Origin: Ceratodon purpureus
Taxonomy: Eukaryota; Streptophyta; Bryopsida; Pseudoditrichales; Ditrichaceae
Length of the DNA: 64,000 bases
NCBI GenBank assembly: GCA_014871385.1
Contig: CM026428.1
Coordinates: 17,863,398 to 17,927,397, forward strand
Direction of reading: 5' to 3'
The position numbers and the translations under genes were made by a program. The first letter of the stretch is position 1, and each line of letters begins with the position of its first letter. The notes below the pieces were generated by a model. That model had not been told where the DNA came from. It searched no databases and worked only from the letters and a program-made list of their open reading frames with translations. Of this stretch, positions 1 through 64,000 are shown piece by piece.

Positions 1-195
1 CCTGTGAAGTACGACGTCAAGTACCAGGTTACCACGATTCACATCGTTTTTTCACTTAGTCAATTTCCCTAATGTGCTCAATAAGAAAATGCTCTCTGAC
101 CCATCTTGTGATATGATTTCTCCGTTGTGCAGGCTAGTGCCCAACCTTTCTTTGTGTTTGGTCTCCTTTTGACCGCCTTGGCCACCAGCCACTAA
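1..195 (+). CDS. 3' end of an unrecognised plant gene (last two exons)
   Basis: Two exons are visible. Exon 1-27 reads PVKYDVKYQ and ends CAG just before a GT donor at 28. An intron ends TTGTGCAG at 132. The last exon, 133-195, reads ASAQPFFVFGLLLTALATSH and then TAA. The junction is phase 0 and both splice sites fit the plant consensus. The C-terminus is a short hydrophobic stretch (about FFVFGLLLTALAT), so the product may end in a membrane segment. The rest of the gene lies left of the window and I do not recognise the family. I see no other coding signal before 422. Confidence 0.6.
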
Positions 196-1170
196 ATGAA
201 GTCAAACGTAAAGCGTGAAGTACAATTTTCTTTGAGAGCACGTTATGGAGCTTTTAGAGCTCTCGGTTGGTTGCATCCTCCCTTGAGTACCATGTTCATT
301 AGACCTGTCAACGCGCCATCTTGTTCCCAGCTTGAGGAGCTCAGTAGAGCAAATGGCTGATTTTCAAGCGTGAAAATTTATTAGATTCCCGAGTTGTTAG
401 ATATGATCAGTATTAGACGTCATGCATCTTTCATGTAACCTCTTATTTTGTATCGGACAAGTAAAGCCTAAGCTGGCTCTTCCCTTACAGACTCAATCTC
501 TACAGTGGACTCCAGGAACCAACTTCCATTATACCCACAAACAGCCTAATTTTCAGCGCTCGGTCTCAGGAATAGGCCATCGACGGAGCGTCTCGAGCTA
601 CTTCATCCTGATGTCAGCAAAATGAAATTGCACTTCAGAGCACTACGAAAATAACAAGCTCAAGAGCGACACAATTATACAGCACGAGCTTGATCCACCG
701 CAGGCAAGGGAGAAAGACGAAGAGAATAAAACATAATTCTTTCCGGATTTTATTCATAACTTGTAAAGGGAAAAACATCAAAAATTAGATAGAATCATAA
801 TATGTTTTGGAACAATCTTTCTATTTCTAAATCTAGGAGACAGAATCAGAAATCATGTGACTGCTTAGCTTAATTTACTAAGAATTTTTCTGAACCAAAT
901 TGCCACAAAATCACATTGGCCAACAGATCAGAGATAAAAATAATTGGGATTATGAAAAATAGGGGGGAACATGAGAAGAATCATCCAATTTTCCATAGGC
1001 ATGACCAAAAACTTCACTCAACGGTGGGGGGAGCACCATTGAGTTTTGTAGTATATTTTTCAACTATGGTGTGGGGGACAACAATAGAGAAAATTTTCTC
1101 TTTGGGAGATTGTAGTTGAGTATTTTTTCTCTCCGTTCAACCGAACCTCCTTATGCCGTTGGAAACAATA
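196..1170. other. 3' flank and AT-rich intergenic DNA
   Basis: This holds the 3' UTR of the left-edge gene and then AT-rich DNA. Short open frames at 422-625 and 916-1119 have no recognisable motif and are treated as chance. Nothing else is supported. Confidence 0.4.
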
Positions 1171-1717
1171 TTCTTATTAAGTTGAATACACAAGATTGCT
1201 AAATCTTATTTCTTTCCTAGAAATTCCATTATTTAATCTAGTCCTTATCCAAACGGTCAGAGTAAAGATTGATGTCCATCTTTTAAGTGAAAAAAAGAAT
1301 AAACCTAAAACAATATTTTTTTAAACTTTTATAAAGAAAAGAAGAAATTTTTTTAGTACTTTGTCCAAAACGGTGATAAAACATTGATATTTTGTCGAGT
1401 GAACATTATGTACTCAAAGAAGTATTTTTTGGAAATCTCAAAGATGACATCATGAAGTATTTATAGAAATATTCTCAGAGGTAATATATGTATTTAGAAT
1501 GGTTGCCCGAATTGTCCACCGAACAAAAATTTCCACTTTCAGGTACCATAACTATTTTTGTAAATGTCCAATTGAAAACAAAATTGGATTCCCTCAAAGT
1601 TCATAATATGGCCTACATTCACAAAAAAATCAAAAACAAATATCTAAAATTGAGATCATAGGTACCTGCCCAAAATTCAAAAAGCCCATTCTAAAACAAT
1701 TGTCCTTTAGGGGTTAA
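1170..1717 (-). mobile_element. Part-copy of the TTAA-bounded repeat family
   Basis: The right edge reads ACAATTGTCCTTTAGGGG followed by TTAA (1714-1717), the inverse of the family end TTAA-CCCCTAAA. The left part (about 1174-1330, including CTAGAAATTCCATTATTTAA and CGGTCAGAGTAAAGATTGAT) is an inverted relative of about 45720-45840. The outer left end was not found, so the copy is incomplete or diverged. It has no coding capacity. Confidence 0.5.
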
Positions 1718-2875
1718 ATAACTTGAATCATTGTGTACAAATAACAAGTGAGGCACAAGAATATACTATTTTTAGAAAAAGCTAAGTCTTTAAATATAAC
1801 ACATTAAAAGAAACAAAGAAGAAGGGATAAAAAATAGATGGAATAAGTTTGCACTTTCTAGAGGTTCTGTTGTGAGACTATGGAGTTAGATTTGTTGACT
1901 GAAATGAGTGAATATCTTAAAATTAGTCATAATTTGAAACTATCAAGACTAATTTGAGGGAATTGTGATAATAAGTGGCTTGTCCACAATAAAGCTTTTG
2001 ATAAAGAGTTTAGGTTAAACATAAAAAAACAATCGTTTAAAACCATTGAAGTAACATAGAAAGATGTAGAGACACTTTAAGGTTGTCATTGCTACCATGT
2101 TTTTATGGGACCTCTAGGGAGCGCCTACGCTCCCAACATTGAGAACGCAGGCGTTCCTAGAGTTCCCAACAACATGAAAATTCCCTAATTTCTCGTTGAG
2201 GCCGTAGAATCCCGGACTCAAATCCTAGCGGCCTCATCTAACAATGTAATACTGTATTGAGTTTTTGATGAAGTCTGGGCTTGGGAAGCGGGAAGCGGGA
2301 CTTGGAGGAATCAGGTTTCAATACAAGACAAGAAGACTGGGAATTCGCATATGGAATTAACAGCCTTGTTCTTTTTGTCTGCTTTATTATTAGGAGAATA
2401 CAATTTTACAATTAAGTACGTATGTACGTACCCTGCAATTTGAACCACATGCATACTGTGATTTTGCAATTTTAATTTTTCTTTCATGAGATCGAAAACC
2501 AAATGAGGCGAGCAATAATCAGTTGGCAGTTTTGTATTTTCCAAAGGATTTTCTTGATGACAAATTGGTGTCGTTTCATTCTAGAACACTCTTCAACTGC
2601 GTAGAACTTTCGGAGCTGAAACTTTTACCTCTTCCACGATTTTGTTTTCAAGCCTACCAAATTTAAACATGACGAAAACAAAAGTTCATTTTGGTGATCT
2701 TTCTAAGTCAATTTCTATGGTTTTACATGAATACAATCAGATTGTCGAAAGTAAAAACGGTCATTTTTATTACTTGTAAGAGTCATAAGTTAGCACACCT
2801 TAATTGTCTTGTCTAGACACCACAAGGAGATTCTAAAGACAAAGTGTAAATCAACGACCAAAGAGACACGATTTC
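1718..2875. other. AT-rich intergenic DNA
   Basis: No supported gene. A short GC-richer patch around 2110-2170 contains an imperfect hairpin (CTAGGGAGCGCCTACGCTCC against GGAACGCCTGCGTTCTC read in reverse). The reverse-strand open frame at 2311-2544 has no recognisable motif. Confidence 0.35.
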
Positions 2876-4710
2876 TTAACACCTAGACGGCCAAAGTCCT
2901 CGAATGGGCTTTTTGAAATTTTGGACACGTTTCTACGATGTCAATTTTGGATTTCAGTTTTTTCTTTTCAATTGTAGACGTAGGGAATTGCAAGAGCTTT
3001 GCTGTACCTTGATTGTTTTTTGAACTAGACATTAGAAAAAGTATTTATGGCGCCCAAAGCGGTTTTTCCTACCTCTCGGGCAATTCCAAAAATTCGTTAC
3101 ACCCTTCAACTATCTTTGGGATTTTTATTGCAACTAACTAACATAACTGCTTTTGAGATTATAAAAAAAAAATCATATATTGTGGAAGATTTTCATTTTG
3201 TATGGAGCCAAAGTTTTATCATTTTTTTGGTCAAGCATGAAAAAAAACGTTTTCTTTATTATATAAAAGATAGAGATTTTATTCTTTTTTTCTTTTTTAT
3301 TTATTTATTTATTTTTACTTCAAGAATAGATTGTTTTGACCGCATGGAATTTTGTTCTAACAAAAAATGGTTTATAAAAAAAATAGAATGAGTATTAACA
3401 ATAACATGAACCCATGTTCCTCATACAATGTTTTTACAATGCTATGTTTTTTTGTTAACCTCTAAACGGCCAAAGTCCTAGAATGGGCTTTTTGAAATTT
3501 CGGGCACGTTCCTACGATGTCAATTTTAGTTGTAAGTTTCTGAATTTTTTTTGTAGACGTAGGGAACTGCAAGAGCTTCGCGGGAGTATAATTGTTTTTT
3601 GCAACAAACTTTGAAAAAAATATTTATGGTGCCTGAAGCGGTTTTTCCTACTTCTCGAGGAGCTCCAAAATTTTGATAGACCCTTCAACTACCTTTGGGA
3701 TTTTTAGTGCAAGTAACTAACATGATTAGTTTGTAGATTATCAAAAAAAAATCTTATATTGTGGAAGATTTTCATTCTACAAGGAGTTGAAGTTTCATCA
3801 TTTTTTTCGGTCAAGCATGAAAAAAATAATTTCTTTATCACATAAAAGATAAAGATTTTGCTATTTTTTCTCTTCTTTTTTCTGCTTCAAGAATAGACAT
3901 AGACCTTTGTTTTGACCGCATGGATTTTTATTCTAACATAAAATGATTTATCAAAAAAATAGAATGAGTATTAACAATAACATGGATCCATGTTCCTTAT
4001 ACAATGTTTTTCACAATGCTACGCCTTTTTGTTGAATCTAAAATTTGGTGCACAAGTAACTAACATCATGTACATCATTTTAATACAAAACCCTTAACTT
4101 GTATAGTGTAAAAATTTTACTCAAAGAGAAGTTGAAGTTAGCTGATCCTATTTCGAAAAGATAAAAAAGAACAATGTTTCTTACTTCAAACTCTATAATC
4201 TTTTAATCCATGCGGTCAAATTTATTGAATTTTTTTGTGCATGATCTTTTAGAAGTCTTATGTGAGATCCTACGGTTAAAAATGCAAAAGCAATTATATT
4301 TTTGGTTTGATCACACTTGCTTCTGAAATGATAGTTTTTGGAGTTTTTTTGGTGAGAAATGGTCACGGCCGGTTAGGGGTTAAATATAAAATTTGGTGCA
4401 CAAGCAACTAACATCATGTACATCATTTTAGTACAAAACCTCCAACATCTGTGGTGCAAAACATTTACATAAAGAGAAGTTTAGAAAGGATAATAAAGAA
4501 CAATGTTTCTTACTTCAAACTCATAATCTTCTAATCCACAATGTCAAATTGATTGAAATTGTTTTTGCATGATCTTTTAGAAGTCTTAAGTCACATCCTA
4601 CTGTTAAAGATGCAAAAGCAATTATATTTTTGGTTTTTTTACTCTTGCTTCTAAGATGATAGTTTTCATAATGTTTTTGTGAGAAATGGTCACAGCCGAT
4701 TAGGGATTAA
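2876..4710. mobile_element. Composite TTAA-bounded element with duplicated left and right halves
   Basis: The outer edges are TTAA (2876-2879) followed by CACCTAGACGGCC, and GCCGATTAGGGA followed by TTAA (4707-4710). Inside, a left-half sequence beginning CGGCCAAAGTCC and containing GTAGACGTAGGGAA occurs twice in tandem (2876-3454 and 3455-about 4036). A right-half sequence beginning TAAAATTTGGTGCACAAG and ending with a GGTCAC..GCCG motif also occurs twice (about 4037-4383 and 4385-4710). TTAA also sits at the internal joints 3455-3458 and 4380-4383. The arrangement is therefore L-L-R-R. There is no transposase. The 114-codon AT-rich frame at 3047-3391 is judged non-coding. Confidence 0.65.
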
Positions 4711-4908
4711 TACATAGCCTCACAACTAGCACATGCAGATCTAGCAACGTTGAATAGAAGCTAATCACTTGAAATTCAAGCGAAACGCACCATGTGAAGT
4801 TACAGAAATGAAGCCAAGCAAAACTTGTCGAGACTACTAAATTTCTAAGTTTTCCATGACAGTCAATTCCACCAGAGAGAGTAACTTCACAACACATATC
4901 CTAGTGAA

Positions 4909-5316
4909 GTGTTCGTAGTGCCTATTGACTCTAATGCATTTGATATTGAAGAACTCATTGATTGGATAGAAGACCCTAAATACAACCAATTGAAAAAAGT
5001 TGCTCTAAGTGCACTCGTCATGGTTTTGGACAATATCAACATTGAAAAAGGAGTCAACAATGGTGCAATGGGTATAGGAAAATGTTTTGAGTCTACATTT
5101 TTGTTGACTTTGGCATATGCCATGGCTTGACATAAAGCTCAAGGAGCCATTGTTGGTGTAAAAGTGATCATCGACATTAGCGAGGCATTGATACCGAGAT
5201 TAATATATGTTTTGGTATCTAGAGTAACAGAAAGTAAATATGCTAAGCTACCTAGAAAACTTACTATTGATGATTTCAATGCAGTGAAGCCTAAGATACT
5301 TAATAATAAAGAATAA
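4909..5316 (+). pseudogene. Helitron/Pif1-like helicase C-terminal fragment
   Basis: The frame encodes motifs typical of the C-terminal part of Pif1-like helicases carried by Helitrons: VLDNINIEKGVNNGAMGI, then LTLAYAMA, HKAQGAIVGVKVIIDI and LIYVLVSRVTESKY. It is broken by an in-frame TGA at 5128-5130, directly before HKAQG, and ends at TAA 5314-5316. Family knowledge: LTYAxTIHKxQG and YVALSR are the conserved motifs V and VI region. Only about 135 codons remain, with no Walker A and no Rep domain, so this is a fossil. The Helitron ends (TC...CTRR with a hairpin) were not located. Confidence 0.7.
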
Positions 5317-5624
5317 ACATAGCTGTTAAAGTTTTGAACGTGTGGAAATCTCTGATTTCACTAAAGGATAAATGTGTAAAAATGCAAAGACAATTGCTTT
5401 GTTGTTTGCACAATTAAAATATGGCTTTTGGTTACAGATGCATGGCATTTCATGTACAATCTTACCAGTTCTCTATACTAGATGGGATCGAAGACAAGTA
5501 ACTTCTTTATAGATTAGATTCTTTTGGCATCTATTTCAAAAATCCATAAGGATTAGAATAAATTTGTGATAGAAACATAAACATTCAACTTTCTCTTCAA
5601 ACCCTTGGAAACCACCACTAAATC

Positions 5625-5740
5625 CATGTGATTGAAGAGTCCAATATATGTCACCGCTAAATCCATGCAAATGAGGAGTCCAATACATGCAAATGAAGAG
5701 TCCAATACATGTGAATGAAGAGTCCAATACATATGCATTG
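5625..5740. repeat. Short tandem repeat, about 22 bp unit
   Basis: Three to four imperfect copies of a unit containing GAAGAGTCCAATACATG lie head to tail. Open frames on both strands through this array are by-products of the repeat. Confidence 0.6.
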
Positions 5741-7499
5741 TAAGCATTTTAATGTTGTCAGTGCTCTTGTTGTCATGGTGTTTGTAAATGCAATGTCTCC
5801 ATGTGCATGTGTGTGTAGTGATCATGAAAAGTCAAAACAATTTTTTAATATGATTCAAACAAGTTGGGATTTGTCACATGTGGTGACCATTCTAAGTGAA
5901 ATAGATGGCCTTTATAGATACATTTTTTTTTTTGTTTGCGGATAGTGTAGAGATTCTTTTGGATCAATTGGACAACACACACTTTAAAAATTCACAACAA
6001 ATTCATATTTTGTCTAAAAAATACAATTTCATTTCCACTCCCTATTTTTGATATTTATCTTTGTATGGAATTTTAGATGAAATTTAACAATGGCAACAAG
6101 GCAAATCAATCATTGTAACTATCATAAGTTGTTTTATCTTGTGCAAATATGTGATTTTGGAATATCAGTATTGGAGTGTGGAGAGATCTTCCCGTTTAGA
6201 AGTAAAAATTGCTTAGACATATCAAATCAACATCATTTTGGGAGACCCTGATGCAATTCTAATGCGAGGTTGTAGAATAGTGTGATTGAAAATACAAAAT
6301 CTATTCAAAGATACGAAAAAAGTGTTCATTTAACATTTAGCCTGGTCATGCATCAATTTGAGTCATCAACACACTATTAGAATAATTATCTTCACAAACT
6401 TATTGCCAAAATTATTTAACTACAACAAAATTGTTAAAATGCATGCTACTGTAAATTCACAAGTGAACAAATTATATTCGTAAGGTATCACAACAAACAT
6501 TGATGGTGAAACCTATATTAATATTACAAACATGTCACAAAATTTTTGGACGATGAAACCCTGGAAATGCAAAGCCGTAAGTTGTTGCATTGATGCACTT
6601 CTTTTTTTACTTGTATATGCTCATACTCTTACATTGAACCCTATACTTTAATTTCAGGTTTCTCCGAGTTTTGTATTTGTAGATGAACCTTGAGGTCCCC
6701 CACGCCTTGTTTTATATTAAAGTTGTAGTTAGTGTATAAGGTGGGAGCATTAAAAAGATCAATTATCATATTGTTTTACAACTTCATTTTATAAACTTAT
6801 TATACTATGAAAATAGACTTCAATTCTTTAGTTATGACAATTTTTGAATAGGCTTGAAACATTTTGGAGTCAATGGTGGCATTTTGAAATTGTTATTTTA
6901 GGCATTTCCTTACAATATATTTGGACTTTCAAAATACTTTTTGTAGAGAGGTTCTGTATTCCACAAGAGATTGGATACAATGAAGAATCAATTATTACAG
7001 TGGTACTTATTTACCTATTTGACCTATATTAGTTGATTTTATTTTATTTTCATTTATTCTAAAAACGTTTCATTCCTAATTCATCTAATGTAAACAAATT
7101 AACATTTATTTTGGCCACAATATCTTTATGGTTTTTGGTGGAATGAAACCACAAATTTTGACTCTTTTCACTAACAATTCCCAAGCTCAGATTGAAACTC
7201 AAAAATATTAGGTTGAAGCTGTCAGAATGGAAATTTCCATTTCTTCATGAATAGCTTCAAAGCTTTCAGATTTGAATTTCAGCATGCTGGAATGCGTGAA
7301 TTATATCAGAAATCAGCAGAAAATTGACATGTGGTCAGATCATAGTTGGTAAGGACCATACTCCTCCCAATTGGAAAGGTGTAATTCAATAATAGGATTC
7401 TCGCACCCAAGTTTTCTTTGGATGAGCAGCTATTACTACAACACTGCTAATACTTCTGGCGCATATTTCAGAAATTAAATTACAACTGACCTCCAATGA
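5741..7499. other. AT-rich intergenic DNA, nothing recognised
   Basis: No gene, RNA or complete repeat is supported. Small open frames (5715-5945, 6844-7032) lack motifs. The low-complexity AT base composition resembles the other decayed spacers. Confidence 0.35.
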
Positions 7500-7525
7500 T
7501 GATCGTTGTCGATATGAACCTGGTA

Positions 7526-7600
7526 CAAGTCCAGGAGATTCATGATCCAAGTCCAGGAGATTCATGATCCAAGTCCAGGAGATTCATGATCCAAGTCCAG
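7526..7600. repeat. 22-bp tandem repeat, 3.4 copies
   Basis: The unit CAAGTCCAGGAGATTCATGA plus TC begins at 7526, 7548, 7570 and 7592 (the last is partial). The copies are identical as read. It lies just 3' of the SSSCA1-family gene, perhaps in its 3' UTR or flank. Confidence 0.85.
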
Positions 7601-7799
7601 AAGTATACTCATCTGAAAAGTTTCATATTGTTCTTTATGAGATCGGTTCTGTTTGAAAAAATCTTGTGCAAAATTAATCAGAAATAAGATGGAGAACGAC
7701 TGTAATTATGTAACAGTTCACTCTACAAGATGCCGACAACTAACCATGACGCTCGCTTGCTTTCAATTTCATTTAAGCCCAAATGATCATGTACTCATA

Positions 7800-9231
7800 T
7801 TAAAGCTTGCCAGGATGTCCAGGCTGTAATAGATTCTCAGCTCTTTGAATCGCTTGCATGCACTCTCCCAATGCGCTGAGCAGCTGCATGTCCCACCCAG
7901 ATTATCGACTCAGTGACATGCCAAAGCAAGGAAACAAAAGTTTTAAAAAATAACCGAACGATCAGACACTTAAACAAGACTGCCGCACTGACGGGATGGG
8001 GACAGATAGAACCAACCGAAGAACTGCGCAATCACCTGGGTTAGGTCACGAATCTCTTGACATGCAGCAATAGATTGGCGAATTTCCTTCATGGCCAAGT
8101 GTATCAAAAGTCAGTTAACGTCACTCTGCAGTAGATTGGCATATGCGCGTGCTCACGCACGCATACACTTCAAAAGTCGCAAACAGATACCATCATCACG
8201 AACACACTAAATTCTATACAGAATCAAATTATATACGCTGAAAGTCTCACCTCGACTTTCTGATATAACGTGGAAACGAGATTCGATAGCACAACAGGTG
8301 GATTGACATTTGAAAGCACCTGCATCTCAAAATCTTCAAATTAATTAGCCTATTGGGATTGATTCAATGGCTAATTGTATTAAATGAAATGGACTAACTT
8401 GAACATGCCACGTGTTTCTCCAATTCTATTGAAGCAACTCTTACGATCAAACACAGAAGAGAGACAACGGTCACCTTCGGAAGAGTGGAGATGTATTGGT
8501 CTGATGATCCTGGAGGAGACGCTGTCATATTTGTGTCTTCAAGAATGTTGAAAGAGGTTCCTGCAAAAATACCAGAACCAAGGGCATGAACATCAACCAA
8601 AGTTGGGAAAGCGATGGACTAGCCAGAACTGAATAATCAATCAGCGTTCTAAACTTGGTCACACCCATTTTCATTCTAAATCGTACAGCATTGTTCTGAG
8701 CGCATCTGATCCAGAGCGCAGTGGGAGAGGAGCGATTATGAGAATACGGGGGTGGCTGTGATCGCGTAGAGGGCACTGCTACAACCGTAATTAGATTACA
8801 AGATGGTTTAGGGTTGATGGTTGAGGGCAGGAGGGTAGAAGTTTTAGGGTTTAGATGAAGATCGGACCGGAGAGTAATTCCGTGGAAGCTTGGCGCTTGG
8901 GGCTCCTCTCATCTGAGCTGGGGCCGTCGTCGCGAAGGCTGGCGACGCGCATGTGACTGGGAGGTGGAGCAGGGGGCTTGGGGAGGTGCGACGGTGGGGG
9001 CGATGAATCGTGGACATGCTGCGCTTGAAGCTTGAGGGCTAACTGGTCCTCGGTCAAGAGCCACTGGGAGCAGGAAACGCAGAAGAGTTGCTTTTGGCGG
9101 TTGCGGACGAGCGGCGTGAGGCAGACGGGGCAGGAGTCGGCAAGAAGAGTCCAGCCTTGTAAGAGTTTGGAGGCGATGAGGGAGCTGTGATCAGGCGGGG
9201 GATCGGCGGAGGCAGGCACGCGGTCGTCCAT
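7800..9231 (-). CDS. SSSCA1/p27 autoantigen-family zinc-ribbon protein
   Basis: Five exons on the reverse strand join in phase: 8868-9231, 8475-8560, 8251-8319, 8036-8086 and 7800-7883, giving about 217 residues from ATG 9231 to TAA 7800. Residues about 22-60 hold the family signature LLQGWTLLADSCPVCLTPL and LFCVSC, a four-cysteine zinc ribbon (CPxC...CVSC). A Pro/Ser-rich linker follows. The remaining exons encode a helical tail (VLSNVNPPVVLSNLVSTLYQ, EIRQSIAACQEIRDLTQ, LLSALGECMQAIQRAENLLQ), which matches the layout of plant SSSCA1-like proteins. The family is related to the human ZNRD2/p27 centromere-binding autoantigen, and its plant role is poorly known. The exon 1 donor (CTCTCCG|GTCCGA) is the weakest junction; the others are good GT-AG sites. 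The GC-rich upstream region with CGACCGA repeats is consistent with a promoter. Confidence 0.85.
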
Positions 9232-9420
9232 TGCAGTACAACAACGAGGGGAGAGAGGGAGCGGAGGGGAGAGGGAAGAGGAGGCCGAGCAGCAGAGCAG
9301 AGCAGAGCAGCAGCGACACTCGCAACGAAGGAAGCTGAGGCAGCGACCGACCGAGCGACCGAGCGACCGACCGAGCGAGCAAGCGGCACCTCACTTAAGG
9401 TGGAGCACCCGTTCCCGTGG
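9232..9420 (-). promoter_or_regulatory. GC-rich promoter/5' UTR of the SSSCA1-family gene
   Basis: The first 190 bases upstream of the reverse-strand start are GC-rich with purine runs (GAGAGGGAGCGGAGGGGAGA) and a CGAC/CGAG array at about 9342-9385. No TATA box is obvious. Open frames here on both strands follow the repeat composition and are not genes. Confidence 0.5.
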
Positions 9421-10329
9421 CTCTAAGCTTCTGAGTGTGCAATGCGAAATGCAATTATACTGCTGGGTAGGCAATTAGAAATGGTGTGAGAATCTAACAA
9501 CAAGAATCGATTAATTGTTAATTTTTGCTACATTCAAAGCGGTCAAACGCAGAAACCAAGTTGCACACTTAAGTGCAACTGAATGGCCCCATTTTCGTGA
9601 CCAAGATGAGCTACTTCTCGCATATGATGCACTGAGATCTAATTATACCAATCACCGAGAAACCATCATGGCCTAGTAAATGGAACCAATTGTGTTGGCA
9701 CTAGAAATCGTATCTGGACGAACCTAGAACCACCGGTCCAGCTCTATCAACCGACCCACGTGAAAGTGAAGAACCAACTGGTGTTGCACTCGGATGTAAT
9801 TCTCGATGCATAATGTTTTTGTTCCGACTTGCACATGTCTCCACACATCGGTGCTGACTTATTCGAACCAAGTTGAACCTCTCGCCAAGTGCTGCCCTCG
9901 ACACGCTTGTAATCCCCACTCACAAAGCCTCTCTGAAGCCGAGAGAATCTGAATTCTGAGAATTGAGGAGCGGTGATGAGTTCAGCACGCCCATGATGGG
10001 CGTCGTGGGTTCCTCCACAAGGTCTGGAGGTCTGAGCTGCGATGCTGGTCGAAGGAGCTGGGGTGTCACTATCCTTGCACCGGGCTCCTGAAACGGTCGC
10101 ATGAAGATGTGAGGTGCGGTGTCCGGCGAGTTCAGCCACGCAGGGTTCACGACCTTCGTTGGAAGGATGCAGTTCAAGAGTGGCACCCCAGGTTTGTGAG
10201 CGCAGTCAGGTGGTGTAAGAGCTGGGATGTGGCAGGCACTCTCTTTTTGACGTTTTGCCCTCGCCTCGCAATTGCCAATCTCTGATTTTCTTTGCATAGA
10301 GCCAGAGGGAATCCCAAGTATGGGGCTCA
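9421..10329. other. Degraded sequence downstream of the pogo-like fossil
   Basis: Reverse-strand open frames at 9747-10139 and 9920-10330 overlap in different frames and match nothing I know. They lie directly 3' of the decayed transposase and may be remnants of its C-terminus or 3' region. Confidence 0.3.
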
Positions 10330-12703
10330 CTATGAGTGGGAGGGTAGTGGCTCACCAACTCGAATTTGATCATGCAGGCGCTGCCCGTACGCTGCCACCG
10401 CCGCAAGGGACCACTGCTCGTTGAATGCTTCTTTCCGAGCACGCTCCTCTTCTTGCGGGCGCTTGCTCTCTTGCTCCTTCGTCTTCTCCTCTTCTCGCCG
10501 CTTCTTCTCTAGTTCTCTCTGCTGCTTCTTTTCTGCTTTTAATTTTTCGAGAGCCTCATGTGTGCTGACTTTTCTTCCATCATAGCGATATAGGACTCGC
10601 TAGTTAAAATGATGGACTTCGAGTAGTCTGCAAGAGCTTTGGTCGTTCTACGTGGCCTCCTTGCAGTGACCTCAGAGAGAGTCAAAAACCTGGTGATGGA
10701 AGGTGGCTGCTCCTCGGGGCCGATTTCTCCCTCTAATATGACCTCGGGCTCACTTCCATGGCTGACTTCGTTAGCAAGATCAAGATTGACAAAGAAGTGC
10801 TGGGCTGAAGGGTTTTCGGGCGCTGCCACGTCCGTTTTAATTTCCTCAACACGTAGATGCGTCAATGCATCGGCCACATCCTCCACATGATTCTCGTATA
10901 ATTCTAAAGGGCCCGTCTTGTTGGCCATGGCAGCTCCATCCCATGGCCAAATTCCCGTTGATCAGAAGCCTTTCTGGATGTTTTTAAAAGTCAGTGCCCT
11001 CCTTAATCACAGACTAACCTACTGAGCCAGATTCTCTTTTCTTGCTAAAGACCCTGCGTATCTATACGTCGAAAAATCTCAGTATGCCATAAATGTTGTC
11101 TTGAATGGTTTGAACAAACAGACATCCAACGGTTGCATCGCCTGTGACGTATGCAATGGCAATGTCAAGAAATCTATGCCTTGCGCCCGGGCCTCTTGCA
11201 CTGTGTCAATGGACACATGACTCACATGCCCATCTAAAATGATCAAGTGCCTACGCTCTGCTGAAATTCTACCCAATTCTGCAACAGACCTCACGAAATG
11301 AGATATCCATTTAGGAAACAAACTTATCATCCACGCACGTGGCTGCATGGCCATGGTAGCGTCAGATTCACACTTCTCTATGTAATTGCGCCGGAACCGC
11401 TTATCCTTGAACACGTAAAAGCTTGGAATGGCTTGTCCTGCAACATTGACGCATACGAGATAGGAAAGCCATTCCCGCTTGTCTGGCAATACTTGATGAA
11501 CAAAGCGACTTCCTCTGCGCGTAAGTACAAGCGCTCCTCCATTCCGCCCGGCTTGAGCCCCCGTCTCATCGCAGTTTCAAATTCTATCAGTTGGGTACTT
11601 GTGGGTATCATACAAGTACCTCAGATTTGGACATTCTCCTCGGATAGACCCCTGGCGCGAGACGTTCCAAGTCCCTGAGCAACTCTGAGACTAAGCTCAG
11701 GATGCCGACGTCTTCACCAACGCAACCACCCACGTCTCGGTATACCTTCAACAAACGTCGTCTCCCTCCTTTCACAAATCTCTGCAACCTTTCTTCGTAA
11801 TGTTGCCATCGTCACGGGGTGGCCCAAATTTTGGAGCCAAAAAATCCAGTCAACAATCAACTCCTCTTCTTCTCATGTCAACACGCACTTGCCCCCACGC
11901 TTGCGGTTGCGGGTAATGTCGTACAGGTGATCTCGGAGCGATGATGACGGGATGCAGAAAAAGTCAGTTGCAGTATGGAATTGCATGCCTCCTTCTACCG
12001 CACCCATGGCTTGTAACAGCTGATCGTTGGTTCACATATTAGTTCTTCGAGTTGGACTCGGAGTCCTCTTCCCACCAGCGGGACGCCTTAAATGCTGCAA
12101 ACCTCCAGACGCCTGACGAAGATTTGAAATGTCGCCGAGGGGTTGTCTTCCTCTAACCTCCGGACTTACACTTCGTGGCTGCGATCCACCGAACGTTTCT
12201 GCCAAAGGTATATGCCCACCACCTGATGATCTCCTCGACGCTTGCAGTCTGAGACTAGACCTCGCTCCTGGATATGCTATGGCAGTCTGATCTCGCGCCA
12301 TGAAAGGAAGGCCAGCGCCTTGCCTAAAGCGGCTAGCACGTCCGCCACTTGAAAGTGCGACCTGCGGATTACCGTGGTACCTTCTAAATTGACTACGAAG
12401 ATATTCGGGAGGCGTCGCTGCCACATTACTATGCTCATTGTTACCTCCATTAGTGTCAAAGTCTCCTCTGTTAATATCACCTCGACCTTCGATGATCGTC
12501 TCCTCGCAATTGAAACTCATGAGGGCAGGCGGCAATTCTCCATCGACACTCATCATTGGGCTGTCACTGTCCTCGCCACTCTCACTCTGATGATACCAAT
12601 CCATATTGGCATCATCACTCTCCTTATCAGAAAATGAATGAGGCTGTGACATGGTACCCGAATTCCAATTACGTGCCATGCAACCAAGATTCAATACCTT
12701 CAC
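10330..12703 (-). pseudogene. Decayed pogo/Tigger-like (DDE_1, CENP-B type) transposase
   Basis: Read on the reverse strand, the fossil runs through a Ser/Arg-rich N-terminal ORF (12703-12032). It then has a first HTH with FFCIPSSSLRDHLYDITRNR, and a CENP-B-type HTH with EEELIVDWIFWLQNLGHPV, LRRKVAEICERRETTF and GIPRRGWLRW. Next come a DETG motif, the core LDGHVSHVS (about 11230) and LPLHTSQAMQPLDVCLFKPF (about 11120). After these are NIQKGF and STGIWP, a Leu/Glu-rich ORF (10928-10539) and a Lys/Glu coiled coil ending at TAG 10330-10332. LDGH..H and LP.HTS...QPLDV..F.P.K are hallmark DDE_1 motifs. In-frame stops sit after GWLRW, at KGF*STGIWP and before EEELIV, and the DETG segment is in a different frame from the HTH, so the gene is dead. 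Terminal repeats were not identified. A shorter relative lies at 33690-34310. Confidence 0.85.
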
Positions 12704-13057
12704 TTGATCCTAGAAACCCTAACTGAACCCCGACGTTGCATGCAGTGAACAGTGCCAATGCAAAGTGCTCACCAACGCTCCAAAAGAGACAGAGATGGAC
12801 GTTGGGACTTGGCAAGAAGAATAGCAAATTTATATTCAAAATATCTGAACGCCAAGACAAGTGGGGAATTCCATTTCATTTCACATTCCATTTCAATTCA
12901 CACAAGTTTCCAAGATTAATTGTTCTAGAATCCGCCGAGGCTGGCATGTCCATCACAATTTAGTATGCACACCAACCCGTGCTCCAGCCGTCTCCATAGC
13001 ACTGCTCGGTGATCCACATCTCTGTTAAGAAAAGTGAACAAAACCAAATCTGGTGGA
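12704..13057. other. Upstream flank of the pogo-like fossil
   Basis: No gene is supported. The sequence may be the 5' non-coding end of the transposon, but I could not pair an inverted repeat with the other side. Confidence 0.3.
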
Positions 13058-13280
13058 CTATATTCCGCGTCGCAATGCAAGCCACTCCCATCGTTTCAAT
13101 CGAAGATCAGCAGCGCTGTTAATTGAAGATTCCGCCTTTTGCAACACCCTAAACTGCCTCCAAAAACTCCAGTACACACCCGCTCTTGCATCATGAACCG
13201 GTCCAATTTCATATGCCCGGATTGAGGTGCCCCAGGAGCATGCGAGAACGGGTGCAGTCACGGAAATGGTTGTTCCTACC
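13058..13280 (-). other. Unclassified open segment, possible exon
   Basis: On the reverse strand an open segment reads VTAPVLACSWGTSIRAYEIG, then VHDARAGVYWSFWRQFRV, ending in a stop near 13058. The residue composition is protein-like, rich in Trp and Arg, and unlike the AT-rich chance frames. I do not recognise the family and found no neighbouring exon. It could be a fragment of a decayed host gene. Low confidence. Confidence 0.3.
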
Positions 13281-13365
13281 TTAAGTTACTTACAGCTGCT
13301 CACTTGAACATTACCCAGGCATGCAGGCTCCATGACCCAACATGGGTCCATGGCCCAACATAAGG

Positions 13366-13520
13366 ACAAGTTTATACATAGCCTAGGGCCGGCCCAAAGG
13401 CGGTCCTGATTTGGGGACCTTCCAGCCCCCAATCGGGACTGACCTTTGGGATCTAGCCCAAGGAGCATGTAAACTCCTTAGGCCCAATTTTTAAACCCAA
13501 TTCTTGAACCCATTTCTTAG
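13366..13520. repeat. GGGCC-rich patch with an inverted partner at about 18010-18130
   Basis: The segment AAGTTTATACATAGCCTAGG followed by GCCGGCCC resembles the reverse complement of about 18010-18130 (CAGTTTATACATGGGTCCCG, then GGGCCGGTCC). The pair flanks the aldo-keto reductase locus. The similarity is partial. Confidence 0.35.
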
Positions 13521-13888
13521 GCCCATTACTTGGGGCTAGTTTATAAATGATTTATGATTTTTTAAACTAACTTAGGACTTCTATATTGAATTGTTAGCGT
13601 TTGGTTTCATGTTGAAGTGGTAAATGTGAAGTAAAAATTTGGCATCTTTTCTTAGGATGAGAATGAATTTGTTTGTACATAACACTTGAAAATAGAAGGT
13701 ATTTTTAATTTTTAATTGTAATTAAAGACTTGGATTAAATTATTAAACATATTGTTCTTCATGTTTTTAGAACTTGAATTACTTTTATAATAAGCCTTTA
13801 TTTTGATTTTTTATTTTGATTTTTTTAAATATATAACATAGACCTAAACATAACATAACATTACATCATAGAGCTCTACATAAGTTTA

Positions 13889-14148
13889 GAGCATCCCCAG
13901 GAAGGCTTGTACTGTAAACTTGAAAGCGGAAAGAAGTAGAAAGACGTGATTTGCAGTTCAGGCCAACAAGGAAAAAGCCTGTATTCAAGCTTGCAAGCCT
14001 GTAATTTACATATTGAATCCTGGTTTTGGAAGGTTTTTTAGGGGCAAACCTATAAACCTGTAAACGGTTTTGGAATGTTTTGCTTCGGAAAGACACTCAG
14101 GTTCGGGAGATCGACGTTCTCAAGCTTACAGGCTTATTAGGGATGTTC
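13889..14148. mobile_element. PIF/Harbinger-type MITE, 260 bp
   Basis: The left end is TTA|GAGCATCCCCAGGAAGGCTT and the right end is GCTTATTAGGGATGTTC|TTA. The right end reversed reads GAACATCCCTAATAAGCCTG, so the inverted repeats share GAxCATCCC and AAGGC/AAGCC over about 24 bp with a few mismatches. A 3-bp TTA direct repeat flanks it (13886-13888 and 14149-14151). TTA target duplication and GAGCATC-type ends are typical of Tourist/Harbinger MITEs. The open frame inside (13866-14096, -) is incidental. Confidence 0.75.
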
Positions 14149-14151
14149 TTA

Positions 14152-14778
14152 TATAACGGAATATACTTTCACATATTAAATTCATATAGGTATAAAATTG
14201 AATAATGTGGTTTAAAAAAGTATATTTCTCAAGTTATCCAATTTAAAAATAGTCAAATCACTTATAATGGTATTTATTTTGTTTATTTTTAATTGTCTAT
14301 TTTTATAATTTTCCAAGAAAAAAGATCCGTGCATATATATATATACTTTTGGAACTTTCAAATCTTATTATCATATTATTCGTGTTATGATCATTTTCTT
14401 CTACTTTATATATCATAACTATTTATTTGTTGTTTAACCTATAAATCATAGGAAACTTGAAGCTTGCACATAGCTTGAAGTTGTTACTTCATCATAGTAG
14501 TAGCCACACTTCTGCAGTAAAAATATGACAATACTAACACAATCGCATGTTAATAACATTCACATTTATATTATCTGTAGTTGAGATGTATCAACAGCAT
14601 ATATCAGTGTTGAGCATTTCATCAACCAACATGTTGACAATGCATGCTTACAACAGTACCATATATTTACTAGCTGCAACAGCACTGGACAATAAATTGT
14701 TGTGTGCATCATCTATATGTTTCACCTGTCTGCATTAGACACAAAATTTTCTGCACAATAAATTCTTTTGACAAGAAC
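14152..14778. other. AT-rich DNA, 3' flank of the reductase pseudogene
   Basis: Contains an (AT)n run near 14334-14346. No gene is supported. Confidence 0.35.
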
Positions 14779-16190
14779 TTATGTATCACCATCCCAAAGC
14801 TCCTCAATCGTCTTGTATGAACTGGTGGTATCATTCACCCACATCTCATCTCCTCGGAGTAGACGATGCTGCATGTCAAATTGATAAAAAAAAAAATAGT
14901 TTCTGCACTATTTTCAGAGTTACAATGTTCAATTGAAAAAGTCTCAAATTTTACAAAACTATTAAGGAATTTAAATCATTTGCAAGTCTCATTAATTAAC
15001 CCCTAAACGGCCAAAGCCCTAGAATGGGCGTTTTTGAACTTTGAGAGGTTCCTTAAAATTCAAGTTTACTTGAATTTTTTTGAATTTTTTTGTGGAAAAA
15101 GGTTTTTTCAAGAGGTTTATGGGAATATTTTTAAATTTTTTTTGGATGAAGTGAAGAAAAGTTATGCTCCTCTAAGTATAAAACGCCCTTCCACGGGCAG
15201 GCTCTCACCCCCTGTGAATGCAGCAATTTCTGCCCAAAACTACCCTAATTGCCCAAATCTGCCTAAAGACTAAAGTTTAAACTTTGAAATTCCACCAAAA
15301 ATCAAGATTTTAGTTTTTTTTTTTAAAATTTCTATTTTTAGAAGAGGCACTAGAGCATGTTTCCAATTCAAGAATGTTTCGTATGCTATTTTTATTGTAA
15401 AAAAATGGCCTTTGAATGTGAATTTTAGCATACCCCTTTGTGGAAATTGATGATTTTCTCAAGGTTCTACACCATGCATGGGCATGAGATTTTTGTGGAC
15501 ATGTACCTAATTCACCTAGGAACAAGAATTTAAAGAGGCGCATCCCAAATCTACTCAAAAAAATAGTTTTTTCGGCCCCAAAATACTGTTGTCCCCTTTT
15601 TGAAGGGTAAAAAAACTTTTTTTTCCAACTTTGAATGTTACGATCTCTCAAATGGTAAGGAATGAGAGTGTTAGATTTGGTGGGCATATAGACATACTAG
15701 TCAAATACAAGATCTTACGGCTGGAAATACCAAAATTGATTCCAATTTTGCACTATCCGGCTTGCTTTCAAAAGGGACTAATTGGAGGCAATTTTGAGCA
15801 AAAACACCCTTGGCCGTTTAGAGGTTAATCTTCAACTTCACATGCAACTATTCATTTCTACATGACTTACAGAACATCATCTACTAGTCCACAAAATAGG
15901 TTTTTTCTTTCCAATCCATTTGAATCAGTGGCATACCTGTTCGATCTTAGCAAATACATCAAGATCCTCTTTAGAGATTTTGAAGTCGAAAAGCTCAATG
16001 TTGGATGCAAGCCAGTCTGCGTGAGTACTCTTCGGCAGCACACTGTGACCTTGTTGGATATTCTAGCGAAGAGCAATCTGCGTTGGTGACCTTTTGTACT
16101 TCTCAGCCATCTTTGTAATCGTTGGCAGTTCCAGAACATTAAAACGAATTGTTTGATGAACCAATTGGAGAATACGCCTGCATTGACATA
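14779..16190 (-). pseudogene. Aldo-keto reductase pseudogene (plant AKR, C-terminal exons)
   Basis: Three coding pieces lie on the reverse strand. About 16190-16141 reads MQAYSPIGSSNN. 16139-15937 reads NVLELPTITKMAEKYKRSPT, then QIALR, a TAG where Trp is expected, NIQQGHSVLPKSTHADWLAS and DVFAKIEQ. The last exon, 14868-14779, reads HRLLRGDEMW..SSYKTIEELWDGDT and then TAA 14779-14781. GHSVLPKST is the AKR nucleotide-binding motif (I[LV]PKS), and the order matches NADPH-dependent plant aldo-keto reductases. The defects are a frameshift/stop after SSNNSF and the internal TAG. A TTAA-family element (14996-15828) sits in the last intron and another lies just upstream. A possible N-terminal remnant (MPIKFVLDSGYT, ATG at 17682) lies beyond the second element, but its identity is uncertain and the middle exons are missing. 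Confidence 0.8.
14996..15828 (+). mobile_element. TTAA-bounded element inside the reductase intron
   Basis: The left edge is TTAA (14996-14999) then CCCCTAAACGGCCAAAG. The right edge is CTTGGCCGTTTAGAGG then TTAA (15825-15828). Reversed, the right edge reads TTAACCTCTAAACGGCCAAG, so the terminal inverted repeats match at 19 of 21 positions. The element is 825 bp without the TTAA. It has no credible ORF, although it contains repeated GGCAG/TTGCCCAAA motifs. Its interior (15630-15730, ACAAGATCTTACGGCTGG) is homologous in inverse orientation to the element at 16377-17241. Confidence 0.8.
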
Positions 16191-16376
16191 GGACCATCAG
16201 TCACATAACAAATTACCATACTGCGTTGAACCAACACACATGCCAAGACATAAACAAATTCCCATGCATCAACTGTAATCTTAAGAATCAAAAACCAAAA
16301 CATAATTTTAAAAAGTAACATAAAATGGTAATATCAAAAACCCAAACTGATATTCACACACATTTCACCCCGTAAC

Positions 16377-17241
16377 TTGACCCCTAAATTTCTGAGGGTA
16401 TTTTTCATCAAAACTGCCTCAAAACAGCCCCTCTTCAAAGCAAGGTGGATTCTGCAAATTTTGGGGTCTTTTTAAATACATCCAACCGTAAGATCTTGTA
16501 GCTAACTTCTATGTCTACATGTCCACAAAATCTCATGCACTTATTCCTCACCAATTGTAAGATCGTAACATTCAAAGTTTAAAAACATGTTTTTTTTCCT
16601 TGCAAAAAAAGGGGACAGCAGAGTTTTGAAGGCCCAAAAAACCATTTTTAAAAGTAGATATGGAATGAGTTTCTCCATATTCTTGTTCCTAAGTAAGTTA
16701 GGTACATGTCAAAAAAAATTCATATTCAAAAACGTTGTGGAAGGTTGCCAAAAAAATCATTTTTCGCTAAGGGGCATGCTGAAAATCACAAACAAAGGCC
16801 GTTTTTTGATAATAAAACTAGCATATGAAAAATTCTTGGATTGGAAATCCAAATAGCGAGAACATGCTCTACTGCCTTCTCTGTACACAAAAAATTTTAT
16901 TTTAGAAAAATATCAAAATCTCAATTTTTGGTGGAATTTCAAATTTTTGTCTTCGGGCAGATTTTGGCAGATTTTGGGCAGTTTTGGGCAGTTTTGGGCA
17001 GAATTTGTTGCATTCACAGTGGCTGTGAGTTGCCCAAAGTTTGGCTAAATGCAGCTTTTGACACTTAAAACCCCGTAACTTTTTTTTAGTATGTTCCAAA
17101 AAAAAAACATTCTACACAAACCTCTTCAAAATGCCTATCTACATTAGTTTTTTCAAAGATTTACGAATTAAATTGGAATTCTAGAAACTTGCCCAAATTT
17201 TATAAAAGCCCATTCCAGGACAATTGTCATTTAGGGGTTAA
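16377..17241 (-). mobile_element. Second TTAA-family element, inverted relative to the first
   Basis: The left edge is TTGA (16377-16380) followed by CCCCTAAATTTCTGAGG. The right edge is ACAATTGTCATTTAGGGG then TTAA (17238-17241). Inner blocks match the element at 14996-15828 in inverse orientation: CCAACCGTAAGATCTTGTA, the TGTCCACAAAATCTCATGCA block, and AAAAAGGGGACAG. The one-base TTGA/TTAA difference suggests age. It carries a run of TTTTGGGCAG repeats near 16965-17000 and no usable ORF. Confidence 0.75.
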
Positions 17242-18000
17242 TCTTCTCCTAACGACCTGCAAAGTTTTAAGAAATGAGGTACTTTTAGGAAATCCAAGTT
17301 GGAGTTAATTAGGTCACCGACCAGAACAAGAATAAGACGTTTATGAGCTACTACGGTACTTTAATATAAGATCAAACAGTACAAGGGTCTTGAAAAGAGA
17401 AGGTGAAGAAGAACCCCACCGTCCCTGAAAGACGAGAATTCAAAGTGCTTGAAACTAGCAGAAAATCTACCCCATCGACATCAATTCCATATAGAAGTGA
17501 AATTAGACAGCAACAAGAGCTTGTGAATGTCTTACTTGATGTTGGAGAAGGTCGGAGCGTCGATTTACTGCAATGGCCGAGAGATGGGTTCGCATGCAAT
17601 CTTGCGATGGGGGTCGATTCGGTGCACAACAATTTGGTGTGGTCTTCGTATAACCAGAATCCAACACAAATTTGATTGGCATAGTCTCTTGCAAATTCTC
17701 CGTGATTGTTTCAGATTTCCCATGACCCAACTCAATCTGATTGCATTCACAAACGGATTGCAAATTCTTCACAATCTGTCGAGAGAGAGAGGATGCAAGA
17801 GATGAAGTTAGAAGAAATTTCTTGGAGGTGGATTTACAATTCATCGATGGCCGGTGGGGATTCGAAGGATCCAACGGAGGTGCACAATCGGGCCCAAGTT
17901 TCATCTTTGAGCCACCGAAAACCTTGTCCGGATTGCACCACTTAGGTCCAAAGAGTTAGCGCCAAAATACTACTACATTAGCTGTCATGTAGGATATGGT
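17242..18000. other. Open but unclassified segment
   Basis: Several overlapping open frames on both strands (for example 17503-17904 - and 17403-17675 +) have ordinary base composition but no motif I can name. On the reverse strand an ATG at 17682 starts MPIKFVLDSGYTKT. It resembles the start of an aldo-keto reductase (F.L.SGY) but then diverges. This may be the 5' end of the broken reductase locus. Confidence 0.3.
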
Positions 18001-19069
18001 GATGCTTGGGACCGGCCCTAGTATGAAATCCTTGGGCCCAATTTGAGAGAATGGAGCAATCCTATTGGTTGAAAAGTAGAGAGTTCGGACCGGCCCTCAA
18101 TCGGGACCCATGTATAAACTGGGCCTAAGTTCACTGAAACTTATGGTTTATGATTTAACACTGTGACGACTTCTACAAGACAGTTGGGTATGATTTTTAA
18201 CATATATTGCAAGTGTCAACTTCGTGTAGGGTTAAGCTCTAGTCTGAGTGCGTCACGCGGAATTAAACGCATGAGTGCAGAACGCACGAGTGCGATTAAT
18301 TCCGCGGGTGGTGGGCCCCATGGATTTCCTACTTGATTAAACGCCTCGATTTGTAAAGGGAGGAAGCCCATCAGGGCTTAACAGTGTAATAGTTTCAAAA
18401 TGGAATGTAGACATTCTGCGTATGTTTGAGCAAAGAGATAAATTTGTCCTATGAATTTTGATGTTTTGTAAGCTTTCCATACCGAGCTTCTTTTCATATG
18501 GTTGTCGATCAGCAATTTCAATGTTCACTAATTCGATTATTTAGACAAGTCATTCACTAGCTTCCAGCATTGAATCTTCTTAATCTCACATGATCGTCGA
18601 TTCATAAGCAATTTCACTACGTTACATTATTTACTGATTCGATAATCCAGTCATTCACTACCTTCCAGTAGTGGGCCTTCTCAGTCTCATATGATCGTTA
18701 ATGTGCAATTTCACTATCCACTCATTCACTGATTTGGTGATTCGCTGATCTAGCTTAGAAAGGGTCTAAACCGTTAAGCAACCAGAGAAGCTGAGCAGCT
18801 AGAAATGGAATGTTTAGGTGAATAACTTTGAATTTGTCTACACAACTCACTCTTCTAAGATTCTGATATTTCTATTGTTTGTTGAATGTGTTTTTTAAGC
18901 ACCATACACGCGACGAAGAATCTTTGTGGCTTAGCCATCTCATTAAAAGATAGATCAATTTGTTTTATGTTGTATTAGTTTTATCAATTTACTCACTACT
19001 ATTCCAAGCTTTTGCTGTCGGGTTTGTAACTTAATAAACAGAGTAGCAATTATCGTAGCACTACTGTCA
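18001..19069. other. Intergenic DNA with a diverged duplication
   Basis: GGACCGGCCCT occurs twice (about 18010 and 18090). At about 18520-18760 a unit containing TTCACTA.CTTCCAG and TCATATGATCGT is repeated two to three times in diverged form. A CG-rich patch (CGCACGAGTGCG) lies near 18240-18305. No gene is supported. Confidence 0.4.
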
Positions 19070-19493
19070 CGGACGTGCCATATTGGACTTTGTCCACACC
19101 CTACGGGTTTTCCATGAGACCTATACCAACCCCGCAACACAGAAGCCTTTCAAGAGCTTTCCTAAGGAGCGATAGCTAAAGGTACTTAGATGCTATTAGT
19201 TTTTGGTATTTTTTGCTATTGAAGGATTCACTAGTTTCTAGAACCTTCCACTAGTTTCCGAAAGCTTCTATAAGCTTCCGTATAGTCTTAGTAGTTTTTG
19301 GAAGCTTCCACAAGCTTCCCGAAGGTTCCATACAGATCCAATTATTTCCAGAAGCTCCCATAAGCTTCCGGAAGGTTCCATAGATGCTTCCCAAGGTCTT
19401 TAGGACCTTTCTTTAGAAGATTATTCTAGTCTAATATAAATAGAGAGTTGAGTGCTGTTGCTCCTCACTATCTTCAACAGTAGTTGTACATGC
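19070..19493 (+). repeat. LTR-like sequence left of the large transposon
   Basis: From TGTCACGGACGTGCCA the sequence runs through many GAAGCTTCC/GGAAGCTT palindromes (19210-19385) to a TATA-like TATAAATAG at about 19435, then ATCTTCAACAGTAGTTGTAC. Such TATA-bearing, palindrome-rich DNA is common in plant LTRs, but no second LTR, primer-binding site or gag/pol was found. The large element begins at 19498, about 60 bp after the TATA box. Confidence 0.4.
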
Positions 19494-19497
19494 TCTT

Positions 19498-19519
19498 GGG
19501 TGTAAGTACACTAGACCCC
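19498..19519 (+). repeat. Left terminal inverted repeat
   Basis: Begins GGGTGTAAGTACACTAGACC and is preceded by TCTT. It pairs with 32731-32752. Confidence 0.8.
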
Positions 19520-19859
19520 ATACACTTTGGGCAAAATGCTGTTGTACTTGATGTACAGAGGAGTACAATATTGTACCTATAGTTCTAGCATCGGAGCATC
19601 TGAACCGTTAGATGTAGATCGTGGGGGTTAGTTCCATGGATCTAGATCCACCAATGACGATGGAGGGTTCCCTGACATGCCACGTGCTCATCAGGTTGGA
19701 CGTATATGCGGTTTGCTATTGCTGGTATATTAGTAGGTGGGGCATGTGACTTGGCAAACGGATCCGAGGTGGAATCCTAGGTTCAGGGTGGAAGAAAAGT
19801 CTGGTACTCAACTTTTCATCCTAATAAGGCATTCGGAGAAGAAAAAATATTTGGTAGTT

Positions 19860-21240
19860 TGTTTTAATTAGGCTCAAAGGTATGGTTTTGTTAAATCAAA
19901 GTGCGTTTTTGTGGATGATGGCTGGATGAAATTACATTAGAACCATGTTTTAACTTTCCAAATTACCATTATACATGTATAATGATAAAAAGGAATATGT
20001 TATATTTTTTGGTGCGTCTTTTTAGACACACATCATTGTTATATTATAATATAAAGCTCTATCGTAACCTAAAATGGTTGAGGATTGGATGATTATCAAT
20101 TATTATTCGTGAATTCCACCAAATTTTGGAACATAATTATTTGAAACATATGTAGACGTAGATCTATATAACAATACACTATATAGTATTCATATCCACT
20201 GCCATATTTAGTATTAGAATTTTGTTTACATTAATTCTAAGATTTTAGTTAATTAACAACCAAGCATATAGAGTACTAAAAATATGTAGGATATAAAATT
20301 CAAATTAGGGGTACGGTATAATGAGAAATATCACCAAGTATTTATTGTTATCACAATAAAATTTATGAAGCATGTACGAGAAAAATTGATTAAGGTATAC
20401 GAATATATTCATTATCTATGAAAGCATAGAAACTAAACCATATTTAAATTAAATTGGGTCCGTAGTAATTACATATTGTTTTAATATTTGGTTAATTTTA
20501 AGGTTATTTATAAACCCATATAAATTTCATATACTTCAGTGAATAATTAAAATATTGATGTTAGGGTCTGCCTATAGTTGTATATAATATTCAAATTGTT
20601 CTAATGGTTTAAACTTGGCAACTAAGGATGTAATAATATTTTTATACAACGTTATTAAAAAAAAAAACTGTACTTCTGTTTTTCTTAGAAGCATGTTCAA
20701 TTTATACATATAAAATAAATCAAAATACTGGAAAGATTTATATTTCTTTATTAATCCACTTAATATTACATTCCATGGAATTCACTTCAATTAATTTAAA
20801 CCAGAGCTTGCAAGTCTATCCATATACATGGCCAAATATGTATGAAATGGGCTAATCAAGAGAATTAAATCGCAACAATATTTATCTACTATAATTATTT
20901 GATACACATTATTTTGTTGTTGATTTTTCTTCACTAGTTAAAATATGTAACTTAAAGATGGTAAATAAAGTAAAGTATGAAATTTTTAGACGTCCATTAA
21001 ATATGATGGACTTCCATAAGTGATTTTGTAGATAAAGGATTAAAGGCACACCATTTATTACCGATGGCAATGTGAAATAAACATATGTTCAATGTATATA
21101 AATACACTAGTAATCTCAAACAAAGATAAGATGGCACTTCCTTCCTCTAATGAATGTGAGATAAATAAATTACATAATTTAATTTTCAATTAGGTACATT
21201 ATATAGATTTATTTTTAATTTTCCTAGATTTTATTAAGAA
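19860..21240. other. AT-rich block inside the large transposon
   Basis: About 1.4 kb is strongly AT-rich, lacks the GTAC clustering of the other non-coding parts of the element, and has no ORF. It may be a later insertion or simply the 5' non-coding arm. No inverted repeat around it was found. Confidence 0.4.
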
Positions 21241-21263
21241 GCAACAATTATAGTTACGGAAAG

Positions 21264-21450
21264 GTTGGGCCGGTCAGTGAAGGATAAGGCGTCACTTCTT
21301 CAGTTTGAGTAACCGGTGGTTGCAGGTGGCGGGAAGGTGGTGACCGGTGGCCGACGGTCTGCCGGTTGCGCCGGTCTTAGTTTGTTGGTTATGACCGGTG
21401 ACGGCAGGTTTAGGAAGAGCAACGACCGGTGACCGCCGGTGGTCATCGTC
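21264..21450 (+). promoter_or_regulatory. Cluster of ACCGGT/CCGGT motifs upstream of the zinc-protein gene
   Basis: About eight CCGGT cores, several as the palindrome ACCGGT (for example TAACCGGTGG, TGACCGGTGG, ATGACCGGTG), fall within 190 bases just before the gene. The abrupt change from AT-rich to GC-rich sequence suggests a promoter or a protein-binding array. Confidence 0.5.
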
Positions 21451-21637
21451 TTCCCTCCTTCACGCGCGGGAAGGATTGGACTTTGGTTTTTCCAATTCTT
21501 CCGAGGTCGTCTCTCTCCAGCGATGGCGCAACCTCTCTCGCGCGCGTAGGGTTTAGGGGTTTTGTTTGGAGTGAAGGGTGAGAAGTGGAGGGTAAGGGTG
21601 GTTGGAGAGCTTAGGGTTTGGTGCAGGGGCGATTGCC

Positions 21638-24600
21638 ATGGCGGGGCGCATTGGCAGCACGCGTTCTGGGAGCACACAGAGCGGGCGCAAGGTGGGAAGG
21701 AGAGAATCAGCTCCATCTTCCACCATGGAGGACGATGGTGTGGAGACGAGCAGGGAGTTCGAGGCGGCGGGCTCCGACAGTGATGGGGTGAAGACAAAGA
21801 CGCCGGGAGGGAAGGTAAAAGCGAGACCGCGCCGGCCAATGAAGAAGGGCGATGCGAAGTCGAAGCCGGCGTTCTCGAGGGTGCAGGATGTTGATGCCGA
21901 GATCTTGAGGTTACGAGCTCCACCGAAAGAGCTCAGTCGGGAAGATTTCATGGAAGCGTACCCGAAGCTGCCGAGTGTAGGAGATAACCCTCACCGTTTC
22001 CGTAAGGATACGGTGAGCCAGAGTTTGATGAAGGAGCTGTTCGGGGCTCCTTACGGAGACAACGGCCGCCAAGGGTACGCGTGGGCTGCTTGCAAAGAAG
22101 CAAATGTTGTGAAGCGAATCGAGTATCTGCATCCAATACTCTATCAACACCCACCCCTCGCCATACCTCAGTACCTGAAGATTAGATTCGCCGAAGGAGT
22201 GGCGATGGAGTACGAGAAGGGAGCTGGATTTGTGGATTGGTGTGCGTTTGGAGCAGAGACCAACAAGAGACAGCGGAACAGATACAAGCAGGATTTTGGG
22301 AAGTTGATGGCGCTGCGCAGAACCTTTGAGGAGGAGAAACCGCTGGAGGTTCGGGGGAGGGAATGGCGGGCTATAAAACTAGAGCCAGGAGCGAGCTCCA
22401 CACCGACGTCGAGGGGAGGTGGGGCAGGGTTTGGAGGTGATCAGATGTGGAAGAGGAGGACGAAGTCGAGGTTGGGGGAATCAGGGGATTCGGGGGTCTC
22501 AATTGAGGGGGAGGGAACTGAGGCGCAACGAGGTGGACGGTGGACCCAAGCTTCAGTTCTGGAGCGTCGTGAGGAGATTCAGGAGGTGATGACCTTGATG
22601 GCGGTGGAGATGTCGGCAACGAAAATGGAGGAGAAGACCGCGGCTGAGAAGAGAGACAGATGTAGGGTGGATATGCAGCAGTCAGAGTGCTTGATACAGA
22701 GCTACCAGCGGCAATTGGAGGATAAGGCTAAGAGGATTGAAGTGCTAAAAGGCGATGGAGTGGCTGTGGACAGAGAGGTGATAAAGATGGAGGGCATTCA
22801 GGAGCAGCTTGCGGATGAGGAGGAGAGGCTATGTAAATTTGCGACTGATTTCCAATCTGCAGAGACCGATTTCTTAAACATAGTCGCTGGGGCAGAAGGT
22901 CGTGGATTAGCATTGGAGAATCTGAAGCAAGAGTTGCTTCAACTGAGGAGGGGGAAGAATATAGGTACCTTCTGGCCTCGTCCAGTGGTATACCTAGAAG
23001 ACAATGGCTCAAACGAATCCGAAGACAATACCTTCTTGAGTATTACGGTTTGCTCATTGTGTCTCTTTCCATTTCCATTGAGTGATATTGTTGTTTCCTC
23101 GTGTAGGCACTTGTACCATCCATTTTGTGCATCGGTCTTGTTTATGAATGGAAACAAGTGTTTGGCACGAGGATGCCAACAACTCTGTCACCCTGAGTGG
23201 CATCGAAGCTTCGGTTGGGGGGAACCAAGTGCGGAAATGTTGCAGAGGGCCCGAATGCTGGGTTGTGCTGAGGAGAGGAAGAAGGTGTTCAAAGTGAGAA
23301 TGGATGCCGCAAAGGAAACTTTGCCTACAGTAGGTGAGTATTCCTATTCCTTTGCTGAGTCTTCATTTCCTTCCTAAATAGACTCTGTAGAGCTCAACCA
23401 CCGAAGACTGGAATTCTATATAATGTATGCAGAAAACTTAAGTACGCTTAGTGCCAGAGTTCCCTTATGCTACATTTATAATTTCTGACATGTACATGTG
23501 CGTACACTTTGAATTGTTATTCGGGGTTAGAGTACTCTTGTAACGATTGGAAGATGTAAGACTTGTATTCCTTGTGATTGAGGATACTGATCATAGGTAC
23601 TATGATTCATGTCCCGCATGTGCATCTTGTTATCGGATTACATAACATTTGTCTATTGGTACGCCTTGTACACTTGAGGTAAGTCATACGTCTCTTACAC
23701 TGTACTTATCATACGCACGTAGTGTACATTCCCTGATCTGTCCTAATCTTTGAAGTAGTTGATTTTATCATGGTTGTACATTACCTTGTAACATTTGTAG
23801 AATGTGTACGAGGTCAGAGTTTCATTTATAAAGTTTGTACAAACATCTGCTGTATCGTTTATCTAATGTACGTGCATTGTAGAAATCAGAAGTACATTGC
23901 ATATTGTACAAGTGTTCCGAGTGTATTTTACGTACTCTCGGATGTATTCCTTATACAATTAGAATGTACTAGAAGAGATACTTGCAGTACCCATATTTTG
24001 CGCAGTTCAGGTACAAGTACTTTTTTAGCTGATTAGTAGTATATGTATATTTTTAGGTATTCTTTGTACAAAAGACTGTACTAGAGGTGCTAATTATACC
24101 CAATTGTGAGTTAAATCTTCGCTGTGTGCCTTACGGTTTTCTGTTGGCATGTTTCAGAGATAGCATCCCAATTGTTTGCACTGGCGACATCAGAGATCTC
24201 TCCTGCCAACTTTACCGAGGGAGATGCGAGTCAAGCTGTTTGTACCTCAGCCAAGGTAAGTGAGGTCAGTGGGAAGACGAGAGCCTAGGCTATTGAAGGC
24301 GAAGAACCACAGATGACGACGCCGATCGAGTCTCGGAAAAGAACTGGTGCAGAGAAGAAAAGCACTGGGAAGCGTCAGAAGTCTGACGTCATTTCGTTTG
24401 AGTGTTTGGAGGGACAAGGGGGTCGTGGAATAATTGCAGAGGCTGACCTTGATTGAGAAGAGGAGACGGATGGGGAAGACGAACACAAAGTTATTGGGAC
24501 ACTGCCCTCGAGCTCAGGTACCACAGAGGACTCGGACGGTGACGATGGCGACTCGGATGGTGAGAAGTCTGTGGATTCGGGTGAGCAAGTAGGAGGGCAA

Positions 24601-25341
24601 GGTGATGAACAGGACGAGGTAGAAGAAATAAGCGACGGCGTGATGTTGCCTGTATTAAAGTCATACGATCCTAAGTTTGTTAGTCCTCAGGAGGTCCCAA
24701 AGACCAAGGCTCAGACAAAGATGGCCGTTACCTCACCGGTCGAAGCAAACCAGCTTGGAGTCGAGGAGAAAGAGGTGGTGGAAGAGGACAGGTTGGACAG
24801 CACACCAACTCCGGAACCAAGCATCTTCCGGAGTTCTAACATGTTGGGGCTGGAAGTGGCGGTTGAAGCGACAGGCTCCGACTGTTTGCCAGGCAGGAGC
24901 AAGGTAGAAAAGACAAGTGGAAAGAAGATACGGAAGAAGACCCCTAAGTCGCCACTACCAGAGAAGGTTGTCATGGAAGACGAGGAGGAAGATCAGGAGG
25001 AGCAACTGGAGGGAGGAGATGCTGATCAAGCTGAGAAAGAGCCACAGCGGAAAAAGGGGAAGTCAAAATTCAAGGAGAAGCCGCTGGAGGACGGTAATAC
25101 GGGTGAAGATGGAGCCGAGAAGGAGAGTCAGCACGTTGCGAAGGATAGGAAGAAGCGGCTGAGTAAGGATTTAGAAGATGAGGCAGAGGCAGAGAATGAG
25201 GTGGAGAATTCGAGTAGGGGGGATCAGGTCAATGCTAAAGAACCGGGCAAATCAAGGGTAAAAACAAGGGCGCAACTCCAAGCTCAAGCTGTTAGTCTCC
25301 AGGGACAGGTAGAGAAAAAGAAGAAGCGGAGGCGCAAATAA
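21638..25341 (+). pseudogene. Transposon-borne large protein with RING-like zinc cluster and charged tail
   Basis: Exon 21638-23333 (ATG at 21638) ends ACAGTAG|GTGAGT. A GTAC-rich intron runs to GTTTCAG at 24157, and the second exon continues to TAA 25339-25341; the phase closes exactly. The full reading is about 958 codons, but the second exon has in-frame TAG (24286-24288) and TGA (24454-24456), so the copy may be inactive unless those are spliced out. Exon 1 begins with a basic Ser/Gly-rich region, followed by a conserved-looking globular part (PKLPSVGDNPHRF, KELFGAPYGDNGRQGYAWAA) and a coiled coil. Near its end is a Cys/His cluster (CSLCLFPFPL...CRHLYHPFC...CLARGC) that resembles a RING or related zinc fold. 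The second exon is acidic, then Lys-rich (EKKKKRRRK), a likely nuclear signal. I do not recognise the family. It could be an accessory transposition protein. Confidence 0.65.
23334..24157 (+). other. GTAC-dense intron of the zinc-protein gene
   Basis: Flanked by GTGAGT and TTTCAG. By eye about twenty GTAC tetramers lie in about 700 bases, against about three expected by chance. No ORF with recognisable motifs. Confidence 0.65.
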
Positions 25342-25774
25342 GACTAGCCCTTCTCACCACTTCTAAACTACTGGAGATTTCTAGAGTTATTTTTCTTTTA
25401 GTGATGTGCATAGAAGGTGTATGTAGTCCTTCTAAGTTCTGATGTGTATCTTCTCCACCTTTGGGGTTTAGGGAACAGAAACGTGTGGGTTTTTCCCTCC
25501 TTTACTATTTGTATTGTGTTGTTCGTCGACACTGTTACTCTGGGCGTTTTGTATGGTTCAATTATTTTGTAAGTCTCGTTGTGTGAGTACATTATGTTTT
25601 GGCAAGTGATTATGCTGTGTTTGTGCTGTGATTGTGCTGTGATTGTGCTGCTCTTGTGTGATTTTGATTGTATTCAGATTGTGCTGAGGCTGTGTGAGTA
25701 AAGTACTGTTTTGCACTTGCATCACTTTGTGTGAGTAAAGTATCGTTTTGCACTGTCATCGCGGTCTTTGACAG
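25342..25774. repeat. Spacer with TGTGCTGTGATT and GTGAGTAAAGTA repeats
   Basis: Between the zinc-protein stop and the SET gene, GATTGTGCTGT is repeated several times (25615-25685) and TGTGTGAGTAAAGTA-C-GTTTTGCAC twice (25690-25755). It may contain the SET gene promoter or an upstream intron ending TTTGACAG at 25774. Confidence 0.5.
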
Positions 25775-26865
25775 TGGGGGTGTGGCTTGTTGGGCTGGGG
25801 ACCATACCAGGCTGAGTCTTGGTTTGACTTCAAAGATTTGTCCCGAGGCATGGAGCCCATTCTTGTTCCTGTAGCGTGTTCTAATGTTACTTTAACTCCA
25901 TTTCACTACATGTCCTCAAGCATGGTTCACGAAAAAGCCCGTGTAGACCACAGTCTGTATCCCATTCGCACTGGAGACAGCTGCAAATGTGGGACGAGGG
26001 ATTGCTTGACCTCTCCAGTGCCTTGCGACTGTGCAAAAGAATCGGGAGGGGAATTCGCATATGACGAAGATGGCCTCCTCAGAGATTGCTACCTCCAATA
26101 TGGAATCAGTGACTGCAGCAGTTGTAAGAAGGGAGCAGGCTGTTATTGTCTTGATGTGTCACATGTAGATGCTAGAGGGAGGGATAGAAAACGTCAAGTT
26201 CCGCGCACTTTTATTAGAGAGTGTAGTGTGAAGTGTGGCTGCGACCATAAATGTGGTAATCGCGTTGTACAGCAGGGAATGAGGTACCCAGTAGAGGTTT
26301 TCCACACGGGCGAGAAGGGATGGGGGATTAGGGCGACGAAGGCTATCCCAGGAGGTGCGTTTGTGTTTGAGTTGAGTGGGGAGATTCTGACAAACGCAGA
26401 GATGGATGTTAGAAACTTTGCAGTGTGGAAAGGACCCTCTTATGGACTACAACTGGATGCCGATTGGGCTACCGAAAAAAAACTTGATGACAACAACGCC
26501 CTCTGCTTGGATTCCACCTTGTTTGGAAATGTTGCAAGATTTCTAAATCACAGGTTTGTAATATTTGTGTGCATTCACTAAGTATTATTTCATTTATGTA
26601 AAACGTCAACTAATATTTGTATACTATTCTGTGTAGGTGTGAAGATGCGAATCTGATAGACATGCCAGTATTGATTGATGAACGGGATAAGAGTTTTTAT
26701 CACGTAGCCTTCTTCACGAAACGTCCCATTCTAGAACAAGAGGAGCTCACATGGGACTATGGCATAGATTTTGACCTTGAAGACCCAGGGTTGCCATCCT
26801 TTGTATGCAAATGTCAAAGCAGCATGTGTAGGGACAAATTTTACCTTGTAGTTGACCTTGCTTAG
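25775..26865 (+). CDS. SUVR-type SET-domain histone lysine methyltransferase (transposon cargo)
   Basis: Two exons, 25775-26553 and 26637-26865, join AATCACAG|G-TGTGAA to give the key NHRC. From the first ATG (25850) the protein is about 310 residues. The frame is open back to an acceptor-like TTTGACAG, so an upstream exon may exist. In order it has a DLSRGMEPI..VPV lead-in as in plant SUVR4-like proteins; a cysteine-rich pre-SET (CKCGTRDC, CDC, CSSC, CYC, KCGCDHKCGNR); and the SET core. The core holds KGWGIRA, GEILTNAE, FLNHRCEDANL, YHVAFFTKRPI and ELTWDYGIDF, with post-SET CKCQSSMC. The cofactor and catalytic motifs (GWG, NHxC, ELTWDYG) are intact, so it could methylate histone H3, probably Lys9 by family. 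No WIYLD, SRA or DNA-binding domain is present. It is the only gene of this element without an internal stop. Confidence 0.85.
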
Positions 26866-27263
26866 TCGTGTTTGGAACCAGCTCTGTAATGAAATTTAGA
26901 TGAATCCTACTACTCTAAAAACTTGGGTTCAGTAAAGACTCGTACAACGTTTTCGAAGGAATCTTATATACAAATGATACTTAACTAGTACTAAAAGGTA
27001 TATTATATGTACCTTAAGTACACATACTACAAGTGATACTATAGCAGTACCGAAAGAATATCATTTGTTCATGCATTAAGTACTTGTATACAGGTAAGAA
27101 TGGATAACTTAAAATTAAAGTCAAGGGCACAATTTGGGACTACCACGCAGTCCTAACTGTACTTGCACAATCTGGAACATGTAGGAACAATTGGAACCAC
27201 AGCGGTCCAAATTCATAAAGAACCGAAGACATACAGAGTACAGTGCAACTACGGAAGATAATG
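26866..27263. other. GTAC-rich spacer between convergent genes
   Basis: Several GTAC tetramers (for example TATGTACCTTAAGTACACAT) lie in the space between the + strand SET gene and the reverse-strand genes. No ORF is supported. Confidence 0.5.
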
Positions 27264-27650
27264 TTACGACTCTAGATAATTCTGCAAATTCTCTAGTCCC
27301 TCTTCACTCATTCTATTATAAAATTCATCCCACACAGCGTTTACTTCCTCTCTCGTCCATCGGGGACTCGTACTCTGAGAACACTCTGATAAAGAGGCTC
27401 TGTCCAACCCTCCTGTCCATGCAGCCTTGTATTGCCTAGGTAGAACAACCCTCAGCCTCCAGAGAAGGGAGTAGAACATTTCTTTACTCCCATGTTGAAT
27501 GGTCCACTTTTGCACATGTGAGCTTGCAGCCCAAACGCCACGCACTATCCTCCTACATGCCACCATTGTAACAAGTAGTATTCCTAGGTACAGCATTAGA
27601 AAGCACCCCAAGGCAACAACAAATTCATCTATGGCTAACTCAGGGTCCAT
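27264..27650 (-). CDS. Small hypothetical protein with one hydrophobic helix (transposon cargo)
   Basis: An ATG at 27650 starts MDPELAIDEF, followed by a strongly hydrophobic stretch (VVALGCFLMLYLGILLVTMV, about residues 11-30) and then a basic, Trp-rich tail (GSKEMFYSLLWRLRVVLP, TREEVNAVWDEFYNRMSEEG). It is about 128 residues and stops at 27264. It lies on the same strand as the transposase and 3' of it. I do not recognise it. It could be a separate small membrane protein or an exon of a larger gene. Confidence 0.4.
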   Translation of the reverse strand: MDPELAIDEFVVALGCFLMLYLGILLVTMVACRRIVRGVWAASSHVQKWTIQHGSKEMFYSLLWRLRVVLPRQYKAAWTGGLDRASLSECSQSTSPRWTREEVNAVWDEFYNRMSEEGLENLQNYLES

Positions 27651-27914
27651 AGCACAGGAAGAGAGGAGCAAACAACACTATGAATCTCGCAGAAGCACAT
27701 GGTCACACACAAAGAAGCTATCACGTAAGAGTCGTCCATTTGTACAAAGACGGGGACCGAAAATCTTGCCAAATTCTATAAAAAGAACAACGGTCACATA
27801 ACTTGAGCAACACGCTCACTGCCCGTTTCAAACCGTACAAAGAGTATTCACAAATACCTTATACAATACAAGATTAGTACAATTAGTACATCTAAGTTTT
27901 GAAGTACCACATAA

Positions 27915-30900
27915 CTATTCCTTATTGAATGCCCACCACTCCCGTAAAGCATCCTCACAGACCCTCAAGATCTCTTTGGACATCTTGTATACAGGGGAGC
28001 CCTTCACCCTGTGTGCAGCAAGAATCATTGGAAATTTGCAAGCCCGCACCAAATGCGAATCAACGTGAGCGTCTACGGCCTTGTTGCAGAATACAAAGGT
28101 CTTGTCGCCACGGCCAAACTTCTTGAAATACTTTGCTCTGATTACTTCGTCGCCCGCACTAAACACGCCCCCCCATGGACAGTTTAGATGCTCCTGCAAC
28201 TCAAACTTCCGCTTTGTACACTGAAGAATATAAAAATCGACTCCATCTTCATTATCCTCCTCTGCAGGTATCATGAAGTTATCCCCTACATCTACCAAGT
28301 CCCCTAGAGACATGGAGACACCGTCATGCATCCAGTTCGCCTCATCGTCCAACTCCTGTATCACCTCTGCTACTGGACCAGCGCTGTCCGGAACTAACCT
28401 TTTCACGTCCCAGCCCTGCACATAAGATAAGTTCTCACAGTTAGCCCAATCGCAATCAACACAAGGTATACAAAAACATGACAAAGATCGAGTCCTCAAC
28501 AAAGTAGGGTTGGTATCAGAGAAGCCCATAATCGAATAAAGTGACTTCGAGCCCGGCAGAGTCTTGCAGCGTATGCTCGTGTCACCATGGTCGACCTCAT
28601 CTTCCCCAATGTGCCAAAACACACGAGAAAGGGATGGGGTATTTGTCCGCTTGTACGTGCTTGTAACCCGCTCAGTGTATCTTTCCTCCAGGAACTGAAC
28701 AACTTGTTCAGCATTCTGCAATGGCCTCGATGGGTTTAGGATCTGCTCGGAAGTCAAGGCTCTCTTCACAACCGCACCCGCTCCATCCCATTCGCCTTTC
28801 CCGTGAGCACTTTCGAAGTAGCTCCATCGCATCTTGCAACCCTTGGTAAGAATGGGGTATCTTGCCACAAAGTACATGGCCGTGGCGCACTTGAATTGGG
28901 TGCTGCACCCGTCACTATACACCCAGTGTTCTTCTGGACTGAAGCCAGAATCTTGCAACCAGTCCCAATGCAAGAGCAAACAATGCTGGACATATGCCGA
29001 ATCATGTTCCTTGTCGTCAGACACATAGAAGTGTGTTTGCTTGATGATGTTCTCTCCTTCTCTCCACATGGTAATGTGAACTAGGATAGTGACAGAGGTG
29101 CTGAAGTAATACATACTTTGCACCTCGTTTTGAATTGCGAAACTATAATTTTCTGCAAAATCAATGTGGGAGATGATAACTCCCTCAGGGACATTCTTCA
29201 TCATCTTGTGGCACTGCTCATCTTGCCATCTCACCCTGAAATTGTGAGTGATAAACGTTGTCACTGTTTTTTCCATGTAGGACAAGAATTCGTCAACGGG
29301 TGTCTCTTTAAAAGCCTCTCTCAGTCGTTTCTTTGGTCTCCCTGTCTTCTTGTCCACGCCCACCTCGTAATACTCAAAGCACTTCCACTTCAACGTGAAT
29401 GAGTCAATACTAGCCAACTCTTTTGGACACAAAGGAAATAACTCAAAGCCACAATCAGGACAATCCCCCATGAGGCAATCCAGCTTGTACCAAACATCAA
29501 GCTCCCCTTTGGGACAAACACAAGCTTCCCACATCAAGGTTATGCGCTTATAAATCTAACAATGAGCATGACAACCCCCCTCCGTATCAGTAGCACACAC
29601 CAAGCACCCACAATCACAGTTAGACTGTGCATGAAGGCCCCGCACTTTGTCCCTCAAATTGCTCAGACCAACCTTCATCAGATCCATTTCCACATGGTAG
29701 ATACAACAACAAGTATTCCTCTCTTTTAGCTTTCGCACCCACCAAGGCTTCAACCTCTCGAAAGCTCTCTGGCGAACACTACACTCTGGATGCGCCTCTG
29801 TAAACCGCAAGAAGAACGTTGTCTGTATTCCATCAGAGTACAAATCAGTATCATAGTACATTAGTACCACTAATACACATGAGAAGTACCCTAAACCAGA
29901 GTATGAAGTACTGACAAAGAAATCGAACAGTACTAAAACAATACTATGGTTGTGTACAAATGACGTTTCATTGAGTACAAATGATATAGAAGTAAACTTT
30001 GAGTACACATATACTCTTGGACTTCACATTTGCTACAACATCAAAGTACAACCTGTATATATTGGTACAAGACAAGTACGTTGTTTTCAACTGCTACCAC
30101 ATGGAGTACTAACTATACAGAACTCTTGAACTCCAGAAGTATACAGTTTGTACTATATGTTCGTGGACTCCACATTTTCTACCACAGACACGTACAAGAG
30201 TATACACTCGTCCAGTACCTCGATGTATCCAAAGTATAAAGTGTCTACGCGAATTTGTCTTTGTACATAAATGGCCACCACTAATTCACATCTAGTATGG
30301 TATAGTACATATAGCCACAGGAAGGGTACAAGAGAAGTACAAAACACAGGCTTTCGAAGTATTAAGAATACAGTACCCAAAAACCCTTCGAGCAACAATT
30401 ATAACTCCGTGTACAATAAGGCAGCTATCACTGATTTTACAAAGGCAACAGATACAAGTGGTAGGGAAGAACGTACTTGTGCCTCACACAAGTAGTGAGT
30501 AGGGTGAGGCTCGGCCCAAAGATTCCTTCCAACCCTGTGCTTCACAATATCCTTCTTATTAGGTGACACCTTAGTCTGACTCCTCCACCATGCCTCGATC
30601 TGGTCCTTGATGTAGTCGGATAAGCCTCCTCTCTTCTTGCGTTGGAGACGAAGTCTTGGCACAGCTTCTTCGGGGCCGAGAGCATAGACCCTACGATTCT
30701 TTGCTATCATGATGCTCTCAGTACTTGTGTGCAGAACTCGTGATAACGCCCTCACACCACCAATCCCCATGCTCACTGCAGCATCTAGAAGGGCACTCTT
30801 ACGTGCTAACAACTCGTTTGAATTCGCAACCTTCACCATGGAAAGCTCATGCCTGAAGTTCAAAAGAAAACCGTGCACGACCTTTGCTTCTTGCGGTCAA

Positions 30901-31274
30901 GGGTAATAATCAGGTAATAGTGGCCAAACAGTGTCACGACGCAACAGACTCTCCATGACATCTTTCCGACTCAAAGGACCGGGACAACTTCTCAACTCCT
31001 CAACTATGTACTGAGCTATGCGTAATGAAATCCGATTGGACTCCCTCACACTCAGATGGTCCTCAACGTCCTCATCTGGAAGCTCAGTTGCCAACACTCG
31101 TGTTTCCTTGACCATCTGTCTCTCACGTGCTCTCTGTCGAGCTTTCCTCTCTCTCGCCCCTTCAACTGTAGCCGACCTCTGTTCATTCCGCAACCTACTT
31201 TCAGCGGCTCTAGCAGATGGTCCAGGCCGACTAACACCATGTCTCACACGCTATCTCTTGGCGGTGTTTCCCAT
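27915..31274 (-). pseudogene. DDE-like transposase of the large transposon
   Basis: The reverse-strand reading runs from about ATG 31274 to a stop at 27915. One intron lies between LCEAQ (donor CAA|GTACGT, exon ends 30477) and TTFFLRF (acceptor ATACAG, exon starts 29822), and the phase closes. The N-terminal part is Arg-rich, followed by a helical segment with WWRSQTKVSPNKKDIVKHRV and a Cys-rich part (CDCGCLVC, CPDCGFELFPLC) like a zinc-binding fold. The catalytic-looking core has HIDFAENYS, then YSDGCSTQFKC, then FESAHGKGEWDGAG: two Asp and one Glu in the spacing of an RNase H-fold DDE enzyme. In-frame stops occur at 31251-31253 (TAG), 30897-30899 (TGA) and 29556-29558 (TAG), with the same frame on both sides of each. 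This copy is therefore probably inactive. Similar SDG..TQ and HGKG.xDG proteins occur in plants and animals. Placement in Sola is only a guess from the 4-bp target duplication. Confidence 0.7.
29823..30476 (-). other. GTAC-dense intron of the transposase gene
   Basis: Bounded by donor GTACGT and acceptor ATACAG on the reverse strand. About twenty GTAC tetramers are seen in about 650 bases, the same signature as the intron of the zinc-protein gene. Confidence 0.65.
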
Positions 31275-31441
31275 GAGACCTAGGAGTTGTGCACGACACC
31301 CACTGCTTTGTTAGTAATCTATAGACAAACTCAGTACATAGTTGTGGAGTTGAGAGATTAACACTGTCCTGTACATAATGAAGAGTTCCACGAAGAATGC
31401 ACAATCTATTCCACAAAACTCACCGAAATTGCTGACAAGCA

Positions 31442-31807
31442 TCACCTTCTGAATGCAACTGACTCCTCGCTTCTAGTAGGAGAAGATATTTGATACCTCA
31501 CATCAGAAAGAGAAGGCAAAACTTCATAGCTACTAGAGGGGTAACTACAAGAATCAGTAGATACTGCGGCAAGAAACAATGCACGCCTAGGAGATTCTTC
31601 TGATACTGATACAGCGTTGCACTTTCCTAAGTAGAAATCTCGCACCCCTTGCTTTGAAACAGGGGTCTCAGATACGTAACAGGAGTCACTAGTTTCGCTA
31701 TTTTCTGTATAATAAATCGATTCGACCTCTGAAGTTTGTGGGATACAGGTGAAGTACGAAGTAATCAACTTCTGCACCAGATTCGACCTCTGAGCGGACC
31801 TAGACAT
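31442..31807 (-). CDS. Ser-rich ORF upstream of the transposase
   Basis: An ATG at 31807 begins MSRSAQRSNLVQKLITSYF and a Ser/Glu-rich frame runs to a stop at 31442. An AG|GTGATG donor overlaps the stop. It may be the first exon of the transposase gene, but I could not find a downstream acceptor that closes the phase. It might instead be a separate small protein. Confidence 0.3.
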   Translation of the reverse strand: MSRSAQRSNLVQKLITSYFTCIPQTSEVESIYYTENSETSDSCYVSETPVSKQGVRDFYLGKCNAVSVSEESPRRALFLAAVSTDSCSYPSSSYEVLPSLSDVRYQISSPTRSEESVAFRR

Positions 31808-31846
31808 TTTGCATGAACACAGCAAACACAGAGAATCTGCAAGCAA

Positions 31847-32730
31847 CTATGGAAAAAACACTACGCAACCAGCCCGTCATTGAGCGCCCTAATTGTTTAG
31901 ACGTTGAAAACACAGCTGAACATGAGCACAGAGCGCAGCCGCCACGAAAGGTGGGAAAAACTGCATGGGGGAGACGAAGAGAATGTCAAAGCTGGGGTTG
32001 ATTGCAGGTGGCGGCGGCATATTTGAGGGGCGTTGAAGGGATCTGCTCTATGGGTCATGCATGGGCACCCTCCCAAGCTCGGCGCCCTTGAATTTCGGAT
32101 CTTGATCGCGAAAACGAACGGCTCAAGTGATAGGGTCGCCCACGTGGACGGTCAGGATGAGACATCGACTGTACATTGAGTACTATAAGTACTGTATGTA
32201 CACTGTGAACGCAGTGTGATCGGCTACTAAATGAATAACGGAAAAATTCTCTTTTTCCAAATTGAACAGTGAGCCAACCTAGGACTATCCTAAGGCGTCC
32301 AGAATCCACTGCTGGATCTTGAAAACGTAGAATATTTCCCCCCTTTTTTCCTTGCTAAGCATTCAGTACTACTTTTTTAAATTTTCCACAAATAAGCCAC
32401 AAAATCGTCAATTCGCTGATAGAATCTAAAAAACGGCATGCTTTACTTTCCTCTGCATGAAAGAGATCAGATTCGAAGTTTTGGATAAACAAGAAATTTG
32501 TACTTTTATGCTAAACTAGTACTTGTGACTTTTTTTTGCACTGTAAACAAGTACAATTAAAACATAGGCGATCACATATCTAAACTATTTTGACACTGCA
32601 AATACGATCTAAACAAGCATACTTATTATGCAAACCTGTTACAAAACGTAGAAACATTTAGCTCGGATGGTATTTTTTGATGTGAACAGACCGCACCCTG
32701 GAAAAATACGACTGTGACTAGAAAAGTACA
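31847..32730. other. Right non-coding arm of the large transposon
   Basis: Contains GTAC-rich stretches (GTACATTGAGTACTATAAGT near 32172, and more at 32490-32560 and 32725-32745). No gene is supported. Confidence 0.45.
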
Positions 32731-32752
32731 TGGGTCTAGCGTACTTACACCC
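32731..32752 (-). repeat. Right terminal inverted repeat
   Basis: Ends GCGTACTTACACCC and is followed by TCTT. It is the reverse complement of the left end at 19498 with one mismatch in 21. Confidence 0.8.
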
Positions 32753-32756
32753 TCTT

Positions 32757-33689
32757 TCAGTTATTAATACTACTTATAGTTCTCTCACTTCATATTTTAT
32801 TCTCAGTCTTGTGTGAGGAATCTCCTCACTTTTTGTCCATGTTGGTTTCCCTTTAAGGTATCCCTCAATTCAGTCTTTTGTTTTATCATAGAGTTGTTGT
32901 CTACAACAAGTACGCATGACGGTTGTCTTTATGGCTTGTTCTTTTTGTCTGTTTATAAATGTCTATCAACTTCTGTCCCAACTTTTAGTCATAGGTTGCA
33001 TCAATGGACTTCCAGGGCAACATGTTGTAGTGAGCCTTGAATTTGTTTTACTAAACGTATTACATTGAATGAGCTTATTGAAGGAATATTCAAAGTGAAT
33101 ATTTTCCATGCAACCTATACATATATGCTGAATTTGATTTCTATGAAGCATAGATACTGCATTTTGAAGAAATGTTCTTAGTTTTATAAGGATTTCTTAT
33201 GTTACTTTGTATATTGTTTCTACTCTTCTAAGGTAGTGGTTAGATAGCCATATCTATTGAGTGGAATTGTATTTTGAACTTGTGAGTGGATCAAACACTA
33301 GCATAGAACAATATGGTCAAAGCCCCTGGTGGCAATGAGAGTAATTAATCAATCATTGCCTATGATGAATTTTAATCGGCCTTGAAGGCACTCAAGCCAC
33401 TTGTAGCCACGCAGTGGAAGCGGGGATTTTGATGGAACCATTGGCAGTGACGATGATGTCGTTGTAGCACCTGCGCCTCCCAACAATTTACAAAGTCAGA
33501 GCCAAAATTACTTGTTTATTACCAGTCCTCAACTTTCACTTTTATTGAAATGTGTTGTAGGGAGCCAGGAGCCTGAACATCATAGAAGTTGATCTTATGA
33601 ACCAAGATTAGAATGTGTTCCCTTCTCTCGGATCAAGGTCTAACTATAGAGTTCATGGATCAAGAAAGTCGTTGGCCAGCGGTGCCTAT
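32757..33689. other. Right flank of the large transposon
   Basis: T-rich DNA that may continue the LTR-like sequence seen to the left of the element. No primer-binding site or polyprotein is recognised. The sequence after 33320 may already belong to the pogo-like fossil. Confidence 0.35.
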
Positions 33690-34310
33690 GATTCTACATG
33701 TCCAACTTTTCATGCCTCACAACCAAGCAATTTGGCACTCATGAGGTCGAAGATTTGGAAGATATAACAAATTCATCACGTGATTGTGGAGCATTGACAC
33801 AGCAAGAGAGGCGCCCAACGCTACAAAGAGGGAAAACAAAAATAGATTGTAGACTGATGAGCAGCTTTCACAAGCCATGGATGCAGTAGAAAGTGGGATG
33901 CGCATCCAAACAAGAAGTAATTTGTATTTGATTCTGGCAACCATTGAGGGAACACTTGTACCGTATCAGTTAGGATAGAAAGCGTAGAGGTAAGTGCTTA
34001 CTCACGCATGAAGAAGAGTTATTGGTGGTTGAGTGGATATGCAAGTTGTAGAAACTTGGCCATCCTATAAATTCTTTTACAAATGAAGGTAGCTGAAATA
34101 TGTTAGAGGAGGAAAATGCAATTTACAAACAGTATACCTAGACGAGGTTGGTGAAGATGGTCGAGGCGTCAACGCCCAGAGCTAGCTATTAAGATTGCGC
34201 AAGGTCTAGAGACTTCTCTTCCTTGTGGACTTTGTAAAGAGAATGTGCAATCGTTTTATCATAACTCGAGCGACTTACATGATATGAACTTCTATTCTCC
34301 CTGTCCTAAA
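33690..34310 (+). pseudogene. Second pogo/Tigger-like transposase fossil (N-terminal half)
   Basis: Forward-strand pieces parallel the fossil at 10330-12703: DEQLSQAMDAVESGMRIQTR matches its (N)DQLLQAMGAVEGGMQ region. LLTHEEELLVVEWICKL and KLGHPI match the CENP-B HTH, and RPELAIKIAQGLETSL plus GLCKENVQSFYHN match the segment after GWLRWF. Many stops and frameshifts occur, and the DDE core is absent after about 34310. The two fossils are clearly the same family, with this copy more decayed. Confidence 0.75.
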
Positions 34311-35889
34311 CCTCCTACAGGTTTGCTACCAATTCTCACATAAATTTAAGAACAATAATAATAAAAACAAAGATGACTTGAAAACTCAATGTAAATAATA
34401 TAAAAAAAATAAACAAAAAGGACCAAAATATGTTGTTTAAGGCTCACCATTCAACCATAGAGAAATGTCTCACCTTCTCACCTCCAAGCTTTTATGTACT
34501 ATTTGTTTCTCACCCTAAACCTAGAGTTTAATTTTAGTCCTTTTACTTTCTATTCCAAACTTAGATTGAACTTATAGATTTTTCTATCCTTCATTTCTAT
34601 ATGTGGAATAAAACTATTCTTTACCATCTGAATACGACATAATAGACAAATTTAAGTGCACTTCATCTTGAGTTGTTGAACTTCTGTACACATTTTCTCA
34701 ATTTGGAGTGGTCTAACTGTAATGCATCAAATATGGAGTTGTCTAACTCCGTACACATCTTCTCAATCTAGAGTTGTCTGACTCTAGTGCACTAATCTAT
34801 GGTTGCTCTAGATTGTACAAAACCTTGGACCTTCGTCAATTCTACCATCACTGATCTCACAATCCTCTTTTCTAAACCCTCAAGAGGATCGTTAAGTGCT
34901 CTAATACCACTTGTAACAAAACTCCCTAGAAAGAGGTGGTCCAACCTTTTAATGGAGTCATCCTTTATATTTCAAATGAATCCCTACAATGTTGTGAGAT
35001 GGCCTAAGTCATCTCAAAACTACTAATCAATAATATATGAAGTTAAGAAATTGAAGAATATTGCAAAGCTATTATTTGAGCATATCACATAGTTCAACAA
35101 ATTAAAGACCATCAAATGCTTAGTGGTCAAATTTGTAAAAGACTTGTATCTAGATTATGGGTATGTTTTCACTATTCACATTCCTAGATTAATTGCCAAT
35201 ATTTTTGTAGTGACAATTGAAGATTTTCCAACTTGTTTTTGCTTTGATTTAATGTCAATGAAGACAAGTGTGCTTGGCCGAAGCTAGAAGAAATGGATCC
35301 TTTACAAGTAGCATATCTATATTCTTCAATAATACATAGAATGTATGGTCAATGATAGGTTTATTTACCAACGTAGCCAGACCTTTGATGCAATTTAAAT
35401 GCTATTAGACAAAGCTAGCCATACTCAATAATATTGAACTTACTTCAAATGAAGTCATTTCTACAAAATTATGTAGAAATGCACTAATTTGGTTTAAGAT
35501 AATTATAGTATAAGAGTATGTCAAACTATCATAGATTGGTTTAATTTAGTAATTCAGTATCTATTGACGATTTGCGCAACTTGGATCTGATGAGATTTGT
35601 GGCGATTAAACAAGCATGCATCCATTGTGTTTTTGGCAAGATATTTTTTAATATATTCTATATTTACTACATTTCATACTAATCATATAGGACACCAACA
35701 TCCTTTTTGGATAGTTTGAAGATCTCATGATATGAATGGATGTCTGACAGCTACTACAATGTTAATGTTGATCCCAGTGGATCATCCTAGAATTGATGAG
35801 TAGTATTGGTTGTGATGAGAAGTGATGTTGGAATGAGCCAAATGGAAGCAGACTCACTAAGTTAGTCAGAAGTAACAAGTTACGGAGTC
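34311..35889. other. AT-rich intergenic DNA
   Basis: No gene is supported. A sequence with TTGTCTAACTC and TGTACACAT.TTCTCAAT motifs repeats two to three times at about 34680-34790. The 75-codon frame at 34799-35026 has no motif. Confidence 0.35.
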
Positions 35890-36106
35890 CTCTCTCTCCC
35901 TCTCTTCTGCCTAGGCTAGTACCTAGTAGTAAGTACCTACTGCTCTCGCTCTCCCTCTCCCTGACTCCCTCTCGCTCTCGCTCTCCCTCGCAATAAACTT
36001 GTTTGCAGCTCAGCTGCCGCTATAAGCTTAGTAATCTGCCCATCCCATCCCATGCTCCCTCCGCTGCTGAGGCTCCTCCAGCCCACCCCAAGTGACCCCA
36101 TGGGCC
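35890..36106 (+). promoter_or_regulatory. CT-rich promoter/5' UTR of the peptidyl-tRNA hydrolase gene
   Basis: Pyrimidine-rich CTCTCCCTCTCGCTCTCGCT runs precede the gene. Two ATGs out of frame with the main start lie at 36052 and 36100. The first opens a 93-codon overlapping frame, so either transcription starts downstream of it or translation involves leaky scanning. Confidence 0.5.
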
Positions 36107-38332
36107 ATGGCCCTCTCCAAGCACGCCTTGCTGCACTCCTTCGCTGTTGGCGTCAGTTGTCTCGCCCTCGGCTACTTCCTTGCCAAACGCACCATTCCCA
36201 TTCCTTCCTTCCACACCCGATTGCTCCCCCATTCGCATTCGCATTCGCATTCCCCTCCTCCTTCCCCTTCCCTCGCCGCCGGGCCCCATGCCACCCTCAT
36301 GCACCACGTCGAAGTCCTTGCCGACCAGTTTGATGACTTCAAAATGGTACCACTAACCCTTCATCTTTCCATTCCACCTTTCTCCCCTTTCCTTCCCCTC
36401 CCCTCTCCTCTCCTCTCCTCTCCTCTCCTCTGCGGTGGGTGGGTGGGTTTATCTAGGGTTTCCCTTCCCTCTCTTCTGCCCCGCTCGCCCGTGCCACTTC
36501 TTTCCCTCCATTAACGTCTCCCCTCGCTTTTCGCAGGTGCTAGTGGTTAGAAATGATTTAAAGATGGGCAAGGGCAAAGTGGCCGCTCAGTGTAGGTTCG
36601 ACTTCTTCTTCACCTTTTGCAATCTCTTCTTTCAAGAGTCTCAAGCACTCAGCCATGACGCAATCTCATACTTCCACTTTCCCACTTGGAAGGCTACTCA
36701 ATCCCATAGCGACCAGCCACACCAGTAGAAAAACAATTCTCTATTGTTGTGGGATCTTGAAGTCTCTCTTTATTGCTGGATCGCACATGTCTGCGTTCCT
36801 GGACCCTTCCGCCGCCTTGAAAGGACGGGATCTCTCGCTGAGCGGACACCTCAACTTGTGAAATCATAGTTGTCGATCCTACGTTCGTCATTTAGGCATA
36901 TTCAGGTTTCTATCACTGTAGAAAATGTGATCGAAGTTTCTGTGAATTTGATTCAAGTCGCACCATGCTTGGTTTGTACTGTTGACGACTTGTTTTAAAT
37001 TCCCGCAGCCACGCCACACTTGGATTATATAAGAAGGTTTTCTACAGAGCTCCGAAGGCTCTTCAACGGTAATTTCAGATCATCTGCTTTACCCTGTTTT
37101 TTCTCTCCTTAGGTTCCTCTTGCTTACAGAACCACTCCTGCTCCCATAGAATCTTGTTCCTGGGCTGCTGTGTTCTTGTAGCCGGCTCCTATTTGCGACA
37201 TGTATTGCTTCAGTCATACTAGCTGTTGTCGTCGTTGTCATATACCTCTCATCGTGGTCAGAATCCGTATTCTGCGTACATCAGAGTCAATTTCGATCAT
37301 ATTCACTTTTAAGAGTGCTTCTTTCTCAAGAATCTGCTCTTATTTGCGAAAGTTTCATTCAGTTGATATTGTTTTTTCAAACTGCTCATAAGACTATTAT
37401 AGCATAGGCATTGCATATGTGTTCTGGTTGTTGAGGCATATTGTTGGTAATTCTGTGGTTTTGAAGGTGGGAGATGTGTTCACAAGTTAAGGTGGTGACT
37501 AGGGTTGAAAGCGAGGAGGAGATGTTTTTTTTGCAGGTTTTGTTGCAATACCATCTTCTCTGCTGACAGTTCTTTGTAGGCATCGCGATTCTTGACAAAT
37601 TGCATATCCTTTTCTTACAGTCATGTTTTTCTTTATTTTTTTATTTTTTTTATTTTTTTTATTTTTTTATTTTTTTATTTTTTTATTTTTTTATTTTTTT
37701 ATTTTTTGTTTTTTTTTCAAATCGAATTTGTGCTTAGCTTGCGGGTTCGCATTATTGCAGGTTAGAATATCATGATATGCTTTTTTAATTTCACTGTAGC
37801 ATATGTTTATGCAGACGAGAGCGAAGACGATGAAACTCCCTTGCCACATTACTGTTGATGCTGGACGTACACAGATTTCCCCCAGTACGTTTCGGCTTTT
37901 ATCTGCTACTAGCAGTTTTATTTGTATTTAATGCTCATATGAATTTTGACTGTTGAAGTTAGTATTGCTTCTTATGTGCTTTCGATTGTGGTAAGTGAAT
38001 TTTTGTTCAGCTTTATCGAGGATAGGATCCCAACACTTGTTTGTGGTGTGATTTTTGCAGACTCAAAGACGGTTTTGGCGATTTTAGGTTTGCGTCTTGT
38101 GGTGGCTGTCTACCCAGTTCAACTAGCAATTTCTCTTAAAGCATTGAAAACTTATGTCAAATATCGTCGTGTTGCATGCGTTAGGAATTGGTTTCAGTCT
38201 ATCTCTCTGCAGTTCTTTCATGCTGCCTTATGTACAGGAGAAGATTTGTTGAATTTTGTCGCTGCTCTTCCTCTTGTTGCAGGGCCGGCAAATCTAGTAG
38301 ACGAAATAACCGGTTCCTTGAAGCTGTTGTGA
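36107..38332 (+). CDS. PTH2: Peptidyl-tRNA hydrolase 2 (PTH2/Bit1 family)
   Basis: Seven exons join in phase: 36107-36346, 36537-36595, 37009-37068, 37467-37536, 37815-37884, 38061-38087 and 38283-38332, giving 191 residues. PTH2 releases tRNA from peptidyl-tRNAs that drop off ribosomes. Residues about 10-27 (SFAVGVSCLALGYFLAKR) form a hydrophobic N-terminal anchor as in Bit1-type PTH2. After a His/Ser/Pro linker, the catalytic domain has [20 protein letters not shown], then HATLGLYKK, KALQRWE, THITVDAG-type (CHITVDAGRTQISPNSKTVL) and a C-terminal LVDEITGSLKLL. The active-site segments ([22 protein letters not shown].P.S) are intact. All introns are GT-AG; intron 1 holds a (CCTCT)n run and intron 4 a T6-7A repeat. 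The start was chosen because it opens the anchor; an upstream GTG is in frame. Confident identification. Confidence 0.93.
37624..37716 (+). repeat. T-rich microsatellite in the PTH2 intron
   Basis: About ten copies of ATTTTTTT/ATTTTTT lie in the intron between exons 4 and 5. Confidence 0.85.
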
Positions 38333-39280
38333 CGCAAGTGCCATCTGCTGGTATTCTTACGAGTATTGGCATCTAAAATTAATGTCCTCATCTAAACTTG
38401 AGTCACTATGTCTTCGAAGCACTGAGGCTCGAATAGAAAGATTTAGGCAGGGTTGCAACAAATCTTAATGTAGTCAAATTTGATTATCTTTCAAGAGTTA
38501 CAGCAGTCTTGCATCTGGAAGATAATCCATGTATTATAGTTGGATTGTTCCGAGTTGCTTATTTTGTTGTCAAGGACCAATTGTTGAAGCGTCCATTGTA
38601 GAAGACTGCTACTTTTTTCATTTCGAGGAGTTGTCAATGTGTTGGACTGCATAATATTCTCCCAGGAACTGGGATGATCGTATCTGAATAAATATTCCGC
38701 AAAATGAGTTGTTGATGGCACCATGGTTTTGGGCTTGCAGATGACTAGGAATCCAATACAGTATCAGATGTCGTACACTTGTCCACTCTTTTAAGGGCAC
38801 AGCTGTGTAATAATAGGTTGGTAAAGTACGAAAGTGCATGAGGGATATCCCAGTTGCACCGTTAGTGTAATTTTGGCTAGTCCTGAATACCAGTGGTATT
38901 TACATGCAATGGTGACAGAAGGAGGTTTGTGTGCATCATCAATTGCCTGCTCTGCTGTGAAATTAAAATCTTCAGAAAAGATGGCATGTTTCCATCGAGT
39001 TAGGTCTGCAAGGGTGAAGATTTAGTGGTGAAAATTGCAAAATTTGTGAGACTAGCGTTTCAATAGCACGATCCCACAGTGAGAAGAGAGTCCGCAGCAG
39101 ACGTGCAATGGGAAAAGAGGAGGGGGCAGCGGATGCTTAGAGAAAGGCGAAAGGCATGAGCGGGGAAGGGGGGACGGAAGAGTGAGAGGACTGAAGAGAG
39201 ACCCAGTAAGTTACCCATGGGCCATTGCCAATTGGGAGAGAAGCTAACTTAGATAAGGTGCCGCTCCACGTGCCCACCAT
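38333..39280. other. 3' region of PTH2 and spacer
   Basis: Probably the 3' UTR, then intergenic DNA that becomes GC-rich toward the next gene. No further gene is supported. Confidence 0.4.
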
Positions 39281-39312
39281 GTCAGGGTCAGGGTCAGGGT
39301 CAGGGTCAGGGT
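39281..39312 (+). repeat. GTCAGG hexamer repeat
   Basis: Five GTCAGG copies upstream of the GDT1-like gene, followed by GTCGCTCGCTTCGTCGCTCG. Confidence 0.85.
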
Positions 39313-39619
39313 CGCTCGCTTCGTCGCTCGAAGGCCCTTCCTTGTTGGTGTCGCGACCTCGCTAACTTAGGAAAGCAAAATCAGTGCAGGTCTGGACTCT
39401 GGGGCAATCTGATTCCAGTGTTGCTCTGCCCTCTCTCTTTTTTGTTTACCTCAGGCTCCCTCCGTGCGTGGAGGTCCCTTCCCTTCCGCATGCCTACTCT
39501 TGTTCCGTCCATCGCTCAGCTCCTTCCTCCGACCGTTTCTTCTTCCTCCTCCCCCTCCTCTTCCTCCTCCTCCTCCTCATCTTCACTTCCCCCAGCTTGC
39601 CTCTCGCCCGCTCAACGCC

Positions 39620-42600
39620 ATGGCCATGGCTCTGCCTGGCTCCCACCTCCTCTCCTCGCGTTCCTTCCTGCCTCACGGCTTCTGCGTCCCCCAACGCTCT
39701 CGCTCCCTCCCTCGCTCCCTTCGCCCGCATTGCCCATCAGGTTCCCCCTCCTTCCCTGCTCTGCTTTTGCCTTTCCATGCCTTGCTTGCCCTCCCTCGCA
39801 CGCCCTGCATGCGCTCTCCGTCAATTTCAATTCTGACGCAATCTCTCACGCAATTTTGCAGTAGGACCCGTGTTTCCGACTGTTCGCCGTCTATCTGTCC
39901 AAAAGTTCAGAATCTCTGCATCGTCGAGTGTGGGCCCTTATGACGGCTCCCAAGGAAACCAAGACAATGCCACTGACAATACCGCACTCGATCAGTAAGT
40001 GCGCCTCTACCTCTGCCTCTCACCCTCGCATTTCATCGTTCCGTTTGTGAGCACCTAGCCCGTGCCTTCCTTCCATTCTTTTTATAATTCTGGGCACCAA
40101 AAGCCTGCTTGTTGTTTTCGCGGAAATCGTCTGTCGATGGCGAGTGACGAAAATTATGTTGTCTTTCCAAGTTATGATTGATCTTGTGTAGGTCTACGAG
40201 TGTGTAGCATCTTACTTTGATAGATTTCACCTTACCGATTTGAAACGTACTTCTTTGGCGTCCTTGGCGAATCGAAACTCAGCAAATGTTCTTGTGATTG
40301 AAGCATGTGTGTGTATTCTTGTATTGGCATTGTCAAATGTTCTCTGTACAGTTTCGAATGTTAATCCAATCAGGTTGAAGCAAAATCGAAAGCGGTGCCC
40401 CATATCTATTGCCGGTTTTCTTCCTTTTCTTTTATCAGAGATGAAGGACCTTGTTTTCTACCGCACTTGTGTTTTGTGCTTGCCTCGATATTCAATATTT
40501 GTGACCTTGCTCGATTTTCTTTGTTTTTGGTAGAATTATTTGAGGATAATATTGCACTAGACTCTTTATGCTTAAATCGTTATCGCCAATTTTGCTGTAG
40601 GCCAAAGGAGAAACGGAAGGCAACCTTGCAAGCAATAGCAGGAGTAACTGCATTGGTCGGATTGGGGACATTAGGAGGAGTTGCACTGACTTTGTCCCAA
40701 GGGGGTCCTGCGGCGTTGATGGCTGCCATCGCCAAGTCTGGGTTTAGTGCTGCATTTGCTCTCATTTTTGTGTCTGAAATTGGTGACAAGGTAGTGGTCT
40801 TTCATTCTTTTGTTGCGTTCTGAAATAGCCTCCAGATACGGAAGTCATTTTCAGATTTCTAGTTGCGTGTTTCTGTGATGGACGAAGGAGGACGTGACTA
40901 ATGAAAAAGCAATGGGACCGGTTTTCTGATGCAGACATTTTTTATTGCCGCCCTTCTTGCTATGCGGCATTCTAGATTTTTGGTATGGACCTCCTTGCAC
41001 CATTTGTCTTTAGAGTTGGTTTTCCGGAGTCGCAGGGTCACATTGCAATTTTTAAACATATTTGTAGAGTCGGTTTGGATCAGAGGGAATATGTGAGTAT
41101 ACCACGTAGCTTTTAGTTTAGTTTGTTTACACACAATTCTCCACTGGAGGGAAATAGAACATTTCGATTAAGACATTGCAAGGAAGTGGTCAGCCGAGTT
41201 TGTTTAAAATTTTGGTGCTGTTATACGGTTGATTTTTCCGAGGCTGTTGGTATAAGAGATTTCTCCATGTTCTTGAACTTGTCTAAGGGTGCAGGTTCTT
41301 TTGGGAGCCACTGGGGCCCTTTCACTTATGACCGTAATATCTGTAGTCATAGGACGGATTTTTCAAAGTGTACCAGCTCAGCTCCAAACTAGTAAGAATT
41401 TTCATTTTAAAGTATGTTCTCACTTTTGTTCCTCACAGTTTTCTGACTAATTGAGGGGTCGATTACTCATTTACTTGTTTTTTGGAAGTTTGGGATTCTG
41501 GAATATTCATGCTCGACATGAAACTACTTCTTAGAAGTATGCGTCTAACGGGTGCAACGTTGACACATGCTGTTGTGAATATGACAGCTCTTCCAATTGG
41601 AGAGTATGCTGCTGTTGCTCTCTTAATATGGTTTGGATTCCGATCAATTAAAGCTGCATGGGATTTGCCGTCTGATCAAACTGGAACCTCAAAAGATTCT
41701 TCAGACTCTGGTGAACTCGCAGAAGCTCAAGAGTTCTTGGAGAAATCTGAGGTATTCTAGCTGGATCGAAATATGGGGAGATGCCTGGAATTTTTCTCTT
41801 TGTTCACGAGGGTGAATCCTTAACATATTTGTTCAATCCCTTCTGTGATAGTACTTAGCTGCCCTTTTTTTTGCTTAAGATAAATTGCTCCTGAATGTGG
41901 ATGAACTTCACGGGAAACCTTACGGAGTTTGTCACATTTCCGCTCGTGTTTCTGCTACAAGGTTCAGCAATGTAGTGGTATCCAGTTCAACTTGGATTGT
42001 TGTGATGTCCAAATGATTCCTTGGTTTATTTCTGCATGATTCGCTATCTTCCAAAGACACATAAATTAAATGCTGAAATCCTAGAGTACTTTTCCTCAGT
42101 CGGTACACAGCTGGAAGTAGTTCTTAGTCTCCAGCTTATTTGCTTCATGTCCCAATTTTACTCGTTTTGAACAACTGTAATCTGATCACTTCTTTAATTT
42201 ATGTGTGTCCAGACTAAAAAAGTAGCAACACCGCTTGAGGTGGTGACTGAAGCATTTAGCCTCGTCTTTGTAGCTGTGAGTTTCTATTTCATGAGTCTTA
42301 TCGAAATTGACGGATTTTGTGATATCTGAGTTTTTTAGTAGCTTCAGATTTGTAGTTATCAGTTATCTCTGGATCCAAACATACAATTGATGATTCTGGT
42401 TTGTATTTTCATTATGCTTTCATTCTATTTATTCTTTTTCGTTGTTAGAGTTAATAATTGTATTTTATGAATTCAGGAGTGGGGTGACCGATCGATGCTT
42501 GCGACCGTAGCTCTTGGAGCTGCTCAGGTAAATACATAACTTGCTCAAGTTGAGTTCACCTTATGTTTCGCATAAGTCCACATAATTAAATTTTGGATTC

Positions 42601-42999
42601 TTTGGAGTATATTATCCTACTGTGACTACTGCAGTAAACCTCGTCACTTGCTTGCACTCCCGTCATTTTCTTAAGAGAACAATATCTGATGAAATGAAGG
42701 TTTTTGCTTTGGACAGTCACCTTGGGGTGTAGCGTCAGGTGCCATTGCGGGACATGTTATAGCCACGGCTCTTGCAGTGCTAGGAGGAGCTTTCCTTGCC
42801 CAGTACATATCGGAGAAAGTGGTGAGTTCTGAGCGGTTTATTTTGGAAATATTTTTACTATATATGCTGCACCGTGCATTTGACTTGGAATTGCACATCT
42901 AATCACACGTGGTGTTAACATTTGATGATGCAGATTGGATACACTGGAGGAGTTCTCTTCCTTGTGTTTGCTGCTGCAACACTCCTTGGCGTCTTCTAA
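39620..42999 (+). CDS. GDT1/PAM71-like chloroplast cation transporter
   Basis: Ten exons join in phase: 39620-39740, 39862-39994, 40601-40790, 40935-40982, 41295-41391, 41588-41751, 42213-42275, 42477-42527, 42717-42821 and 42934-42999, giving 345 residues. The first about 85 residues are Ser/Arg/Pro-rich (MAMALPGSHLLSSRSF, SLPRSLRPHC), consistent with a chloroplast transit peptide. The UPF0016 signature appears twice: EIGDKTFF across exons 3-4 and EWGDRSM in exon 8, each within hydrophobic helices (FSAAFALIFV before the first, FSLVFVA before the second). The C-terminus is GGVLFLVFAAATLLGVF. In plants these proteins (PAM71 in thylakoids, CMT1 in the envelope) move Mn2+ and/or Ca2+ and support photosystem II. 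Which of the two this is cannot be decided here. All introns are GT-AG. The gene appears intact. Confidence 0.93.
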
Positions 43000-44002
43000 A
43001 ACCTCTGGGTGTTGCTTTACACCAACAGTAAGCCTAGTGTCACTTTAGATACCCTTGTGTATTTGTATTCCAATTTTTTTACCATTTCTTAAGATTATTA
43101 TGAAGTCCATGGCCGAGAATTCCCGTGTTCTAATGCATACAATTGAGTATCATGTTCAAGAGTAACGTGTGTGCTTTCTCTAAGCATAGATTCTTGAACC
43201 GCATTGCTGAATCCATGCAATCAAAATTTTATACACGGCTGCAGATGCGAAAATTGCACAGCGGAGACGTTTCGATGAAGTTTACAAACCAAATCAATGA
43301 TACCCGCGAAAATTAAAGCTTACGCATGTGACGTTGTTTCTGAACCCCCACTCCGGAGAAGCACTAATAATTATTGTATAATGAACATGTGATTCCATCT
43401 GGGTATGCATTGTAGGCTAGAAACTGTTCACAGCGTACAGAAATCTGAAATGGTAATCCTTGCCGCTAATATCGGGACTGTGTGATGATAATGCACAATT
43501 TGCCGCCACTGCCCAAGTTACGAATAATTATCACATTCACGAGGTTACGTACCAGCGTAACTCACTTGATATTACCAGGTGGCAAAGAGGCTTGGATCAC
43601 AGACATTTTCGGCACCCTCGGTTTCTTGATAATGATGGTAAACGATACTTTCTCCGCGTTGGGCTCCATAAACCTGGGGTTCCAATATCAGAATAAATTA
43701 GTTCCTAAACTCCTTAGTGTCGAACCACAACTACTTGCCGTCAAGACTAATCTCCAAACTAAAACTACGTCAGTACGACACGTTAATACTTTCACCAGCT
43801 CTGCTCCAATGAGAGAACGGAAGGAGAACAGGCACCGGAGTGAAATGCCGAAGCGTAAATGTAAGATGAAGAGGTCAACCTCAGAATCTAAGTTACCGCG
43901 CGTAAAAGAATGGCGACATTGGATCCAACCCGAAGTGTAACTGAAGACCCAGTTGTGCAGAAGAATGCCTGGAGAAGCCGTGGGTGTGCCGTATTGCGGC
44001 CG
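43000..44002. other. Spacer between two convergent genes
   Basis: Holds the 3' ends of the GDT1-like gene and the maturase X-domain gene. Frames at 43460-43940 have no motif. Confidence 0.35.
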
Positions 44003-44686
44003 CTAGCGCCACCTCTTCTTCTCGAAAGGCTCCTGCAGAATCGCGACCTGGCTGTAGCGGGGGGCGTGAATATTGAACTTGCCCGTAGTTTTCAAGGAAT
44101 CGGGATAAAAGAGCACAACATCGTCCTTGCTGTCAGGCGTGGAAATACGCAGCTTGGGACCAAACTTACTGAAGGCAGCCTGGGCAGACCTCAAACTGTG
44201 CTTGCGGGCCAAGGTGAGTGCACAGGATTTGCGGTAGATGGAGGTGACCTTCCAGAGGGACGAGCGACTGTGCACGAAGGAATAATAATTGACAATGGAG
44301 CGGATGATGGCGGAGTAATGGAGCACGATGGCAGCGTCAGGAGCGGCCACAAACTTGGGGTTAGAGGTGGCGCGTGCCAGACCCTGCGAGTTGTACTTGG
44401 CATAGCCGCGCTGCACCGCATCGGAGAGCAGGTGGCGCACGGGCGCCAGAAGGCGCGGGCGGGAGGCGGCGGCGGCGTCGTCGTCGTCGTCGTCATGATG
44501 ATGATGATGATGGTGAGCAGTGTTGGAGGTAGTGGAGGCAAGAGCAGGGGAAGGAGACCGAGAGACGGGGGAGAAGCGGAAGGTGAGGCAGCGCTGAAGC
44601 GCAGGGGTGGGAGGGAGGGAGTGGAGGTGGGGGTGGAGGCGCGGCATAGAGAGACCGTGCATGAGGTTGCGCAGCCAGTGCGCCAT
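44003..44686 (-). CDS. Nuclear group II intron maturase reduced to domain X
   Basis: Single exon, ATG 44686 to TAG at 44003, 227 residues. A second in-frame ATG lies at 44815. The N-terminus (MAHWLRNLMHGLSMPRLHPH, then RCLTFRFSPVSRS) is Arg/Leu/Ser-rich and lacks acids, so a mitochondrial or plastid presequence is likely. A His7-Asp6 run follows, coded by a CAT/GAC triplet array. From about residue 75 the sequence matches the maturase domain (Intron_maturas2): LSDAVQRGYAKYNSQGLARA, IVLHYSAIIRSIVNYYSF, VTSIYRKSCALTLARKHSL and AAFSKFGPKLRI, with the typical Y..I.R.IVNYY and SCA.TLA.KH. No reverse-transcriptase domain is present, unlike plant nMAT1-4. A promoter-like CT/GA-rich region (CACACAGACACACACGCTCG) lies upstream, so the short form seems genuine. 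It probably aids splicing of an organellar group II intron. Confidence 0.8.
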   Translation of the reverse strand: MAHWLRNLMHGLSMPRLHPHLHSLPPTPALQRCLTFRFSPVSRSPSPALASTTSNTAHHHHHHHDDDDDDAAAASRPRLLAPVRHLLSDAVQRGYAKYNSQGLARATSNPKFVAAPDAAIVLHYSAIIRSIVNYYSFVHSRSSLWKVTSIYRKSCALTLARKHSLRSAQAAFSKFGPKLRISTPDSKDDVVLFYPDSLKTTGKFNIHAPRYSQVAILQEPFEKKRWR

Positions 44687-45180
44687 CGTAGTGGCAGACG
44701 ACGACGAAGAGAGCTTCACACACACAGACACACACGCTCGTTCGCTCGTTCGCTCGCTCTGTCTCTGTCTGTCTCTCGCTCTGGAATGTCCAGACGCTGA
44801 GCTCCTCCTCCGCATCAGTTAACCTAGGGCTTTCTCCCTCCTCCCTCCAGTTCCAGGACTGGACTGGACTGGACACGATCATCTACACCGTCCATCTCAG
44901 ATCCTCAATGGTGTACGTCCAATTCGATTAAGGTGGGGCCCACCACTGACCTCAGCCACCTCCTGTCAGCAGAATACTCTTGTTTGTAACCGGCAGCAGG
45001 CCCGTTCGAGCTAACGTGTCGGGACTTGAGTGGCTGAGGGCAGCCCTGCTATACGCGGTAACCTGATGCTGTGGGCCCCGAGCAGAATCCTGTAATGATG
45101 ACGTAAAAATGCAATGATTATCTTTTTTTTCAACCGTTGGATCCTTTTGCTTGTGGGCCCCGAGCGGAATCCGAAGGTCG
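44687..45180 (-). promoter_or_regulatory. 5' flank of the maturase gene
   Basis: Contains CACACA and GCTCGTTCGCTC arrays directly upstream of the start. Beyond that are two copies of GTGGGCCCCGAGC.GAATCC (about 45070 and 45155). No other gene is supported. Confidence 0.4.
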
Positions 45181-45190
45181 GCCTGCTACC

Positions 45191-45302
45191 GGTTACGTAC
45201 GGTAAACAGCGGGAGGAGCTTGGTTACTGGGGGAAGGACTTGTCACTCCGCGACTCGTCCTCCCCCAGTAACTAGGCTCCTCCCGCCGGTTACCTAATAC
45301 GT
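45191..45302. repeat. Long near-perfect hairpin
   Basis: The left arm contains GCGGGAGGAGCTTGGTTACT followed by GGGGGA (45209-45234). The right arm is TCCCCCAGTAACTAGGCTCC followed by TCCCGC (45259-45284). The inner 26 bases pair with only two mismatches, the pairing extends outward through GTTACGTA..GGTAA, and the loop is about 24 bases. It could be a foldback element or a small-RNA precursor. Confidence 0.8.
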
Positions 45303-45404
45303 AACGGGCAGGGCATAGTGCTCAGGCCCGGGGCCGGGTGGTGAAGGCATGGGAAGATGAGCACTTGTGGCTTGTGCCTAGGGAGGGCTTTAAACTCGGA
45401 GTTC

Positions 45405-45480
45405 GGGTATATAAAGCGGGGACACACTCTGCACCATTTGGAACCTTAATCCTGCAAGGTCTCTCTACCTCTCAGCGGTC
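45405..45480 (+). promoter_or_regulatory. TATA-box core promoter-like site
   Basis: GGGTATATAAAGCGGGG at about 45406-45422 is followed by CACCATTTGG and CT-rich sequence (TCTCTCTACCTCTCAGC). No coding sequence follows on the + strand, so it may belong to a decayed element or a non-coding transcript. Confidence 0.35.
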
Positions 45481-45714
45481 TCTCCCAATTACACGATCAG
45501 ACAAGTTTCATTGACTCCAAAAATAGAAATGTTCATGTAACCTCGGCATTGAGTGCGAGGACTACCGGTTTAAGCACTTCATTGAAATTCATGCTAAATA
45601 CATTTGTTACCTCTAGGATTTTTCCTATAAATACTTAATGTCGTCATATGCAAAATACTAAATAAACTTTTTCTTTCCCTCATATAAGTTAGAAATTTGT
45701 TTTTTTTAGGTTTT

Positions 45715-46230
45715 TTCTTCTTTTCAGTTAAAAGGATGAACATCAATCTTTACTTTGACCGTTCGGATTGAGACTTTATAAAATAATGGAATTTCTAGAA
45801 AAGAAATGTGAATTAGCATTCATGTGTATTCAATTTAATAAAAATATAGTTTTCAATATGCTATAATTGTCTTTTTTGTGTTGTTTTTTTACAAAATTAA
45901 CTAACTTAATCATCTTTGTCATGCACCAAAATCTCCAAAATCTATAACGCAAAAAACCTAAGAAAAATAAAATTAAGTGTGTCAACGTAGTTAAAAATTG
46001 TGCCGGAAAAGTTTGTTTACAAATTTCAATCACTATAATCTTCTAAATTCTAATCCCTATAGTAAATTATGATGAATTTTTTTGAACTCTCTACTACAAT
46101 AATCTAGTTGACGATCCTACGGTTGGAATTGGAAAATGATGAGTTTTTAGTCGTTTATGCTTTTTACATTAGAAATGGCAGTTTTGGAATATTTTTGGTG
46201 AAACATAGTCAAGGAACTTAGAGGTGTATA
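45715..46230 (+). mobile_element. Diverged TTAA-family relative
   Basis: The block TGAACATCAATCTTTACTTT, then GACCGTTCGGATTG and AATGGAATTTCTAGAAA, is the inverse of 1174-1300. The right end, GTCAAGGAACTTAGAGGTGT, resembles the family ends GTCACGGCCGGTTAGGGGTT but lacks a clean TTAA. The left end was not found. Confidence 0.45.
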
Positions 46231-46814
46231 ACGAGGCCGGCCCTTCCCCTCTTCCACTCCTTGATTCTAATTTTAAGGAACTTGTGGCCTGTTTTAGTAA
46301 ATATTACATTTTTAATGGAACTACGCACTCCAAATTAGGCTAGGGAAATTGACTTAGTTAATTTATATAGCTTTATATTAAAAAATTAATAATTTTAAGT
46401 TTTTCTTTATCAACAAAATATTCATATGCATTTTTTCCTCCTTCCTATAGAAACCCTAATTGGGGGGCTCTTGTCAATAAGATGAGGATAACGTTCATCG
46501 CTAGGGTAAACCGAATCGTTTTCAAAGATGTGGTCTCAAAGATGATAATTGAAACAAACAGACACGCATTTGTGTTGTCATTTATTTATATCGTGTATGA
46601 TTACAAAACTCATAAAAATTGGAATTACATTCAATGAATTCTCAGAAAGATGCAATAAGTATAGTAGAATGGTAGTAATAGGGCTTTGTCATGAGAGAAG
46701 TACGATGCTCTGACAATTGAGTAATATGAAGCAATAAAAAGGATAGAAGAAATGTTTGTAGAAGAATTAAAAGAAAATAATGACGTACAACCAAGGCTAA
46801 ATAGAATTTCTTTG

Positions 46815-47840
46815 TTAAACCCTAAAGTTTCTTGGTATAGCCAAAACTGCGAGAAAAAAATCCTTACTAATAGAAATAAAATAAAATTTGTAACCGTAGG
46901 ATCTTGTATCTATCTTGTATAAAAAGGTTTATACCAAATTGGAGTACAATCCATTATGCAAATTGGAAGACTATAAGGTTTAAAGTCATTCACAAAGTTT
47001 TTTTTTTACTACCATTGTAGTGTACCTAAAGATTGATGTCTAAGTATAAGGTTTGTTTGCAAATACGTTTGATATATAGAAGGTCATCAATTTTTGTAGG
47101 TATAGAAGTTAGGTTTATAGCCAGGAGCTTTGGTCTCCATGCATACTTAGAAAGGGCAAAAAAACCCATGTTTTGGTTAGTAGAGGTGTGCTGAAAATGC
47201 CTTACATCTTCCAAATTTAAAACAACTAAAAGAGTAACCTAAACATGTGCAATGGGAAATTCAAACAGTAGATATGTTCTTGTCAAGGAGGAAAGAAACC
47301 TCAAAAAACTTCAATCAAATCGAAGTAAAAAAGAAAAATTTGCTTGTTATTGAAGTGCAAACAATTTCATTTCCTGTAATTTTAAAGAAGCAACTTTGAA
47401 ATAGTGGGTCTTGTGGATGGATCCGCTTGCAACGTCACAAAAATAAGATGATATATCTTAGCGTCACATGAAAACTGAAGGCTATATGTAAATTTTGTAG
47501 GAATGAAAACAACCCCTTTGGATGGAACCATTAGTTAGATGAAATATGTCCAGTGAGTGAAAGATGTCAAAAATGTATTGCCTTTATAATGACATGAAAC
47601 TTGGGCAAAAAATGGAAGATTGTGATTGGTTGTGGGCTACCTAGATTTATGGCAAATTCTTCTAAATCCCTTATTTTGCATTGTGACTTCAAATGCTTTG
47701 AAGATTGTGCCATTGAAAAGTTACCAGTGATAGTTGCGTTTAGTAAAAACATTAGAAAATTACAAAAAATCATGAGCTTAAAATAGCCTATCTAAAAGTG
47801 CTGCGACCACAATGTAGTCTTAAGAAAATTTAGGGATTGA
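46815..47840 (+). mobile_element. TTAA-family element, about 1 kb
   Basis: The left edge is TTAA (46815-46818) then ACCCTAAAGTTTCTTGG. The right edge is GAAAATTTAGGGA then TTGA (47837-47840). The interior has GTAACCGTAGGATCTTGTA, the family motif also seen at about 15705, 16490 and 52345. No ORF is credible. Confidence 0.6.
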
Positions 47841-48814
47841 GGGAAGATGGAAGTATCATCTATATACAAGCTCAAGTTACAAATATAAAATTTGGACATG
47901 GTATCAAGGATACAAACATACAAGAAGAGTAGTTGAAAGCTAAAAAAATGTTGAAGAAAGAAATTAATAAGAATTTGCAATAACAAGAAAAGTACACAAA
48001 CAATACCAAGAACGGTGAGCTAAAGCTCTAAGAAATACATTGTTGATATTGAAGAACTCTTCTGCTTCAACTCCAATATATACTCTAGGCTTGGAAGCAG
48101 TGTTGGTCCACCACTTCTCATAATGATTCTGATTGATTCATTTCATTGAGAACCGTGACATAACAGTCCAACATTGCTTGGAAGCTACTTGAAGAACTTC
48201 CATCAACTAGGAAGCTTTTAGAACGACTTCTATCAACTTAAATGCTTCTAAAGGAATTTCCATCAACTTTCTGTAAGGTTTCTAGAGAGTTTGAAAGGTT
48301 CCTTGTAGAATGGAAAATTGATTCTCAACTAACCCAAAGTACTCTCATTAATTTTTAGATCAACACTAGGTACTTTTTATTTAGTAGATAGAATGACTTA
48401 GGTCAGATGTAAATAAGAGAGGTTTCATATCATCTTTTAGTTTACAATGGAACATTGTCTAAATAGAAATCAGAGAAAATTGGTTCAGATACTTAGCTCA
48501 AGCAACTCTTGTATCAGATTCCTATTATTCCATAATTTCTCGTGATATATTCCAAATTCGACTAAGGTATATTCTCCTTATATGATCATTCATCTTTAAT
48601 CTCTATCCTTGAGGTTCCGGACTTCTTATGGTTCAATCCAAAGTACTACAATGACTTCTAAATAATTCCTATTGAACTTATTCTGTTAAAAAAACATTGT
48701 CACAATACCATCTCACTACCCTACCTGATATTTGTCACAATACCATGTCACAAAATCATCCAAATATTACATCTATACCATTCATCCGCAAACTATGAGA
48801 AACCATCGTTTTTT
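47841..48814. other. AT-rich DNA with AAGCTTC-type repeats
   Basis: The stretch 48085-48320 contains TTGGAAGC, GGAAGCTTTTAGAA and TTCCATCAACTT in serial variants, resembling the LTR-like palindromes at 19210-19385. No gene is supported. Confidence 0.35.
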
Positions 48815-51800
48815 TGTTATGTCTTCGTTCATGTCAACAAGGTTTTTTGATGTCTTCGTGCTAGCCAATAATGTCCCCCGAACGTGAGGATGTCCACGCA
48901 TCAATAAGGAATAGTGGAGGTGGGAGGGTATCAAAACACGCGTGTGAAATAGAAGACGCGAGTCACGCGACAATGTCTCCAGCAACGTATTTGTCTCTGA
49001 AGACGTAGTGAGGACATCATGGGTGAAACGGAATTGCCACACTGTTAGCGGACTACTGTTTCACTTTAGGTGAAAACGTGAAAGTTACTAGTGTGCAAGG
49101 TAGAAAGATGTCCAATAGTTAAAAAAACATCAAAACATGCAATAGTGTGCAGGAGGAAAACAAAAAAGGCACCATCCTTTAGCATTTTTTTAGAATATTT
49201 TTTGAGGAAATAAATTTTTTAATTTGTAAAATAAAAGGAATGTTCTGATTGTGATCATTTTTTTTATCCTTTGAATTTATTTTTTCTACTTCGTATAATA
49301 TTTTTCAGACATAAAATTATTATTTTTAAAAACTAATTATATATTATTTAAAATTTTAAGAATATGTTATTAAAATTAATTATTTTGTATTATAACTGGA
49401 CATACTAAATGTAGTAGAATATATTTAAGTGTTAAACTAATATTTATTAATTAAGATAATATTAAAATACCTCTTTTCTACAAAAACCAATTTTTTTTTA
49501 AAAAAAAACAATGATTTTGTGAAGTTTTTAGTGGCAATACCGATGTGGACGTATTATATATTTTGTAGTTTACAGCTCTTCATCCACATGGCAAGCACAA
49601 TTCTACATCAACCCACCTCACACGTCATTCTATGTTGAGGTTCACGTCACTTGAGACATCTGAGTATATAAGTCTTCAGTAACGTCACCATGTCTGTAAA
49701 GACATTCCCAGGATGTCTGTGATAACGTTGAAGAAACACGACGATGTTTTTACAGAAATTTTGAAAGATGTTTTAGCAAACGTCTCATGCGCTGTCTCCG
49801 TAGTCATCCTTGGAGACATCACCAAAAATATTGAAGACAATGTCCATATGTAGTCATGTTTGACTGGATGTCACTTGTGTCTCCAAGGTCATCTGTGATG
49901 GCAATGTCACTCCAAACGTGTGCTACGACATTCTATAAGACATTTGCATTTTGTTTTTCACTTATCCACGGTGACATCGGCAACAATGGAACATGTGTCT
50001 TGAAGAATCTTTTCATAGATGTCCATAGAATCGTCCTTGAAAACATCAACAGTGTCTCACTATCTGGCAGAACATTGACAAGTCCTGGAAAACATCATCT
50101 TGTTTTGCAAAACATAACCATCAACTAGGATGAATTTTGTAAAGTTCATTGGATGAACATAGGCGGCGAGGATTAGCTGCCACAACCATAGTCGGGTCAT
50201 GAGACCTTTGAGCAGAATTTGAGGATGCACAAAGCTCACTTTGGCCTTCATTTCTCCAAGTAGTTAGAGTTTAGAATGTAGAGGTTAGAGTTTTAGAGTG
50301 TAGACTAAGTTTACAAGTTAGAATGTAAGAGTTTAGAGTATAGATGTTAGAGTTTTAGAGTTTAGGAGCGTGTGATTTAGAAGTCAAAGTTTTAGAGCTT
50401 GGGAGTGTTACAGTTTCGAGTGTAGAGGTTAGACTTTTATAGTGTAGAGTTTAGAAGTTAGAAGTTAGACTTTGAGAGTGTAGAGTTTAGAGTGTAGAAG
50501 CAGCAAAAAGAAATGAAGAGAGAGGCGTGCAAGTAGGTAAGTGATTGCACAATATATTGATGGCCCAAACAAAACTCAAATGAACTACTGCAAGACGTAT
50601 GAACAAACATGGGAAATTTGGAAGACGTCCTATCAAACACGTTGATGTTTCCATGAGCGTCTGAGATATTTTATGGAACATCCTAGGAGACTTTTTATCA
50701 CATGATGCAACTTGTATTGCACTTTGTGAGGCATGTTGAACGTTCACAAAGTGTTATGATTAGGACTAAGAGTCTATTGACGTTAGGATATAAATCATGC
50801 ACATAGAGGTGGTCCCACTAACTAGATTTACAGCAATTTCCTTCTTTTGTAAATCCCTTGTTTAACCGCATGTGTTGTTCGGCTGTTGAATATGTGCAGG
50901 GTTGGACATGCGATGTGCTAGGAGCGTCATGTAGACATAACTATGTTGTAGAAGAGACATGCCGCAACACTTAGGAAACGCATTGACGTCTTTTGAAACA
51001 TCTCCGCGTCTATGGACACTGTATCCCAGGACATGTTCAAGAGCACTCCAATGTTTTAGGCTAGGATGTCGTGACACTTTAGCGATGTTCAATTTTGAAT
51101 ACTGAGCATAATGTATTTATCTATACCATGACTATAAAGTGGAAGGCATTCATATTATAAATTGCGTAAATATCATATTACCACATTTGTAGGTAGGCCA
51201 ATTAGCATGAAGTTGGATGAGTGTATATGTGTGATGAAGTACTGATGTCTTGTACAACATATTCATGTCTTGAACAAAATCTCTCAATGTTCTTCCAAAA
51301 CATCATCAAATATACACTATATGCAATACCATGTCTCAGGTGATGTCACGTCAGACACGCATAAATTCTTTGAGACATCCGGGATGACACCTCCTACACT
51401 CACGTGCATGGATCAGCAACGTACTTTAGGACTTGGTTATGTTCATCAACATGTCCTCTGCCACATGGCAATATCAAGACCTAGACAACGTTGTCATAGA
51501 CATCAAAGTGGACATCTCGACGTCAACCGACGACGTCGAGAAAAAAATATTCATGTTTTTCAGTGACGTCCTCGCAAACGTCGTACTGAAATGGAAACCA
51601 CGCAGACCTCTGCTAAAGCAGCATGCCTAGTCATTCTTTCCCGGGTCCACGTTAAATTTTCCTAGTTCCATATCAGACGCCACATCAACAAATGGTGGGA
51701 TTAAGTTAGATTCCACATCACCATTGGAGAGGATAAAATTACCAGCCATGTGGCACTGCCCGTCATTCTACCGCTTAGGTGTCGTTGACGTGGCACCCAG

Positions 51801-51996
51801 TTGGTACCATTTCCATCCTTCCAAAATCACCGAAAATCGTCCGTGTTGCAGGGATGTCCGCACGTTTTTGGTGATGTCTCCCTATGTTACACCTTGTTAC
51901 ACGCATCAGTACGCTATAGGGATGTAAATTTAGATGTCTACATGTCTCTCGGGACATGATTGAAGACATCACAAAGAACGTGAATTTTTTATAGTG
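48815..51996. mobile_element. ATGTC/GACAT-rich block, possible CACTA-type non-autonomous element
   Basis: ATGTC and its complement GACAT recur dozens of times across this block in both orientations, thinning abruptly outside it. The right edge, GAATTTTTTATAGTG, reversed reads CACTATAAAAAATTC, a CACTA-like terminus. Dense short subterminal motifs are typical of CACTA elements. The matching left end and 3-bp duplication were not found, and an AT-rich block (49180-49540) and a telomere-like array (50261-50500) interrupt it. No ORF is recognisable. Confidence 0.4.
50261..50500 (+). repeat. Degenerate TTTAGAG/TTAGAGT minisatellite
   Basis: About 240 bases consist of 6-8-bp variants of TAGAGTT/TTTAGAG/TAGAGTG in one orientation, one base away from the plant telomere unit TTTAGGG. 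Confidence 0.8.
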
Positions 51997-52224
51997 GTAG
52001 TTCAGTTATGTTTCCAAAGGTTACGATATTCTTTTCATGTTTTTGATTGATTCTCACTTTCCCATTGGCCAATGCAGTTCTTAGGCTTTCTTTTGTTGCA
52101 TTGCAACATATTGTTTGCTAATAGTATGTATAAATCGTCCTCTAAGAATGATGGATCCTCAAATGACACAATACCATTTTCCTTTTTATTTATTCATTTT
52201 CAAAAATATCTTTCAATCACACTA
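51997..52224. other. Spacer
   Basis: T-rich DNA, nothing recognised. Confidence 0.3.
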
Positions 52225-53148
52225 TTAACCTCTAAATTTCCTTGTATTTTTTGGGAGCTTGAAACCTCAAAACTGCAATTTTCATCCTCTATGGACTCCT
52301 TGTGGTATGATACAAATAATTTTATTTTTTTAAGACTTTCAACCATAAGATCTTGTACCAAATCCTATTTTTAGGTACTATTTCAAACATTGACCGTTGG
52401 ATGTTTTTTATTTGTGAGATCATAGCGTTTAAAGTTGCACCAAAAGTTTTTTGAGCATTGTGTGGAAAGCATGGTGCAAATGGGCCCAAGGGCAAATTGA
52501 TGATTGTTACTCCAAACATTTTGCTCATAGGTAACTAAGTTGGGCATGTGTGTGCAAAAAATTAGAGTTCCCTCATGTTCCTAAGGCAAAACCTACATTT
52601 TTTTTACACAAATATACAAAAACGATGATTTGGTAAAACATGCATTACATTAATTTTATTTGGTTTAGGGGAAAAATGAACGGGGAATAGGTACCTTGAT
52701 ATTTTTTGATTTTTAGGAAAAATAATTTTTGAAAAATTCTTAGATCTCACATTTAGACAAATTTTGAAAGAGAAAATTGTTTAGTTACTATAAATTGTGA
52801 AGCTTGCTCTTGTAAATTTTGAAGGCTACCCTTGTAGAATTAGTATACATTTTGACTTTGGGCCCTTTGGAACTCAAGTAGTAATTTGGTTAAGAGCATG
52901 TTTTAAATAAAAAAATTAAAAAAACCTTAAACATAATTTATTTTTTCTTGCCTAGATTCTGAAAACTAAAATTTGTGTTTAAAAACTCTAAAATTGGAAT
53001 TTGCCTTTGCTATTTTTTGCACACACACCTTGTAGTATAGAAAGCACTCACTAAAAATCTTAGTCAAAAATATGAATTTTACCCAAAAACCTATGCTACC
53101 CGAAACAACAAAAGATTGTTTTGCTTTTAAAGAAAATTTGAGGGTTAA
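52225..53148 (+). mobile_element. TTAA-family element, 924 bp
   Basis: The left edge is TTAA (52225-52228) then CCTCTAAATTTCC. The right edge is GAAAATTTGAGGG then TTAA (53145-53148). The inverted ends agree at 14 of 17 bases. The interior motif AACCATAAGATCTTGTACCA is shared with the other copies. No ORF is credible. Confidence 0.7.
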
Positions 53149-54132
53149 ATCACGCAACTAATTAGCTACTTCAATCGAGTAGACTTCTATATAACCTCAA
53201 AATTCACTCACAGATTCTACAGCTCTCTTATATTAGTCACAATTTCACAAATTCAGCCCACCTCAAATTCTCTCTCTTATACTGCGGATGGCCTGTCAAT
53301 TTGATTTTAAGTGCTCTTCAGTTTTCAATTAGATTATAAGTTTCTGTCAATTTGACTTGAGTGCTCTCCAATTTTCAATTAGACAAGTTTTGTTTTCCTT
53401 CTACAGTCATAGAATTGTGTGAAGTCTCCAACCATTAGTACTAATCTCTATGCAAACTATCAATTGGACAATAACCAAAATCTTCTCAGCTATGGAATTG
53501 CATACAAATGGATATTAAAATAGTAAAATATACAGATGAAACAATTGCAGGGACTAACTGCACATTCAATCTTGATTCCATTGGACATTACTGGTTTACA
53601 GCAATTCACTAATCCAAATACTTTTAGTCAAATAGACGGAATTTACCAATACAATTATATTGACAAATCGTATTTTTAGAGTTTGGATTTACAAAGAATC
53701 AATTTCTGATTTTATATGCTTGGACTAACACTTACAAAGGATTTCAACTTGAAAAAATCAGTGTAGTAGTCTACATCTTCTTCTCCTATTTACTTATAGC
53801 CTCATGAAGAAATGGGTGCATTCTTTTTATTTCAAATTCTAAAAGACACTTAACCCCTCTAATTCTACCCTTTAGTATCCTTCTTGTTTGATTAAGCATC
53901 CTTTGGTCTATTTAGTTCACATTAGCTTCTCATTCTAATTACTTAACGCCTTTAAGTCCTTTTTATACTATTTTTTAGAAAAGTACTTAAAACAAAAAAT
54001 ATTTATATTACATTTCTTTTTAGAAGGTTCTAGATATTAGTTTCTAGAAGGTTCTAGAGGCTATGCTCTTACCATTCTAGACCATGGAGGATTTTCTACT
54101 ACATTTTTAGACAATAAAAGTAAAGATTTTGG

Positions 54133-54146
54133 TTTAGGGTTTAGGG
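54133..54146 (+). repeat. Two TTTAGGG telomere-type units
   Basis: Direct reading of two perfect heptamers, the land-plant telomere sequence, at an internal position. Confidence 0.85.
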
Positions 54147-54845
54147 CTGTAATAAATTTTGTTTTCCACATTGGCAAGATCTATTTGAATATAATAAAGA
54201 CTCATCTAAGGATTAGTATACATGAACATAACATCTTTTTTTTTGTTTTTTTTTTTTTTTTTTGAGATTTTCTAATTTTTTATTTTAAGAATTATTTTTG
54301 AGCAAAACACTCATGGTTCTAAAGTATACAATCTACTCCTTAGAACTAAAATTTATTCAAAAGTTTGAAGTATCATAATGTAGCTTTGAATGTTGGCCTT
54401 GTAATCAACACTAGTTATATTGTTATGAAGGGATGACTACTTCATAGCATATACAAAGGTTTATTCCACAAGGCATTTTGGGTTGATGTATCTTTTGTAT
54501 AGATAGTAGAACATCATTAGCTGAATGAATTTTGTATATATCACATTAGTATGTAAATTAAATAATGATGTTTCCTCTTGAATGCTTAGCCTTAGTATAC
54601 TAATCACATAATACTATGCCTTGGTCTTGAATTGATTTAATAAAGTGTCTACAATTTAGTTCGTTTCAAAGATGTACATATTGATTAAAATATTACATAA
54701 TAATTTAAGATATTTAATACAATTTCAGCTTGTATGTATGAACATACAATGACAGTCAATGTAGGATAGATTGTAAGGAGATTAAAATGAAATTGGTATA
54801 AATATGTAGAAGAATAATGGTGGTGCTCACACAACCTTCACAATG

Positions 54846-54866
54846 TTTAGGGTTTAGGGTTTAGAG
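54846..54866 (+). repeat. TTTAGGG x2 plus TTTAGAG
   Basis: Three tandem heptamers, the last with one change; a short interstitial telomere-like site. Confidence 0.85.
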
Positions 54867-55446
54867 CTCAACATCCGATCAGCTGGAAACCAACCGTCCA
54901 AGCGGTGGCCACGGACCACGGTCATGCAACTGACCTGTGAATGGGTCCTAAACCCATCCCTTTGGCAGCAAGTCACTCAAAACCAATTTTATAAGAAACA
55001 TAGGATTTGGAAAATTGGGAGGAATTGGTGGTGAGGAAAATGTAATCAATTCGTGTAATCTGCACACTACAGATGGTGACATTTGTTCATCATTTTCTAC
55101 TTGATAAACATTCCTCAATTTTAAAAAGACTGAGTATCAAAAAGCTCATCCTAACACAAGCCTCTAAAGGAAGTCAACAATCTGAGAAAGGCCAGTTTTC
55201 GTGTTGCATTTTCTTTTAAGAAGAAGTCAGCTCATAACAAAGTATGTGACTGCACACCTCACAAGAACTCTACTCATTCGAGTTCAACTAGTATGCAAAG
55301 AAATAGATCTTGCATATGTCCAGGCGGTCATTCCAAGCTGATGCAAATAGTTAGAAAAACCTGGCAAGGGGCCTAATTCTTTCCAGATGTGAGGGTCATG
55401 CTAATATACACAGTGAAGTGCCCATGTTAATTGGCTCAAAACTATT

Positions 55447-57756
55447 TCATTCATTTTTCTTCACATCCTCTTCTTCCACCGCATCCTCTTCGTCTTCATT
55501 CTCTTCCTCGTTCTCCTCGCTACCAGAACCATGTTCACGTGCGGAATCCTCTTCGTCGTAGCTATCTGTATCTTCGTCGTCATTTTCCTTCTTGTTAGGC
55601 TTCTTCAAACCACCATTTCCTCCTTGCATCTGAGAACATACATACATCGCTGGACTGAGTCTGAGATCAATCAATATATCCAAGACTTAAAAAACGCAAT
55701 GCAAACAGCAACCGAATTGTATGAAGCCTAAGATCAGAAAATGATCTTGGATTGAGTTTAAACATCGACTTTTAGCCTCAAACCATATTCAAACATACTG
55801 TTCTCAGTAGAGTTCTTCTATCTCGTTCTCGCATAGTTTTGAGAGCCTGCACAACAAGGGACGAACTTTAGGGTCTCGCATAATTCTCCACTACAGCAGC
55901 ACGTTGATGGCAATGAGACCCAAAGTAGGAAAAATAATGTCATAATACCTCCTCGAGTTCCTTTCGCTCCACTTCCTCAGCATCCACGTTGCTGCGATCA
56001 GTCATATCCGTCACCAGTCAGAACAACAAAATGACATATTACACTAATGACAACCTGAGTTGACAAAGCATGGATGAGCTCGTCATGAAATTTGCGAAAG
56101 TGAACATCCGGTAGGGCAAAATTACATATTTTTCAACAGGACAAATAGAAAACGTCCTACTCTTGACAATATAAACTGTGACAAAAGTTGCGCGACATAA
56201 AGTCCCTTCGATACATAAGACCTAGAGTTTATACCTTCCAACAATAGTCTCTGCTGGGCGACAGCATTTGGCACAAACGTTCCTATTTTTTGAGCATGCT
56301 GGAAACAAATGATGGATAAATTAGTATCATGTATAAGATGCATATAATTAGTTAAATTTTTAGGCAAGGAGAATTTGAAACGAAATTAAATGAATACCAT
56401 CAAAACTTACCAATGCAGATTGTATGATGAGCTTGTCTTACTGCCCGCTTTCCGCAGTCGTTACTGTTCCCAAACAAGCAGAAGCGTAAAATTCACGCTA
56501 GATGAACAGTTCAAATAATCATTGGACTGTCTGAACTACTTAATCATCATTTGCCTCCCACGTGCGTGCAACTAGTCCTTAATGCATTGCCTTACTAGTA
56601 GTGATTCTACAGCAACTGATTTGCATCACTTACCACAAAGGTTAAAAAGGTGCAAGCGTAGAAATTGGCGGCGTAACAAAACTACACGATGTTTCTAAAG
56701 GCTAAATGAGGTTCACAAGTTCCGCTCGTACTCTGCCTCCGTGAATCATGGAAAAAGGCCAGAATATATAGAGGTAACCAGTACATGTTACTCACCATTT
56801 GCCTGGTTCGACTAAAGGCTTGTATTTGCCGTACCTACTCATCACAATAAACAGTGTTAGAGAGAGAAACATTTGCCATGTTATCTGAAGACAGAGCACA
56901 GTCTCATGATTTTCAGGAAGATCGGGATGAGGCTAAAGCACTGAACCAAACAATGATTGAATAAATCTTAGTCCACATTGAGTTACACATAATGAAAAAG
57001 CTGAAATCATATCAGTTCCTGTCCTCTAATGGTGATGAGATCACATTACTTGCGTCGCCATTCTATTTGTTGCTTGCAACGAGGGCAGACTCCAGTAATA
57101 GCAGGAAATGGACGTTGTTTGCTTCCTACCTCCTGAAACAGCAAGTCAGTGGCAGCCTGGCATCAGTATCCCAGCTTACAAGGCTAGTTCCAAGGACCGG
57201 AACCGCACACAACCCTCTAATCCTTGCGGCAGGACATCAAGCACAACGAAGAACGAAAAACAATGCCAATTATGTCCTGAAAAGACGCTACGCACAGAAC
57301 GGGTCCAACAATTAAAGAACCATCGGTCGTCTGAATGATGAGGACCACTTCACGACGAACTGCTGGTCAAGGTTCTCTCGTGTCCAAAGCTCTCGTGTCC
57401 AAAGCCCTCGTGAACCAAATATATTGTGCATCATGAATTCAGAACAAGTAGACTGGAAGACAGGAAGGAGCAGCGCAAGCACCGTTTCATTCTTCTTGAC
57501 CCCTGCGTTCGGCTTCCACACCACCCTGCATGGAAACCGCATCCAGGCCCAACAATAAGGCAACCATTAGAAAGAAGAGAGGCATGTGCACGAATGAAAG
57601 GCCTGAAAATGTACTCAAATAGTGTAGGAGAGGAAGACTGCGCCTCAAACAGGTCGAGTCGGGTGGGTGGGTGGGGGGAGTAAGAAGGCAGGTATAATCC
57701 TACTTATTCTGGTGCTTGGGCGGTCCCCGAGGCGTGCCCCCTTTGCACGTGGACAT
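55447..57756 (-). CDS. DUF2039 (C9orf85-like) zinc-binding protein
   Basis: Nine reverse-strand exons join in phase: 57704-57756, 57483-57525, 57050-57132, 56796-56834, 56411-56463, 56235-56298, 55949-55991, 55799-55846 and 55447-55629, giving 202 residues. The N-terminus has GPPKHQNK then VVWKPNAGVKKNET. Four cysteine pairs follow in family order: VCPRCKQQIEWRRKYGKYKP, KCNDCGKRAVRQAHHTIC, CSKNRNVCAKCC. Next come a basic RERDRRTLLR segment and a Glu/Asp-rich tail (EENEEENEDEEDAVEEEDVK). KHQN, the CxxC pairs, KY.KYKPL and ICAKC-type motifs define DUF2039, a conserved eukaryotic family of unknown function that probably binds zinc. All splice sites are GT-AG. The upstream region is GC-rich with GCA/GGC repeats, consistent with a promoter. 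Nothing suggests damage. Confidence 0.9.
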
Positions 57757-58279
57757 GGTGGCGACGGAGAATGAACACTAAGCGGGGGGGTCGCAGCAGC
57801 AGCAGCGGCGGCGGCAGAAAGCGGTCGGGCAAGAGACGAGGCCGAGGAAGAAGAAGAGGGAGGAGTGTAGTGGCAGTGCAGAGGAGGCTACAAGTCACGG
57901 GGCATGGGGCATGGGGCATGGCATGGCAGTCATCACGGAACGGACTGGACTGGTCCGCGAGCGAGCAAGCGAGCTTCCAATTGTGAGGCAATTGCGGGCG
58001 GTCGGTCGGTCGTCGATCGATGGTTGGTTGGTTGGTTGGTTTGTTGTGGCGCAGGCAGGCTCCTCTCGTCCTGAGTCCTCCGGAGTCCGCAGTGGCCTCC
58101 TGTTGTGGCCTCCGTCTGCCTCCGTGCTCGCTCTGCAGGCTGCCGTCCTTCCTTCCTTCCTTCCGCAGGGGTCAGGGTCTAGGGTTTACGCCCCCGCGCG
58201 AGGCGAGGCTCCCCGTGCACGCCCCCGCTCTCGCTGCCCTCACCACCAGGTCCTCAACGAGGTCCTACTCTTTGAACAA
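57757..58279 (-). promoter_or_regulatory. GC-rich upstream region of the DUF2039 gene
   Basis: Contains (GCA/GCG)n, GGCATGGGGCATGGGGCATG and GGTTGGTTGGTTGGTTGG runs. Long frames through it on both strands are repeat by-products. Confidence 0.45.
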
Positions 58280-58300
58280 CCCCCCCCCCCCCCCCCCCCC
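58280..58300 (+). repeat. C21 homopolymer
   Basis: An uninterrupted run of about 21 C; its exact length is prone to sequencing error. Confidence 0.85.
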
Positions 58301-59733
58301 ACTTTTTAACCCCTTTGAGATGTTGCAACCCTGGTTCGTTTGTTGGACTGCTTATTTCCTGTTCCTATTTGCGGTTACACCTGGAAAAGGAAATGGGGCC
58401 ATTGTTCTGATGTTGCTCAATGTATTTTTACTTTTTTTAAATAAAATAAAATAAATGTAGCCCTGTGGACATCCCAAAAATGCAGTATTCTATGTATTCT
58501 ATGTATTCTAATTTCTATGTATTTTCTGTGCATACACGAATGAGTTGTCTAAATGATATAGTCTACAAAGAAAATTTTGCTAGCCCCCATTATGATAGCT
58601 AAGTTCTTTGCATTTGGACTTTGCAGAAAGTCTTGCTCACGGATACATTTATAAATGTGGTCAAAAGTGTCTTGGCAAGTACCCTCTAAAATTGAATGCT
58701 TGTAGATTCCTAGATGTATAGTTACACAAGTATATTCACGATTTCATGATGTTACATGATAAATCCTAGCAACACATAGTGTTATACAAACAAGAGGTGT
58801 ATGGCAAACTTTGCAAATTATAATAGATCAGGGTGGATGCTTCCATTCAACTGGAATCTAAAACGACGTTAGTCCAGCCAATCTAAGTTAATCTTTCATG
58901 GGTTTCTATCTATGAAATCACAAGGAGAGTATGGACACTCGAGATGTTCTATATAGACGGACTTACAAAATTTGGAACCAAAATCATTCTAATGTTGATG
59001 GTCATGGTCATACACCATGCATATCCATCGTATTACTTTCCCATTCCATCTAATTTTCCATTGAACGTAGTGGGGTCTCCTTAGGTATAGGAAGCAACTC
59101 AAAGATCTTGTCACCATTATAAGTAGGAGGAAGATATTTCATCACTGTGTGTTCCAGAGAAACTAGATCTATAGTCATAATTTTTGACCAAAAAATCTAT
59201 GGCTTGAAAAACTGAAATGAACAAAGAAAATACTACGTGGGACAAAAATTGTAAATATACCTTCTAGTTTGTCGTTATTTATGTTATAATGGCAAGGGGT
59301 CACTACTATGAATTTATAACTAATTTAGATATTATATGCAATAAAATTTATTTGAAATGATTAAAATAATATTTAATATTTCTTTCTATTCATGCCAATG
59401 TTGAAGTGAAACTCTTTAAACGTTAAATTTGTTTCACTTGATGCACATTAATTTTTAATCGCAAGCATACTAAATTTTTCTCACAAATCATTTATTTACA
59501 GAATGTATAGTTTGTTTTTATATCTTTTATACAATTCTAATTTTCATAACAAAGTATGTATGTGAATTCCAAAATCAAGCTTTGATTATTAAATTTTTTA
59601 ATTTTGTGTTTATCAAGGTCTGTCATAAGATTTGTGAAGTTAATCATCTACATTATTGTTTCAAAGTAGTATCGTGGCATCTATCAATTTCAAATTTAGA
59701 GAAAAAAGATTGTAGATAATACAAACTACTTAT
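58301..59733. other. AT-rich intergenic DNA
   Basis: A TCTATGTATTC repeat occurs at about 58488-58525. No gene is supported. Confidence 0.35.
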
Positions 59734-61265
59734 TTATTGACCAAGTTTACACATGCCAGTGGAAGGATACATGCCTGCAGGTGCACACATGGCAGCTTGT
59801 ACACACATGGGTTGGTTGCACATTGGTTGTACACACATTGGATTCATTAGGGAATCTGTCATAAGTGAGCGCTCGCTTGAAAAGAAATGTAGAAATGCCT
59901 CCCATGTCACAGCTCCACAACCTTCAGTGTCAATTCGATTAAATACCCCTTCAAATGACTCTCTTCGCCCATCTTTTTGCTTTGCCCTTGACAGTTGCAT
60001 AAAGGCAGCAATCTATGTACCGTAATCAATTATAACTCATTGTTGAAAATGAACAATATCCATTAATCTACTACTATTCTTCTCCATGCAATAATGGTTT
60101 AGTTTAGCTGATTACATTTCATGTACATACTTCCATTTGTTTTTAAATTTACATAATTGATTAATGATTAATAAAAAACAAGAGAAACTTGGGTCTCCAA
60201 AGGATACCAATCTGATTGTACATGTAAGTTCCACTACTAAGCCTATGTTCTACATGACAAAGGTTAGTGGTATAGAAGATGATTGAAATATCAATGTTGT
60301 GAAATATTTGTACTATTTCACATTGTCAAACGAAGCCTCATTTGCAGTATATAATTGTTAGTGATTGAAATATCAATGAGGAAGATATACTGCAAATGAG
60401 GCTTCATTTGAATTCTATATTATTTGCTTGAATTTTTAATTTATAAGACAATGGTTGTGTTTAATGACCGTTATTTCATTCAGTAATATCTTTTATATGT
60501 ATTTCATTAATGATCTTCAATTGAAACATGTCAAAGGTGATCAAACATGAATTCGAGCATTTGAATGGATTTTAATGGTGATGATTTTAAATCAGAAGTT
60601 TATTTATTTTTATCATAGATTTGAATATTCAAAATTGCAAAAACATTAAAATGAAAATTTAATCAATGATAACTATTTATTGCTGGCTGACGATATAATT
60701 CAAAGACACTATTTAGATGAAATCACATAAAATAATAAATTTACATCTTTGTCGCGTTTCATTGCAGCCATGAGTTGTTGTTTGCTAATTGTTCTGTTGC
60801 AACGAATAGTAAAAATAAAGATCAAAGTGATAACTATTCAGACTTGAAAGTAAGATTTCTGTTTAATACTCCAACATTATTATAAAATGTATAAATTTAT
60901 TGGCCTAAAAAAATTAAAATAACTTATTTTTTAATATCTAAAAATAAGCTCACTGGTTTTTAAAACACAGTGCACATTCAAGTTTACTTTTGCCAATACT
61001 TACACTAAAGGTTTGCTATTTCTAAAAGACCTCAAGTACTACTAAATCATACCCAACTTTATCTTGATCAATGCGATTGAACATCTCCAAAAGGCGTTGA
61101 TATTCTTTTACAGATAAACCAGCAGCTGCAGCAAGTGTGTGAATGTATGCCACATCCCTTGCTTGTTTACTTGCTCTTTTGACAGCTGCAAATGCTGCAC
61201 TAAATTGTTCTAATGCTCTACAAAAATTCCATTATCAAAAATTTCATGTGTGTATGTATGTATAC

Positions 61266-61296
<31 letters not shown>

Positions 61297-62802
61297 TGTA
61301 TGTATGTGTATATATATACACATGTATATGTATAAGTTTAAAGCAAGCATTATCTTCTTGAATAAAGTTTCCTTGATTTGAACTGGATGTCATAAACACA
61401 CAAATATATAAATAAAATCTTGGTCATGAAAACTTACTTTGCATGATAAGAAACTGCACTGTGAAGATATTGCTCCAATAATTGCTGTATCCAAAAATGC
61501 CACAACAGTAGTAAAATTACTACTTTAAGAACTATTGTCTGCAAATACCATGTTAACAAAATCTGCCATGCATGTACTGTACAATCATATACATATATAG
61601 AATTTATTATCTATCTTGTCAATTTAGATCAAAATATTAGTACCATGAATTTTAATTTCTAGATTCAAACTGTTGGACAGTCTGAACTGGTTGATGTAAA
61701 TTAAGTGGGTAAAAGAAGTAACTAACAGTGTAGGGTTCAAAGGGATCACCCATGTCTCCAGGCCATCGGGGTTGCCAACCATCCGACATGGCTTTTACGA
61801 CAAGAGGTTTATCACAAACACTTTGATTGGCTACACGGCGTTGTTGAGGTAATACGCAACCAACACACACATCAGGTGCCTTAATGATACCTTTTGATCC
61901 AAATAACAATTGAGACGCATCTAATGCTGCGCGATTCCTCTCAGCCATAAATGAATGCATCTCTTCTACAGCCATGATGCTCTCTGCTGCCCCCAATAAA
62001 CTTGCAATCTGCTCTTCTGCATGTTTTCCAAAATTTGAATCAAACTTGTATTCATATGTACTCATATGTATTCATATGTATTCACATGTATTCATATGTA
62101 TTCATATGTATTCATATGTATTCATATATGTAATCTTTTTAAACAACAATTGAACTTGTTAATTGTAGAGTCAAAGATTTGTCAATTACGAGTGCATTGA
62201 AATGTGTCTGGATCAATCCCACAGTTTTGAATAGCTATGAAATTTTGCTCTAAGCGTGCACAATTTTGAATGGCTGTAGATAAGTCCGCATCTTTTTTCT
62301 TCATTCCTGATAGAAAGAGATTAACATTTGGATTCAAATACTTTTGTAAATAATAAACTAACTTACGTAGATCTGGTTTTCAAAAATTGAAGTAGAGTGC
62401 CAGGTAGAATTTTATGAAGCTGAATTCTAGTGCTAAATATTGAATTGATTGAGTTGGTTGAGGAATATATGTAACTGGAGACTTCTTTGGCCCAAGAACT
62501 AAGGGCATCACGGAGGGTATTGACACAAGTGCCTCGCTGGTAATTGGGATCCTTCCAGTATCCTCCCACTCCACACTCTACCGCTGTCATTTTAGCTGCC
62601 AGCGCATTGTTTGATTAGTCATTCAAGTTGGTACTTAACTGACTCACTTAAGTTAGTGTATGAATTTTATGAGAATCTAGCTTCATATAATATATATATT
62701 ATCCAACATATTCAGTGTGATTGATCTTGATTTTATATATAGTCAGTAGTTAAATTGTTTTTTAATTTTCGTACCCTGATCAATTTGAGCAAGGCATGCC
62801 AT
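59734..62802 (-). CDS. Uncharacterised EF-hand protein with Met/Cys-rich tail
   Basis: Reverse-strand exons: 62775-62802 (ATG 62802), 62476-62595, 62190-62306, 61727-62016, 61438-61484, 61053-61217, 60745-60793 and 59734-60011, coding about 360 residues. Phase closes at every junction except the last, where exon 60745-60793 ends in phase 0 but the EF-hand frame of the final exon needs phase 1. An unseen exon or a frameshift must lie in that intron. Recognisable parts are two EF-hand-like loops, FNRIDQDKVGTISKQQL and FNRIDTEGCGAVTWEAF, both lacking Glu at loop position 12, so calcium binding may be weak. Ahead of them lie Ala-rich helices (FSAAFAAVKRASKQARDVAY) and a Cys-bearing segment (PDVCVGCVLPQQ). 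The C-terminus is a repeat PMCVQ-PMCNQ-PMCVQ-AAMCAPAGM. I do not know this family. The gene may extend to the right. Confidence 0.6.
61247..61326 (+). repeat. (TATG)n microsatellite
   Basis: A TATG/TGTA tetramer run of roughly 60-80 bases next to an exon of the EF-hand gene, ending in TATATATACACATG. Confidence 0.85.
62047..62112. repeat. TTCATATGTA decamer repeat
   Basis: Six to seven copies of the 10-bp unit TTCATATGTA (with CTCATATGTA and TTCACATGTA variants) lie in the intron just upstream of exon 61727-62016 on the coding (reverse) strand. Confidence 0.85.
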
Positions 62803-63726
62803 TGCTATTGTTTCTTCAAAATTTAATCAAACTCTGCTCAATAATGGATGACGTATATATATATTGGAGCATGAATAGAATATAACAACACAAGTCATTT
62901 GGCCATATTTAGAATGAATGGTTCACAAACACATGTAATCTTGGTGTAATAAAAGTCCCGGAGTTGCAATACATATAACGGATCTTAAAAGTACTTGAAT
63001 TCAACTCTATTAAAGTTAAATGTAGATTCATGGTATTAATTAAGTTCATGGAATATGGAATGAGACTGAATAGTATAATTTATAATCTTTAATATTATGA
63101 AACTATGTATTTTTTTTGAGATAATGTTACTTTTGAAAATAAACATTCTATGAATAAGTGATATAAACCTCATTTACATGTAAATATTGTTTATTAATAT
63201 TTCAATACTTGAATATCGTTAGCAAAGCTAACCCTAATTATGCATCACTTGGCTTTCTCAAATTTCTTGCCTCTTCTAACATCCTTGTCCTCTATCTTTA
63301 AGATGACACTATTTATTGAATATTCCACTTCTATTGTCTGAATCTTTCATATCTTCTTGTCCTTCGTCTTCACATCTTTGAAGAAGAAATTATAAACTTT
63401 GCATTTAACTCAATTAAGTGAAATCCCAACAGATCTTGTAAAATAAAAACTTGAATCTTCATTCAATGGTAATTCATTCAACTTTACAATGTGCTTGGTA
63501 GAATTATGAATTTCTTCATATCATACAATCAGTTTGTGATATAAATCATACTCCATGTATTAAAATTTTATTTAGAAAATAATCAACGTATCTCTCCCTT
63601 TATTAAGAAATAATTTATATTTTGCAAATTATAAGGCATAATCCCTTATTTGTTATGGCTTTTGCTTTGAGAACAACTGTGGATTGACCCATACTACAAT
63701 ATAATCTAACAGTATTCATATTTGGT
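62803..63726. other. AT-rich DNA upstream of the EF-hand gene
   Basis: No clear further exon. An (AT)n run occurs near 62850-62862. The promoter is not identifiable. Confidence 0.3.
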
Positions 63727-64000
63727 TTAACCCCTAAAGGTTCTGGAAATCCAAAATGGCTCTCGGCTGTTTCGGGCAGCCTAGATGAAGGGGTTGAAAG
63801 TAATATTTTTGCCTAAGAATCTTATTGGATGCTCGTTATACAGCAAAGTGTATGTGGTAAAAATTTCGACGCCAAATTTCACTTTTAGAACCTTCATCTA
63901 GGAATTTTAGGTTTCAAGTCCAAAACGGGCAGTTTAAAATTAGGTTTTTTTAGAATTTTTTTTTGGAAAAGTGTTCATAACCAATTCACTACTCAAAATC
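63727..64000 (+). mobile_element. Left end of a TTAA-family element running off the window
   Basis: TTAA (63727-63730) is followed by CCCCTAAAGGTTCTGGAAAT, the same terminus as the other copies. The interior includes CGGCTGTTTCGGGCAG. The right end lies outside the window. Confidence 0.6.

Follow-up and report, generated by a model that had tools for sequence, protein, structure and literature searches.

A clade of moss DNA transposons carrying a conserved SUVR-like SET gene

Why should a transposon carry a gene for writing silent chromatin? Hosts normally use the H3K9-type silent-chromatin mark to shut transposons down, and the common view is that transposons evade such marks or erase them. 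The window examined here, a 64-kb stretch of contig C8 of the moss Ceratodon purpureus, contains a DNA transposon with what is likely a writer of this mark, a SET-domain gene apparently kept by selection. The cargo is surprising because its mark normally serves the host in silencing such elements, and a silencing mark written on oneself offers no obvious advantage. The explanation favored here, to which we assign a probability of roughly 0.7 as a whole, is that of a transposon clade whose SET gene was captured once, has been kept by selection, and serves self-directed H3K9 methylation.

The window element, a member of a DNA transposon family, measures 13,255 bp (19498-32752). Its limits are defined by the following features:

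19494..19497, unstranded: left target-site duplication TCTT (sequence, comparison of copies)
19498..19518, forward strand: left terminal inverted repeat (end comparison, motif scan)
32732..32752, reverse strand: right terminal inverted repeat (end comparison, motif scan)
32753..32756, unstranded: right target-site duplication TCTT (sequence, comparison of copies)

The inverted ends flanked by TCTT repeats that a first-pass annotation had read from the sequence were borne out, each end being 21 nt long and complementary to the other at 20 of 21 positions. The termini GGGTG...CACCC are common to the window element, its copies, and two diverged elements described below. A generalized end motif, GGGTGNNAGTANNCTAGACC, matched both ends of the window element with 0 mismatches and was found nowhere else in the 64-kb window at ≤3 mismatches; in 100 shuffles with ≤3 mismatches allowed, it gave a mean of 0.24 matches, and two matches were reached in 3 of 100.

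Copies were sought in the genome assembly (151 contigs, 362.5 Mb), the contig C6 of which (110.5 Mb, ~30% of the assembly) we take to be the V chromosome of the male strain. Using the left 501 bp as a genome query, the best 40 of 51 candidate places were retrieved, the window's own among them, and ten further copies were taken for end-to-end reading. Five extend from end to end at identities of 97.5-98.6%, and two more do so as a diverged subfamily; two (C6_35 and C6_89) are internally deleted or rearranged with SET sequence still present, and one carries an insertion, its right end lying beyond the stretch taken. The nine copies read to both ends have the same boundaries as the window element and SET sequence within them. 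Eight of these nine display perfect 4-bp duplications (TACT, CTTT, AAGG, AACA, GAGG, TGTT, ACAG, and TAGA), and the duplication of C6_35 is imperfect (CGGG/TGGG, 3 of 4 positions alike). With the two diverged elements and the window included, perfect 4-bp duplications flank 11 of the 12 elements read to both ends, and no target preference is evident among these eleven. The six near-identical copies, including that in the window, differ pairwise by 0.7-2.1%.

That the locus constitutes a single cut-and-paste unit, as first proposed from one copy, is strongly supported by these common boundaries and differing 4-bp duplications: several copies share ends and genes, and 7 of the 9 other both-ended copies run end to end with the SET gene inside. 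The same data refute a composite artifact, in which two unrelated insertions happen to flank a host SET gene. Such an arrangement was conceivable only with a single copy known, and recurrence of the whole unit at nine other both-ended sites, eight with different perfect 4-bp duplications, leaves it virtually no probability.

The gene that raises the question lies in the middle of the element:

25772..26553, forward strand: SET-gene exon holding Pre-SET and the greater part of SET, KMT1/SUVR-like (Pfam, sequence comparison; the open frame begins at 25772, which is not a fixed exon start)
26554..26636, forward strand: GT-AG intron of the SET gene, joining FLNH to RCED (placed by inspection)
26637..26865, forward strand: last exon of the SET gene, with the end of SET and the post-SET CxCxxxxC (Pfam, sequence comparison)

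Its presence inside the element, claimed at first reading, is confirmed by Pfam matches at 25772-26578 to Pre-SET (E 4.8e-11) and SET (E 3.1e-8) and by SET sequence in the other copies. Pre-SET, SET, and post-SET are all present with their NHxC, WDYG, and CxCxxxxC motifs. By sequence, the best PDB match is EHMT2/G9a (E 2.2e-31), with a SETMAR chain also among the PDB matches, and the named proteins among the matches listed are mostly of plant SUVR4 type at 40-47% identity. Neither the SET ORFs nor the acidic ORF, for which N-terminal exon limits are uncertain, gave a Pfam match to a WIYLD domain, so that the ubiquitin link of SUVR4 was, as far as seen, not carried over. The window copy and all five near-identical end-to-end copies have an open SET exon 1; among 11 other copies compared, three have stops in it and a fourth is without 290 bp of the exon. 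Among the copies read, only C6_51 departs from the catalytic motifs, its last SET exon having an altered DYG motif.

The kinship of the gene was examined in three trees. A first, quicker tree comprised 61 proteins of the 120 listed (the best 120 of 143 matches) together with four copies from the genome; 28 of the 61 had been designated host-type beforehand (21 named, 7 unnamed), and the split between transposon-type and host-type proteins received a support of 85. The unnamed protein P0104, which groups with host genes in this tree, was counted as host-type, and P0158 and P0161 were left out of the later trees. In the 63-protein tree, all transposon-type SETs fall into one clade (35 of 35 rows, support 100/96), as they do in a 67-protein tree including four diverged genomic loci (39 of 39 rows, support 98/98). 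A long stem carries this clade, and the 27 SUVR-type proteins, from an alga and from plants such as Sphagnum, fall outside it. The four diverged loci are spread over three of its subclades among unnamed metagenomic proteins, a mixture from which the association of SET gene and transposon looks old and is probably not confined to a single species. As a separate observation, the longest-contig size is identical for the metagenome proteins P0005 and P0058 (5267) and likewise for P0040 and P0053 (8592), hinting at SET linkage elsewhere.

Upstream of the SET gene, and between it and the transposase, lie three further coding features:

21638..23377, forward strand: RING-like/coiled-coil gene, an uninterrupted ORF of 579 aa from the first ATG (22 homologues, dN/dS)
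24334..25341, forward strand: acidic Lys/Glu-rich coding stretch, upstream limit uncertain, one internal stop in the window copy (tblastn in L041 and L042)
27264..27677, reverse strand: 137-aa ORF, function unassigned (window family and L029/L030)

The RING-like gene is open in the window copy and is found upstream in every element read far enough. The initial call of a RING-like gene thus held for a conserved gene of the element and less well for its name: Pfam RING matches of the window protein fall below curated cut-offs, a RING match at E 0.01 appears in only 3-4 of 21 relatives, and the predicted model has no confident fold in the RING region. The label is plausible from a conserved Cys/His pattern. 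The acidic stretch may encode the N-terminus of the SET protein or be a gene by itself. The 137-aa ORF has stops in C2, C6_71, and L029, and in other families the space between SET and transposase often leaves no room for it.

The transposase gene is encoded on the opposite strand, tail to tail with the SET gene:

27913..29822, reverse strand: transposase exon 2, DDD catalytic core, one in-frame stop in the window copy (gene model, homologues, alignment, fold)
29823..30476, reverse strand: transposase intron, predicted GT-AG (gene model)
30477..31274, reverse strand: transposase exon 1, starting MGNTAKR, two in-frame stops in the window copy (gene model, diverged loci)

The product of the two-exon model has 901 residues; in the window copy it is interrupted by three in-frame stops, so that this copy's own transposase is broken. 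The MGNTAKR start recurs in 3 of 4 diverged loci. No Pfam match was obtained for the core ORF, nor any Harbinger-type match in the transposase ORFs. Alignment with 26 homologues revealed D132, D215, and D257 as invariant in all 27 sequences, and we infer that these residues form the catalytic triad. The predicted model adopts an integrase-like fold, with most match rows within model residues 113-310; a Foldseek search against the PDB was weak by itself, and a second look with VIA-align was clear. No useful match came from a viral fold library, and none of the pattern matches to viral (80) and prokaryotic (45) transposase relatives was confirmed. The DDE-like transposase proposed at the outset therefore stands as to fold and homologues, with a triad of three invariant aspartates.

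Is the SET gene peculiar to the window family? A genome search with the SET exon, of which the best 143 of 749 candidates were considered, returned 31 matches at 73-100% identity and 112 at 47-58%. Four of the 112 diverged loci were chosen by hand, from C13, C7, C8, and C2. The transposase lies tail to tail with the SET gene in all four, and the acidic stretch was matched by tblastn in two (L041 and L042). The four stretches stop short of the position of the RING-like gene, and two were then extended to both ends, yielding complete elements of 11,240 and 11,248 bp with inverted ends of similar type and the duplications TCTG and GAAT. Gene order is the same in both: RING-like, acidic, SET, and then the convergent DDD transposase, the acidic part of the second (11,248 bp) being an ORF of similar character without a tblastn match. 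The element with the TCTG duplication is inserted within a Ty3/gypsy element, and joining its flanks minus one TCTG restores an open frame across the site.

The reverse search, starting from the transposase (best 79 of 1471 candidates), found a convergent SET match at 61 of the 79, with 501-1542 bp between the matched stretches, and no SET partner in a non-convergent orientation within 15 kb of any of them. The remaining 18 are without a partner among the best 143 of 749 SET matches; C6_35, which has a deletion in its SET exon, is one of these, and others may lack a partner because the SET set was limited to the best 143 of 749. Contig C6 holds 38 of the best 79 transposase matches and 95 of the best 143 SET matches. 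Both the fixed tail-to-tail order and this concentration could be read as signs of a role for the SET protein in transposition itself, where, as a member of the transposition complex, it might for instance guide the element into or out of H3K9me chromatin. We consider that unlikely: weak removal would account equally well for a build-up on one chromosome, the enrichment fitting several readings, and the eleven perfect duplications are without evident target preference.

Selection was gauged by plain Nei-Gojobori counts without a significance test. Between subfamilies, dN/dS is 0.34-0.43 for SET exon 1, 0.32-0.37 for the acidic stretch, 0.11-0.15 for the RING-like gene, and 0.05 and 0.10 for the two transposase exons. 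For the two diverged elements, which have no stops in the SET exons, the RING-like gene, or the transposase exons, the values are 0.16 and 0.08 (SET exons 1 and 2), 0.07 (RING-like), and 0.07 and 0.13 (transposase exons). In comparisons against the diverged elements, dS is saturated. Between close copies, SET exon 1 gives 0.8-1.1, and the pair C2-L029 gives 2.0 from 2 synonymous and 15 other changes; a ratio near 1 is expected for copies that no longer matter. As judged from these counts, with dN/dS about 0.16-0.43 between families, the SET coding sequence is kept by purifying selection.

Transposons often capture genes, and the near-neutral ratios between close copies, with stops in one or more genes of several copies, could suggest a passenger: a SUVR gene of the host picked up by accident and of no use to the element. 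Purifying selection between families, retention of SET in deeply diverged families, and its linkage to 61 of the best 79 transposase matches make this reading very improbable. Given that retention and pairing (best 79 of 1471), the purifying selection, and the single tree clade, SET is a core gene of a transposon clade extending beyond the window family.

A more serious rival is counter-defense, whereby the SUVR-like enzyme would compete with or divert host silencing, as a decoy or dominant-negative, or would silence host defense genes. Several transposon lineages encode epigenetic modifiers, which have been read as counteraction (PMC12730594). SET exon 1 retains ~50-57% amino acid identity between families versus 74-80% for the transposase core exon, the faster divergence expected of a protein in conflict with its host. 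This proposal has no known target, and the catalytic motifs, kept in the copies read apart from the one exception above, would not be needed by a mere decoy; we hold it to be possible but doubtful.

The favored explanation, self-directed methylation, would proceed as follows. The one clade and its long stem suggest a single, ancient capture of the SET gene, with a SUVR gene of plant type as its source. The transposase would cut at the inverted ends and join the element to target sites staggered by 4 bp, and the SET protein would methylate H3K9 in trans, mainly on the chromatin of the element's own copies, as proposed from the activity of its kin SUVR4. Elements expressed less and costing the host less could then persist as a family at a level that the host tolerates; for the RING-like protein, targeting partners or turning them over is a possible role. 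The first-pass suggestion that the element manages its own chromatin state is a reasonable one, given a conserved enzyme of KMT1 type under purifying selection. An H3K9-type activity is probable from the kinship of the enzyme. That it acts as self-directed restraint is given somewhat less than an even chance, although this is the most economical reading, with counter-defense and target choice its main rivals. More speculative still, and rather improbable as a full account, is that the clade, having made the captured H3K9-type methyltransferase a core gene, writes a silencing mark on its own chromatin as a survival strategy and, with at least 143 SET copies in one genome (the best of 749), may set much of the heterochromatin of the haploid plant and of the chromosome on which the elements are most dense.

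With the gene for a likely writer of a silencing mark kept in fixed order with the transposase across a large clade, both the self-restraint of transposons and their shaping of heterochromatin become directly testable questions in a laboratory moss. Counts of SET genes in such genomes may also be inflated by transposon genes.

Among described superfamilies, Sola elements have a DDD transposase, 4-bp duplications, terminal inverted repeats of 11-1124 bp, and sizes that may exceed 15 kb, and are on record from the moss Physcomitrella patens (PMC10741241); cargo is known in Sola2, whose elements can bear a Fanzor1 gene (PMC3627910). The DDD RNase H-like core and 4-bp duplication of the window clade are consistent with Sola, a likeness by description and not by sequence; the available Sola descriptions mention no SET cargo, which the window clade carries. 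MuDR duplications are 7-12 bp long (PMC10741241). With duplications of 4 bp, the window clade falls outside MuDR. Lanisha elements reportedly come from Ceratodon purpureus itself and are abundant on its sex chromosomes. They form a proposed cut-and-paste superfamily (Maumus, McDaniel, and Carey 2020, Repbase Reports, as cited in PMC12730594), EnSpm-like and with C(2)C and H(3-4)H motifs between the second D and the last E (PMC12730594). Judged by description, membership in Lanisha/CMCT is unlikely, though some overlap in naming is possible: the 41 residues of D215-D257 hold neither motif, assuming that D257 is the third catalytic residue, and the termini are GGGTG...CACCC rather than the 5′-CA...TG-3′ of most cases.

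As for the cargo, Arabidopsis SUVR4 deposits H3K9me2/me3 (PMC7218100). The window SET shares the Pre-SET, SET, and post-SET layout of plant SUVR4-type proteins, which supply most of its named matches, but differs in that no WIYLD was found, in its separate long-branch clade, and in being transposon-borne. SETMAR/Metnase likewise combines a SET enzyme with a transposase, though as a single primate fusion gene and not a mobile multigene element. Retrotransposons of dinoflagellates and charophytes carry DNA cytosine methyltransferases (PMC5890265) and so also pair an element with a host-derived writer of a silencing mark; there it is DNA methylation and a retrotransposon, here a SET enzyme and a DNA transposon. 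Closest in cargo are the HarbingerS and MuDR families of Phytophthora, DNA transposons that carry a SET histone methyltransferase gene (PMC12730594), in different hosts and probably in different transposase superfamilies. The initial impression that no plant element with this gene set had been described holds in that no plant transposon with SET cargo appeared in the literature searched, whose coverage was partial (elements of this genome may already be listed in Repbase), and must be qualified by these oomycete families. By the descriptions compared, SET cargo itself is known, and what appears to be new here is a plant clade of DDD, 4-bp-duplication transposons with a conserved SUVR-like gene.

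Two further end-to-end copies of the transposon, C2 and C6_71 (L025–L028), form a diverged subfamily whose resemblance to the window copy is uneven along its length. Identity reaches 94–95% in the transposase exons and the right end, stands at 89–92% in the SET exons, and is 69–78% across the remaining left half. Judged by these identities, the subfamily appears to be a mosaic, as if halves had been swapped between families.

The RING-like gene (window 21638–23374), compared with its counterparts in C2 and two further sequences, L029 and L030, gave dS values of 0.7–1.4 between subfamilies, near saturation. In C2 and C6_71, the non-coding DNA adjoining this near-saturated gene is nevertheless ~78% identical. 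The element also holds a small reading frame, for which many other families have no room:

27264–27677, minus strand: 137-aa ORF, dN/dS 0.5–0.75 between subfamilies

Among the matches listed, a single 110.5-Mb contig of the assembly (C6 of G000), possibly the V sex chromosome, holds 95 of the 143 scored SET matches and 38 of the 79 scored transposase matches. Beyond this genome, separate searches returned the same longest-contig figure for the metagenome proteins P0005 and P0058 (5267) and likewise for P0040 and P0053 (8592); because these figures are equal, they suggest that SET is linked to the transposase or the RING-like gene in other organisms.

Three further domain matches lie in the window outside the element:

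8854–9390, minus strand: ORF, Auto_anti-p27 domain (E 1.2e-16)
11082–11576, minus strand: DDE_1 transposase fragment (Pfam E 1.2e-15)
44006–44818, minus strand: ORF, matching the type II intron maturase domain at E 1.6e-21

The first is probably a host gene. The second, of pogo/Tigger-like type, marks another DNA transposon close to the SET-bearing element, and the third resembles nucleus-encoded organelle maturases.
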